A stretch of 55,021 bases of DNA from NCBI GenBank assembly GCA_007124095.1, contig SLFU01000061.1:1-55021 (forward strand). The letters are read 5' to 3'. Both the position numbers and the translations under genes were made by a program. Position 1 is the stretch's first letter. Each line of letters starts with the position of its first letter. Positions 1 to 55,021 of this stretch are shown piece after piece. Below the pieces are notes generated by a model that was given only the letters and a program-made list of their open reading frames with translations, was not told the DNA's origin and searched no databases. The stretch is from Gemmatimonadota bacterium. Its GTDB lineage: Bacteria; Gemmatimonadota; Gemmatimonadetes; Longimicrobiales; Gaopeijiaceae.

Positions 1-466
1 AGACCTCGGAGAGGATCACGGAAAACTGGACGACCGCCGTGGGAGGATATCCAAGGGTTCTGGAGAGGATCGTCCCCGCCCGCTTCTGCACTCGCTCCAC
101 CACCTCGTGCACATCGTGGTTCCGGGAGATCGAGGTCACCTCCAGAAGGACGTCCGAGGTTCGCCCGGTCCGTTCGGGCAGCTCCACACCGCCTTGGAAC
201 ACCTCCCGTGCGGCTGCCGTGAAGCCCATCCGAGCGAGATAACCCGGGACCTCCCCCGAATCAGGCAGCTGGAGCGAGGGTCGCGTCCCCGTTCGGTCTT
301 CTACGACCCGTCCGACTCCGAGCAGCCCGACCATCCCCACCGGATCTACCCACCGCAGCCGCCTGGCATCCAGGAGCACCTTCTCATCGTCCAGCTCGAC
401 GAGCCCGCTCAGGAGCTGATCCAGCGTCCGGTAGTCGAGAGACGAGGGCACAGGCACCACCCTCAC
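1..466 (-). CDS. STAS-like / anti-sigma-type ATP-binding regulatory protein, partial (runs off left edge)
   Basis: Reverse-strand reading from GTG at 466 is open to the window edge: VRVVPVPSSLDYRTLDQLLSGLVELDDEKVLLDARRLRWVDPVGMVGLLGVGRVVEDRTG...AVVQFSVILSEV. STAS-like N-terminus, then what looks like the start of a HATPase domain. GTGA overlap with the preceding gene. Confidence 0.55.
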   Translation of the reverse strand, partial: MRVVPVPSSLDYRTLDQLLSGLVELDDEKVLLDARRLRWVDPVGMVGLLGVGRVVEDRTGTRPSLQLPDSGEVPGYLARMGFTAAAREVFQGGVELPERTGRTSDVLLEVTSISRNHDVHEVVERVQKRAGTILSRTLGYPPTAVVQFSVILSEV

Positions 467-1476
467 GAGCGCGCCACCCCCGGATCGACCCTGCCCATGA
501 GGTGGAGGCCTAGTCCCCGAGCTCCCAGATGTTGAACATTTCGAGCCGCCATCCGATTGGCCTCACCCATCGCGCCCTCCAACGAGTCTCCCGAAAGCAG
601 CCGGGCGAAGCAGGTTGCACCCCACACGTCCCCACACCCGGTCGGGTCCCCGCTGCGGAGCTCCAGCTCCACCTCCACCCGGCCACTCCGAGCCGCTCCC
701 GGCACCGCCATCCTCCCCCGACCCTCCGGCCACGAAAATGGCTCCGGAGAAAAGGCGGGAGACGCCACGTAAGCTGCCCCGCGGGGACCCATCGTGACAC
801 TGATCAGCTTGAGATCGGCGCCCACGGCTTCGGCCGCCAGCCTCCACGGGTCTCCGTGCGTATGCCCGAGGAGCTCGAACTCGCTCTCGTTCATCTGAAC
901 GACGTCGAAGGAGTGAAGCCATTCCGCCCAGTGAGGGAGGGGCCGGGGAATTCGGTCGCCATGACGTCCGATTCCCAGGAAGAGGGAGTGGAGATCCGCG
1001 TAAATCGGTCCGTCGAAGGCTGTCTTGATGCGGAGTGCCGTCTCCAGCTCCATCTCGAAGCCCGAGATGAAATTCACGTAGAGCGCATCGCAGCCGTCCA
1101 GGAAAGGCTCCAGCGCGGACCAACTCCAGGGAGGAACCCCTCCGGTCAACCGCTCGGTCTGGCGAACCTGCCCCTGGTAGCGAAGCTCCACCCGATTGTT
1201 CGGCTCCGGCACCACCCGAATCCCCGGCGCCACCTGGACCCGTTCGAGCTCCCCCAGAAAGGCAAAGGCCTCCTCCGCCAGATCCTCCCCTACCTGGATC
1301 AGCGGACGCACGCGCCACCCCTCGGGAAGGAGGACGTTCAGGGCCTCGAGGGCGTAGCCGATCCCCCCCCACTCCTCCAGCGGCTCGCTCCGGACGTCGC
1401 GGTGATGGATGCTGTCCCAGACCAGAGTGCCAAGGACCCCCAGGGTCCGCGGATCGCCGTCGGGAGCCTCGGTCAT
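463..1476 (-). CDS. PfkB-family carbohydrate/nucleoside kinase
   Basis: 337 aa; C-terminal signature GDPTGCGDVWGATCFARLL typical of PfkB/ribokinase family. Confidence 0.8.
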   Translation of the reverse strand: MTEAPDGDPRTLGVLGTLVWDSIHHRDVRSEPLEEWGGIGYALEALNVLLPEGWRVRPLIQVGEDLAEEAFAFLGELERVQVAPGIRVVPEPNNRVELRYQGQVRQTERLTGGVPPWSWSALEPFLDGCDALYVNFISGFEMELETALRIKTAFDGPIYADLHSLFLGIGRHGDRIPRPLPHWAEWLHSFDVVQMNESEFELLGHTHGDPWRLAAEAVGADLKLISVTMGPRGAAYVASPAFSPEPFSWPEGRGRMAVPGAARSGRVEVELELRSGDPTGCGDVWGATCFARLLSGDSLEGAMGEANRMAARNVQHLGARGLGLHLMGRVDPGVARS

Positions 1477-1488
1477 CGGCGAGTCAGA

Positions 1489-3288
1489 TCAGTCATCGAG
1501 GGATAGCACGGCCAGGAACGCCTCCTGCGGGATGTCGACCGACCCCACCTGCTTCATGCGCTTCTTCCCCTCCCTCTGCTTTTCGAGGAGCTTGCGCTTG
1601 CGGGTGACATCCCCCCCGTAACACTTGTCGGTAACGTTCTTTCGTACCGGCCGAACGTTCTCGCGAGCCACCACGCGATTCCCGATGGCCGCCTGCAGCG
1701 CAACGAGGAACTGCTGGCGGGGGATCAGCTCCTGTAGCCGCTTGACCAGCTCGCGCCCGTAGCTCTCCGCCTTGCCCCGGTGGATGATTACCGAGAAGGC
1801 ATCCACCGAGTCACCGTTCACCAGGATGTCGAGGCGCACGAGCTCGTCGGCGCGATAGTCCAGGAACTCGTAGTCGAAGGCCGCGTACCCACGCGTTCCG
1901 CTCTTCAGCTTATCGTAGAAGTCCAGGACGATCTCGGCCAGGGGAAGCTCGTACTCCAACTCCACCCGCTCCTGGTCGAGATACTGCATCCCCTTGAACA
2001 CCCCTCGCCGCTCGTGGGCGAGCTTCTGGACGTTGCCGATGTACTCGGAGGGACAGAGGATGCGCGCCGATACGAAGGGTTCGGCAATGCTTTCGATCGA
2101 TCCCGGGTCCGGCAGATTGGTGGGCGTCTCCACCTGGAGCTCTTCACCGTTGGTGAGTCGGACGTGATACTTCACGTTCGGCACGGTGGTGATGAGGTCC
2201 ACCCCGAATTCACGGCTCAACCGCTCCTGGATGATCTCCATATGGAGCAGCCCCAGAAAGCCGCACCGGAACCCGAAGCCGAGCGCCGCCGAGGTCTCGG
2301 GCTCGAAGCGAAGCGCCGCATCGTTCAGCTTCAGGCGGCCCAACGCGTCCCGGAGCTCCTCGTAGTCCTCGGAGTTCGTGGGATAGAGCCCGGCGAAGAC
2401 CATGGGGCGGGCTTCCTGATATCCCGGAAGGAGCTCGCTCGATCGGTTCTCCGCGTCCAGCACAGTGTCGCCAACCGGAGTATGGGAGACGTCCTTGATC
2501 GCCGCCACGAGATATCCGACCTCCCCCGGGCCGAGCTCGGGCTTCGACACGCGCTTCAGGCGCTGGATCCCCAAGTCGGTGACTTCGTAGACCTCATCGT
2601 GGGACCCGAAGGCGATCGGCATTCCGGGTTTCAGGGTCCCGTCGACCACCCGGACGGATGGAACGGCCCCCAGGTACTGATCGTAGTAGGAGTCGAAGAT
2701 GAGGGCCCGGAGCGGAGCATCGGGATCGCCCTCCGGCGGCGGGACCCGCTCCACCACGGCTTCGAGGATGGGCTCGATTCCGATCCCGTCCTTCGCAGAA
2801 GTCAGGAGAATCGACTCCGGATCGACCCCGAGCAGATCGGCGACTTCCATCCGATGCTTCTCGGGATCGGCCCCGGGCAGGTCGATCTTGTTCAGGACGG
2901 GAATGACCTCGAGGCCCGCGTCGAGGGCGAGGAAGAGATTCGAGAGGGTCTGCGCCTGGACTCCCTGGCTCGCGTCGACAATGAGGAGCGCTCCCTCGCA
3001 CGCGGCGAGGGAACGGGACACTTCATAGGTAAAGTCTACGTGGCCCGGGGTATCGATCAGGTTCAGTACGTACTCCTGGCCGTCCTTGTGCCGGTAAGCC
3101 ATGCGCACGGCGTGGAGCTTGATCGTGATCCCGCGCTCTCGTTCGAGCTCGTTCGAGTCCAGAATCTGCTCCCGCATGCTGCGGGCGTCGATCGTCTCCG
3201 TGACCTCGAGGAGCCGATCGGCCAGAGTGGACTTACCGTGGTCGATGTGCGCCACGATGCAGAAGTTCCGGATGTTCGGAATACGCAC
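1489..3288 (-). CDS. lepA: Elongation factor 4 (LepA); likely GTG start at 3288, the longer ORF to 3453 is probably overextended
   Basis: [59 protein letters not shown]-terminal [25 protein letters not shown]. Confidence 0.97.
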
Positions 3289-3489
3289 GGGGTCATCCCA
3301 GATTGAGCGTCGAAGGAGTGAAAAGCTAATCGGGGTAAGAAGGGGGATCAATCTGCGGGGGGCACGACGACCCTGGCGCGCCCGCACCTCCGAATATACC
3401 CATTCCCTGTCCCATCTCCGTCTCGGGGCCGAGTCGGCGGGCAAGCGCCGCAACTCCTACCGATTTCTTTCCACCGTCAGGATCTCGAC

Positions 3490-4521
3490 ATGAGCCAGCC
3501 GGCCCCGCGAACCTCCTTGGTCCACCTGGTCGTCCTCGTGGCACTAATTGTCGGACCGGGGGCCGTTCCACCCGCACTCCACGCACAGGGGGTCGAAGAG
3601 TCTCTTCTGCAGCTTGCCGAAGATAACGCGAGCCTCTACCTGGAGCCTCTCACCCGTGGGCTCGGGTTCACCATGTCCGGCGGGCTCCTCGACGGCGCAC
3701 GTCCCCTCGGTAGGCTCGGGTTCGACTTCGGCGTCGGCATCACGGGAGCCCTCCCACCCACCTCGGCGAAGAGCTACGAGCCCATCCTCCCGGGGGAGGT
3801 GAGGCTGCACCATCCGACCTTCGGGGACACGGTCTTTTATGACCCCTACCGAATCCAGGGAGGATCGGCCCGCACTCCCACGGTGGCCGGGGATGGTCCC
3901 GGAGCCGTGCTCGAACCGAACGAGGAGTTGCGGGCCGCGCTGGTGGAAGCGGGAATGGATCCGTCCGAGCTGGAGGTCGTCCTGCCGGAGGGGTTCGGCA
4001 TCCCCGTCGTCCCCTTCCCCATTCTGCATGCCTCCCTGGGCCTCGGTCTCGGAACTGAGGCCAGCGTCCGCTTTCTCCCCACCCTCCGCATCGACGACGA
4101 GATCGGTGAGCTCAGGTCGACCGGCTTCGCGGTGCGGCACGCGCTGACGACCTGGTTCACGGCCCCCGTGGACCTGTCACTCGCCATGGGGTTCCAGCGA
4201 CTCGAGGTGGGAGAGTACCTGGAGGTCTCCTCCCGCCAATACGGCCTTCTGGTAGGCCGGGGAATCGGGCCCTTGACCGTTTTCGGGAGCGGGATGCTCC
4301 GGAGTGCTTCGGTGGAGATCGCCTACACGGCGGAGAACCCGGAAAACCACCCAGGTCTGCCGAGTGACGGAGTCCGATTCCGCGTCTCCGAACGGATCCC
4401 ATCCGACACCGCCCTCGGGCTCGGTGCCCGGATCCAGTTCCTCCTCATGAGCCTCTCCGCGCACTACACCGTGGACGACTACCCCCTGTTCTCCCTGAAA
4501 GCCGCATTCGGGATCCCGTGA
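3490..4521 (+). CDS. Secreted/outer-membrane protein of unknown function (DUF6588-like)
   Basis: 343 aa with N-terminal signal peptide and repeated beta-type strands; ATG immediately after the lepA divergent intergenic region. Confidence 0.55.
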   Translation: MSQPAPRTSLVHLVVLVALIVGPGAVPPALHAQGVEESLLQLAEDNASLYLEPLTRGLGFTMSGGLLDGARPLGRLGFDFGVGITGALPPTSAKSYEPILPGEVRLHHPTFGDTVFYDPYRIQGGSARTPTVAGDGPGAVLEPNEELRAALVEAGMDPSELEVVLPEGFGIPVVPFPILHASLGLGLGTEASVRFLPTLRIDDEIGELRSTGFAVRHALTTWFTAPVDLSLAMGFQRLEVGEYLEVSSRQYGLLVGRGIGPLTVFGSGMLRSASVEIAYTAENPENHPGLPSDGVRFRVSERIPSDTALGLGARIQFLLMSLSAHYTVDDYPLFSLKAAFGIP

Positions 4522-4537
4522 CCCGAGCCATGAAACG

Positions 4538-5485
4538 ATGACATCCGCCTCTACCGCCCGAACCTCGGATCGACGAAAGGACCTCCTCGCGCCCGGGGAG
4601 CTTGCAGCTCTGGGCGGCCTCGAGCTCCTCGTTCATGCTGTGGTGGAAGGATTTCTCACCGGACTTCATCGCTCGCCCCACCGCGGCTTTTCTGCGGAGT
4701 TCGCGGAGCTGAGGGGCTACCGCCCCGGTGACGACCTCCGCCACATCGACTGGCGAATGTATGCTCGCTCCGACCGCTTCTACGTCAAGCAGTTCGAGGA
4801 GGAAACCAACCTCCGGGCACAGATCCTTCTCGATACGAGCGGGTCGATGGGTTGGAGCTCGAAGCCGTCGCTCCTCCCCACGAAGCTCTGGTACGGCCGC
4901 GTTCTGACGGGGGCCATCGCGCTCCTCCTCCTCCGGCAGGGAGACAGAGCTGGGCTGACCCTATTCGACCACGAGATCCGGGACTGGGTGCCCTCGCGAG
5001 GGGGACGCCGTCAATGGAGGGAGATCGTCCGAGCCCTCCACGACCTCGAGGCTTCCGGGTCGACCGACGCCTCCGGGTCTCTCAGAGAAGTGGCGCTCCG
5101 CCTTCACCGCCGCGGCCTCGTCATCTTGATCTCCGACCTCCTCCTCGATCCTGAGGAGACGCTCAGGGCGCTGCGGTACCTGCGTCACCGACAACACCAG
5201 GTCATCGTCTTCCATCTCATGGACCCCGGCGAGCGCGATCTCTCCGGGGCCGGCGACGTGCGATTCCGGGATCCGGAGACCGGCGAAGACGTACAGGTCG
5301 ATGTGGCGGAGGTGCGAGGGAAATACCGAGAGGCGGTGGAGCGAGCGATCGAGGAGTGGCGACGCGCCCTCCGCCCCGGAGGAATCCGATATCACGTCGT
5401 CGATACCTCTCGACCCCTTGGCTCGGTCCTCCGCACCCTCCTGGGAAGGCAGCCGGGTTCGGGCGACAGGTCCAGGACCAGCTGA
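4538..5485 (+). CDS. DUF58 domain-containing protein
   Basis: GYRPGDDLRHIDWRMYARSDRFYVKQFEEETNLRAQILLDTSGSMG is the DUF58 signature. Confidence 0.9.
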   Translation: MTSASTARTSDRRKDLLAPGELAALGGLELLVHAVVEGFLTGLHRSPHRGFSAEFAELRGYRPGDDLRHIDWRMYARSDRFYVKQFEEETNLRAQILLDTSGSMGWSSKPSLLPTKLWYGRVLTGAIALLLLRQGDRAGLTLFDHEIRDWVPSRGGRRQWREIVRALHDLEASGSTDASGSLREVALRLHRRGLVILISDLLLDPEETLRALRYLRHRQHQVIVFHLMDPGERDLSGAGDVRFRDPETGEDVQVDVAEVRGKYREAVERAIEEWRRALRPGGIRYHVVDTSRPLGSVLRTLLGRQPGSGDRSRTS

Positions 5486-5489
5486 GCCC

Positions 5490-7457
5490 GTGGGCTTCCT
5501 CTCCCCTCTCCTCCTCCTCGGGCTCGCGGCCCTTGCGATCCCGGTCGTCCTGCACCTGATGAAGAGACGGGAAGGTCGGACCGTCGTCTTTCCCGCGCTC
5601 CGCTACCTCACCCGCACGACCCGCGAGCACGCCCGGATCATCCGCCTTCGGCAGATCCTTCTCCTGGCCCTCCGGATGGCGGCCATCCTCCTCCTCGTGC
5701 TCGCCGGGGCCCGTCTGGTGCTTCCACTCGGGGGAGCCGACGCTCCGCCGGCCGGACTCGCGCTGGTCGTGGACAATGGGCTCTCCTCCGGAGCGGTGAT
5801 CGGGGAAGGGCGCGTCCTGGACTCCCTCGTGGCTCGGGGAGAAGCGGCACTCGAGCGAGCGGGCCCCCGGGACCGGATCTGGGTCATCCCCGCCGGGGAA
5901 CCCTGGAGGGCCGTCGTCCCACTTTCTCCGGAGGAAGCGGGGCGAGCACTGGCGGAGCTGGCCCCGACCCACGTCACCCCGGACCTTTCCGCGGCGCTGG
6001 GGCGCGCTCGCTCCCTCCTCGAAGCCGGCGGACCGGAGCCCCGAGAGATCCTTCTCCTCTCGGACCTTCGACCCGAGTCCTTCCCCGCTCCGCCCCCCGA
6101 AGCCGTGGCCTTCGAGACACCGGTTCGGGTGGCCCCTCCCCCTCCGATTCCGGCCCCGAACCGCGGTGTGGGTGAGATCCAGGTCTCCGGAGGTCTCGCG
6201 CCCCGGGTAGGGGATCCCAGCGAGCTGCAAGTCCAACTGGAAGGAGAGGGGGTAGCAGGCGTCACCGTCCGGGTCTATCTCGACGACGAGTTCAGGGGGG
6301 CGGCCCGCACGGGTCCGGACGGGAGCGCGATCTTTCCCCTTCCCCCCTTCCCCGAGGGTTGGGTCCATGGAAGGGTGGAGGCTCCCCCGGACGACCTCCG
6401 CGGCGACGATGTCGGCTACTTCGCGTTTCCCGTCCTCCCCCCCCCGTCGGTCCGGATCGGAGCCTCGAGCTCCCCCTTTCTGATCGACGCCCTCGAAGTG
6501 CTGGCGGATGCGGGTCGAATCCGGCTCATGGAAGGAGACGGAGCGCAGGTTCAGTTCGCCGGCGATGCCTCTCCGGGGGAACTCGGTGCGGCGACCACGG
6601 TCGTGCTGATTCCCCCGGACGAGCCCGCCCTCCTCCCCTCGGCCAATCGGGTTCTGAATGAGCTGCTCCCGGGCTGGCGCCTCGAGGCCGAGCCGGAAGA
6701 GACAGAGGGGCTTCGGTATGTGGAAGGGGGAGCGCTGGGGAGCGTCGCTCAGGCCCGGATCGAGGTCCGGAGAGCCTACCGGATCGTGCCGAGCGACGCC
6801 GGCTCCGAACCGGTCGCGCTCCTCAACCTGTCCGACGGGTCCACCTGGCTGGCCGAGGCCCGGAACGACGGCCGAAGGGTCCTCATCCTGGGCTCCCCCC
6901 TCGCCCCCGAAGCCTCCGACCTTCCGACCTCGGCTGCGATGCTCCCCCTGATCGATCGATTGACCACCCCCGCCGGAGCGAGCTTATTCGAGGGAGAGCT
7001 CCCGGCCGGAACCCCGCTCACTCCGCCCGAGGAAGCCGCGGCGATCCGCCTTCCGGACGGAACCCGGAGGACGCCCGAAGGTATGTCGGCCTTCGTCGAG
7101 ACCGGGAGGGCAGGCATCGTTCAAGTGCTCGGACCCGACGACCAGATCCTTCGCCTCTATGCGATCAACTCTCGGACCCCGAGCTCCACCGGGTCCCTCA
7201 CGCCCGAAGGCCTGGTGGCGCGGCTGGGACCGGCGTGGGCCCGCGTGAGCGTGGAGGATCCCTGGCCAGGGGCGCTCCTGGCGGACCGTCGGGGGCGGGA
7301 GGTGTGGCGTCCCCTCCTCGTGGCGCTCCTCCTGGTCCTTCTCGCGGAGGGTTGGCTCGCGAGCTCGGGGGCGGCGCGGAGCCGGCCGTCCAGGATCCGC
7401 GGGGAACCGCGCCAGGAACCGAAGCATACGATGGCATCGCGAACGAGGGCTCCTTGA
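5490..7457 (+). CDS. BatA/aerotolerance-regulator N-terminal domain membrane protein; GTG start at 5490
   Basis: VGFLSPLLLLGLAALAIPVVLHLMKRREGRTVVFPALRYLTRTTREHARIIRLRQILLLALRMAAILLLVLAGARLVL. Confidence 0.8.
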   Translation: MGFLSPLLLLGLAALAIPVVLHLMKRREGRTVVFPALRYLTRTTREHARIIRLRQILLLALRMAAILLLVLAGARLVLPLGGADAPPAGLALVVDNGLSSGAVIGEGRVLDSLVARGEAALERAGPRDRIWVIPAGEPWRAVVPLSPEEAGRALAELAPTHVTPDLSAALGRARSLLEAGGPEPREILLLSDLRPESFPAPPPEAVAFETPVRVAPPPPIPAPNRGVGEIQVSGGLAPRVGDPSELQVQLEGEGVAGVTVRVYLDDEFRGAARTGPDGSAIFPLPPFPEGWVHGRVEAPPDDLRGDDVGYFAFPVLPPPSVRIGASSSPFLIDALEVLADAGRIRLMEGDGAQVQFAGDASPGELGAATTVVLIPPDEPALLPSANRVLNELLPGWRLEAEPEETEGLRYVEGGALGSVAQARIEVRRAYRIVPSDAGSEPVALLNLSDGSTWLAEARNDGRRVLILGSPLAPEASDLPTSAAMLPLIDRLTTPAGASLFEGELPAGTPLTPPEEAAAIRLPDGTRRTPEGMSAFVETGRAGIVQVLGPDDQILRLYAINSRTPSSTGSLTPEGLVARLGPAWARVSVEDPWPGALLADRRGREVWRPLLVALLLVLLAEGWLASSGAARSRPSRIRGEPRQEPKHTMASRTRAP

Positions 7458-7507
7458 AATCGGGAGCCTCTCCGGACCCTCCACACCCCTCGGACCAGAT
7501 CGTACCC

Positions 7508-10500
7508 GTGCCCACCCGACACCATCCCGTCCTCGAGTCCCTCCTCTCCACTCCACTCCTGGAGGAGCTGCAGGCGCGGCTCCCCGAGCGGGGACAAGGC
7601 CTGACCGTGGGTGGCAACGTCGGGTCAGCCGGCTCGGCGTTGGCGGCCGCATTGCACCAGGTGCATCCGAAGCGGATCTTCGTGGCCGTCGCCCGGGACC
7701 CGGATCAGGCCGCCCGGATCGAGGCTGACCTCGAGTCACTCCTTGGAGGAGGCGTTCCGCACCTCTTTCCCCAGGACGAGACCCGGTTCTATTCCGACGA
7801 GGAGCCCGACCCCCGCATCGCTGGCCTCAGGGTGGAGGCGGTCGAGGCCCTCCTCGGCGGCCGGAGTCGGATCTTCGTGACGACGACCAGGGCGCTGCAG
7901 GAGCGGATGGGGATGCCCGACCGGCTCGCCCAGTTGAGACTCGAGCTGGAGGTGGGCGACGAGATCGGCTTCTCCCTTCTCGTCGAGGAGCTCGAGGCCC
8001 TGGGATATCGCAGGGCTCCCCTGGTCCAGGAGGCCGGGGAGTTCGCGGTCCGGGGGGGGCTGGTGGACGTGTTTTCCCTCGGGATCCCCGATCCGGTCCG
8101 GATGGAGTTCTGGGGTGACGAGATCTCGTCGATTCGACCCTTCGAGGTGAGTGACCAGCGCTCCACCGGGGAGATCGAAGCCGTCCACATCCTTCCCGCG
8201 GCCTTCCGGAAGACCAGCGACTCCGGCCGGACGGTGAGTCGCAGCTTTCTCGAGGTCCTCCCGCTCGACACCGTCGTGCTGGGTTTCGGGGGAGCTCACT
8301 GGGAGCACGCGTTCCAGCGGAACTGGTCTCGAGCGTGGACCCTGCGGGCCGAGCGGGCAGAGGAGCAGGCGGACCTTCCACCGCCCGAGGAGATCCTCCT
8401 CCCAGCGGACGAGGCGCTCGAGGGAATGAGGGGCCGACCACTCCTCCGGATCCTGGAGGATCCGGACCAGGAGTGGTCCCTCGGCGTCACCACCCCACCG
8501 CCCTTCGAGCGCAACATGGCCCGCCTCTCCGCGTTCCTGCGGGAGGAGGCAGCGCGCGGCGCCCGCACCCTGGTCCTGTGCGACAACGAAGGCCAGGTCG
8601 AGCGACTCGAGGAGCTCCTGTCCGATTCCTTCGGTGGCCGGCCCCCTCCCGGGGTGCAGGTGGGAGTCGGCAGCGTCGAAGCCGGATTCCGGATCGCCTC
8701 CGATCCCCCTCTGAACGTCCTGACGGACCATGAGATCTTCCAGAGGAGCCGCCGGATCCGGTCGGGCAGACGGTTCCAGGGAGCCATGGCCCTCGAGAGC
8801 GTGGCGCAGCTCTCTCCGGGAGACTACGTGGTTCATATGGACCATGGAATCGGGCGCTTCCACGGGCTGGAGAGGATCGAAGTGGGCGGTGAGGACCTCG
8901 AGGTGCTGGCCATCGAGTACACGGACCAGGAGATCCTGAGGGTCCCCGTCTACCGTCTGGACCTCGTCGAGCGCTGGGTCGGCCCGAGCGACGACGCGGA
9001 GCCGCCCTCGGTCCATCGCATCGGAGGGAAACGCTGGAAGACCCTCAAGCGGAAGACCGAGGAAGCGGTCGAACGAATGACCCAGGAGCTGCTCGAGCTC
9101 TACGCCGAGCGGGAGCTGGCCGAGGGCTTTTCCTTCTCCCCGGACTCGAAGTGGCAGAAGGAGATGGAGGCGGCCTTTCTCTACGAGGACACGCCGGACC
9201 AGCGGAGGGCGACCGAAGAGGTCAAGAAAGACATGGAATCCCCCCGTCCCATGGATCGGCTCGTTTGCGGCGACGTCGGATTCGGGAAGACCGAGGTGGC
9301 GATCCGAGCCGCATTCAAGGCGATCCAGGATGGGAAACAGGTAGCCGTTCTCGCTCCCACTACGATCCTCGTGGAGCAGCACGGTCGAACCTTCGGCGAA
9401 CGGTTGGCCGATTTTCCGGTCCGGATCGAGGCGCTTTCACGCTTCAGGACGGCCCGGGAGCAGGAAGAGATCCGCCTCGCTCTGGAACGCGGGGAGGTGG
9501 ATCTGGTCATCGGCACTCACCGACTCCTTTCGGAGGACATCCGGTTCCGGGAGCTCGGTCTCCTGATCGTCGATGAGGAACAACGGTTTGGTGTGCGGCA
9601 CAAAGAGCGCCTGAAGCAGCTGAGGGCTTCGGTGGATGTCCTCACCCTGACCGCCACTCCGATCCCCCGCACCCTTCAGCTCTCCCTCGCGGGGGTCCGG
9701 AATCTCTCCCTGATCCGCACTCCCCCTCGGGACCGGCTGGCGGTGATCACTCAGTCCATACCATGGAGCGAAGGGCTTCTCTCGGAAGTCATCGGACGCG
9801 AATTGGATCGAGGGGGTCAGGTGTTCTTTCTCCACAATCGGGTCGATACGATCCACAATGTCGCGGCCCGCGTAGAGAGGATGGCTCCCGAGGCGCGTGT
9901 CGGGGTGGCCCACGGCCAGATGCAGGCCAGACCGCTGGACGAGGTGATGCATGCCTTCATCCACGGAGAGCTGGATGTGCTGGTGTGCTCGTCGATCATC
10001 GAGAATGGGCTGGACGTACCAAACGCGAACACCCTGATCGTGGACCAGGCGGATCGGTTCGGCCTCGCGCAGCTCTATCAAATCCGTGGAAGGGTGGGGA
10101 GGTCCGACCGCCGCGCATACTGCTATCTCGTCGTGCCTGATCGAATGACTCCGGACGCACGCCAGCGAATTCAGGTCCTGGAGCGCTATACCGATCTCGG
10201 GAGCGGATACGAAGTCGCTCTGAGGGACCTGGAGATCCGGGGCGCCGGGCACCTGCTCGGATCGGATCAGTCCGGGTTCGCCCAGGCCGTGGGAATGGAC
10301 ACCTACCTTCGCTTACTCGAGAGCGCGGTACGGCGACTCCGCCGAGGGCCGGGCGTGAGCGAAGCCTTCCCCGAGCCCGAGGTGGTCCTTCCCGGATCCG
10401 CCTACATCCCCGATAATTATGTGTCCGACTCGGGTCAGAAGCTGCACCTCTACCGTCGCCTCTCCAAGCTGGAGGACCGGGGGGAGGTCGAACGCCTTCG

Positions 10501-10825
10501 AGAGGAGATGACGGATCGGTACGGCCCGATCCCGGAAGAGGTGGAGCGTCTCGTGGACGCCCACCTCCTTCGCCTTTTGGGAAGGGACCTGGGCATCGAA
10601 CGGGTATTCGTCCGGGGACGGGATGCACGGTTGACCTTCCGGGCAGCGGCGAACCCCAGGATGACCGCGCTCGAGGCGCCCTTCCGGGACCGCCAGATCG
10701 AAGTCACCATCAAGAGGATGGCTCCCCTCGCCCTTGCCCTCAAGCAGGTCGGGACCGAGCCACTCACCCGCACGCTGATCCGGGCCCTCGACCGGCTGGT
10801 TGGGGAGGAGGCCCGAGCCGCATGA
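7508..10825 (+). CDS. mfd: Transcription-repair coupling factor Mfd (start uncertain; GTG 7508 proposed)
   Basis: GDYVVHMDHGIGRFHGLERI (RNAP-interacting domain), DRLVCGDVGFGKTEVAIRAAFKA, TLTATPIPRTLQLSLAGVRNLSLI, TRCF C-terminal domain. Confidence 0.97.
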   Translation: MPTRHHPVLESLLSTPLLEELQARLPERGQGLTVGGNVGSAGSALAAALHQVHPKRIFVAVARDPDQAARIEADLESLLGGGVPHLFPQDETRFYSDEEPDPRIAGLRVEAVEALLGGRSRIFVTTTRALQERMGMPDRLAQLRLELEVGDEIGFSLLVEELEALGYRRAPLVQEAGEFAVRGGLVDVFSLGIPDPVRMEFWGDEISSIRPFEVSDQRSTGEIEAVHILPAAFRKTSDSGRTVSRSFLEVLPLDTVVLGFGGAHWEHAFQRNWSRAWTLRAERAEEQADLPPPEEILLPADEALEGMRGRPLLRILEDPDQEWSLGVTTPPPFERNMARLSAFLREEAARGARTLVLCDNEGQVERLEELLSDSFGGRPPPGVQVGVGSVEAGFRIASDPPLNVLTDHEIFQRSRRIRSGRRFQGAMALESVAQLSPGDYVVHMDHGIGRFHGLERIEVGGEDLEVLAIEYTDQEILRVPVYRLDLVERWVGPSDDAEPPSVHRIGGKRWKTLKRKTEEAVERMTQELLELYAERELAEGFSFSPDSKWQKEMEAAFLYEDTPDQRRATEEVKKDMESPRPMDRLVCGDVGFGKTEVAIRAAFKAIQDGKQVAVLAPTTILVEQHGRTFGERLADFPVRIEALSRFRTAREQEEIRLALERGEVDLVIGTHRLLSEDIRFRELGLLIVDEEQRFGVRHKERLKQLRASVDVLTLTATPIPRTLQLSLAGVRNLSLIRTPPRDRLAVITQSIPWSEGLLSEVIGRELDRGGQVFFLHNRVDTIHNVAARVERMAPEARVGVAHGQMQARPLDEVMHAFIHGELDVLVCSSIIENGLDVPNANTLIVDQADRFGLAQLYQIRGRVGRSDRRAYCYLVVPDRMTPDARQRIQVLERYTDLGSGYEVALRDLEIRGAGHLLGSDQSGFAQAVGMDTYLRLLESAVRRLRRGPGVSEAFPEPEVVLPGSAYIPDNYVSDSGQKLHLYRRLSKLEDRGEVERLREEMTDRYGPIPEEVERLVDAHLLRLLGRDLGIERVFVRGRDARLTFRAAANPRMTALEAPFRDRQIEVTIKRMAPLALALKQVGTEPLTRTLIRALDRLVGEEARAA

Positions 10826-12327
10826 CCCACAGAGAGGAACGAGGAAACCACGTGCGCAGCGCGAAAGCTATCGCGTTTCCCACTCTGATCTCCCTATTGG
10901 TGCTGACTGCCTGCGGCGATCGAGGACTGGACCCCGACAGCGTGGCTCGCGCCGGGGACTTCCGCCTCAGCGTGGAGGAGGTAGCCGAGATGGTGGCGCC
11001 GGTCGGGGAGGTCCCGAACGAGATCGAAGTCGTCGAGGCCGTGACCGACTTCTGGACCGAGTTCGTCCTTCTGGCCTGGGCCGCGAACGGGGAGGGAGAG
11101 CTGGACCGGCTCGACCTCGACACGCTCTTGGAGCAGCAGGAGATGCAGCTCATCATCTCCTCGCTTCGAGAGGAGGTGATCCAGATGGACGCCGAGATCT
11201 CGGACGAGGAGCTCCTCCGGCTCTTCGAGGAGGAGCGGATGGGGGAGCAGGTGCGGGCCCGCCACATCCTCCTCTTCCACCCTGCGGGAGCCACCGATGC
11301 ACAGCGAGATTCGGTCTACGCCCTGGCCGAGGAGCTGCGGGACCGCGCTCGAGCCGGGGAGAGCTTCGCCGCATTGGCCGAGCAATACTCCGGCGACATG
11401 GGCTCGGCTGAGGCGGGTGGGGACCTGGACTATTTCAGTCGAGGCGCCCTCGTGCCCGCTTTCGAAGAGGTCGCCTTCGCCCTGCAGGAGGGTGAAGTGA
11501 GCGATGTGGTGGAGACCGAGTTCGGACTCCACGTCATCCGGCTCGAGGATCGGCGAATCCTGGATTTCGATGAGCTGGAGGGAGGGCTGCGCTCGGAGAT
11601 CCAGCGGACCCGCGTCGCCCAGGCCGAATCGACCTACCTGGCCGATCTCGAGGGACCGGCGAACGTCCAGATCGCGGACGATGCAGAGGAGCTCCTGCGC
11701 GAGATCGCGGGGAACCCCGGCCGCACTCTCGGCCGGAGGGACGCGGCCCGGGCCCTCACGACCTACGAGGGGGGAGGCTTTACCGCGGAGGAGTTTCGCC
11801 AGTTCGTCCTGAACCAGCCGTCTCAGGTTCGGCAGCAGATCGAAATGATTCCCCCCGAACAGGTCGAGGAGCTCCTCCGAACCCTGACCCGCGACGAGCT
11901 CCTCCTCGAGGACGCCAGGAGGCGCGGCATTGCCATCGACCCATCTCGTCTCGAGGAACTCGAGGAGGAGATCCGGGGGGAGTACCTCCGCATCGCCGAG
12001 TTCCTCGACCTCGATTCTATCGAACCGGAGGAAGGCGAGAGCCTCGGCGAAGCGATCGATAGGGAGGTGAAGGAACTGTTGACCCAGTTGGTCCGGGGGG
12101 ATCGCGATCTGGCACCGCTCGGAGGCCTCGCGATCCCGCTCCGGAATCTCTACCCCACCCAGATTTCCGAGGCGGGGCTCGACCGAGCCGTCACCCGGAT
12201 CGCAGAACGCAGGACCGAGGAAGGGGTCGGCGACGTGTTCGGCCCTCCGGACGGGGCTGGGACCACGAGTGAACCCCCACCCACAGTGCCGGACTCGCCG
12301 GGGCGCGAGGAGCCGCCCCTCCCCTGA
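10822..12327 (+). CDS. Lipoprotein parvulin-type peptidyl-prolyl isomerase
   Basis: Lipobox LLVLTACGD; PpiC domain RARHILLFHP...SGDMGSAEAGGDLDYFSRGALVPAFEEVAFALQEGEVSDVVETEFGLHVIRLED; ATGA overlap with mfd. Confidence 0.88.
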   Translation: MTHREERGNHVRSAKAIAFPTLISLLVLTACGDRGLDPDSVARAGDFRLSVEEVAEMVAPVGEVPNEIEVVEAVTDFWTEFVLLAWAANGEGELDRLDLDTLLEQQEMQLIISSLREEVIQMDAEISDEELLRLFEEERMGEQVRARHILLFHPAGATDAQRDSVYALAEELRDRARAGESFAALAEQYSGDMGSAEAGGDLDYFSRGALVPAFEEVAFALQEGEVSDVVETEFGLHVIRLEDRRILDFDELEGGLRSEIQRTRVAQAESTYLADLEGPANVQIADDAEELLREIAGNPGRTLGRRDAARALTTYEGGGFTAEEFRQFVLNQPSQVRQQIEMIPPEQVEELLRTLTRDELLLEDARRRGIAIDPSRLEELEEEIRGEYLRIAEFLDLDSIEPEEGESLGEAIDREVKELLTQLVRGDRDLAPLGGLAIPLRNLYPTQISEAGLDRAVTRIAERRTEEGVGDVFGPPDGAGTTSEPPPTVPDSPGREEPPLP

Positions 12328-12463
12328 GGGGCTCTGTGAGGAAGGGGCCCAGCCGTGCGACCGCACGCGGCGCGCTCGGGCACGCCGCCAGGGTCCCAAA
12401 CCGGGAACCCCGACCTCGTGTCGAGGTTACGAAAGCTGTGGGACTCAACGATGTTTGCGGTCT

Positions 12464-12487
12464 GTCCACCACGCTGTCCACCACGCT
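12464..12487. repeat. 12-bp exact tandem duplication upstream of surA-like gene
   Basis: gtccaccacgct x2, ending 10 bp before the ATG. Confidence 0.85.
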
Positions 12488-12497
12488 GGGGAGCCAT

Positions 12498-13823
12498 ATG
12501 CGGCCTCTGATTCTATTGTCGTTTTTCATGGCCTTCGCGGGCACCTCCGGACTTGTGGCCCAACAGGCGGGCCTCCCTCCCGGGATGGAGGAGGCGAGGG
12601 TGGACGGAGTGGTCGCCGTAGTGGGAGACTCGGCGATCTTTTATTCGGAGATCCAGGAGCACCTCCTCCGCCTCCAGGCCTCCGGTACCCCTCTGCCGCA
12701 GAGCCCCCAGGAGATACAGCAACTCGAGCGGGACGTACTCGACGACCTGGTGGCACAGACGCTGATTCTGCAGGCCGCCCAGAGCGACACCCTCGTCTCC
12801 GTGTCCGACGAGCGGGTCGAGATGACCCTCCAGGACGCCTGGGCGGACCAGGTGCAGCGCTTTGGCTCGGAGGACGGGCTTCGGGAAGCGCTTGAGGGGG
12901 CCGGATTGACTGTTCCCCAGTACCGCACTGAGATGCGGGAGGACATCCGCAAGTCCCTCCTCCTCCAGAACTACGTTCAGCGGGAACGTCAGCAGGGGCG
13001 AGGCGTCCCCGTGGAGGAAGCGGAGATCAGGGAGTTCTACGAACGGGAACGGGCAAGGTTGGGCACGCGGCCCGCGACCCTGACACTCGAGCAGGTGGTC
13101 CTCCTGCCCCAGCCCTCCGACTCGGCTCGGACCGCGGCCCGCGAGGAGGCGGAGCGCATCCTGGAGCTCCTCCGTGAAGGGGAGGATTTCGCGGACCTTG
13201 CGCGTCGGTTCTCGGACGATCCGGGTTCCGCTCAGCAGGGTGGAGAGTTGGGATGGATTCGCCGCGGGACGATGGTTCAGGAGTTCGAGGATGTGGCCTT
13301 TCAGCTCCCTCGAGGCCAGACCAGCGGGGTCGTGGAGACATCCTTCGGTGCACACATCATCCGGGTCGAACGGATCAGGGGACCCGAACGGCTCGTGCAT
13401 CACATTCTCGCCGGTGCGCAGCCGACGAGCGTCGATGCCGAGCGAACGCGCGAACGCGCTCGGGAGATTCGGGACGCGGTGGAGGGTGGCACCCCGATCA
13501 CGGATTTCTCGGACGAGGGGGAGCAGACGGGGATTCCCGATTCCCTGACCCTCGCACAGGATGAGCTGGATCAGCTCCCCAGCGGCTATGCCCAAGCCCT
13601 TCGAACGGCTCAGCTGGGAGCGGTGGTCGGCCCCATCGAGTTCGACACGCCGCAAGGGATGCCTGGGTTTGCGGTCGTGCAGGTGAGGGACATCCGGGAC
13701 GAGGGAGAGTTTACCTACGAAGACCTCCGCCCCCAGATCCGGCGGATCCTCGAGGACGAGCGGTTTGAGGAGCGGCTGGTGGAGCGGCTGAAATCCCGCA
13801 TCTACGTGGACGTGAGGCTATGA
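12498..13823 (+). CDS. surA: SurA-like periplasmic peptidyl-prolyl isomerase/chaperone
   Basis: Signal peptide; VDGVVAVVGDSAIFYSEIQEHL; parvulin domain FSDDPGSAQQGGELGWIRRGTMVQEFEDVAFQLPRGQTSGVVETSFGAHIIRVE; followed by pdxA as in proteobacterial surA-pdxA. Confidence 0.82.
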   Translation: MRPLILLSFFMAFAGTSGLVAQQAGLPPGMEEARVDGVVAVVGDSAIFYSEIQEHLLRLQASGTPLPQSPQEIQQLERDVLDDLVAQTLILQAAQSDTLVSVSDERVEMTLQDAWADQVQRFGSEDGLREALEGAGLTVPQYRTEMREDIRKSLLLQNYVQRERQQGRGVPVEEAEIREFYERERARLGTRPATLTLEQVVLLPQPSDSARTAAREEAERILELLREGEDFADLARRFSDDPGSAQQGGELGWIRRGTMVQEFEDVAFQLPRGQTSGVVETSFGAHIIRVERIRGPERLVHHILAGAQPTSVDAERTRERAREIRDAVEGGTPITDFSDEGEQTGIPDSLTLAQDELDQLPSGYAQALRTAQLGAVVGPIEFDTPQGMPGFAVVQVRDIRDEGEFTYEDLRPQIRRILEDERFEERLVERLKSRIYVDVRL

Positions 13824-13848
13824 CGCCCCCCTTCGGCTCCGCGGTTCC

Positions 13849-14811
13849 CTGAGTCAGCCGGCCGAGTCCGACAGCGTTCGCCTGGCAGTGACGCTGGGAG
13901 ACCCTCGGGGAATCGGCCCCGAAGTGGTCCTCTCTGCCGCCCGCATGCTGAGGGCGGAGCAGCCCGCGGTGGAGTTGATCCTCTTGGGCGCGACCGGAGA
14001 CGTCGAGGCCCTTTCGGAGGCGTTCACCGCCGAAGGAGTAGGGATCTGCGATGGGACCGTCTCCTCCGCCGGCAGGATCTCCCTCCAGGCGATCCAACGT
14101 GGGGTGGATCTGGCGCTGTCGGGCGAGGCCTCGGGCCTCGTGACCGGTCCGATCCACAAGCCCGCCCTCCAGGCCGCCGGTGCCGGATCCCCCGGCCACA
14201 CCGAGCTCCTGCGGGAACTCACCGGAGCCCACCGGGTCGGGATGCTCATGGCGGCGGAGTCGACCCGCCTCGGCCCTCCCCTGCGGATTCTCCTCGCGAC
14301 CACACACCTCGCGCTGCGCGACGTGCCCTCGGCGCTCACCGAGGATTTGCTGGAGGACCAGATCCTCCTGCTCAGGGATAGCCTGCGGGACCTCTGGGGC
14401 ATCCCCCGGCCGCGGATCGCCCTCTGCGCCCTGAACCCACACGCTTCAGACGGAGGCCTCTTCGGAGACGAGGAGGCCCGCGTCATGACCCCGGCGGTGG
14501 AACGCCTCCGAGACCGAGGGGTGGAGGTGACGCTGCCCCTTTCTGCCGACACGGTCTTCCTCCAGGCCATCGAGAAGTCGGTGGATGCCGTGGTGGTCCC
14601 CTACCACGATGTGGGGATGGCGGTATTCAAGACGCTCGCCTTCGGCCGGGGCGTCAACGTGACCCTCGGCCTCCCCTTCATCCGGACCTCACCGGACCAT
14701 GGGACCGCCTTCGACCTGGTGGGAACGGGGCTCGCCGATCCGACATCGACCCTCGAGGCACTCCGACTGGCCGCAAGACTCGCCCTTCACAGAAAGAGTT
14801 CGCCGCTTTGA
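13849..14811 (+). CDS. pdxA: 4-hydroxythreonine-4-phosphate dehydrogenase PdxA (start CTG 13849 or GTG 13888)
   Basis: VTLGDPRGIGPEVVLSAARML, SGLVTGPIHKPALQAAG, GHTELLRELTG, VVVPYHDVGMAVFKTLAFGRGVNVTLGLPFIRTSPDHGTAFDLVGTG. Confidence 0.95.
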   Translation: MSQPAESDSVRLAVTLGDPRGIGPEVVLSAARMLRAEQPAVELILLGATGDVEALSEAFTAEGVGICDGTVSSAGRISLQAIQRGVDLALSGEASGLVTGPIHKPALQAAGAGSPGHTELLRELTGAHRVGMLMAAESTRLGPPLRILLATTHLALRDVPSALTEDLLEDQILLLRDSLRDLWGIPRPRIALCALNPHASDGGLFGDEEARVMTPAVERLRDRGVEVTLPLSADTVFLQAIEKSVDAVVVPYHDVGMAVFKTLAFGRGVNVTLGLPFIRTSPDHGTAFDLVGTGLADPTSTLEALRLAARLALHRKSSPL

Positions 14812-14893
14812 CACCTGGGGCCCGCCGGAAATACTTTTTTCCCCGTCGGGTCCTCGATCCTCTCGACTCCTTCCCCCGGCATCCGGCTCGCCC

Positions 14894-15580
14894 GTGATCA
14901 AGCTCACGAAGGTAACCAAGGAATACCCCCCCCGCGGGCGAGCTCTCTCCGACGTTTCCTTTCACATCCGCAAAGGAGAATTCGCCTTCCTCACCGGACA
15001 TTCGGGGTCCGGAAAGTCCACGACCCTCCGATTGATCCACATGGCGGAGCGGCCAAGCTCGGGAGAGGTGCGGGTCCTGGGGTTCTCTTCGGAACTCGCC
15101 ACGGGGCGGGACATCTGGAAGCTCAGACGGAGAGTGGGATTCGTCTTCCAGGACTTCCGTCTGCTTCCGGGGCGGACCGCACTCGAGAACGTAGCCTTCG
15201 CGCTGGAGGTGACGGGTAGTCCCCGTAGAGAGCGGATTCCCCGAGCCAACCACTTGCTGGAGGAGGTCGGGCTTTCCACGAAGTCGGAAATGAGTGTGGA
15301 CGTGCTCTCCGGGGGAGAGAGACAAAGGGTGGCGATTGCTCGTGCACTCGTCAATGAACCCCTCGTCCTCCTTGCCGATGAACCCACAGGCAACCTGGAT
15401 GAGCGGGCGGCAAGGGGTGTCATGGAGCTTTTCCTGGAACTGAACGCTCGCGGAACTTCGCTTCTCATGGCCACCCACGAGTTGACGCTCGTCCGTAGCC
15501 AGCCCGACGCAAGGGTGCTCGAGCTGGACGAAGGCCGACTCGTCTACGACTCCGAGTTGGTGCGGGAGGAGAGCGCCTGA
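14894..15580 (+). CDS. ftsE: Cell-division ATP-binding protein FtsE; GTG start
   Basis: Walker A GHSGSGKSTTLRLIH, signature VLSGGERQRVAIARALVNEPLVLLADEPTGNLD; directly precedes ftsX. Confidence 0.92.
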   Translation: MIKLTKVTKEYPPRGRALSDVSFHIRKGEFAFLTGHSGSGKSTTLRLIHMAERPSSGEVRVLGFSSELATGRDIWKLRRRVGFVFQDFRLLPGRTALENVAFALEVTGSPRRERIPRANHLLEEVGLSTKSEMSVDVLSGGERQRVAIARALVNEPLVLLADEPTGNLDERAARGVMELFLELNARGTSLLMATHELTLVRSQPDARVLELDEGRLVYDSELVREESA

Positions 15581-16434
15581 TGCACGCGCTTCGGGAAGCC
15601 CTCGCCGCGATTCGGCGGGCTCCGTTTCTGACCGTTCTTTCTGCGGGGATGGTCGCCCTGGCCCTCTTCGTGGTTGGGCTGTTCACGGTGGTTACCTACA
15701 ATCTCCACCAGGCCCTGACGCGGGTGGAGGAACGGGTCGAGGTGGTCGCCTACGTCCGGGACGATGTCCGTCCGGAGGAACTCGCTGCGCTCGAGGCCGA
15801 GCTGGTGGGGATGGAGGAGGTGCGGGCCGTCCACTTCGTCTCCAGGGAGGATGCCCTCCTCGCCGCGCGTGAAGACCTCTCGGAGTTCGAGGATCTCTTC
15901 ACCGGGCTCGACGAAAACCCGCTGCCCGCATCGTTCGAGGTGGAGCTCCATCCCGGCTTCCGAAGCCCGGAATCCGTGGCCCGAGTGGCGGAAGTCGCAT
16001 CGATTTACCCGTTCGTGGAAGCCGTCGCATACGGGCGGGACTGGGTGGACCGCCTCCACCTTCTGCGCCAGATTGGAGCGATCGGGACGACGGTCCTGGG
16101 GGTGGCGTTCGGGGTCGTTGCGGCCCTGATCATCGCCACTGCGGTCCGCATTGCGATCTTTGCCCGGCGGGACGAAATCTACATCATGCGTCTGGTGGGG
16201 GCGACGAATGGTTTTATCCGGCGGCCCTTCCTCCTCGAGGGGTTCCTCACCGGGCTCGCGGGGGGGTTGCTTGCGACCGGGCTCACGTACGCGGCCTACT
16301 TCGCCGTCTACCGCTTGGTCTTCCCGATCGAGTGGATCCCGATCGAGTGGGCCCTGGGGGGCGTGATGACCGGTGGGCTCTTCGGCATCCTCGCGAGCGC
16401 CATCGCCGTCCGTCGTTATCTGCAGGAGGTCTGA
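15580..16434 (+). CDS. ftsX: Cell-division permease FtsX
   Basis: 284 aa, four predicted TM segments, RVEERVEVVAYVRDDVRPEELAALEAEL; start overlaps ftsE stop. Confidence 0.92.
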   Translation: MHALREALAAIRRAPFLTVLSAGMVALALFVVGLFTVVTYNLHQALTRVEERVEVVAYVRDDVRPEELAALEAELVGMEEVRAVHFVSREDALLAAREDLSEFEDLFTGLDENPLPASFEVELHPGFRSPESVARVAEVASIYPFVEAVAYGRDWVDRLHLLRQIGAIGTTVLGVAFGVVAALIIATAVRIAIFARRDEIYIMRLVGATNGFIRRPFLLEGFLTGLAGGLLATGLTYAAYFAVYRLVFPIEWIPIEWALGGVMTGGLFGILASAIAVRRYLQEV

Positions 16435-16435
16435 G

Positions 16436-17743
16436 ATGCATGAAACGGATGGTGGTCTCAACGCATCCGGGCGGCCGAGGCCCGCACCCCGCGCTCAACC
16501 GTGGCCCTCGACCCGGAGGTGGATCGGCTCGACGAGCGGCCTCATCCTCTTCCTTCTCATTTCGCCCTCATCCGCCACTGCCCAGGAAGGGCCCGATCTC
16601 CGCCGCGAGATCCAGGAGAGCCAACTTCGCCTCGAGCAGGTCCGGCAAGAGCGCGCACAGCTTCGGCGGGAGATGGACGGCATTCGCTCCAGGGTCCAGA
16701 ATGTCTCGGGCGAGCTTCGCAACATTGAACGCCAGCTCAGCGCCTCACACTCGGTGCTGGCCGAGATCGACTTTCAGGTCGCGGCTACCAGCGAACAGGT
16801 TCAGCTCACCACTGGTAGCCTCCTTCGCACCAGGGACGAGCTTCGGGAGCGCCAGGCGGTGTTGAATCGGAGACTCAGGAGCATCTACAAGCGCGGGCCC
16901 CTCCACACCACGGAGGTACTTCTGGGTGCGGAATCGTTCTCGGATCTCTTGAATCGCTACCGTTACCTTCAACTGATCGCGACCTACGACCGAGCCCTTT
17001 TCCAGAACATCCGGCAGCTGGAGCAGGAGCTTGCGCAGCAGAATCGGGAGCTTCAGGAGAGCCTGAGCGAGCTCGGGCGCCTGCGGGAAAGTCAGCTGGG
17101 GGAAGTGGCGGAGCTCCGCGGGGTGGAGGAGGAACACCAGCGAACCCTCGAGCAGTTCCAAGGCCGGGAGCGGGAGACCTTCGGCCGTATCGACGAGCTG
17201 GAAGCGGACGAACAGAGGCTTGCCGGGGTGGTCACTGATCTGGAGCAACGGCGCCTGGAAGACGAGCGCCGCCGCGCGGTGGAGGGAAGGGCCGCGCCCC
17301 CCCCCAACACCCTTTCAGTGGCAGACCTCGGTTCGTTGAATTGGCCGGTAGAGGGAGATCTGGCTTACGGTTTCGGACTGGAGGAGAGACCCAGCGGAAC
17401 CTTCCTGCGATGGAGCGGGGTCGGAATCCGTGCCCCGGTCGGAACTCCGGTCCGTGCCGTTCGGGCGGGGGCCGCCGTGCTGGCCGGCTCCTTCGAAGGC
17501 TACGGCCCTTCCGTGATCCTGAGCCACGGCCACGGCTACTACACTCTCTATCTCTACCTGGACGAGGTCGGGGTCGTCGAGGGCCGAACGGTGGAATCCG
17601 GCCAGGTCGTCGGTACCGTGGGGGGAGCCTCCACCCCCGAAGGCCCCCGGGTCGAGTTCCAGGTGCGGGCTCCCGTGGACGGAAGCGCTCCGCAAGCGGT
17701 GGACCCCCTTCGCTGGCTCCGACCCCAGCCGGGCACACGGTGA
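16436..17743 (+). CDS. envC: EnvC-like murein hydrolase activator (coiled coil + M23 domain)
   Basis: Long coiled-coil followed by LNWPVEGDLAYGFG...GTPVRAVRAGAAVLAGSFEGYGPSVILSHGHGYYTLYLYL; downstream of ftsEX. Confidence 0.88.
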   Translation: MHETDGGLNASGRPRPAPRAQPWPSTRRWIGSTSGLILFLLISPSSATAQEGPDLRREIQESQLRLEQVRQERAQLRREMDGIRSRVQNVSGELRNIERQLSASHSVLAEIDFQVAATSEQVQLTTGSLLRTRDELRERQAVLNRRLRSIYKRGPLHTTEVLLGAESFSDLLNRYRYLQLIATYDRALFQNIRQLEQELAQQNRELQESLSELGRLRESQLGEVAELRGVEEEHQRTLEQFQGRERETFGRIDELEADEQRLAGVVTDLEQRRLEDERRRAVEGRAAPPPNTLSVADLGSLNWPVEGDLAYGFGLEERPSGTFLRWSGVGIRAPVGTPVRAVRAGAAVLAGSFEGYGPSVILSHGHGYYTLYLYLDEVGVVEGRTVESGQVVGTVGGASTPEGPRVEFQVRAPVDGSAPQAVDPLRWLRPQPGTR

Positions 17744-18912
17744 GCTTGCACCCCCTGGAAGGCCAGGACGGCGCCAGGAAGGCCGTCGCGCGCTCCTTGC
17801 ACTCGGGTCGCCTGCCGCCCGTACTTCTTCTCCATGGGCCGCGAGGCGTCGGCAAGCAGCGCTTTGCCCTCTGGATCGGCCAGCTCCTCCTGTGCGAGGC
17901 ACCCACCGCAGAAGGACCCTGCGATGCGTGCCGTGGGTGCCGCCTGTCTCTCCGGATCGAGCATCCGAACCTCCTCTGGTACTTGCCGGTCACCAAGCCC
18001 CCATCCCGGGGGTCGAGGGCTCGGGACCGGGAAGCGCTCGAGGAGGCCCGAATGGACCTTCTGGCCCGAATCCGGGCGGAGCCCCTGCGTGCCTCCCATG
18101 CCGAGGAGCCTCGCGGCCTCCACCTCGCCACGATCCGCAATCTCCTCCACGAGGCGGGCCGGAGCCCGGCGATGGGTCGGCGGCGACTCTTTCTCATCGC
18201 CGACGCCGAAGAGCTGGTGTCCCAGGAATCCAGCCCCGAAGCGGCCAATGCGCTCCTCAAGGTCCTGGAGGAGCCCTCCCCTGAGACCTGGTTCGTCCTG
18301 ACAGCGTCGGAGCCGGGCCGACTCCTCCCGACCGTGCGCTCCCGGGCGATGAATCTTCATCTCCCTCCCCTCCCCTTGGAAGGAGTCAGGGACTTTCTCT
18401 CCCGCACGGTCACCGCCTCGGAGGAGGAAATCGACAGAGCCGCGAAGCTCTCGGGAGGATCCATCGGCCGGGCCCTGGGGTTTCTGCCCGACGGGTCGGA
18501 GGACGGACCGCTCGAGGTCACCCGTAGACGCGCCTTCCGGCTCCTCCGAGCCGCCCTCGAGCCGCACGCCACCCGGCGCTTCGCCGAAGCCCTCTCCTTT
18601 GCCCCATCCGGAGCGCGAGGCCTCCACGAGGTCTTGACCTCGCTGGAGACGTGGCTGAGGGACGTGGCAGCGGTCGCCGCAGACCAGGACGACCGGGTCA
18701 TGAACCACGATGCCCTCGAGTGGATCCGCACGGAGGTGGACCGGAAATCGATCCATCCCCTGAACGCCGCCCGTGCGTTCGCCCCGGTGGAGGAGGCCCG
18801 CGGCCAGGCCGCCGGAAACGTCAATCCGCAGCTGCTCATGAGCCGACTTCTCCTGGCCCTGCATCGAGAATTGCTCCCCATCCCCCAACCCGAACGAACC
18901 AAGACGCCATGA
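17740..18912 (+). CDS. holB: DNA polymerase III delta' subunit-like AAA+ protein; GTG start
   Basis: [25 protein letters not shown]...[57 protein letters not shown]. Confidence 0.85.
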
Positions 18913-19412
18913 ACTCAGAGACGCCCCGTGAAAAACATCTGACCCATCTGGATGAGGAGGGTCGACCCCGCATGGTGGATGTGTCGGGGAAGCCGATCAC
19001 CGCCCGCTGGGCCGTGGCCGAGGGCTGGATACGGATGGCCGATGGGACACTGAGCCAGCTTCTCGAAGGGGGACCGAAGGGCGAGCCCGTCCGGGTAGCG
19101 GAGTTGGCGGGGATCCAGGCCGCGAAGCGAACCGCGGACCTTATCCCCCTCTGCCACCTTCTCTCCGCGGTGTCTGTGGGGGTGGAGACGACCCCCGATC
19201 GAGGGCTGCCGGGACTCCGGGTACGGGCGGTCGCCCGCGTCCAGGGGTCCACGGGAGTCGAGATGGAAGCGTTGACTGCGGCCTCCGTGGCCCTCCTGAC
19301 CCTCTACGACATGGGGAAGGCACTCGACCGCGGAATGGAGATCGGGGGGATCCGGCTCCTGGAAAAGGCCGGAGGCCGCACCGGGCTCTGGAGGATCGAG
19401 GACGACGCCTGA
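18909..19412 (+). CDS. moaC: Cyclic pyranopterin monophosphate synthase MoaC
   Basis: [69 protein letters not shown]. Confidence 0.96.
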
Positions 19413-19422
19413 CCCGGGACAA

Positions 19423-20829
19423 TCAGGGGATTCGGAGCTCCTCCCCGACCCGGATCACTGCGTCCGTCCGCCTTCCGTTGACCTGGGCAAGCGACTCCGC
19501 ACGGACCCCATAGTGGCGAGCGATGGCCCAGAGGCTCTCCCCCGCGGACACCACGTGCAACTCCTCTCCGCCGTCGCCACCCTGTGCGACCCGGCCCCCC
19601 TCGGCGGTTTCGGACGCGGCGACCTCCGTGACCCCTTCCGAACCGGCCGGGGCGACCGGCACGATAACGGTCATCCCGATCTGAAGGCGGTGGGGGTCGA
19701 CATCGCGGTTGGTCCCGGTGAGATCGGAAAGCGAGACTCCGTACCGGCGCGCGATGTGCGAGAACGTCTCCCCACTCGCCACCACGTGCTCGACCAGGGT
19801 GAGGCGATCACCAGGCGGAATCATTGCGTACTCCTCGACGAACCGCTCACCCGTGCCCAGAGGGACCCGGACCGTTCGCTCTTCCCCGACCGGGGTGAAC
19901 CCCCGGAGAAAGTGTGGGTTCAGACTCACGATCTCCGCCTCGTCCACCCCCGAAGCCCGGGCCACCACGTCCAGCGATGTGGCATCGGGCACGGTGACCT
20001 CGTCGAAGGCGACGGGCGATGGGGCTCCCGGGTCGAATCCATAGGCGCCAGGATTGCTCGCGAGCGCCGCGGCCGCGAAGAACCGGGGAACAAACTCCCT
20101 CGTCTCGGCGGGCAGGTACGGTCGAATGTGCAGGAACTGTTCGTCCCCGGAAAGGGCTTCCTCCCCTCCCCGCTCGGCGAGAATCCTGCCCACGCGACCC
20201 GGACCCGCATTGTAGGCGGCGAGGGCGAGGAACCACGAGTCAAACCGCGCGTGGAGCTCTTCCAGATAGTCGAGCGCCGCGAAGGTCGATGCAATCGGGT
20301 CCCTCCGGTCGTCCACCACCGCCCCGACCGACAAACCCAGATCCCGGGCCGTGGGGCCCATGATCTGCCACATCCCTGTGGCTCCGGCCCGACTCACGGC
20401 GCTCGGCAGGTACCCGCTCTCGACGATGGGAAGGTATCGGAGGCTGATCGGCAGCTCCCGGACTTCGAGCTCGCCGTCCACCAGTGTATCGTACTGACCC
20501 ATCCGCTGGAGGTACCGTTCGAAATGCCCGCGCTGACGTTCCGTCCAGAAATGCACCCAGAAGTAGACACTCTCCTGGAACTGCAGGTCGAGGGAGGCCG
20601 GGGAGTGGAGGATGGCGTCGATGCCTTCGATCTTCACCGGAACGGGAGCCACGGCCCGGGCCGCGTTCAACCCGCCCGGGCGATCCATCGAGAGCCCTGG
20701 AGTGCCCTGCGAGCGGTCACCCGGGGGGGGCGGGGGGGGTGCCTCGGGGACCCCAACCGTCCGACAGGCGCCGAGCGTCAAGGTTACCGCCAATGCGGTA
20801 AGAGCAGCGGTCCGATTCGGTCCCCTCAC
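19423..20829 (-). CDS. MltD-like lytic transglycosylase with LysM repeats; GTG start
   Basis: SLT motif LPIVESGYLPSAVSRAGATGMWQIMGPTARDLGL, AALAAYNAGPGRV; LysM repeats VASGETFSHIARRYGVSLSDLTGTN and VSAGESLWAIARHYGVRAESLAQVN. Confidence 0.92.
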   Translation of the reverse strand: MRGPNRTAALTALAVTLTLGACRTVGVPEAPPPPPPGDRSQGTPGLSMDRPGGLNAARAVAPVPVKIEGIDAILHSPASLDLQFQESVYFWVHFWTERQRGHFERYLQRMGQYDTLVDGELEVRELPISLRYLPIVESGYLPSAVSRAGATGMWQIMGPTARDLGLSVGAVVDDRRDPIASTFAALDYLEELHARFDSWFLALAAYNAGPGRVGRILAERGGEEALSGDEQFLHIRPYLPAETREFVPRFFAAAALASNPGAYGFDPGAPSPVAFDEVTVPDATSLDVVARASGVDEAEIVSLNPHFLRGFTPVGEERTVRVPLGTGERFVEEYAMIPPGDRLTLVEHVVASGETFSHIARRYGVSLSDLTGTNRDVDPHRLQIGMTVIVPVAPAGSEGVTEVAASETAEGGRVAQGGDGGEELHVVSAGESLWAIARHYGVRAESLAQVNGRRTDAVIRVGEELRIP

Positions 20830-21086
20830 ACTCCACCTCCATCCAGATGGTCATCGAACAGGCCGTTCCTCTCGCCCAGAATGCGGTCGACGCATTCGTA
20901 CCGAACACCGCGGCCCTTAAGGCCGATCCGCCAGATCTTCCCCTTCACGTCGGCGAGCCCACCCCCGATCTCGACCCCGTCATCGTGGAGGAGGGACGAG
21001 CGAAGCGTCGAGCTATCCGCTCGTCTCCGAGGCGGTGGACCACCTCGGAGGTCGCCTCGGCGAGCCGTCGAGTAGAGCCTTCCCAA
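20826..21086 (-). pseudogene. C-terminal relic of class V (alanine-glyoxylate / serine-pyruvate type) aminotransferase
   Basis: 86 aa ORF ending ...LLHDDGVEIGGGLADVKGKIWRIGLKGRGVRYECVDRIL, matching the C-terminal EIGGGL..xKGKxWRIGLMG signature; no PLP-lysine region or N-terminal domain nearby. Confidence 0.65.
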
Positions 21087-21208
21087 GGTGTCGATGGGAT
21101 GGGCCTGGCGACGGGGTTGCTACCAGCCGCCTAAACTACGGCGTGATCCAGGGATGGCAAGGTCTCTGGCACGAGCCCACCGTTCCGGACCGTGCCGGCG
21201 GGTCAGGT

Positions 21209-22690
21209 TCAGAGGCGGTAATTCGGTGCTTCGCGGGTGATGGTGACGTCGTGGGGATGAGATTCGCGAAGGCCCACGGAGGTCACGCGGCAGAATCGAG
21301 CTTTCTCCTTCAGCTCGGCGAGAGAGCCCGCACCGCAGTATCCCATTCCGCTCTGGAGGCCGCCGACGAGTTGGAACACCGTGTCCGCAACCGGACCCTT
21401 GTAGGGGACACGGGCTTCGATCCCCTCGGGAACGAGTTTTCGGCCGTTGGGGCCTCCGTCCTGGAAGTACCGGTCGGCCGAGCCCTCTTCCATGGCGGAG
21501 AGCGAACCCATCCCACGCACGAGCTTGTATCGGCGCCCCTCGAGCAGGAAGCTCTCGCCCGGAGCCTCTTCCGTCCCGGCGAACATCGAACCCATCATCA
21601 CGACATCGGCGCCGGCCGCCAGGGCCTTGACCAGGTCTCCGGAGAAGCGTACGCCGCCATCTGAGATCACAGGAACCCGCCCGGCAACCCCCTCCACCGC
21701 CTCGATCACGGCGGTGAGTTGGGGCACCCCTACCCCCGTGACCACCCGCGTGGTGCAAATCGAGCCCGGTCCCACCCCGACCTTCACGGCATCGATTCCC
21801 CGCTCCACCAGGGCCTCCGCTCCCTCCCGGGTCGCGATGTTACCCCCAACGAGCTGAACGTCCGGAAAGGCCTCTCGGGTTCGAGCCACCGCGGCGAGGA
21901 CTCCCTCAGAATGCCCGTGGGCCGTGTCGATCACGAGCACATCCACCCCAGCCTCGACCAGGAACCGGGCCCGTTCCAGGTCGGACTTCGAGGCCCCGAT
22001 CGCGCCCCCGACCCGAAGGCGGCCACGATCGTCCTTGGAGGCCTTCGGAAACTGCCGCCGCTTGACGATGTCCTTCACGGTAATGAGTCCGGCGAGGGTT
22101 CCGTCCTCGTTTACCACCGGGAGCTTTTCGATCCGGTGCCGATGCAGCACCTCCTCGGCCTCCTCGAGGGTGATCCCCGCCGAGGAGGTGATCAGCGCCT
22201 CGGAGGTCATGACCTCCCGAACCGATCGATCCAGGTCTCGCTCGAACTGCAGGTCGCGGTTGGTCACGATACCCACCAATCGACCATCTCCCTCAACGAT
22301 CGGAACTCCGGAGATCGAAAATCGGGACATCAGCTCGTGGGCATCTCGGAGAGTCGCGTCCGGCCCCAGGGTGATCGGGTTCAGAATCATCCCGCTCTCC
22401 GAACGCTTCACCCGGTCTACCTCGCTCGCCTGACGCTCCGGAGTCATGTTCTTGTGGATGATGCCCATCCCCCCCTCTCGGGCCAGGGCAATAGCCATCA
22501 CCGACTCCGTGACCGTATCCATCGCCGCGCTCAGGAGGGGGATCGAGAGACGGATCGTCCGAGTCAGATCGGTCGCGACGTCGGTATCCTGGGGATGGAC
22601 GGTGGAGTGCCCCGGAAAGAGCAGGACGTCATCGAAGGTCAGCGCTTCCTCGATCGAGTGATCCGCCCCCCGGGAAAGAGCGTTCGCCAT
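21209..22690 (-). CDS. guaB: IMP dehydrogenase
   Basis: [32 protein letters not shown] domains, [34 protein letters not shown]. Confidence 0.98.
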
Positions 22691-22696
22691 GGGACC

Positions 22697-22783
22697 TCCG
22701 TTAGGGACCTGGGAAAAGTAAAAACCTCACGCGCCCGCGTGTGGGGGACCCCGGGGTCGGGACCGGCCCTGCGGTGCGTGAGG
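22697..22783 (-). promoter_or_regulatory. Candidate intrinsic terminator/attenuator in guaB 5' leader
   Basis: Minus strand CCTCACGC (22783-22776) ... GCGTGAGG (22732-22725) followed by TTTTTACTTTT, then the guaB RBS GGAGG and ATG at 22690. Confidence 0.5.
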
Positions 22784-23039
22784 TGGGTATCCAGCTTCGA
22801 GTGCCTCTCTCCATGGAACAGCTTACCCGGGGCTCGCTGGAGGTGTCAACCCCGCGCATCTTCCGGACTCCAACCCGGGCACGGGGCCCGCTCGCCTTCC
22901 CTCCACCGCGCCCTTCACACAATATACAGGCTCATCGTGCGGACCCCTCCGATCCCGCTCGGGTAGCCATTCGCTTCGACGGCCTCACGAAAGGGGCCTC
23001 CTCGAGAATCTTTCGGCTTCAGACCGAACAAAGCTCGCC

Positions 23040-23858
23040 ATGCCCTTCCTTCCACTTCGAGACGTACCCCTCCCGGAAGACACCCGGGACACCTATGATG
23101 AGTGGCTAGAAGCCATCGACCGGGAGTTGGACCGCCCCGATTGCGACCGGTTCGAGCTCTGCCGACGAATCCTGACCGACCTCTACTACCCGAGCACCGC
23201 CAGGACGGACCCGGAGGAACTGCCCACGGCGACCCGGATCGGGCTGCTCCAGATGGATTCCCGGAATGTCACGCTCGAGCCCGAGTACTACAACGAGCTC
23301 GACGTCGAGAAGTACCGAGAGGTCAAGCCCCTCATCTGGCTCTGGGAGATGTTCGACAAGAGCCCACTCGGTGAAAACATTCACCTCGGGGTCCGCTTCC
23401 GCCGGCTCCTGGCTCGACGAATCTTCAAGCGTTGCGGGAAGAACTTCAAAGCCTTCCAGTTCGTCAAGCTCTCTTTTGGCTATAACCTCGAGGTGGGCGA
23501 CGATGTCGTGGTCCACCGCCATGTGCTCCTGGATGACCGGGGTGGGATCGTGCTGGGGGACGGAGCGAGCATCGCCGACTTCGCGAACGTTTACTCGCAC
23601 ACTCATGACATCGTGGACCCGGACGTGGTGATGACCCCGAAGACCGTGATCGAAGAGGGGGTTCGAGTCACCTATCATGCCACGATCCTGGCCGGAGTCC
23701 GCCTCGCGAAGGATTCGATGCTCGGAGCGTTGGGCGTCGCAACCCGAGACACGGAGGAGCACCATCTCCATCTCGGGATCCCGGCTCGTCCCGCGAAGCG
23801 CAAGCCCGAGGGAGTGAAATCTGGACCGGCACCCCCCGATCCCCTCGCCGACATCTGA
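23040..23858 (+). CDS. Left-handed beta-helix (hexapeptide) acyltransferase
   Basis: NLEVGDDVVVHRHVLLDDRGGIVLGDGASIADFANVYSHTHD...TVIEEGVRVTYHATILAGVRLAKDSMLGALGVATRDTEEHHLHLGIPARPAKRK. Confidence 0.82.
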   Translation: MPFLPLRDVPLPEDTRDTYDEWLEAIDRELDRPDCDRFELCRRILTDLYYPSTARTDPEELPTATRIGLLQMDSRNVTLEPEYYNELDVEKYREVKPLIWLWEMFDKSPLGENIHLGVRFRRLLARRIFKRCGKNFKAFQFVKLSFGYNLEVGDDVVVHRHVLLDDRGGIVLGDGASIADFANVYSHTHDIVDPDVVMTPKTVIEEGVRVTYHATILAGVRLAKDSMLGALGVATRDTEEHHLHLGIPARPAKRKPEGVKSGPAPPDPLADI

Positions 23859-23879
23859 CCTGTCCGGGGGAAGGGAGGG

Positions 23880-25859
23880 TCAGCCCTCCCCCTCCTCGTA
23901 ACGCTCCTTCAGGCGCCGCACGACCTCGGGGTCGGCCAGCGTGGTCGTGTCCCCGATCGCCTTCCCTTCCGCGATATCCCGCAGGAGACGCCGCATGATC
24001 TTCCCGGAGCGCGTCTTCGGGAGATCAGCGGAAAAGAGGACGTCCTCCGGCCGAGCGATCGGTCCGATCTTTTCCGCGACGTGCCCTCTAAGCTCCGTAC
24101 TCAAGGAAGGGGAAGCCTCGTAGCCGTCCCGGAGGGTGACGAAGGCGGCGATCGCTTGCCCCTTCACGTCATGGCTCTTCCCGACCACGGCGGCCTCCGC
24201 GACCGCGGGATGATCCACCAGGGCGCTCTCGACCTCCATCGTACCGATCCGGTGACCGGCCACGTTGAGGACATCATCCACCCTCCCGAGGACCCAGAGG
24301 TAGCCGTCGTCGCCCCTCTTGGCCCCGTCCCCGGGGAAGTAGACGTTTTCCCACTTCGACCAGTACGTGTCCCGATAGCGCTCGTCGTCGCCGTAAATCG
24401 TACGGAGCATTCCTGGCCAGGGACGGGTTACGGCGAGGTACCCCGCATTCACCTCCGCTCCTGCTTCGTTCAGGATGGCCGTCTCGATCCCCGGAAAGGG
24501 CAAGGTGGCGCTACCCGGTCGCGTCTCCGTGACCCCGGGAAGCGGGGTGACCATGATCCCGCCCGTTTCGGTCTGCCACCAGGTATCTACGATCGGACAA
24601 CGCTCCCTTCCGATCATCTGGTGGTACCAGATCCACGCCTCCGGATTGATCGGCTCCCCCACGGTACCCAGCAGCCGGAGGCGGGAGAGGTCGTACTTTG
24701 CCGGCCACTGGTCGCCCCACTTCATGAAGGCCCGGATGGCGGTCGGTGCAGTGTAAAACACCGAGACGCCGTACTTTTCGCAGATCTCCCAGAACCGACC
24801 CCGATCCGGAAAGTCGGGTGCGCCTTCGTACATCAGGACAGTGGCGCCATTTGCCAATGGACCGTAGACGATATAGGAGTGCCCCGTGATCCATCCCACA
24901 TCCGCCGTACACCAGTAGACGTCCTCCTCCTTCAGATCGAAGACCCACTTGGTCGTGGCGTAGGTATGCGTGAGGTAGCCCCCGGTGGTGTGGACCACCC
25001 CCTTCGGCTTTCCCGTGGTCCCCGAGGTATAGAGTATGAAGAGGAGGTCCTCCGCATCCATCGCCTCCGCCTCGCAGCCTCCGTCCACCTCCTTCATCAG
25101 ATCGTGGTACCAGAGATCCCGCCCGCCCTTCATTACGGCCCCGGTGGTCCGGGAGACGTCCCAGCCCCGCGCGACCACGACGACATGCTCGATGGACGGT
25201 GCGTTCTCGAGTGCGAGATCGGCGTTCCGCTTCAGCGGTACCACATTGCCCCGCCGGTATCCCCCATCGGCGGTGATCAGCACCTTGGCCTTTGCATCGT
25301 TGATCCGGTCGGAAAGGGACTCCGGGGAGAAGCCTCCGAAGACCACGGAATGCGGAGCCCCGATCCGGGCACAAGCCAGCATCGCGATCACGGCCTCCGG
25401 AATCATCGGGAGATAGATCGCGACCCGATCTCCCTTTTCCACCCCAAGGCCCTTCAGGACGGACCCGAATCGGGACACCTCCCTGTAAAGGTCCCAATAG
25501 GTATAGGTCCGCACGTCCCCGGGCTCCCCCTCCCAAATCAGTGCCGCCTTGTTCCGACGAGGACCGTCGAGATGTCGATCCACGCAGTTGTAGGAGACGT
25601 TGAGCTCCCCACCCTCGAACCACCTCGCGTGCGGAGGATTCCACTCCAGGACCTGGTCCCACTTGCGAAACCAGTGGAGCTCCTCGGCCCAGTCGGCCCA
25701 GTAGGACTCCGGGTCTGCGGCGGCCGTTTCCCGGATGCCGTCATCCGTAACGTGGGCCTTCGCACGGAAGCTCGCGGGGGGAGGGAACTTGCGATCCTCC
25801 CGGAGCAGGTCATCGAGATCTCGTTCAGGAGCAGTCATCTTCGGCCCTTTTCGGCTCAT
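23880..25859 (-). CDS. acs: Acetyl-CoA synthetase
   Basis: [79 protein letters not shown]-terminal [20 protein letters not shown]. Confidence 0.97.
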
Positions 25860-25955
25860 GGATTCAGGTCAGACGGACGTTCACCAGGACGACTCCGCAA
25901 CAGAGTAGGAGGCGCGAAAGGTTCAAAGCAACCCACGGACGGGGATCGGGAGAGG

Positions 25956-26552
25956 TTACTCCACGACGGGAGGAAGCAGCTCCGCGACCTCCGGTCGCTC
26001 GAGGAGCCTTTCGAAAGCGACAACGACACCGGAGGCGAGTGCCGAGACCGCGGAGCCCCCGGCCTCCATGGCCGCATCGGGAATGAGGAACTTGATGCGG
26101 AACTGAACCTCCGCCTCGTCGGCGGGAACCGCCTGCTCGGGCACGCCCACCCTGAGCGCAACCGGAATCTGGTATCCCTCCGGGAGCGTCTCGGCCGAGG
26201 CGCGCACGACCCGATGGAGGACCGCCGGCACCCCACCCAGAGAGCCCAGAGACGGCCCGTCGAGAACGAGCGAAAGGTTGCCACGCAGGCCACGCGAGGT
26301 CTCGTCCAGGAAGGCCTCGACGCTCACGCTCCCCGGAAGATCACCGCGGTGGAAGAAGAGGTAACCGCTCCGGGTGGACTCCCCGGCCCACCGCCCCTCG
26401 AACTCATGGCTCGTAGTCTTCTGGAGCCCCGAGAGCTTCCAACCGGACTGCTCCACCCCTTCTCGCACCGCGTCGAGCAGGGGCTCGAGGGTAACGAGAT
26501 CGGACCCTCCCCTTCCACGGCTCATCGTGCACTCCGCCGGCTCATCGGGCAC
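25956..26552 (-). CDS. Hypothetical protein
   Basis: 198 aa; well-behaved composition, divergent from the Fur gene; no family recognised. Confidence 0.6.
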   Translation of the reverse strand: MPDEPAECTMSRGRGGSDLVTLEPLLDAVREGVEQSGWKLSGLQKTTSHEFEGRWAGESTRSGYLFFHRGDLPGSVSVEAFLDETSRGLRGNLSLVLDGPSLGSLGGVPAVLHRVVRASAETLPEGYQIPVALRVGVPEQAVPADEAEVQFRIKFLIPDAAMEAGGSAVSALASGVVVAFERLLERPEVAELLPPVVE

Positions 26553-26619
26553 ACCAGGCCGGAGCGGAAATCTCCCGGAGCACCAACCTTTCAGCTCGGA
26601 TCGGGCCGGGTGCAGATCG

Positions 26620-26648
26620 TTGACACACTTTTTCGAGTCCCCTTACCT
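26620..26648 (+). promoter_or_regulatory. Candidate sigma70-type promoter of fur-family gene
   Basis: TTGACA (26620-26625), 17-bp spacer, TTACCT (26643-26648), 60 bp upstream of the ATG. Confidence 0.4.
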
Positions 26649-26707
26649 TTTTCGTAATTGGTTTTCAAATCTCTTCTAGTCTTCGCAGCCAAAGACCCAG
26701 GTTTCGC

Positions 26708-27166
26708 ATGCCAAAGCAGAACGTCGTTCCCGACGAGGTGCTCCGGGACGCCCTGGAGTCCAAAGGCCAGCGCTTCACCGAGCAGCGTGCTGCGGTCTAC
26801 CGGTTCCTGGCCTCCACCGACAAGCACCCGACGGCTGACGAGGTGTTCCTCGCCGTCCGCTCCGAGGTGCCGGTCATCTCGCTCGCGACGGTATACAAGA
26901 GCCTGGAAACCCTGGTCGGATGCGGGCTTGCGGTGAAATTGGCCTACGGCGACGGCTCGGCGAGGTACGACGGCCGTACGGATCCCCACCACCATGCCCG
27001 CTGCGTTCGCTGCTCGCGGATCTTCGACATCCTTGGGCACCTTCCCCCCGAGAGCCTTTCCGAGCTCCAGAACCGCACCAGTGACTTTCAGGTCACCGGA
27101 TATCGGTTGGAACTCACCGGCTTCTGCCGGGAGTGCACCGGGGCCGAGCAGGGGGAGCCGGCCTGA
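26708..27166 (+). CDS. Fur/PerR-family transcriptional regulator
   Basis: GQRFTEQRAAVYRFLASTDKHPTADEVFLAVRSEVPVISLATVYKSLETLVGCGLAVKL, DPHHHARCVRCSRIFDI. Confidence 0.92.
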   Translation: MPKQNVVPDEVLRDALESKGQRFTEQRAAVYRFLASTDKHPTADEVFLAVRSEVPVISLATVYKSLETLVGCGLAVKLAYGDGSARYDGRTDPHHHARCVRCSRIFDILGHLPPESLSELQNRTSDFQVTGYRLELTGFCRECTGAEQGEPA

Positions 27167-28734
27167 GCCGACGATCCGGATCATCGACTCCCCTCCAACC
27201 ACCCCGAGGGTACCGGGGTGAGTTCCACCAGGGCGGGGAAGCCGCTCGAAGGGCGTCTCTCGTCTCCGGCCCTTTCAGCGCTGAACCGCTCGCCTACTCG
27301 GTCCCCCGAAGCGAGCAAGACCTGCACGCGCTCGTCATCTGGGCGTGGGAGCGAGGGATTCCCATCGTTCCCCGGGGAGCCGGTACGGGAATGCCGGGAG
27401 GAAACCTCGGACCGAGCGTGGTCGTGGAGGCCGGTTCCCCACTGACGCGCATCGGCCCGGTCGATGAATCGACCGGGCGGATCGAGGTCGAGGCAGGGGC
27501 AGTCGCCGGGGAGGTCGACGCCCTCCTCCGTAAGGCCGGCTGGTTTCTTCCCTTCCTACCCTCCTCCGCCCCATGGTGCTCGATCGGGGGCATTGTCGCA
27601 AACAACGCTGCGGGTGCAAGGAGTTTCTCCTACGGTGCCGTCTCGAAGTGGGTGGAGTCGCTCGAGGGGTTTCTGGCCTCGGGCGAGGCGTTTCGGTTCG
27701 GACCCGACAGCGGACGATCGTCTACCTTCGACGACCTGCGGGACCGTCTCCTCCCGAGCACTTCCGAGCTTGGCGCGGATTGGCCCCAGGTCACCAAGAA
27801 CTCCTCGGGCTACGCCCTAGATCGGTTCCTTCCGTCAGGTGATCCAATCCAGCTCCTCGTGGGGAGCGAGGGGACCCTCGGAGTCGTCACCCGCGTCGGA
27901 CTGCGGTCCGCCCCCCTGCCCCCGCACCGTGGTCTGGTGCTCCTTCCAGCCCGATCCCCCTCCGAGCTCACGGCGCTTGCGGCCGAGGCACATGCCCTGG
28001 AGACCATCACTTGCGAGTTCCTGGGACGCAGGCTGATCGAGATGGCCGGACTCGATCGGGATCGGGAGGTCGGCGACCTGGCTCGAGAGGCATTTGCCCT
28101 CGTCCTCCTCGAGGTCGCAGGAACCGAGGACGAGGTGGTACGCGACCTCGATGCCCTCCAGAGGATCGGAGACGGTGTGGCTGGGAGGGGACTCGCCACC
28201 CGAGACTCCGCCGGGATCGACCGCCTCTGGAAACTCAGGCACGGGGCGAGCCCCACCATTGCCAGGGAAGCCGACCGCGGCCGAATCTCGACACAGTTCA
28301 TCGAGGACTCCGTGGTCCCCCCGGAGCGGCTTGGCACGTACCTGGAGGAAGTGGCGGAGATCCTCCGGGAGGCCGCCTTCGACGCCGTCGTCTTTGGACA
28401 CGCCGGGGACGGAAACGTCCACGTGAACCCCCTGGTCGACGTCCATTCCGGTACATGGCGCCATCGGGTCCGGCGGACTCTCGATCAGGTGACCACGCTG
28501 GTGGCCTCTCTCAACGGGACCCTGGCGGGCGAGCACGGAGACGGACGCCTCCGGGCTCCGCTCCTGCCTCGGATCTGGTCCGATCCGGCGGTCCGTGCCT
28601 TCCGAACCGTGAAAGAAACCCTCGATCCGCGTGGAATCCTCAATCCCGGCGTGGTCCTGCCCGAGGAAGGCCAGGATCCTCTGGCCCTCCTCAGCCCACG
28701 TCGACGAGGGCACCCGGCGGGACCCGACGATTAG
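27133..28734 (+). CDS. FAD-linked oxidase, glycolate oxidase subunit GlcD-like (start uncertain, overlaps fur)
   Basis: IVPRGAGTGMPGGNLGPSVVVEAGSPLTRIGPVD, GGIVANNAAGARSFSYGAVSKWVESLEGFLASGE, VFGHAGDGNVHVNPLVD, GEHGDGRLRAPLLP. Confidence 0.9.
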   Translation: MHRGRAGGAGLSRRSGSSTPLQPPRGYRGEFHQGGEAARRASLVSGPFSAEPLAYSVPRSEQDLHALVIWAWERGIPIVPRGAGTGMPGGNLGPSVVVEAGSPLTRIGPVDESTGRIEVEAGAVAGEVDALLRKAGWFLPFLPSSAPWCSIGGIVANNAAGARSFSYGAVSKWVESLEGFLASGEAFRFGPDSGRSSTFDDLRDRLLPSTSELGADWPQVTKNSSGYALDRFLPSGDPIQLLVGSEGTLGVVTRVGLRSAPLPPHRGLVLLPARSPSELTALAAEAHALETITCEFLGRRLIEMAGLDRDREVGDLAREAFALVLLEVAGTEDEVVRDLDALQRIGDGVAGRGLATRDSAGIDRLWKLRHGASPTIAREADRGRISTQFIEDSVVPPERLGTYLEEVAEILREAAFDAVVFGHAGDGNVHVNPLVDVHSGTWRHRVRRTLDQVTTLVASLNGTLAGEHGDGRLRAPLLPRIWSDPAVRAFRTVKETLDPRGILNPGVVLPEEGQDPLALLSPRRRGHPAGPDD

Positions 28735-28772
28735 TGTGGCGAAGGGGCGGGCAGTGTGGCGTCGGGGCGGGC
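28733..28772. repeat. 20-bp imperfect tandem duplication (18/20 identical)
   Basis: agtgtggcgAAggggcgggc / agtgtggcgTCggggcgggc directly after glcD stop. Confidence 0.85.
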
Positions 28773-28961
28773 CCGGCCGCCCGCTCTCCCCCTCCGCTTG
28801 CGGACACCCCCACCCATACGCCTATATTTGAAGTCTGGTAAGAATGTCCGGTGCGTCGATGCAGGAGGCCGCATCCCTCGAGATGCACTCCGCCCGACGG
28901 GGCCCCGGGCCCGGGTCGTTCCGACCCGCCTCAGAACCGATCGATCGGGGGAGGCTTCAAG

Positions 28962-30701
28962 GTGAACCGAATGTTCCGGGCGACAGGCCTTTCGATCCTG
29001 GCTGCGTTCCTCATCCCCGTGCCTCCCGTCACGACCTTCGCTGCCTTCTCCCCACCCACGGACCGTGTTCCCTCGGTGGGAATGGAAGCTGCCGAATTCA
29101 TGCCCGACGCCGACGTCACGGCCGACGTCACGCTGGAGGCCGAGGCGGACGCCCCGACGATCGCCTCGGCCGGGAATCGGCTCCTGAACGGGGACGTTCT
29201 CCGACTCATCCAGGCCACGAACTGGCGGAGCAGCGAGTGGGGCGTCCTCGCCGTGTCCCTGGACCGCGGCGACACCCTTGTGTCGATGGAGGCCGATCGT
29301 CCTCTCGCGCCGGCCTCGAATCAGAAGCTCTTCACCTCGGCGGCGGCGCTCCAGTACCTCGGGCCGGACTTCCGCTTTCCCACGTATCTCCTCACCGACG
29401 GCACTGTCGAGGACGGCGTGCTGAGCGGAAATCTCGTTCTCTACGGGACGGGGGATCCTGCGATCTCGGACCGACTCCTGGAATCCGCCGCCAGCCCGCT
29501 GCGCGCCTTCGCCCGCACGCTGGAGGCTGCCGGCATCCACACGGTCTCCGGAGATGTGATCGGGGACGGGAGCTTCTTCGAGGGCCCCTCCCGGCATCCG
29601 TCCTGGCGGCCGAGCAATCTGGACCACTGGTACGCCGCTCCGGTCTCGTCGCTGACCTTCAACGAAAATGTGGTCACCCTCCGGATCCGCCCCGGAGGAC
29701 CGGGGAATCGACCTGAGGTGCGGACCATCCCAGAAGGGGCCGACCTCCCGCTCCTGAACACCGCGGTCTCGGTCGGCGGATCCCCGGCGAGCCCACTCCA
29801 GGTGGTTCGGAACGCCCCGGACGATTCTATCCAGGTCCGGGGTCAAATGAACATCGGATCGGGAGAGATCTGGCGAGTCCTGACCGTGTCCGATCCCGCG
29901 GCCTTCGCAGCCTCCGGGCTTCGCTCCGTCCTCGAGGAAGAAGGAATCCGAGTCTCGGGCTCGGCTCGCTCGTTGAATCCGGGGGAGCCATCCCGAGTCA
30001 CGGGGCGACGTCTCGTGGCTCCAGCCTTCGGCGCCGGGGATCCGGGCTCACTGCGCACCGTGGCGGTCCACTACTCCCCTCCCGTCCGGGAGCTCCTCGG
30101 GGTCGTGAACAGGAGGAGCCACAACCTCTACGCTGAAGCCCTGCTCTTTGCGCTCGGCAGGATCACCTTGGGGGAGGGATCCTTCGCGGGAGGGAGTCGG
30201 GCCCTCGAAAATTTCCTCGTGAATCAGGTGGCGGTCCCACGTGAGACACTGAGGGTGGAGGACGGATCCGGCCTGTCCAATCTGAATCGGGCCACTCCGT
30301 CGTCCTTCATCCGGTTGCTGACACACGTCTCCACGTCGGATTACGCGGACCCGTTCTGGGCCTCCCTGCCCCAGGCCGGAAGCCGGCTCGAGCTCCGGCG
30401 CATGTACCGAAGTCCGGCGGCCGGGAACCTCCGTGCCAAAACGGGGACGATCAACCGGGTCTCCGCCCTATCGGGGGTGGTCCAGTCCAGAGACGGGGAG
30501 TTCGTCCTCTTCAGCATCCTCTCCAACGACGTACCTTCCACCTCGGCCGCGAAGCGGGTGGAGGACGATATCGGGATCCGTTTGGCCTCCTTCTCCCGCC
30601 CAATCGATTCGGGGCTCGAGGACTCCGAAGCCGCCAGAGTGGAACGGGGTGACTTCGGCCCCCGGCTGTCCCTTCAGCCCGAGGTGGGAATCCGGCGCTG
30701 A
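28962..30701 (+). CDS. dacB: D-alanyl-D-alanine carboxypeptidase/endopeptidase (PBP4/DacB family, S13)
   Basis: RPLAPASNQKLFTSAAALQYLGPDFRFPTYLL (SxxK), VNRRSHNLYAEALLFALG (SxN), LRAKTGTINRVSALSGVV (KTG). Confidence 0.93.
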   Translation: MNRMFRATGLSILAAFLIPVPPVTTFAAFSPPTDRVPSVGMEAAEFMPDADVTADVTLEAEADAPTIASAGNRLLNGDVLRLIQATNWRSSEWGVLAVSLDRGDTLVSMEADRPLAPASNQKLFTSAAALQYLGPDFRFPTYLLTDGTVEDGVLSGNLVLYGTGDPAISDRLLESAASPLRAFARTLEAAGIHTVSGDVIGDGSFFEGPSRHPSWRPSNLDHWYAAPVSSLTFNENVVTLRIRPGGPGNRPEVRTIPEGADLPLLNTAVSVGGSPASPLQVVRNAPDDSIQVRGQMNIGSGEIWRVLTVSDPAAFAASGLRSVLEEEGIRVSGSARSLNPGEPSRVTGRRLVAPAFGAGDPGSLRTVAVHYSPPVRELLGVVNRRSHNLYAEALLFALGRITLGEGSFAGGSRALENFLVNQVAVPRETLRVEDGSGLSNLNRATPSSFIRLLTHVSTSDYADPFWASLPQAGSRLELRRMYRSPAAGNLRAKTGTINRVSALSGVVQSRDGEFVLFSILSNDVPSTSAAKRVEDDIGIRLASFSRPIDSGLEDSEAARVERGDFGPRLSLQPEVGIRR

Positions 30702-31009
30702 CCCCGGATGGGCTGGCTCGCTCTCCCGATCGCCGCTCGGAGCCGTCGCCGCAGCTCCACCCCCGACATGGTTCTGAGCGTCCGTCGAGCAGTCTTCTCG
30801 CTGTTCCAACGAACATCGTCGAGCGCGACCTCCTGGTCCCGATCTCCGTCCCCGGGACGAGCGACGAAATAGTAGCGTCCCTTGAAATCCATCCCGGGGC
30901 GGGTCCCGATATCGGCCACCCAGGTTGCTCCGTTCTCATCTTCGAACTCACGCAACGATCCTCTCCTCCCTTTCGAGTCTTGGGCTTTCGCCCGCGCTAC
31001 TCCGACCAC
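30674..31009 (-). CDS. Small protein of unrecognised family, paralog of neighbour
   Basis: 111 aa; REFEDENGATWVADIG...GRYYFVARPGDGDRDQEVALDD...LRTMSGVELRRRLRAAI. Confidence 0.6.
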   Translation of the reverse strand: MVGVARAKAQDSKGRRGSLREFEDENGATWVADIGTRPGMDFKGRYYFVARPGDGDRDQEVALDDVRWNSEKTARRTLRTMSGVELRRRLRAAIGRASQPIRGQRRIPTSG

Positions 31010-31016
31010 CGCCTCG

Positions 31017-31244
31017 TCATTTTTCCTTCGCGACGGAGTTCCGAAGGAGCTCGAGTAGCTCGTCCCGGTCCATCGCGATCAGTGCGCGCAGAGCCTCGCC
31101 CTGGTCCCGGGCCTCGAGGAGCGACTTGCGCGCGCGATCCACATCACCCTTTCGGGGAATGAAGAGCGCGAAGAATGCGCCCCAGGACTCGCGTCCCAGA
31201 ACCACGTCCCACGTCTCGCCGGCCTCATCCTCGATCCTGTGCAC
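31017..31244 (-). CDS. Small protein of unrecognised family, paralog of neighbour (start may be slightly upstream)
   Basis: 75 aa; HRIEDEAGETWDVVLG...FFALFIPRKGDVDRARKSLLEA...LIAMDRDELLELLRNSV, alignable to 30674-31009 product. Confidence 0.6.
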   Translation of the reverse strand: MHRIEDEAGETWDVVLGRESWGAFFALFIPRKGDVDRARKSLLEARDQGEALRALIAMDRDELLELLRNSVAKEK

Positions 31245-31269
31245 AAAAAGTCTCCCGTCGACGGGGTGC

Positions 31270-32433
31270 TCAACGAAGGGGTTCCAACTCGACCAGATCC
31301 AGGACCGGGCTACCGGTGAGCGCCGCCGCCCCCGTCCTCACCCTGCCCACGATCCGAATGTGATCGAGGGGGGTGAGTGCTTCGGCCTGCGCGAGCCGGT
31401 CCGCCTCTAGCGGAAGATAGACGAAACTCCGATCCTCTCCCAGCGATCGTGCCAGGAGGAAGGGTTCTCCCTCATAGAAGTCGGAGCGGATGGGCTCGGC
31501 TCGCTCGAGGGAGATGAACTGGAGTTCGAGCTCGACCAGCTCTCCCAGGTAGCGAGCCGGATCGCCGGACAGATCCGCGGGGGTGAGATCGGTTGCCGGT
31601 GGGGAGTCGCGGACACCCGCCGGCTCCTCCAGCTCGGGAACCCAGGCCCACCCCTCCAAACGAACCCTCGCCCAGCTCCCTTCCCGTGCCAGGACGCGAA
31701 GGTCCGACCCCGCATCCACCCGCCCCAAGGTGTCCCCGTCGGGAGCGGTGAAGATGATCGATCCCTCCGGGCCTCCCCGAAGCCAGCTCCCGTCGACCGC
31801 CCTCCCGTCGACCGCAACTTCCGCGGAACCGTCCGGATCTCCCGATTCTTCTTCATCGGTTCCCTCCCGGCCGGCCGGCACCGCGTCGCCGGCCTCTTCG
31901 GGTGAGGCCTCACTCGCCGCCATTCCCTCGATCGAGGGAAGCCATACCCAACCCGTCCGGCGCACTTCGATCCATCCGGTGATCCTCTCCAACTCCTCGA
32001 GACGAGCTCCCCTCAGTAGCCAGGCCGCCACCCGGCCCGAGGGCTCCTCCCGCAGGTTCTCCCCCCCCTCTTCCGAAACCGTGAGGTGGAATTCACCGTC
32101 CGAAAGGACCTGGAGCGAAGCCGTCCACACGAACCCACGCAGTGAGACCCGGGCCCAGTCCCCTTCCCTTTCGTGGAGCTCAAGTCGGGTGCCGGGAAAT
32201 AGCTGCCCGAGGACCGTTCCGTTGGGCGCCGCGCGGAAGTCCTCCTCCACCTGCACCACCGCTACCCCCTGCGCCCCGACCTCCCCGGCTGCGAGCGCCA
32301 AGCCGAGAACCGGGATCCAGAGCGCGGAGACGCGCCCCGGGCCACACAGGTGGGCCATCGAAAAGGAGAGGGTGGGGAGCATCGACCGAAACGAACCGTC
32401 AGGGGCCGGGTTAGAGGGAAGCAGTCGGTGCAA
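31270..32433 (-). CDS. Protein with three SH3b-like domains (alternative start 32382)
   Basis: Repeats: NGTVLGQLFPGTRLELHEREGDWARVSLRGFVWTASLQV; SGRVAAWLLRGARLEELERITGWIEVRRTGWVWLPSIEG; DGDTLGRVDAGSDLRVLAREGSWARVRLEGWAWVPELEE. Confidence 0.75.
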   Translation of the reverse strand: MHRLLPSNPAPDGSFRSMLPTLSFSMAHLCGPGRVSALWIPVLGLALAAGEVGAQGVAVVQVEEDFRAAPNGTVLGQLFPGTRLELHEREGDWARVSLRGFVWTASLQVLSDGEFHLTVSEEGGENLREEPSGRVAAWLLRGARLEELERITGWIEVRRTGWVWLPSIEGMAASEASPEEAGDAVPAGREGTDEEESGDPDGSAEVAVDGRAVDGSWLRGGPEGSIIFTAPDGDTLGRVDAGSDLRVLAREGSWARVRLEGWAWVPELEEPAGVRDSPPATDLTPADLSGDPARYLGELVELELQFISLERAEPIRSDFYEGEPFLLARSLGEDRSFVYLPLEADRLAQAEALTPLDHIRIVGRVRTGAAALTGSPVLDLVELEPLR

Positions 32434-32587
32434 ATTTGACGGAGTCCGGGAGACCCGTCAAACCCCGAGCTTCCCGGGTTGCTCCCCTCAGACCAATTCC
32501 GGTAGCTTCCCAACGTCTTCGGCCAACGGGTGGCGAACCCGACCCTTTCGGGCCCGATAGGCTTCCGGTCCCCTCAACCAAAAGGCC

Positions 32588-33307
32588 ATGCGGATCTCTC
32601 CCCCCTCGGTAGTTCTCTTTCCACTTGTCTTCGCGCCATTTCTTCTCGCGTTGGCCCTCCTGGCTCGACCCGACGGGGCCGAAGCTCAGACGGTGCCCTC
32701 CCCGTACAGCTTCGTGGACACGACTCACGACCTCGGCGTCCTGATAGGGGTGGCTTCCGAGAACCGGGGACAGTTCGAATTGGGGCCCGGCGGAGGGCCC
32801 ATCTTCGGGGTGCGCTACGGCTTCCACCTGAGCGGGCCCTTCACGATCGAGGGGAACGGTTTCCTCCTCGACACCGACCGAAGGATCCGGGCTCCCCAGG
32901 GGGAAGACGGGATCGAGGAGCTCGGCACGACCCGTTCGCTGGTGGGCAATATTGACGGACGACTCCGCTTCACCCTCACCGGGGACCGGAGCTGGCACAA
33001 CCTGGCGCCATTTCTCCAGGCCGGAGGAGGGGTGGCCGGAGACATGCGGACGCAGTCCGAGGTCGAGGCGAACCTCCCGTCCGATTCCCGTTTCAGCTTC
33101 GGGCCCTCCCTTGTGGGACTTCTCGGTGCGGGAACGCACTGGTTTCCGGGAGATCGGATCGGGATCCGGGCGGAGGTCGTCATGCACATCTGGAAGCTCG
33201 GCACGCCGCCGAATTTCTTCGCCCTCGAAGAGCAGCTGGGATCGGTTCCCGAGCAGGAGTGGACGGCGGTGAATGCGCTGATCCTCGGGGGCTCCCTTCG
33301 CTTCTGA
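32588..33307 (+). CDS. Outer-membrane beta-barrel protein, unknown function
   Basis: 239 aa; signal peptide, FGVRYGFHLSGPFTIEGNGFLLDTDRR..., ends in ...NALILGGSLRF with terminal aromatic. Confidence 0.65.
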   Translation: MRISPPSVVLFPLVFAPFLLALALLARPDGAEAQTVPSPYSFVDTTHDLGVLIGVASENRGQFELGPGGGPIFGVRYGFHLSGPFTIEGNGFLLDTDRRIRAPQGEDGIEELGTTRSLVGNIDGRLRFTLTGDRSWHNLAPFLQAGGGVAGDMRTQSEVEANLPSDSRFSFGPSLVGLLGAGTHWFPGDRIGIRAEVVMHIWKLGTPPNFFALEEQLGSVPEQEWTAVNALILGGSLRF

Positions 33308-33319
33308 TCCCCACCGACC

Positions 33320-33790
33320 ATGATCGATCTTCCGGCGGTGCGTCGTTGGGTTCGCCTTCTTCTGGTTGCGGTTGCGCTGGCTACCCAACTCCCGGGGTGC
33401 TCCATCCCGAGATGGCCCGTGGAAGAAGGAGCGGTGACGTCCCCCTTCGGGGTCCGCTGGAGCGGGTATCTCCCTGCGGTTCACCGGGGCGTCGATATCC
33501 GTGCGCCGGAGGGAACTCCGGTCCGCTCGATCGCCCCGGGGCGGATCCGCTACGCGGGGTGGATGGGGGGGTACGGAAACGTAGTGTGGGTCGACCACCG
33601 CAGGGACGTGATCAGCGTGTACGCACACCTCTCGGAAATCTACGTCACCCAGGGTCAGACGCTAGCGGGGCGGGAGGTGGTCGGCCTGAGCGGAAGCACG
33701 GGAAATGTGACCGGTCCCCACCTCCATCTCGAGATCTGGAAGAACGGACGTCCCGTGGATCCCGTCAATTTCCTGGGCCGCCGGCCCTGA
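33320..33790 (+). CDS. M23-family peptidase, putative lipoprotein
   Basis: TSPFGVRWSGYLPAVHRGVDIRAPEGTPVRSIAPGRIRYAGWMGGYGNVVWVDHRRDVISVYAHL...GNVTGPHLHLEIWKNGRPVDPVNFL. Confidence 0.9.
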   Translation: MIDLPAVRRWVRLLLVAVALATQLPGCSIPRWPVEEGAVTSPFGVRWSGYLPAVHRGVDIRAPEGTPVRSIAPGRIRYAGWMGGYGNVVWVDHRRDVISVYAHLSEIYVTQGQTLAGREVVGLSGSTGNVTGPHLHLEIWKNGRPVDPVNFLGRRP

Positions 33791-33814
33791 CCGTTCGGAC
33801 CACACCCCTGCGGA

Positions 33815-34804
33815 TCATCCTCTTGCCCTGAGCGCTTCGATCTCCCGGGTCAGGGCCGGAACGACTTCGAATAGGTCCCCCACGATTCCATAGTCGGCGA
33901 TCTTGAATATCGGAGCGTCCGCATCCCGATTGATCGCGACGATCTTTCCTGCCGTGCGCATCCCGGCCAGGTGTTGCACCGCCCCTGAGATCCCGATCGC
34001 AAAGTAGAGCCTCGGCGCCACCGTCTGCCCGGTCTGCCCTACCTGCTCCGCGTGCGGCCGCCAGCCCGCGTCCACCACGGCCCTCGATGCACCGAGGCCG
34101 GCATCCCCTCCCAGCGCCGCCCGCAAGCCCTCCAGGAGGTCCCAGTTTTCAGGACCTTTGAGGCCCCTCCCCCCTGAAACCACGACGGCAGCTTCCGCCA
34201 CATCGGGTACCTCCGGATCGGACGCCTCGAAGGCCAGCACCTCGGTGGCCCACCCTGAAGGGTCCAGATCGGCCTCCACGACTTCGATCTCCGGAGCGGA
34301 CTTCCCAGGCTCGAGCGAGAAGGCATGGGGCCGAATGGTTGCAATCAGGGGTGACGAGTCGAGGTGGATCCGGGCAAGAGCCTTACCTGCGTAGACGGGC
34401 CTCACCAGCTCGATCTCTCCACCACTGACGGCAAGGTCGACGATCTCCTGCGCGAGGGGCACGTCGAGCCGAGCCGCGAGACGGGCAGCTAGATCCTTGC
34501 CCTGCGAAGTCGCGGCCAGGAGCACGGCCCCGTACCCACCCTCCCGAACCGCTGACTCCACCACCGCGGTGAACACTTCTGGTCGGTAGGAAGCCAGCGC
34601 CTCGTGGACGAGAACCGTCAGCCGTCGGACCCCGGAGCGCTCCACCCCCTCGCCCCCGTCCCGCCAGGCCTCGCCCCTCGGGAGGAGCGCATCGGCTGAT
34701 CCACCCAGATCCTCGGCCAATCCGGCCGCGACGGCCATCACCTCTCCCGCGACTTCCGTCAGCCAGCCCTCCCTCTCCTCCAGGACTGCGAGCACCTTCG
34801 TCAT
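33815..34804 (-). CDS. etfA: Electron transfer flavoprotein alpha subunit
   Basis: MTKVLAVLEEREGWLTEVAGEVMAVAAGLA; VVSGGRGLKGPENWDLLEGL; VGQTGQTVAPRLYFAIGISGAVQHLAGMRTAGKIVAINRDADAPIFKIADYGIVGDLFEVVPALT. Confidence 0.95.
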   Translation of the reverse strand: MTKVLAVLEEREGWLTEVAGEVMAVAAGLAEDLGGSADALLPRGEAWRDGGEGVERSGVRRLTVLVHEALASYRPEVFTAVVESAVREGGYGAVLLAATSQGKDLAARLAARLDVPLAQEIVDLAVSGGEIELVRPVYAGKALARIHLDSSPLIATIRPHAFSLEPGKSAPEIEVVEADLDPSGWATEVLAFEASDPEVPDVAEAAVVVSGGRGLKGPENWDLLEGLRAALGGDAGLGASRAVVDAGWRPHAEQVGQTGQTVAPRLYFAIGISGAVQHLAGMRTAGKIVAINRDADAPIFKIADYGIVGDLFEVVPALTREIEALRARG

Positions 34805-34880
34805 CGACCCCTCCCTGTGGACCGAAAGCCGCTCCGGCCGCCGGCAGCTACCGGACTCCGGAGACGCCCCGATCCGGCGA

Positions 34881-35636
34881 TCAGATGAGCCCTTCCTCAT
34901 CCCTCAGAATCCGGACCAGCTCCGGCACCGCTCCTGCGCCTTCCCCGATGAACTCTCCCCCCGAGCGCTCCGGTGGGAGCTCCAATGACCGGAGCCGGAG
35001 CCGGGAGGCAACGGCCTTAGCGGGCCGCCGTTCCAGGGGCTTCCGTTTCGCGGCCATGATCCCCTTCATCGAAGCGAACCGGGGCTCGAAGGCTCCCTTC
35101 GTGATGGTCAGGACCGAGGGAAGCGGCAAGCGTACGTACTGCGTTCCCCCCTCGACCGCACGGGCGCAACGGACGGACCCGTGCCCCCCCTCCAGCTCGA
35201 ACTGGGACACCGCGGAGGCGCAACTCCATCCCAGGAGGGTCGCCAGCATGGGACCGACCTGTTCCTGGTCGTCATCCACCGCCTTCTTTCCGAGAAGGAT
35301 CAACTCCGCCCGATCTTCCTCGATCACCGACGCCAGGACCTTGGCCGTCGCGAGCCCATCGTGCGTGACCGTTCCCTCGATGAGAATCGCGCGATCTGCG
35401 CCCAGCGCCAACGCCGCACGCAATGTCTCCTCGGACTGGGCATCGCCGAGGGAGACAGCGGTCACCTCACCCTCCCCGACCGCCTCTCGAGTCCGCAGCC
35501 CTGCCTCCAGCGCGAACTCGTCATAGGGGTTCATGACGTGGCGGAGGCCCTCGGGGTCGATCGCGCTGCCGCCCCGGGCGATGCGAATGCGTGTCCCGGT
35601 GTCCGGGACTCGCTTGACGCAAACAATGATGTTCAC
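34881..35636 (-). CDS. etfB: Electron transfer flavoprotein beta subunit
   Basis: VNIIVCVKRVPDTGTRIRI, NPYDEFALEAGLRTRE, GADRAILIEG, GKKAVDDDQEQVGPMLATLLGW. Confidence 0.95.
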   Translation of the reverse strand: MNIIVCVKRVPDTGTRIRIARGGSAIDPEGLRHVMNPYDEFALEAGLRTREAVGEGEVTAVSLGDAQSEETLRAALALGADRAILIEGTVTHDGLATAKVLASVIEEDRAELILLGKKAVDDDQEQVGPMLATLLGWSCASAVSQFELEGGHGSVRCARAVEGGTQYVRLPLPSVLTITKGAFEPRFASMKGIMAAKRKPLERRPAKAVASRLRLRSLELPPERSGGEFIGEGAGAVPELVRILRDEEGLI

Positions 35637-35679
35637 CTTCCGCACATCCTCCCTCCAGCTCGGCATGCCCGCCTTCCAC

Positions 35680-37092
35680 CTACATCGACCAGCCCACCAG
35701 CATGAAACCCGTGGTTGCCACGGCGGCCGCGATGAGCGCGTAGGGCAACTGTGTTCTCACATGATCGATATGGTCGGTCGCCGCCGCCATCGAAGCGATG
35801 ATCGTCGTATCCGAGATGGGGGAAGAGTGGTCTCCGAAGATTCCCCCGGAAAGGGCCGCCGCCACGAAGGGAGAGGGAGGCAGCTCCAAGGCAATCGCCG
35901 CGGGCACGACGATCGGCAGCATGATCGCGAAGGTTCCCCAGCTCGTACCGGTCGAAAAGGCGATTCCGGCCGACACCAGAAAGGCCAGGGGCAGAAAGAT
36001 CACCGGTGGAAGGACCCCGGCAGTCACCTGGGCGACGTATTCTCCTGTCCCCAGGGCATTCGCCACATCGCCGAGCGCCAGCGCAAGGAGGAGAACCAGG
36101 GCGAGGGGAACCAGGCCGCCCGCACCTTTCAGCCCGGTCCGAGTCAGCTCGTCCACGTTGGCCCCTCGCTGCCCCAGGAGAAGGAGCCACGAGACGGCGA
36201 GTGCGGAGAGGACGGCCCAGAGAACGGAGGTCGCCCCGGCCCCCGCGCGGAGGTCACCCCCTCCGGTGATAAAGAGGCTGACCGGCATCATCAGGACCAT
36301 CACGACGATCGGGAGAACCATGTTCACGGATCTGGGCGGGATCCGATCGTTCGGCTCGGGAGAAAGAATCTCCTCGTCAATCATCGGTTGTGAGTCCTTC
36401 CAGTGGAGTCTCCCGTCCCGGGTCCGGGCCTCCGCCTTCTTCATGGGCCCGAGATCCAGTCCCCAGACCACGGTCGCCCCGGCAAGGAAGAGGGCTGCCA
36501 GGGCGTAGAAGTTCAGCGGGATCGATCCGATAAAGACCCCAAGGGGATCCTCCACCCCTAGACCGATGAGGATCCCGAGGTTGTAGGCCCCCCAGGCGTT
36601 CAGGGGGATGAGGATGCAGACCGAAGCCGAGGTGGAGTCGATAATGTAGGCCAGCTTCTCCCTCGACACCTTGAAGCGGTCGAAGAGCGGCCTGGAAACA
36701 GCCCCCGCTACCAGGACCGTGATGTTTGATTCGATGAAGATGATCAACCCAGTGATCCAGGCGAGCGCCTGTGCGCGCCTGGGGGTGTTCACCCACTCTC
36801 GCGTCTCGAGGTACCGTACGAACCCCCGTACTCCCCCGGAACTCTCGATCGTTGCAATGAGCGCACCGATCACGAGGGTGAACAGGATCACATTCGCGTT
36901 TCCCGCGCTGGAGAGGACAGCCACGGTCTCCTCGATCGACCGTCCCAAGCCACTGAAGGGACTCCATCCCTCCAGAATCGTCCATCCGATCCAGATCCCG
37001 GCCGCAAGAGAGAGATAGACTTGCCGGGTCCAGATTGCGAGCACGATCGCAAGGACCGGAGGCAGGACGGAGAGCCAACCCGGATCGGTCAT
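35680..37092 (-). CDS. Na+/H+ antiporter NhaC family protein
   Basis: 470 aa polytopic; FSTGTSWGTFAIMLPIVVPAAIAL, GGIFGDHSSPISDTTIIASMAAATDHIDHVRTQLPYAL. Confidence 0.9.
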   Translation of the reverse strand: MTDPGWLSVLPPVLAIVLAIWTRQVYLSLAAGIWIGWTILEGWSPFSGLGRSIEETVAVLSSAGNANVILFTLVIGALIATIESSGGVRGFVRYLETREWVNTPRRAQALAWITGLIIFIESNITVLVAGAVSRPLFDRFKVSREKLAYIIDSTSASVCILIPLNAWGAYNLGILIGLGVEDPLGVFIGSIPLNFYALAALFLAGATVVWGLDLGPMKKAEARTRDGRLHWKDSQPMIDEEILSPEPNDRIPPRSVNMVLPIVVMVLMMPVSLFITGGGDLRAGAGATSVLWAVLSALAVSWLLLLGQRGANVDELTRTGLKGAGGLVPLALVLLLALALGDVANALGTGEYVAQVTAGVLPPVIFLPLAFLVSAGIAFSTGTSWGTFAIMLPIVVPAAIALELPPSPFVAAALSGGIFGDHSSPISDTTIIASMAAATDHIDHVRTQLPYALIAAAVATTGFMLVGWSM

Positions 37093-37694
37093 TGGGGGGC
37101 CCCGGTCGGGCCGGAGGGGCCCGGAGAAGCAGGAGAGACGTCGGGATGCCCCTTGAGGAAGAATCGAAGGGGCCAGTCTCGGGCTTCCCGGATTCCGATC
37201 CGGCCGGAGACTCCGATCTGGCTCGCTTCGGGGCGGGGGCCGGTAAGGAGGAGCAGAGGTGGACGGGAGAGGGGATGCTCGTTCATGGAGCCGTCAATGG
37301 CCATCGCCTGACAGAGCCGGGCGGGACCGTTCGTGAGATCACTCTCTCTCCCCCGGCGCTCCCGCATCAACTCGACCCCAATTCCGGGTTCGACTCCCCT
37401 TATGAGGACGGCCTCCGGATCCCCTGGTCGCCCGGCCACCACATTGAAGCACCAGTGCATCCCGTAGACGAAGTACACGTACGCCGTGCCTGCCGGACCA
37501 AACATCGGAGCGTTCCGGCGGGTCCGTCCCGTCCGTTCTGCCGCATGGCAAGCCGGATCCCGGGGGCCCACGTAGGCCTCCGTCTCCACGATCCTTCCCC
37601 CACTCGGCTCATCTCCCACCAACGAAAGGAGGTGGCAGCCAAGGAGCTCGCGTGCCGCCTCCTCGGCTCCCTTCTCGAATCCCGAAAAATCCAA
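37089..37694 (-). CDS. 3-methyladenine DNA glycosylase (AAG/MPG family); ORF extends to 37772 but start near 37694 proposed
   Basis: ELLGCHLLSLVGDEPSGGRIVETEAYVGPRDPACHAAERTGRTRRNAPMFGPAGTAYVYFVYGMHWCFNVVA; ATGA-type overlap with nhaC gene. Confidence 0.9.
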   Translation of the reverse strand: MDFSGFEKGAEEAARELLGCHLLSLVGDEPSGGRIVETEAYVGPRDPACHAAERTGRTRRNAPMFGPAGTAYVYFVYGMHWCFNVVAGRPGDPEAVLIRGVEPGIGVELMRERRGRESDLTNGPARLCQAMAIDGSMNEHPLSRPPLLLLTGPRPEASQIGVSGRIGIREARDWPLRFFLKGHPDVSPASPGPSGPTGAPQ

Positions 37695-37715
37695 CACCTC
37701 CTCCCCCGGAAAGCA

Positions 37716-37747
37716 GGAACGCCACGTCCCCGAGGACGTGGCGTTCC
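37716..37747 (-). terminator. Terminator-like perfect hairpin (14-bp stem, 4-nt loop) downstream of NYN gene
   Basis: GGAACGCCACGTCC-TCGG-GGACGTGGCGTTCC on the minus strand, followed by TGCTTTCC. Confidence 0.5.
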
Positions 37748-37773
37748 CGGCCTCCGCTCCGGAGGCGGCCATT

Positions 37774-37809
37774 ACTTACGGACCCCCCATGACTTACGGA
37801 CCCCCCATG
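37774..37809. repeat. 18-bp exact tandem duplication
   Basis: acttacggaccccccatg x2. Confidence 0.9.
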
Positions 37810-37811
37810 GT

Positions 37812-39767
37812 CTAAGAGCGGGTCCTGCGGCTCCTGCGGGGACGTTCCCCCGCAGCCCCTCCCGTGGACGCCTCCACTCCAGAGGATGCCTCGACCCGGG
37901 TGTCCGAGTCGGGAGCAGAGTCCCTGCCGCTCTCCTCCGATTCCAGATGGCGCTTTCGGCGTCGCTCGAAATCGGACACCCACGCCTCCATGAACTTTTC
38001 GTAGCGGGAGGGGGTGAGGACCTCCTTCGCCTTCGCGGGATCCTGCTGAAGCACTGTGAAGAGGTCGTCGCCGAAGGCATCCACCAAGGCCTCGGCAGTC
38101 TTCTGTCCCACTCCGCGATAGGAGTTGGAGAGATACTGGACCACGCTCTCCCTTCCCCGCGGAAGCTGCAGCTTCTCGGGGTCGATCGCTCCCTCTTTGG
38201 CCGGACTCTTGGCCTCCGGAGGCTGCACCGGGGCGGGCCCATCGTCCGATGGAGCGGGCTTCGAAGCTCCGGAGGAGCGGCTTGCCACTACCTGGCCCTT
38301 GAAGAGAGGGGGCGGCTCCGTGCCGCTTCCCCGTCGGCCCCCGGCCCGCCGCGGGTGCAAGCGCCCGGGCACCAAGTCCCCTGCCCCCGTCTTGGATGGG
38401 GACTTGGAAGGAACCTCCCTCTTCGGCGCGGGTGCTTCCGGCTCCGGCTTCGGTTGAGTCGTCCGCGGTAGCGGCTTCTCCGCCTCCGGCTTGTCCGGCT
38501 TCGGGGTGGCGGCTTCCGACTTTGCAGCCCCCACCTTCGCACCCTCGTCCCGCAGGGATTCACGTGCCCCCAACGCCACCTGGTAGTTCCCACCGTCACC
38601 CTTTCGCAGGTCCACGATCTCGTGATCGTGCGCCTGCCGCAGGAACCGAGAGAACTTCGAGAAGCCCAACTCGGCTTCGTCGAACCCGCGCTCCAGGGCA
38701 AGCATCCTCCGCTTTACATCGGAGTCCCGCACGGAATCGGAGTCCTGATCCTCCAACAGATCGTCGATCGCCCTTCGGAGCAACCGATAAGCGGCCCCCA
38801 GCTTCTCGGGCTCCGAAGTGGTCTTCGCGGGCCCCCCGGACGTCCCGGGCGAGGTGCCCACCTCCGCCGAACGTCCGCTCGCTTCCGGTGCCCGGGTCCG
38901 ATCGGGACGGGTGGTTCTCGGAGGGCTCGCGCGGCCTCGATCGCTCTTCGCCGGCTCCCTCCTCTCCTCCTTCTGCTCGCCCTTCGAGGAACGGGACGAG
39001 AGGATCTCATACTGCCCGTTCTCCATCTTCCTGATCCGAAGAAGGCCCTTGCCAGAGGCCTCGGAGAGGAATCTCGAGAACTTGCTGAAGCCCATCCCCT
39101 TTTCGTCGAATCGGCTATCGAGCTCCAGCATTACCTGCTTCAGTCGATCGGAACGCATAACGTCGTTCCGCTTCTCCATCTGCTCGACCGCCTTCTCCAC
39201 GAGGAGCCAGGGATCCCAGGAGCTGGCGCCGGAATCGTCACTCTTCCTGAGTCCCGACAGGGAAGTATAGGAGTAGTACTCGTCGCAGTTCTGGACGAGG
39301 ATGTCGGAGGATGACTCCTGGATCCCCACCCCGATCACATACTTCCCGTATTCCTTGAGCTTCAAGACGAGGGACGAAAAGTCCGAATCCCCGGTCAGGA
39401 GGATATAGGTCCCGATCTCAGGGCGGGTGAAGACGAGCTCAATACCATCGATCGCCATCCGGATGTCCGTCGCGTTCTTCTTGCTGCTCCCATACGCGGG
39501 AGCGAAGATCAGATCGATGGAGGCCTCGGAGAGGGGAACGATGTACTGCGGATAGCGCCGCCAGTCGGCGTACGCCCTTTGAACGGTCACCTTTCCCTTG
39601 ATGATGTCCGAGTCAAGGAGGCCCTTGAGCTCCTTCGACAGGTCGCTCCGCATCCCCATGGTGACGTTGTCGAAGTCGACCAGGAGGGCTGCGTTGGGGG
39701 CTTGGGTTGGATGACGGGGAGAACCGGCTCCCTCGATGTGGGGGGCCTTGGAAAATGGAATACTCAT
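37812..39767 (-). CDS. NYN-domain (LabA/DUF88-like) protein with two LOTUS/OST-HTH domains and C-terminal helix-hairpin-helix
   Basis: NYN: ALLVDFDNVTMG, KKNATDIRMAIDGIELVFTRPEIGTYILLTGDSDFSSLVLKLKEYGKYVIGVG; two copies of the RFDEKGMGFSKFSRFLSEA / GFDEAELGFSKFSRFLRQA module; HhH SYRGVGQKTAEALVDAFGDDLFTVLQQDP. Confidence 0.85.
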   Translation of the reverse strand: MSIPFSKAPHIEGAGSPRHPTQAPNAALLVDFDNVTMGMRSDLSKELKGLLDSDIIKGKVTVQRAYADWRRYPQYIVPLSEASIDLIFAPAYGSSKKNATDIRMAIDGIELVFTRPEIGTYILLTGDSDFSSLVLKLKEYGKYVIGVGIQESSSDILVQNCDEYYSYTSLSGLRKSDDSGASSWDPWLLVEKAVEQMEKRNDVMRSDRLKQVMLELDSRFDEKGMGFSKFSRFLSEASGKGLLRIRKMENGQYEILSSRSSKGEQKEERREPAKSDRGRASPPRTTRPDRTRAPEASGRSAEVGTSPGTSGGPAKTTSEPEKLGAAYRLLRRAIDDLLEDQDSDSVRDSDVKRRMLALERGFDEAELGFSKFSRFLRQAHDHEIVDLRKGDGGNYQVALGARESLRDEGAKVGAAKSEAATPKPDKPEAEKPLPRTTQPKPEPEAPAPKREVPSKSPSKTGAGDLVPGRLHPRRAGGRRGSGTEPPPLFKGQVVASRSSGASKPAPSDDGPAPVQPPEAKSPAKEGAIDPEKLQLPRGRESVVQYLSNSYRGVGQKTAEALVDAFGDDLFTVLQQDPAKAKEVLTPSRYEKFMEAWVSDFERRRKRHLESEESGRDSAPDSDTRVEASSGVEASTGGAAGERPRRSRRTRS

Positions 39768-39835
39768 AGTTGACAAATTGACTCTCGCAGCATGAAAAGA
39801 AATGTGCCGCGAAACCTCCCCACCAGCCCCCCGTT

Positions 39836-39855
39836 CCCCCCCGAGCTCGGGGGGG
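39836..39855. repeat. Perfect 20-bp palindrome CCCCCCCGAGCTCGGGGGGG
   Basis: Direct reading; extended by flanking CCCCCGTT/ACCGGGGG arms, between the AMP-ligase stop and the NYN gene start. Confidence 0.85.
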
Positions 39856-39891
39856 GACCGGGGGACAGGTCAGGGGAAGTCTCTCGGTAAC

Positions 39892-41496
39892 TCACCCTCG
39901 CGTCGGGCCGGAGAGTTCCGCCTCTATCAGGCGGGCCAGCTCGACTCGACGGACCTTCCCGGTTCCCGTCATGGGAAATGCATCGAAGAAGCGGACGATG
40001 TCCGGACCCTTGTAGTCCGCAAGCGTGCTCCTGCACCATTCGCGGAGCTCCTCGCCCGTGACGATCGCTCCCTCTACAGGCACGACCGAAGCACAGACCG
40101 CCTCTCCAAGCAACTCATCCCGAATTCCCACCACCGCCGCCTCCTGCACCGCCGGGTGGGCCTGGAGCCGATCTTCGATCTCCCGGGGATAGACATTGGA
40201 ACCGCCTCGAATGATAACCCCTTTCGTCCGTCCCACCAAATGGATATACCCATCCTCATCAAGCATCCCCAGGTCGCCAGTCCGGAAGTACCCCTCGGGG
40301 TCGATGGAGGACGATGTCTCGAGCGGCTGCCGGTAATATCCCTTCATCAACCCCGGTCCCACGACTGCGAGCTCACCGAGGCTCTCCAGGGGCAGCTCCG
40401 AGCCATCCGCCTTGAGCACCCGGACCCGAGTCCCCTCTACCGGACGTCCCACGGTGAAGCGCCGCTTCTCGTCGGGGTCGCTGGAGCGAGTGACGGCCAA
40501 GGTCGACGCGGTCTCCGTCAAGGAGTAGGCTGTCAATAGCTGCGGGCAGAGCTCCTCCTCCACCTGGCGGTACAGCTCTTCCGACATAGGTGCCCCCGCA
40601 ACCAGACCGGTCCGGAGAGTCGAGAGGTCCCGGGGCTTCTCCCGCTGGGCCCGGAGCTCCGCGGCGAAGACGGTCGGGACTCCATAGTGGACGGTCGCCC
40701 CGTGGGTCGAGATCAAGTCGAGGCATTCACCGGGATCGAACTCCGACTGAAGGACCAGAGTAGCCCCCGAAATTACGCACCCAAGCACCCCGGGGCCGAG
40801 CCCGAACACGTGGAAGAGGGCGGTCACTCCGACCACTCGATCCTCCACGCCGAGCTCCACCGCCTCCGAGGTCGCCGCGGCAACGTGGATCAGGTTCCGA
40901 TGGCTGAGCTCCACCCCCTTGGGCTTCCCCGTGGTTCCGGAGGTGTAGACGATCGCAAAGAGATCGTCATCCGATCCCCCCTCGGGGCCTTCGAAGTCCC
41001 TTCCCGTCCCCGCCGAGAGAAGGTCCTCGAACTGGAAGATGCGATCGTCGTACCAGAGGTCCTCCTCCCCGACCGTGACCAGGTACTGAAGCTCCGGAAG
41101 GGAGGGCAGGAGTTCCTCGAAAAGCTGAAGATAGTCGACCTCGTGGAAAGCCTCGACCGTGATCGCGCACACCGCTTCCGAGTGACGGAGCCGGTACTGC
41201 AGCTCGGCCTCGGTCAGGTGGGGATCCAGCGGAACCAGTATGGCACCGAGCTTGGCGACTGCGAAAAGGGAGATCGCGAACTCCGGACATTCCGGGAGGA
41301 TGATGGCCACCCGGTCACCCATTTCGATTCCGAGATTCGAGAGCGAGGCCGCCAGAGCCTCGGCTGCACCTTCCGCTTCACCGAAGGAGAGTCGGTCATC
41401 CTGCGAGAGGAGAAAGATCCCCTCGGGGTCCGTGGTTGCGCGGTGAGCCAGGACATGGGCGACGGTCATTCCACGAAAGCGCTCGCTGAGCGCCAT
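39892..41496 (-). CDS. AMP-dependent acyl-CoA synthetase/ligase
   Basis: [102 protein letters not shown]. Confidence 0.95.
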   Translation of the reverse strand: MALSERFRGMTVAHVLAHRATTDPEGIFLLSQDDRLSFGEAEGAAEALAASLSNLGIEMGDRVAIILPECPEFAISLFAVAKLGAILVPLDPHLTEAELQYRLRHSEAVCAITVEAFHEVDYLQLFEELLPSLPELQYLVTVGEEDLWYDDRIFQFEDLLSAGTGRDFEGPEGGSDDDLFAIVYTSGTTGKPKGVELSHRNLIHVAAATSEAVELGVEDRVVGVTALFHVFGLGPGVLGCVISGATLVLQSEFDPGECLDLISTHGATVHYGVPTVFAAELRAQREKPRDLSTLRTGLVAGAPMSEELYRQVEEELCPQLLTAYSLTETASTLAVTRSSDPDEKRRFTVGRPVEGTRVRVLKADGSELPLESLGELAVVGPGLMKGYYRQPLETSSSIDPEGYFRTGDLGMLDEDGYIHLVGRTKGVIIRGGSNVYPREIEDRLQAHPAVQEAAVVGIRDELLGEAVCASVVPVEGAIVTGEELREWCRSTLADYKGPDIVRFFDAFPMTGTGKVRRVELARLIEAELSGPTRG

Positions 41497-41599
41497 GTCA
41501 CCTCCAGCAGGGTCTGGGATCCGGAAAGCCGCCTCTCGCGAGCATCCCGGATCGAGCAGGATCGAAGCCGACGAAGAATAGAGCGACCATGAATCCCCG

Positions 41600-42721
41600 T
41601 CAAACCGCTCGAGGGCATTCCGCGGCCAGGAGATCGCGCACTGTCTCTCCCTCCACGACCCGGCTCCATCCGGTTCCGGGATCCACCCGCCCGGGGGCCT
41701 CGAGGAGGACGTATCGGGTACTTCCGCCCCTCACCTTCTTGTCCCGGGTGGTGAGCTCGATCAAGACCTCGGGAGAAGGCGCATCGTTCACCCGGGTAGG
41801 GAGCTCCACCGCGTCGAGCGCCTCGGCGAGGGCCTCGGAGGTTCCCGACCGGGTAACCCCGAGTCGCTCGCCGAGCAGCGCCTCGAGGATCATGCCCTGA
41901 GCGACGGCGCTCCCGTGGGGCAAACGGTACCCAGAGGCGGCTTCCAGGGCATGACCGAGGGTGTGCCCGAAGTTCAGGATCTGCCGGCGGCCGGCCTCCG
42001 TCTCGTCCTCACTGACGACGGCGGCCTTCAATTCGACCGATCGAGCCACCATCCTCGCCGTGGCCTCGGGTTCCCCCTCGAGAAGCTGGTCCGCCACGTC
42101 GCGCACCCACGCCATGTACCCCGCATCCAGGATGGCCCCATGCTTCACGGCTTCGGCCAGCCCCTGGCTCCGTTCCAGGCGAGGAAGCGTCGAAGTCAGC
42201 TCGGGGTCGGCCAGGACGAATCGCGGCGGATGGAAGGCTCCGACCAGGTTCTTGCCCGCGGCGACATCCACTCCGGTCTTCCCCCCGACGGAGGCATCGA
42301 CCATCGCAACCAGAGAGGTCGGAATCTGCACCACTGGGATGCCCCGCATATACGTGGCCGCCACGAACCCCGCGAGATCACCGGTCACCCCGCCACCAAG
42401 AGCCACGACACATCCGTCTCGACCGATACCCTCCGCCAGGAGGTCATCGGTGAGGCGCGCCCACTCCGAGCGAATCTTGTTGCGCTCGCCGTGTGGGAAG
42501 GTCTTCACCACCACCCGGGCTCCGGCCCGGGAGAGAAGCGCTCGAATGCGATCGCCGTGGAACCCGAAGACCCGATCGTCGGAGATGAGGGCGTACGCGT
42601 CCGCCGGAGCGAGCCGCGACAGAAGTTCCGGGAGCTCCTCTACGACCCCCGGGGCAACGCGAACAGCATACGGAGATCCCAGCGCGGTGGTCACGGGGAT
42701 GTCCCACCGATCCGATGTCAT
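41600..42721 (-). CDS. aroB: 3-dehydroquinate synthase
   Basis: VVALGGGVTGDLAGFVAATYMRGIPVVQIPTSLVAMVDASVGGKTGVDVAAGKNLVGAFHPPRFVLAD, LNFGHTLGHALEAASGYRLPHGSAVAQGM. Confidence 0.97.
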   Translation of the reverse strand: MTSDRWDIPVTTALGSPYAVRVAPGVVEELPELLSRLAPADAYALISDDRVFGFHGDRIRALLSRAGARVVVKTFPHGERNKIRSEWARLTDDLLAEGIGRDGCVVALGGGVTGDLAGFVAATYMRGIPVVQIPTSLVAMVDASVGGKTGVDVAAGKNLVGAFHPPRFVLADPELTSTLPRLERSQGLAEAVKHGAILDAGYMAWVRDVADQLLEGEPEATARMVARSVELKAAVVSEDETEAGRRQILNFGHTLGHALEAASGYRLPHGSAVAQGMILEALLGERLGVTRSGTSEALAEALDAVELPTRVNDAPSPEVLIELTTRDKKVRGGSTRYVLLEAPGRVDPGTGWSRVVEGETVRDLLAAECPRAV

Positions 42722-43302
42722 GGACTCCTCTCCCCTTCCACGTCCGGCTCGAAGTCCAGAGGCGTCGTCTCGGCAAGCCCCTCAGGGAGGCTTCCGTCTG
42801 GCGCCCATCGGATCAACGCACGCCCCGACCCGGGATCCACCATATCTCCCGCCACGTCTCCGAGGAGGCCGTAGACGAAGGCCCGGGACTTCCAATGGGG
42901 ATGAGGCACCGTTAGATCTGGGGTCTCCAGCTGCAGCGTTCCGAAAAAGACAAGGTCCACATCGAGCGTCCTGGGGCCGAATCGCACCTCGCGCACCCGT
43001 CCCGCCTCACGCTCGATCGCCTGCAGTTGGCGAAGGAGCGCTCGGGGGCCGCGCGGGCTGCGTCCCCGGACCAGGACATTGAGATAGGCGCTTTGGGGAA
43101 CCGGCCCCCAGGCCGCGGACTCGACCACCCGGGATACGGCTTCGAGGCGGATCACCTCCAGGAGGCGGCGGAGCCCGAGGCTCAGGTGACCCCTCCGGTC
43201 GCCGACATTCGATCCGAGGGAAAGGATCACCGGTACCCCGGAGCGACCAGGCCCCGATACGGCTCGGGCCTCTCCGTGCCCCTCGTCGGGTGCAGACGGC
43301 AT
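42718..43302 (-). CDS. folK: 2-amino-4-hydroxy-6-hydroxymethyldihydropteridine pyrophosphokinase (start uncertain)
   Basis: VPVILSLGSNVGDRRGHLSLGLRRL, FGPRTLDVDLVFFGTLQLETPDLTVPHPHWKSRAFVYGLLGDVA; ATGA overlap with aroB. Confidence 0.93.
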   Translation of the reverse strand: MPSAPDEGHGEARAVSGPGRSGVPVILSLGSNVGDRRGHLSLGLRRLLEVIRLEAVSRVVESAAWGPVPQSAYLNVLVRGRSPRGPRALLRQLQAIEREAGRVREVRFGPRTLDVDLVFFGTLQLETPDLTVPHPHWKSRAFVYGLLGDVAGDMVDPGSGRALIRWAPDGSLPEGLAETTPLDFEPDVEGERSP

Positions 43303-43595
43303 CCCGCTGCGCTGCAGGCGGCGGCTTTCCTTCGCACTTCGGAGCATTTCACTTGCCATTGAGGTCAATGCAGATTCCAGTGTAGACTTATCGGACGCTG
43401 GCCCTTCGGAGAGGCCTACCGGTCCGACGCCTCCACGCGCGACGTCGATCGGGGTGCAGTGCGCACCGATCGCCGCCTGGCGGGTAGGAGCATCCAAAGA
43501 TACGATTTGCGTAGCGGCCTGTCAGGCGCAGGCGGCGCGCCCTTACGACACGACCCCACGTCACGACTCGTCAAACCTTGCAGGAGTGTAGCGCC

Positions 43596-44057
43596 ATGAT
43601 CCGGATCGCCGGGCTCCTTATCCTTCCAGCCCTCCTCCTCTCCTCTTGCCTGGACCCGGTCGACCCGCCCGAATTGAACGAGTGGGGGGGGGAAATCGTT
43701 CCCTTCGATGAAGTGACCGACCCCGATCGACAGTTCACCGGCGATGTGGCCATGCTGACTACCCGGGGCCGGACCGAGACCAGGGTCAGGCTCTGGGACG
43801 CCACTCCGGGTGTCTGGTACGGCTGGGTAGTGCGGATGGGCGGGTGTCTCGAGTCCGGGGAGCCCATCGGCGATCCCGAAGCCTTTCCACCTTTCCGGGT
43901 CGAGAGCCCCGGTGGCGGAGAGGCCGGGGTGGGACAGGGGTTTGCGACCCTCAGCGGCATCGCACGCACCGACGTCAACTACGCCCTGGAGCTCTTCAGC
44001 GAGGGCGACGAGGACGGATCGCTCCTGGCCTGTGGGGATCTCGAGCTCTTCGAGTAA
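43596..44057 (+). CDS. Putative small lipoprotein
   Basis: MIRIAGLLILPALLLSSCLDPVDPPE lipobox; convergent to the SusD/SusC operon. Confidence 0.65.
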   Translation: MIRIAGLLILPALLLSSCLDPVDPPELNEWGGEIVPFDEVTDPDRQFTGDVAMLTTRGRTETRVRLWDATPGVWYGWVVRMGGCLESGEPIGDPEAFPPFRVESPGGGEAGVGQGFATLSGIARTDVNYALELFSEGDEDGSLLACGDLELFE

Positions 44058-44069
44058 CGGGCAGCCCGC

Positions 44070-45515
44070 TCAGTGCCAGGACCCGCGGCCCTGGCCCTCG
44101 GGGCAAGCGGCGCCCGGCTCCAGGTGGGTGTTGTAGTCCAGCTCCCGCCGCACGACGGGAAAGGCAATGTCGTCACCTCCACCGAGGCCGACTGCTTTCA
44201 CCGGGGGGAAGAGGTCGATCTCTACCGCCGGGTCGAGTCTCAGCCTCCGGGAGGTCGTGTGACGATCCCCGGTGAGCCAGAGCTCGCGGGCGCGCTCGGC
44301 CGCGACCGACTCGAGATCGGCCTCGAGGTCGCCGGTGAGCGAGATTTCCCCCAGCCGGTTCTCGGGATCCGGGAGCTCCACGCCCCAGTGAACCGAGGCC
44401 CTCGAGCTGTAGTCTGAGCGCAGGTCGTTGATGAGGGATTCGGCCTCCTCGATCCGCCCTCCCCGAACCGCCGCCTCGGCCTCGATCAGGCGGGCCTCCA
44501 CACCCGAGGCCATCAAGACCCGGCGCTCCGGGCGGTCGTAGAGCTTCTGGAGGTTCACCGGGATGGAACTGTTGAACGCCGTCAGCCCCGGGTGGTCCGG
44601 GAGAAGCAGATTCAGCTCCACGAACTGATCGAAGTGCGCCCACCGCTCGTTCCCTCGCGTCGCAATCGTCCCGTCTCCCACCGACCATCGGATCCTCTCG
44701 GTATCTCCCCAGGTCAGCGCGTATAGCTTGTTGAACTGGGACGGATCGTTGGCAGAGTACTCGGCCCATCGTACGAAGCCTCTCGGCACCTGGGCAGCGA
44801 GCGAAGCGGCCTCCTCGAAGGCGCCCAGCCAGAGATGTGCCCGCGCTTGGCCCACGAGCGCGGCGGTGCGGATCTCCGTGAAGCCGTGGGTAGATCCAAG
44901 CTCCTCGGCTTCTTCGAGGTGCTCGAGCGCGTCGACGAGTCGCTCATCGGGGAGGCGGGGGGACGTCTCCGGATCGCGCTCCGGGCCGGGGGCGCCGGAG
45001 AGGATGCTCCAGCAGTACAGCTCGGCCAACCAGAGACGGGCATAGCCACCGTATAGACGGGCAAGTGCAATCCCCTCGTTTAGTTCGTCCCCGTGGTCCT
45101 GGAAATCGGGATCCTCCAGCCGGGCTCTGAAGAGGAACGCGGTGGTGTCGGCCTGGAAGCGGGCCTGGTGGAGCGGTGTGTACATCTCCTGGGTGAGGGT
45201 CGCGTTGCCCGGGTCGATACGGCGGAGGTCGACCTCGATTCGGGTGGGGAAGTTGTCCGCCGCGATCATCTCGTCGGTGAGGAGCGCGGAGTACCGGACC
45301 AGCCCGTCAACCGCGACATGGTAGTCCCCCACCATCCCGCTGACGATGGTGGGAATGGCTGCCGGGCCGGCCCGATCGAGGTCCTCGGGAACGAGAATCC
45401 CGGAGTCGTCTACGTCCAGGATTCCGGCGTCGCAACCGAGGAGGAGGAAAGGACCCCACACGATCCCGATCTGCAGGACGTGCCTCCGGAACCGGGCAAT
45501 GAGCCTATCCTTCAT
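44070..45515 (-). CDS. RagB/SusD-like outer-membrane lipoprotein
   Basis: GPFLLLGCDAGILDVDD lipobox; ARLYGGYARLWLAELYC; QARAHLWLGAFEEAASLAAQVP; directly downstream of SusC-like gene. Confidence 0.82.
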   Translation of the reverse strand: MKDRLIARFRRHVLQIGIVWGPFLLLGCDAGILDVDDSGILVPEDLDRAGPAAIPTIVSGMVGDYHVAVDGLVRYSALLTDEMIAADNFPTRIEVDLRRIDPGNATLTQEMYTPLHQARFQADTTAFLFRARLEDPDFQDHGDELNEGIALARLYGGYARLWLAELYCWSILSGAPGPERDPETSPRLPDERLVDALEHLEEAEELGSTHGFTEIRTAALVGQARAHLWLGAFEEAASLAAQVPRGFVRWAEYSANDPSQFNKLYALTWGDTERIRWSVGDGTIATRGNERWAHFDQFVELNLLLPDHPGLTAFNSSIPVNLQKLYDRPERRVLMASGVEARLIEAEAAVRGGRIEEAESLINDLRSDYSSRASVHWGVELPDPENRLGEISLTGDLEADLESVAAERARELWLTGDRHTTSRRLRLDPAVEIDLFPPVKAVGLGGGDDIAFPVVRRELDYNTHLEPGAACPEGQGRGSWH

Positions 45516-45656
45516 CTCTGGCAACCTCCCTTCTTCTCGGTGATTGTCTCCCGCTCGAAGCTCCCACCGACCCGTCCATCGCCTGGACTGCAGCCGGGTG
45601 AAACCCGCTCCCTGAGCGGCGGCAGGGTTCATGGCCGTGGGAATTGGGAGCCGGCA

Positions 45657-48600
45657 TCAGAAGGTGATGGCCAACCGGCCCGTGACGCGTTTCCCGGGAG
45701 GAAGCGTCAGGAACTCCGACCGGACAGCCTGGGCGCCGCCCGCGAAATTCACCTCAGGGTCCACCCCCGAATAGCCGGTGAAAAGGGCCAGGTTCTCGCC
45801 CACGAGAGTGAAGCTTCCACGAGTGCCTCCCAGGCTCTCGAGCCAGCGCGCAGGAAGCTCAATGCGCGCGGAAACCGTGCGAAGCCTGGCGAAGTCCGCA
45901 TCCTCCATCCATGGGGCGAAGTGGATTCGGCTCGCGGCGACCTGCTTGATCCTGGCCCGGTCTGTGGACCCCCCGTCCGCCTCGGTCTCGAAGATCTCGG
46001 GGCACGTGCCCCCATACCGCCCCCCCCCGAGGAATCCACATGCGAACTCCTGAGTGCTGTTGAAGAGCTGGTGACCGCCCGCGAACCGGAGGTCGGCGTG
46101 GAGCGTGACTCGGCCGAGGAGTTCCAAGGTAGTCGAGAGGGAACCCTCGAACTCGGGCGTCGGATGGCCGATGAAGACCGCTTCCTCAGTGGACTCGACG
46201 TCCCCGTCCTCTCCGATGAAATAGTCCACACTGAAATAGGACCCGAAGGGGTACCCTTCCTGATGGCGCTGTGCGACCCCGTCGATCCCCATGAAGATGG
46301 GCTCCTCCAGGCGGGTAATCTTTCCCTTGCTCTTCCCCGCATTCAGCCGCCAATCCCATCGCACGTCCGGCCGACTGACCGCCACGGCGCTCAGGCCCAG
46401 TTCCAGACCACGGTTCCTGGCCTCTCCAATGTTCGTGTACATCTGCGAGGGGAAACCGGTGGAGGGAGCGAGAAAGCGGGTGGTGATCGCATCCTGCGTC
46501 ACCTGCCGGTACCAGGTGAAGTCCACGCCGAGTCGTCCGCCCACGGCATCTGCCTCGAACCCCAGCTCGACCTCGCGTCCCCGCTCGGGCCGAAGGTCCG
46601 GGTTCCCGGGCTGATCCAGGGAGATGCCCGCACGATCCTCGCCCCTGAACGTCACCCGCTCCGCACTCAGCAGCTGAAGGCTGGCGAAGGCGGAGGGCTG
46701 CTGCCCCGACTCCCCCCAAGCCCCCCTGAGGCGGAAGGAATCGAACTGGGATCCCGGGAACCACTCCTCCTCGCTTATCACATAGGAGGCCATCGCACGG
46801 GGGTAGGCCTCACGACCCAGGTTCTTTCCGAAGGCCGAACTCTCGTCGATGCGAACCGCCGGGGTCACGAAGATGCGGTCCCGAAACGCCACCTGCTGCT
46901 GGACGAAGACCCCCATGATCCGGGTCTCGCTGATGACCTCCGATCCCTCGGTACGGACCGCGTTCCCGACGGACTTGGTCCCGGAGGGAAGTGTCCGCCC
47001 GACCGATCCCGTGGCTTCCACCTTGTGCGCGAAGAACTGCCCTCCGACGCTGGTCGTAGACCGGAGCTCCGGGGTGATCTCGTGCGTCGCGCTGATCGTT
47101 CCATCGAGGGTCACGTTCCGGTGGACGGCGTCCTCGGTTTCTCGGAACCCCGCGGAAAGATCTCCGAACGGGGCTGCGGGGTCCACAGGGAAGAAGGTCC
47201 GAGTCTGGGTGGAGAATTGGTCGTAGCCCACCGTACCGGAGGCCTCGATGACATCGATCGGCCGGAAGTTGACCGTGGCGCTCCCGGTGAACCGCTCGAT
47301 CTTCTGGCCGCGTTCGATCGTGGCGGCATCCTCGAAGGTCTGGCCACCTGAGAACGGGTTCCCGGGGCAACCTTCCGTGCCCAGGGGGACGCCGAAAGCC
47401 CTCGACACTTCGAAATCGAGGGGACAGGTCCGGATCCCCGGGTCACCCGTAGTCGGGTCGGTCCTCACCAGCGGCATCAGCCAGGGACTCCCCATAAGCG
47501 CCGCTCCCAGGAACCCGAAACCGCTCAGATCGTTTTCGGGCAGCGCGAGGCTGTGGCTCCCAAGCCCGGTGGAGAGCGAGATGTCCACCCGATCGGACGG
47601 GTGGATATTGAAATTTCCGCGCACGTTTCGTCGCGTCATCTCGTTGTTCGGGAGACTCCCTTCACGGTGCCCGAGGGTGGTGGAGAGGTAGTAGGTGACG
47701 CCCTCGATCCCTCCTCTGAAGGAGACCCCGTAGCTCTGCTCCAGCCCTGTCCTCCACGGGTCCAGATCGGTGCCGTCCTGCGTAAAGAGGTTCATCCGGT
47801 AGAGTGTGTCCGGCGCCTGCTCGCCGAAGAATGCGCGGGGGTTGAATACGCGGTCCGGCCAGTCGGTGTCGTCCCAGTTCGCCCCGAGCTCGGAGCGAAA
47901 GGTCCACTCGTTCATCCCCGTCCGACCCCGCTTTGTCGTGATCCGGATCACTCCGGCCGCGGCTTCGGTGCCGTAGAGCGTAGCTGCTGACGGACCCTTC
48001 ACGATCTCGACCGCCTCGATGTCGTCGAGGCTCAGGTCGTCCAGCCGGCTGATCGTCTGGCCCCCGACACTCGGACCAGAGTCCAATGTGTTCGAGACGC
48101 GGGCGCCGTCGACGTAGATAAGGGGCGTGTTGCTAAGGCTGATCGAGCCGTGGCCCCGGATCGTGATCGACGACGCGGCCCCGACCGTACCCGAGCTCTG
48201 CAAGACCTGAACCCCGGGGGCTCGGCCCTGGAGGAGGGTCGAGAGACTTGGCGGAGAGGCCATCTCCACCTCACGCGAGGCTCGAATCGTGCTCGCCGAG
48301 TTTCCCAGCTCCCGCCGCCTTTGGACACCCAGCGCCGTCACGACGAGCCCGTCGAGGGCCAGCACCGAGACTTCCAGCTCCACGTTCAGCTCAAGAGTGA
48401 GACCGGCCTCAATTTCCACCGATCGAACCATCGGAGCGTAACCCAGGCGCTGGATCCGGATCTCCCCCGGACCGACCGGAACACCCTCGATGCGGTAAGC
48501 CCCTTCTGCGTCGGAAAGGGCCCCCAGATCGGTCCCGGCAACCGTCACCTGGGCGGAGGAAACGGGTTCGTGCGTCATCGCCTCGAGAACCGTTCCGGAA

Positions 48601-48716
48601 ACCGTGCCGGTCTGCTGCGCTTCGAGGTGCTGCGGCACCTGAAAGACCCCGAGAACGAGGAACACACCGGCCACAAGCCGTCGTCCCCGTCGGTCCACCT
48701 GGGCACTCATTTTCAT
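45657..48716 (-). CDS. SusC/RagA-family TonB-linked outer-membrane receptor
   Basis: Carboxypeptidase-like N-terminal domain VSGTVLEAMTHEPVSSAQVTVAGTDLGALSDAEGAYRIEGVP; plug LSLDDIEAVEIVKGPSAATLYGTEAAAGVIRITTKRGR; C-terminal beta barrel. Confidence 0.95.
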   Translation of the reverse strand: MKMSAQVDRRGRRLVAGVFLVLGVFQVPQHLEAQQTGTVSGTVLEAMTHEPVSSAQVTVAGTDLGALSDAEGAYRIEGVPVGPGEIRIQRLGYAPMVRSVEIEAGLTLELNVELEVSVLALDGLVVTALGVQRRRELGNSASTIRASREVEMASPPSLSTLLQGRAPGVQVLQSSGTVGAASSITIRGHGSISLSNTPLIYVDGARVSNTLDSGPSVGGQTISRLDDLSLDDIEAVEIVKGPSAATLYGTEAAAGVIRITTKRGRTGMNEWTFRSELGANWDDTDWPDRVFNPRAFFGEQAPDTLYRMNLFTQDGTDLDPWRTGLEQSYGVSFRGGIEGVTYYLSTTLGHREGSLPNNEMTRRNVRGNFNIHPSDRVDISLSTGLGSHSLALPENDLSGFGFLGAALMGSPWLMPLVRTDPTTGDPGIRTCPLDFEVSRAFGVPLGTEGCPGNPFSGGQTFEDAATIERGQKIERFTGSATVNFRPIDVIEASGTVGYDQFSTQTRTFFPVDPAAPFGDLSAGFRETEDAVHRNVTLDGTISATHEITPELRSTTSVGGQFFAHKVEATGSVGRTLPSGTKSVGNAVRTEGSEVISETRIMGVFVQQQVAFRDRIFVTPAVRIDESSAFGKNLGREAYPRAMASYVISEEEWFPGSQFDSFRLRGAWGESGQQPSAFASLQLLSAERVTFRGEDRAGISLDQPGNPDLRPERGREVELGFEADAVGGRLGVDFTWYRQVTQDAITTRFLAPSTGFPSQMYTNIGEARNRGLELGLSAVAVSRPDVRWDWRLNAGKSKGKITRLEEPIFMGIDGVAQRHQEGYPFGSYFSVDYFIGEDGDVESTEEAVFIGHPTPEFEGSLSTTLELLGRVTLHADLRFAGGHQLFNSTQEFACGFLGGGRYGGTCPEIFETEADGGSTDRARIKQVAASRIHFAPWMEDADFARLRTVSARIELPARWLESLGGTRGSFTLVGENLALFTGYSGVDPEVNFAGGAQAVRSEFLTLPPGKRVTGRLAITF

Positions 48717-49090
48717 TCAGGATCACTCCTTAGGCGTCGGAATCGGTTCCCGAACCCGCTCCAGAACGAAATGGGACAATCCTCGGCTCCACGCAACCAT
48801 GACTCAGGTCCGAGACACCCGGGGGGCCGGCCGCGGATTCACAATTCGTCAGCCGCGGAAAGCCGCTCCAACCTCGCGCCTTGACGCCGCCCCCCCACCC
48901 TTCCAGAGTCCCTGGAGTGGGGACGCAAGATGGACGTGCGACCACCTGCCGGTGACCCGGCGAGGGATCCACCTCCGCTCGGTCGGTGTACGTTCGGGGA
49001 GTCCGGAGTTCGCCAGAGTTTCGGGGGGGGGGCGACACCATCCTCCCGCTCCGGATTTCCCGAGATCCCCTCAGGGTGGACAGAGTCCAG

Positions 49091-49126
49091 GAAAGGCCCT
49101 GTGAAAAAGAAAGGCCCTGTGAAAAA
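49091..49126. repeat. 18-bp exact tandem duplication spanning the PBP1A start
   Basis: gaaaggccctgtgaaaaa x2, each copy with an in-frame GTG. Confidence 0.95.
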
Positions 49127-51296
49127 CCGATTCGAACAAAATCTACCGAAGATCCGGAAGACCCTCGGCCGGCCGTGGCTCTGGGTCCCGCTGGCCTTCA
49201 TCGTCGCCGCGGGCCTCGGGTTCAGCCTGGGGGCTTGGCGCAACCTCTGTGTGGATTGTCCATCGATCGCGCAGATCCACACCTGGGAGCCACAGCAGAC
49301 CTCGAAGGTGTTCAGCCACGACGGGCAACTCCTTGGCGAGCTGGGAATCGAAAGGCGGACTCCGGTCGCCATCGACGACCTCCCTTCCCACGTTCCCCAG
49401 GCCTTCGTGGCAATCGAGGATCGGCGGTTCTACAATCACGACGGAGTAGACGTGAGGGGCGTGGGGCGCGCCGTGATCGGGGCTGCCATGTCCCGATCCT
49501 TTCGCGGGGGGGGCGGAAGCACGATCACCCAGCAGCTCGCGCGTAATATGTTCGAGTCGATCGGGTTCGAGAAGCGCGTCGAGAGGAAGCTCAAGGAGCT
49601 TCAGGTGGCGCTCGAGCTGGAGCGGGCCTACTCGAAGGACCAGATCCTCGAAGCGTACATGAACCAGATCAACCTCGGGCCGGGCTGGTGGGGGATCCAG
49701 ACGGCCTCGCGAAACTACTTCGGCAAAGACGCGATCGAGATGAACCCCGCCGAGGCCGCACTTCTTGCTGCGGTGGCGAACCGGCCCGGGTTTTACTCGC
49801 CCTTTCAAAACCCGGAAAATGCCCTGCAGCGGCGCAACCTGGTTCTGGACCGGATGGCTCGGGAGCGCTTCCTGACCCGAGAAGAGGCAGAGGAGTGGAG
49901 CGAGTACCCCCTACCGACGACCCGAGCCCAGGCCTCGGAAGGGCTGGCTCCCTACTTCGTGGAATGGGTTCGGCAGCAGGTGAGCGCCCGCTTCGGGAAC
50001 CAGGTGTATGTTGGGGGACTCCAAGTCTATACCACCCTGGACGTCGCCATGCAGCGGGCCGCCGAGCGCGCGATGGAGCGGGGCTTCGAGCGGATCGAAG
50101 CCCGTCCCGGATTCGAGCACCCGCACTACGAAGACTTCCGGGACGATCGCAACCCCTTCGAGGGCGTGAACAGTCCCTATGTCCAGGGCACCTTCATCGC
50201 CCTCGATCCCTTTACCGGCCAGGTCAAGGCCCTCGTGGGTGGGAGGGACTTCCAGCACTCCCGCTTCAATCGGGCCCTGCAGGCGCGCCGGCAACCCGGC
50301 TCGGCATTCAAGACCTTCGTCTACGCGGCGGGCTTCGCGAGCGGGATCCCCGCCTCCCACATCATGGCCGACGCGCCGGTGGTCCGGGAGCAGGTCGGCG
50401 GGCAGGAGTGGAGGCCTCGCAACTACTCCGGTGAGTTCGAAGGAGACATGACGCTTCGGGAGGCCTATCGCCGTTCGGTGAACATGGTCGCCATCAAGCT
50501 CGCCGACGAGGAAGTCGGAATCGAAACGGTGGCGCAGACGGCCCGGCGCATGGGGATCCGAACCCAGATCCCCCGGGTTCCATCGATGGCCATCGGCTCG
50601 GCAGATGTCCTTCCCATCGAGATGGCCGAGGCCTACTCGGCCTTCGCGGGAATGGGCACCAAGGTCACTCCGTTTCCCATCCTCAGGGTGGAGAATTCCG
50701 AGGGAGAGGTGATCTGGGAGCCCGAGCCGGAGCGAACCGAGGTTCTGGATCCGCTCACTTCCCGACTCATGGTGAACCTCATGGAGGACGTGGTGGAACG
50801 AGGCACCGCGGCCAACGGGATCCGCAATGTCGCCGCACTTCCGCGAGACATCCCGGCCGCAGGAAAGACCGGAACCACGAACGACGCCACCGATGTATGG
50901 TTCGTGGGATTCACCCCGACGCTACAGGCGGCCGTGTGGTTTGGAATGGACTGGCCCGAGCGCATCTATCCGGGCGCCACCGGCGGGGGCGACGCAGCAC
51001 CCGTCTGGGGTGAGTTCATGCGGGAGGTCTATGTCGGCCAAGAGGGCGAGGACAACGGGCTGGACAATGGCGGAGAGGGAGAGCGGCCACGCACGAATGC
51101 GATCCTCCCCACCCCCGATCCCTGGCCCCTCGACGGCCTGCTCGCGCGCCAGGTGGACAATCGGACGGGTCTGCTCGCATCGGAGTGGTGCCCTCAGTCG
51201 AGACGGTACACCGAGTATTTCCTTCCGGGGACCGAGCCGACTCAGCCATGTGATGACTCGACGGGAGCCGGTTCCACGCCTACGTGGCCGTGGTGA
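49101..51296 (+). CDS. Class A penicillin-binding protein (PBP1A family); GTG start 49101 or 49119
   Basis: VAIEDRRFYNHDGVDVRGVGRAVIGA, GGGGSTITQQLARNMF, GSAFKTFVYAAGF (SxxK), RSVNMVAIKLA, AGKTGTTNDATDVWFVGFTP. Confidence 0.96.
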   Translation: MKKKGPVKNRFEQNLPKIRKTLGRPWLWVPLAFIVAAGLGFSLGAWRNLCVDCPSIAQIHTWEPQQTSKVFSHDGQLLGELGIERRTPVAIDDLPSHVPQAFVAIEDRRFYNHDGVDVRGVGRAVIGAAMSRSFRGGGGSTITQQLARNMFESIGFEKRVERKLKELQVALELERAYSKDQILEAYMNQINLGPGWWGIQTASRNYFGKDAIEMNPAEAALLAAVANRPGFYSPFQNPENALQRRNLVLDRMARERFLTREEAEEWSEYPLPTTRAQASEGLAPYFVEWVRQQVSARFGNQVYVGGLQVYTTLDVAMQRAAERAMERGFERIEARPGFEHPHYEDFRDDRNPFEGVNSPYVQGTFIALDPFTGQVKALVGGRDFQHSRFNRALQARRQPGSAFKTFVYAAGFASGIPASHIMADAPVVREQVGGQEWRPRNYSGEFEGDMTLREAYRRSVNMVAIKLADEEVGIETVAQTARRMGIRTQIPRVPSMAIGSADVLPIEMAEAYSAFAGMGTKVTPFPILRVENSEGEVIWEPEPERTEVLDPLTSRLMVNLMEDVVERGTAANGIRNVAALPRDIPAAGKTGTTNDATDVWFVGFTPTLQAAVWFGMDWPERIYPGATGGGDAAPVWGEFMREVYVGQEGEDNGLDNGGEGERPRTNAILPTPDPWPLDGLLARQVDNRTGLLASEWCPQSRRYTEYFLPGTEPTQPCDDSTGAGSTPTWPW

Positions 51297-51538
51297 CGCC
51301 GGTGTCGTCCGGGGACTCCTCCCCGCGAATCACCTACACCTTCTCCTCCTCACACTACGCCCTCTGGGCGGAGGAGCTGGCGCGGGAACGGAAGATCCCG
51401 GTCGAGGTGGGACCGCCGCCCCCCGGTAGCGAGGACGCCTGCGGCCTAGCACTGCGCATCGAGGAGGGGCGAGCCAATGATCTCGAGGTCAGCCTCCACG
51501 CCGAGGGGATTCAGTTCACTCGCTGGGACGCGGCCTGA
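51284..51538 (+). CDS. DUF3343-like small protein (putative Se/S carrier-like)
   Basis: ITYTFSSSHYALWAEELARERKIPVEVGPPPPGSEDACGLALRIEEG resembles the DUF3343 pattern (F.S...AL.AE...., P.P...s.CGLAL). Confidence 0.65.
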   Translation: MAVVTPVSSGDSSPRITYTFSSSHYALWAEELARERKIPVEVGPPPPGSEDACGLALRIEEGRANDLEVSLHAEGIQFTRWDAA

Positions 51539-51604
51539 ACCCCCGCGACCGCGGAGGGTCCACGCAACCCAACTCCCCTCGCTGATCTCTCGACAGCGCA
51601 ACGA

Positions 51605-51850
51605 TCAGGAGGGCATCCGCTTACGGGCGCCCTCCAACGCCTCCTCCACGCGATCGCGCACCTCGTCAGCAAGATCGTCCCACCGGTCTGTCGCGGTGTC
51701 CCGAAAGTCGTCCGCCGCCCGTTGGATCCGCTTCCGGGTCTTCTTGCCCGAGGACGGCGCCATCACGAGCGCGATTCCCGCCCCGAGTGCCGCTCCGAAC
51801 ACGAGACCTGTGAGAAAGTTGAAGAGGCGAGCGTCGTCATCGTATTCCAT
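51605..51850 (-). CDS. YtxH-domain membrane-associated protein
   Basis: MEYDDDARLFNFLTGLVFGAALGAGIALVMAPSSGKKTRKRIQRAADDFRDTATDRWDDLADEV. Confidence 0.85.
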   Translation of the reverse strand: MEYDDDARLFNFLTGLVFGAALGAGIALVMAPSSGKKTRKRIQRAADDFRDTATDRWDDLADEVRDRVEEALEGARKRMPS

Positions 51851-52043
51851 CGGCGTATTTCCTCCGGTATCAAGGTTGCATTCGGTGGTAGAACAAAAAC
51901 TCGGCTTCCACGGACTATCAACCCCTCCGCAGCAGAGAAGGTCCGAGCCAGAGCGCCAGGAGCGATCGGGGCCGCCGACCGCTCGCACCCTCCGTCCGGG
52001 ACTTCCTGGCGCGAGGGGGTGGTGGGCCTACGGACCCTATCTA

Positions 52044-52077
52044 TATTTAAGGGCGTATCTTATTTAAGGGCGTATCT
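52044..52077. repeat. 17-bp exact tandem duplication (AT-rich, in promoter region)
   Basis: tatttaagggcgtatct x2. Confidence 0.9.
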
Positions 52078-52175
52078 TACTCAGAACTCAGATTTCAGGT
52101 CCAACTATCGTTCGGTCGCCACCTCCCCTCACGAATTTGGGGAGTCGCCGGTGGTCGTGCCGGGAGCGAGATTCG

Positions 52176-52733
52176 ATGCATGCTGATCCCACCCCGCTGA
52201 GCGAAGGCCACCGGGAGCGTGCCGCCCTGCCGGCTGCGGCCCTCATCCACCTCCACCGGGCTCTCCGAAAGGAGGTCGGACCGCTCGAAGCGGTACATGC
52301 TCTACACGATGCCGGATTCGCCACAGGCGATCTCCTGTTCCGCGAGCTTCAGGACCGGATGGGACCGAACATTCCCGAGCTGCACGAATCCCGCTTTTGG
52401 AAAGAACTGGATGCGTTTTTCGACGCGAAGGGATGGGGAGGGCTGACTCATGAACGGGTCCACCCCGGACTGGGAATGCTCCGGGCTCGGGATTGGGGTG
52501 AAAGCGACCCCGAGTCCCCAGGGACGCAACCGAGCTGTGCTTTTTCGGCCGGGCTTCTCGCCCACATTCTCGGAAGGATTGCGGGGGGGGCGCTGGCCGT
52601 CCTGGAAGTGGCGTGCCGAAGCCGAGGGGACGGGGAATGTCACTTCCTCTTTGGATCGGAACCCGCGATCCATGAAGTCTATGGTCTCCTCCTCGACGAA
52701 GGGTCGCTGGATGCGGCGCTCGGGCGACTCTGA
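52176..52733 (+). CDS. V4R (4-vinyl reductase-like) domain protein
   Basis: CAFSAGLLAHILGRIAGGALAVLEVACRSRGDGECHFLFGSEPAIHEVY fits the V4R pattern C.F..G..a......g..v.v.E..C...Gd..C.F. Confidence 0.65.
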   Translation: MHADPTPLSEGHRERAALPAAALIHLHRALRKEVGPLEAVHALHDAGFATGDLLFRELQDRMGPNIPELHESRFWKELDAFFDAKGWGGLTHERVHPGLGMLRARDWGESDPESPGTQPSCAFSAGLLAHILGRIAGGALAVLEVACRSRGDGECHFLFGSEPAIHEVYGLLLDEGSLDAALGRL

Positions 52734-52775
52734 GCCGGTGGACCCCGTCCGACGCAACCCCATGCACGGTGCCAC

Positions 52776-53198
52776 TTGAGAGTGCTCGGGGTGGACTTCG
52801 GGGAGGTCAGGATCGGGCTGGCGGTTTCGGATGAATCCGGGACCCTCGCCTCCCCGATCGAGACGCTCCGCCGCCGCCGGGGGAAGCGTCCACCCCTGAA
52901 GGCGCTGGAGGAGGTGGCTCGTGCCCATGACGTGGAAGCGATCGTCTTCGGGCTTCCCCTGGAGCTATCGGGTGAGGATTCGGACTGGACCCGCGAGGTC
53001 CGGGATGTCTCCCGAAGACTTGGAGACCGCTTGGAGCTTCCGGTTCATCTGGTTGACGAACGGATGAGCTCCGTCCGGGCAGAAAGGGAGGTTCGAGGCT
53101 CCGGACTTCCGAAGAAGAAGCGCGAGCAGAAGGAGCGAGTGGATGCCGCCGCCGCCGCCCTGATCCTCCAGAGCTGGCTGGACCGGAGATACGACTGA
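52776..53198 (+). CDS. ruvX: Holliday junction resolvase-like RuvX/YqgF; TTG start
   Basis: LRVLGVDFGEVRIGLAVSDESGTLASPIETL, IVFGLPLELSGEDS, VHLVDERMSSVRAEREVR, DAAAAALILQSWLD. Confidence 0.93.
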   Translation: MRVLGVDFGEVRIGLAVSDESGTLASPIETLRRRRGKRPPLKALEEVARAHDVEAIVFGLPLELSGEDSDWTREVRDVSRRLGDRLELPVHLVDERMSSVRAEREVRGSGLPKKKREQKERVDAAAAALILQSWLDRRYD

Positions 53199-53206
53199 GA
53201 CTCTCG

Positions 53207-54235
53207 ATGATGACCGGACAGATCCCGCTTCGACGCCTTTCCCTTGCCCTCTCGGCATGTGCTCTTTTTCTCGTAGGAGGCTGCTCCGGAGGACATCCTG
53301 AACCCGATCCCATCGAGTTCACAGTACCCTCGGGGGCCTCCTTGTCCCAGGTCGCCGACACTCTCGTGGCCCGCGACCTCGTGCGGTACCCCCGAGCCTT
53401 TCGGGCCATAGCCCGGGTTCGTGGGGACGACCGGGGCATACGAGCCGGCCGCTACCGGGTGCCCGCCGATGCCGGTTGGCTCGAGATTCTCGATCAGCTC
53501 GTCGCCGGGAGGGTCGTGACGGTCCCGCTCATGATTCCGGAGGGATTCACTCTCCGCCAGATCGCCCCCAGGGTGGCGGCCATCACAGAAATGGATGTCG
53601 ACGACGTAGAGCGCCGACTCCAGGAGGAGAAGGCGGCCGAAGAGTGGAGCGTTCCGGGTCCCGGCCTGGAAGGGTACCTCTTCCCAGACACGTACCACTT
53701 CGCTCCGGGCGTCACCCTCGAAACTGTTCTGCATACCTTGACGGAACGCTACCGCAGCTTCTGGACGCCGGAAGCTCGGGCCGAGGCTCGCGCCCTCGGG
53801 CTCTCGGAACAGGAGGTCACTACCCTCGCGGCGATCGTGCAGGCGGAGGCGAGGAGAGAGGACGAGATGCGCATCATCTCGGGAGTTTTTCACAATCGGC
53901 TACGGGTGGGCTATCTCCTCCAGGCCGACCCCACCGTCCAGTACGCCCTCGGTGAGCGGAGGAGCCGACTCCTGTACGCCGACATCGACGCGGTTGAAGA
54001 TCACCCCTACAACACATACTCCCAGCCGGGACTGCCTCCCGGGCCAATCGGAGCACCGGGAGCCTCCGCCCTGGAGGCAACACTGAACCCTGCCGACGTC
54101 GAGTACCTCTACTTCGTAGCTCGACCGGACGGATCGCACGTTTTCTCGCGGACGCTCACCGAGCACAACCAGGCCAGGATCCAGACGCGGCGAGAGTGGG
54201 ACGAGCTCCAGAGGCGGCGCGGGTCGGACGGCTGA
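53207..54235 (+). CDS. mltG: Endolytic transglycosylase MltG
   Basis: PGLEGYLFPDTYHFAPGVTLETVLHTL, EVTTLAAIVQAEARREDEMRIISGVFHNRLRVGYLLQADPTVQYALG, PYNTYSQPGLPPGPIGAPGASALEATLNPADVEYLYFVA. Confidence 0.96.
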   Translation: MMTGQIPLRRLSLALSACALFLVGGCSGGHPEPDPIEFTVPSGASLSQVADTLVARDLVRYPRAFRAIARVRGDDRGIRAGRYRVPADAGWLEILDQLVAGRVVTVPLMIPEGFTLRQIAPRVAAITEMDVDDVERRLQEEKAAEEWSVPGPGLEGYLFPDTYHFAPGVTLETVLHTLTERYRSFWTPEARAEARALGLSEQEVTTLAAIVQAEARREDEMRIISGVFHNRLRVGYLLQADPTVQYALGERRSRLLYADIDAVEDHPYNTYSQPGLPPGPIGAPGASALEATLNPADVEYLYFVARPDGSHVFSRTLTEHNQARIQTRREWDELQRRRGSDG

Positions 54236-54239
54236 CCCA

Positions 54240-54881
54240 GTGCCTCGGCTCGCGCCACACCGGATTCGCCTCATCGTCATCACCGATCGGGAGCTGGCCG
54301 GGCCCCGAGGGGTGGAGTACGCGGTGGAGCGAGCGCTCGAGGCAGGGGCCCCGTGCATCCAGCTTCGCGACAAGGGCCGAACCGTTCGGGAGAGCCTCCC
54401 CCTCGCCCGAGCCCTCCGAGAGTCCACCCAGCGCGCCGGTGCTCTCTTTTTCGTCAACGACCGCTTAGATCTGGCGCTCGCCGTCCAGGCCGACGGCGTC
54501 CACCTGGGCCCGGATGATCTCCCTCTCGAAGCCGTGTCGGCGGTGCGTCCCCCCGGCTTTCTCGTAGGGTACAGCACCGACGACCCGGCCGAGGCCGAGC
54601 GCGCCGAAGCCCACGGCGCCGATTACCTCGGCTGCGGAACCGTCTTCCCCACCACCTCCAAAGGTGACGCTGGACGAGTGATCGGTCCTGATGGGCTGCG
54701 GAGCGTGGTGCGCCGCGTATCGGTACCTGTGGTCGGGATCGGGGGCGTCAATCCGCTCCGGGCGTGGGAGGTGGCCGGAGCCGGGGCCTCAGGAACTGCG
54801 GTGATCGGGGCCGTCATGAGCGCGGAATTCCCGGAAGACGCGGTTCGGCAGCTGCTGAGGCCCTTCCCTGGCGGAGACTGA
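54240..54881 (+). CDS. thiE: Thiamine-phosphate synthase
   Basis: LIVITDRELAG, GAPCIQLRDKGRTVRE, FFVNDRLDLALAVQADGVHLGPDDLPLEAVSAV, GADYLGCGTVFPTTSKGDAG, VVGIGGVNP. Confidence 0.95.
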   Translation: MPRLAPHRIRLIVITDRELAGPRGVEYAVERALEAGAPCIQLRDKGRTVRESLPLARALRESTQRAGALFFVNDRLDLALAVQADGVHLGPDDLPLEAVSAVRPPGFLVGYSTDDPAEAERAEAHGADYLGCGTVFPTTSKGDAGRVIGPDGLRSVVRRVSVPVVGIGGVNPLRAWEVAGAGASGTAVIGAVMSAEFPEDAVRQLLRPFPGGD

Positions 54882-54901
54882 ATCGGGGGAGGAGACCGTT
54901 G

Positions 54902-54943
54902 GAAAAAGAGAGACCCCTCGGGCCGAGGGAGGCACGAGGGGTC
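54902..54943 (-). terminator. Rho-independent terminator of rRNA operon
   Basis: Minus strand GACCCCTCG (54943-54935) / CGAGGGGTC (54920-54912) followed by TCTCTTTTT. Confidence 0.85.
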
Positions 54944-54957
54944 GGAGAGGGGAGCGG

Positions 54958-55021
54958 GTCGGCGGCGACGTACTCTCCCACCGGGCTGCCCCGGCAGTAC
55001 CATCCGCGCTGCGGGGCTTAA
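54958..55021 (-). rRNA. rrf: 5S rRNA, 3' part (runs off right edge)
   Basis: Reverse complement reads taagccccgcagcgcggatggtactgccggggcagcccggtgggagagtacgtcgccgcc, the conserved 3' half of 5S rRNA. Confidence 0.93.

Follow-up and report, generated by a model that had tools for sequence, protein, structure and literature searches.

The window analyzed here comprises positions 1 to 55,021 of contig SLFU01000061.1 of a Gemmatimonadota bacterium, a stretch of 55,021 nucleotides. One of its genes encodes a predicted NYN nuclease with two LOTUS (OST-HTH) domains and a C-terminal helix-hairpin-helix (HhH) module of the type found in the DNA helicase RecD2. The NYN-LOTUS-LOTUS core of the protein is known: bacterial OST-HTH domains fused to DUF88/LK-nuclease domains were described as predicted RNases in 2010 (Anantharaman, Zhang, and Aravind; PMC2848206). 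The initial annotation of this DNA, which singled the gene out for an “undescribed activity,” was therefore overstated, since that description already covers bacterial NYN proteins with one or two OST-HTH domains.

Gene and domain architecture

The minus strand of positions 37812-39767 reads as 651 aa plus a stop codon from an ATG at 39767, and the plus strand of the same interval is interrupted by stops. These are the coordinates that had been proposed, with the strand left unstated, and every motif quoted for the product is present in the 651 aa. The gene gave a single match in its own genome and has a homolog in 39/39 genomes of the window's order, by which a chance or shadow ORF was rejected. 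The features of the locus are collected in Table 1.

Table 1. Coordinates of the NYN-LOTUS gene, its domains, and the adjacent glycosylase gene in the window
Feature	Residues	Position	Strand	Remarks
CDS, NYN-LOTUS-LOTUS-HhH protein	651 aa	37812..39767	-	stop codon 37812-37814; frame open upstream to 39776
NYN / LK-nuclease (DUF88) domain	26-166	39270..39692	-	Pfam PF01936, E=9.8e-24
LOTUS/OST-HTH 1	184-257	38997..39218	-	AF2 pLDDT mid-90s, wHTH secondary structure
Disordered linker 1	258-319	38811..38996	-	pLDDT mostly <50; low conservation
LOTUS/OST-HTH 2	320-399	38571..38810	-	Pfam PF12872 at 330-395; AF2 pLDDT >90
Conserved short linear motif in disordered linker 2	472-494	38286..38354	-	consensus RLxPRxGxxRRx(5)PPPLLEGQ
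RecD2-type HhH	533-613	37929..38171	-	TIGR01448; AF2 pLDDT about 96; first hairpin YRGVG 550-554, second degenerate
Disordered basic tail (..RPRRSRRTRS)	614-651	37815..37928	-	pLDDT <50 over most
MPG/AAG-type 3-methyladenine DNA glycosylase	227 aa	37089..37772	-	PF02245, 1.8e-61; 39 nt past the NYN stop codon

The NYN/DUF88 domain is N-terminal in 49/49 homologs, and the PF01936 match to the window protein covers nearly the whole length of the profile. Residues D31, D33, D68, D85, D101, D107, D127, and D129 are invariant across the alignment of these homologs, as are large stretches of the domain besides the acidic residues; the profile match and the invariant residues together uphold the NYN core with acidic motifs of the initial annotation. 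A weak match to structure 2qip (VPA0982) and a match to the NCBIfam NYN family TIGR00288, scoring under its cut-off, were also obtained. In the AlphaFold2 model of the full protein, built on the alignment of 49 homologs, the NYN domain was not resolved, its low pLDDT probably reflecting the near-invariance of the alignment there, and the assignment of the NYN fold thus rests on sequence profiles. The protein has a conserved putative acidic nuclease site, whose metal-site geometry the model does not give reliably.

OST-HTH was matched in 49/49 homologs, and in the window protein PF12872 matched two stretches (E=1.1e-9). When LOTUS1 was aligned with LOTUS2, the score stood at z=12 over shuffles, indicating that the modules are related. 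Both LOTUS modules and the C-terminal module were modeled by AlphaFold2 with pLDDT in the nineties, and the linkers and tail were modeled as disordered. A Foldseek search with the full model returned the TDRD7 LOTUS domain 3rco (TM by target 0.78) and the bacterial LOTUS structures 2kpm and 2kzv, at E-values of at least 0.025 and among many other winged helices. The two related LOTUS modules and the low-complexity linkers of the initial annotation are thus all recovered, from Pfam, the model, and the LOTUS structures retrieved. In some homologs lacking the HhH (L133, L134, L135, and L137 of families f4 and f5), LOTUS2 is strongly diverged as well, as if decaying alongside the HhH. In family f3, the protein of L161 and L162 is much longer (about 1020-1055 aa), and its low-complexity linkers are expanded.

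The second linker holds a short motif whose columns are 50-95% conserved within a surrounding stretch of no conservation and low pLDDT. Lying between LOTUS2 and the HhH, it is a possible protein-binding site. A similar Arg-Gly/hydrophobic motif seems to persist in homologs without the HhH. The Arg-rich end of the basic tail is about 55-70% conserved.

The HhH module and its history

The C-terminal module has a definite relative. In NCBIfam, positions 67-135 of TIGR01448 (RecD2) align with residues 534-599 of the window protein (E=3.8e-8), and the same match was obtained in 34/34 homologs, the C-terminal 65-80 residues of every homolog tested matching about positions 67-136 of this SF1B helicase. 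The resemblance to the N-terminal HhH of RecD2 was thus rightly called by the initial annotation, and a mis-called domain was rejected on the agreement of every homolog tested, though Foldseek alone was not convincing: with the module alone it gave no significant match, and flap endonucleases, PolX, Hef, RecD2, and RuvA were among the non-significant ones. A profile search of the PDB with the module retrieved XPF (4e-5) and Topo V, with uS13m as a weak match. By profile, the HhH is closest to enzymes of DNA, namely RecD2, XPF, Topo V, and RuvA, and three RecD2 helicases of the sister class were found with the module's profile at 3e-15 to 9e-12.

Structure prediction of this segment had been named as a test that could refute the HhH, and it yielded a confident fold. 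Modeled alone, the module has a mean pLDDT of 90, with helices at positions 30-40, 46-66, 68-73, and 77-105 of the fragment. Both the model and an alignment with RecD2, in which L140, L142, and L144 are the only valid RecD2 sequences, show a canonical first hairpin with conserved GxG and a shortened second hairpin replaced by one long helix. Unlike RecD2, then, the window protein has lost the second hairpin (GxG) and has no helicase domain; its match takes in 67-135 of 713 positions and scores 32 bits against a cut-off of 500 bits. Since just one of its hairpins is canonical and its net charge is close to zero, the module may bind DNA weakly, or its binding target may be protein or RNA.

The distribution of the gene was surveyed in the class to which the window belongs, which consists of soil and water bacteria. 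The NYN-LOTUS gene is present in 74/75 sampled genomes of the class, and a genome search did not find it in the sister class. Relatives among public genome contigs belong to Gemmatimonadota, with Longimicrobiales and Gemmatimonadales bins among them. The protein in its usual architecture is also encoded in L053, L072, and L082, three public bins whose Gammaproteobacteria titles are probably wrong. More distant are the NYN-LOTUS proteins of Burkholderiales replicons (Eleftheria, Caballeronia), with 30-33% identity over the NYN and adjacent region. They resemble the window protein in having a LOTUS-like segment and a low-complexity basic tail, whereas no HhH was seen in their sequence and the Eleftheria copy has no MPG glycosylase gene among its annotated neighbors.

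Within the class, the HhH fusion is fixed in one order and one further family. Every copy in families f1, f2, f3, and f7 that extends to this region has the module, with the exception of L027 (f2), where unknown bases interrupt the copy. None of the copies examined in families f4 and f5 has it, and the f6 copy is truncated. In a tree of the NYN-LOTUS1 region, f4, f5, and f6 form a clade (100/98) nested among the HhH-bearing families, and f7 is outermost when the tree is rooted by the Burkholderiales proteins, an outgroup with a very long branch. Allowing for this long branch, the simplest reading is probably one gain of the HhH at the base and one loss in f4/f5/f6. A late gain in the window's order is less likely, because the outermost f7 is also HhH-bearing and a loss in f4/f5/f6 is more economical, the same long outgroup branch applying to this comparison.

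RecD2 itself follows another pattern. The full helicase scores above cut-off in 5/6 genomes of the sister class, being split in the sixth, and is found in only 1/75 genomes of the class. In the window's own genome no RecD2 helicase was found, and the sole RecD2-like match is the HhH of the NYN-LOTUS protein, by which a mis-assembled piece of a local RecD2 gene was rejected as the source of the module. The RecD2-type HhH has thus persisted where the helicase itself is absent. Among the class genomes, G068 contains RecD2 along with further RecD2-like proteins; RecD2 is present in the sister class (G039-G048) and nearly absent from the class.

Pairing with a DNA glycosylase gene

The NYN-LOTUS gene is followed by a gene for an MPG-type glycosylase, which occurs once per genome among the class genomes having it. 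Of the 66 class genomes with MPG, 61 have it immediately downstream of NYN and in the same orientation; in a 62nd, the NYN and MPG matches overlap by 3 bases. The best NYN and MPG matches are on different contigs in the other four. A further C-terminal NYN piece adjoins MPG in G085 and G075, and MPG stands at a contig start in G073 and G078, consistent with a broken assembly. Counted by locus, the adjacency holds at 59/68 loci. No MPG without NYN was seen in the class genomes sampled, NYN without a detected MPG was observed in eight, and neither gene was found in the sister class. Retention of NYN in these eight genomes indicates that it is not dependent on MPG.

At the window the gene order is DHQ synthase, AMP-binding ligase, NYN-LOTUS, MPG glycosylase, NhaC antiporter, ETF beta, and ETF alpha, and this order is conserved throughout the window's order. 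In f4 and most of f5, only NYN and then MPG are left of it within about 8 kb, the ligase still lying upstream of NYN at three f5 loci. A larger operon with the AMP-ligase, DHQ synthase, NhaC, and ETF genes was therefore rejected in favor of ordinary synteny, as these neighbors are conserved in the order and mostly not in f4/f5. Furthermore, the NYN genes of f4 and f5 encode no HhH yet remain next to MPG, and the pairing therefore does not depend on this module. A single acquisition accounts for the co-occurrence of NYN and MPG; it does not account for this adjacency outliving the others.

Other genes of the window were inspected as well. A TonB-dependent SusC-like receptor (45657-48716, minus strand) is followed by an apparent SusD-like lipoprotein, for which Pfam gave no match at 1e-4 (44070-45632, minus strand); only a few of the 80 related loci have such a pair in the vicinity of NYN. 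A transcription-repair coupling factor (7235-10825, plus strand; Mfd-like, with UvrB_inter, CarD_TRCF_RID, DEAD, and TRCF) is about 27 kb away, and nothing points to its being linked with NYN.

Proposed function and its alternatives

From its sequence, the window protein is assigned to the bacterial LK-nuclease/OST-HTH (NYN-LOTUS) family, for which RNase activity is predicted. It shares with that family an N-terminal NYN domain followed by one or two OST-HTH domains, an arrangement widespread in bacteria; it differs in the fused RecD2-type HhH and in the MPG gene fixed downstream, no HhH being mentioned in the description of the family (PMC2848206). The animal germline protein MARF1/Limkain-b1 likewise combines a NYN nuclease with multiple LOTUS domains. 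Its LOTUS domains number eight, it also has two RRMs and decapping partners, and no HhH is described for it, whereas the window protein has two LOTUS domains and, by Pfam scan, no RRM, which argues against a MARF1 ortholog; bacterial and eukaryotic OST-HTH domains are separate families. The NYN domain of human MARF1 is a proven endoribonuclease that cuts single-stranded RNA (PMC6294520). RNase activity of the window protein is likely by analogy with the family (PMC2848206) and with human MARF1 (PMC6294520), and the “multivalent RNA-binding nuclease” of the initial annotation is a reasonable proposal on these same grounds. As for the LOTUS domains, those of several kingdoms, bacteria included, bind G-rich/G4 RNA according to work cited in PMC12247748, and RNA binding by the window protein would be expected from such family knowledge.

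We propose, at a probability of roughly 45%, that the protein is a chromosomal housekeeping NYN-LOTUS endoribonuclease that works beside MPG. Its NYN domain would be a metal-dependent core cutting single-strand RNA, and the two LOTUS winged helices, tethered by flexible linkers, would choose the RNA, probably structured or G-rich. The RecD2-type HhH, where present, would anchor the enzyme to the backbone of a nucleic acid, most likely of DNA, although docking on DNA is something we only infer. The two genes may be co-transcribed, and a two-gene unit would then supply both the nuclease and the sole MPG-type DNA glycosylase of the cell. It may clear RNA at or near alkylated or deaminated bases during repair, the setting in which MPG acts. 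A coupling of RNA cutting and base-excision repair is plausible, gene order alone being what suggests the cooperation of NYN with MPG. Two observations weigh against this cooperation, namely the eight class genomes that keep NYN with no MPG detected and a gene pairing that does not depend on the HhH.

A serious competitor, possible though somewhat doubtful, is a stand-alone nuclease of RNA decay or RNA maturation, in which the HhH is an extra RNA-backbone or protein-binding module and MPG a passenger kept by a shared promoter. The near-universal presence of the gene in the class, an architecture dominated by RNA-binding modules, and the persistence of NYN in eight genomes without MPG all fit such an enzyme, and HhH domains occur in RNA contexts too, uS13m being a weak profile match here. 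The 2010 survey observed no linkage of the bacterial LK-nuclease/OST-HTH proteins to known RNA-processing systems and suggested a standalone enzyme (PMC2848206). The stand-alone reading is opposed by the NYN-MPG pair, fixed across families whose other neighbors differ, and by the DNA enzymes that make up the best profile relatives of the HhH.

The proposal of a nuclease working beside MPG can also be carried further, to a dedicated two-gene system for DNA/RNA damage, and this we regard as unlikely. An RNA-selecting NYN-LOTUS nuclease, docked on DNA through a captured RecD2-type HhH and acting with MPG, would clear RNA at sites where MPG has bases to remove; examples are nascent transcripts, hybrids, and RNA that is alkylated or contains inosine.

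Action on RNA-DNA hybrids (R-loops) or transcription-associated structures, with LOTUS holding the RNA, the HhH holding the DNA, and NYN cutting the RNA, appears improbable. RNA modules and a DNA-type module do lie in one chain, the RecD2-type HhH sits in a DNA helicase, and a DNA-repair neighbor fits work on the chromosome; nevertheless, f4/f5 homologs do without the HhH, and NYN nucleases such as MARF1 cut single-stranded RNA. The class-wide pairing with MPG supports the link to DNA made by the initial annotation, and points to base-damage repair instead of the R-loops or Holliday junctions it had in mind.

NYN/PIN domains are known from toxins and defense proteins, and plasmid homologs of the window protein exist, but an anti-phage or toxin-type nuclease is very improbable given vertical, class-wide, single-copy inheritance and conserved synteny, and a defense or phage origin is without support from PADLOC models (no match for the window protein), IMG/VR (no confirmed relative), or phage records (only distant relatives).

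In the literature searched, which left out most subscription journals and preprints, we found no description of an HhH fusion of NYN-LOTUS or of a NYN-LOTUS/MPG pairing. That literature also yielded no biochemistry on any bacterial NYN-LOTUS protein and no account since 2010 of a pathway for these nucleases. The RecD2-type HhH fusion and the class-wide MPG pairing are thus possibly new as far as these sources go. If the two-gene damage system is real, RNA decay and base-excision repair would be coupled in bacteria in a way that the same sources do not describe. A natural experiment is offered by the sister families, which share the NYN-MPG gene pair and differ in whether the HhH is present. 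The fixed pairing with a base-excision-repair glycosylase provides a concrete genetic handle on bacterial NYN-LOTUS nucleases, and its main value lies in this testable genetic link.
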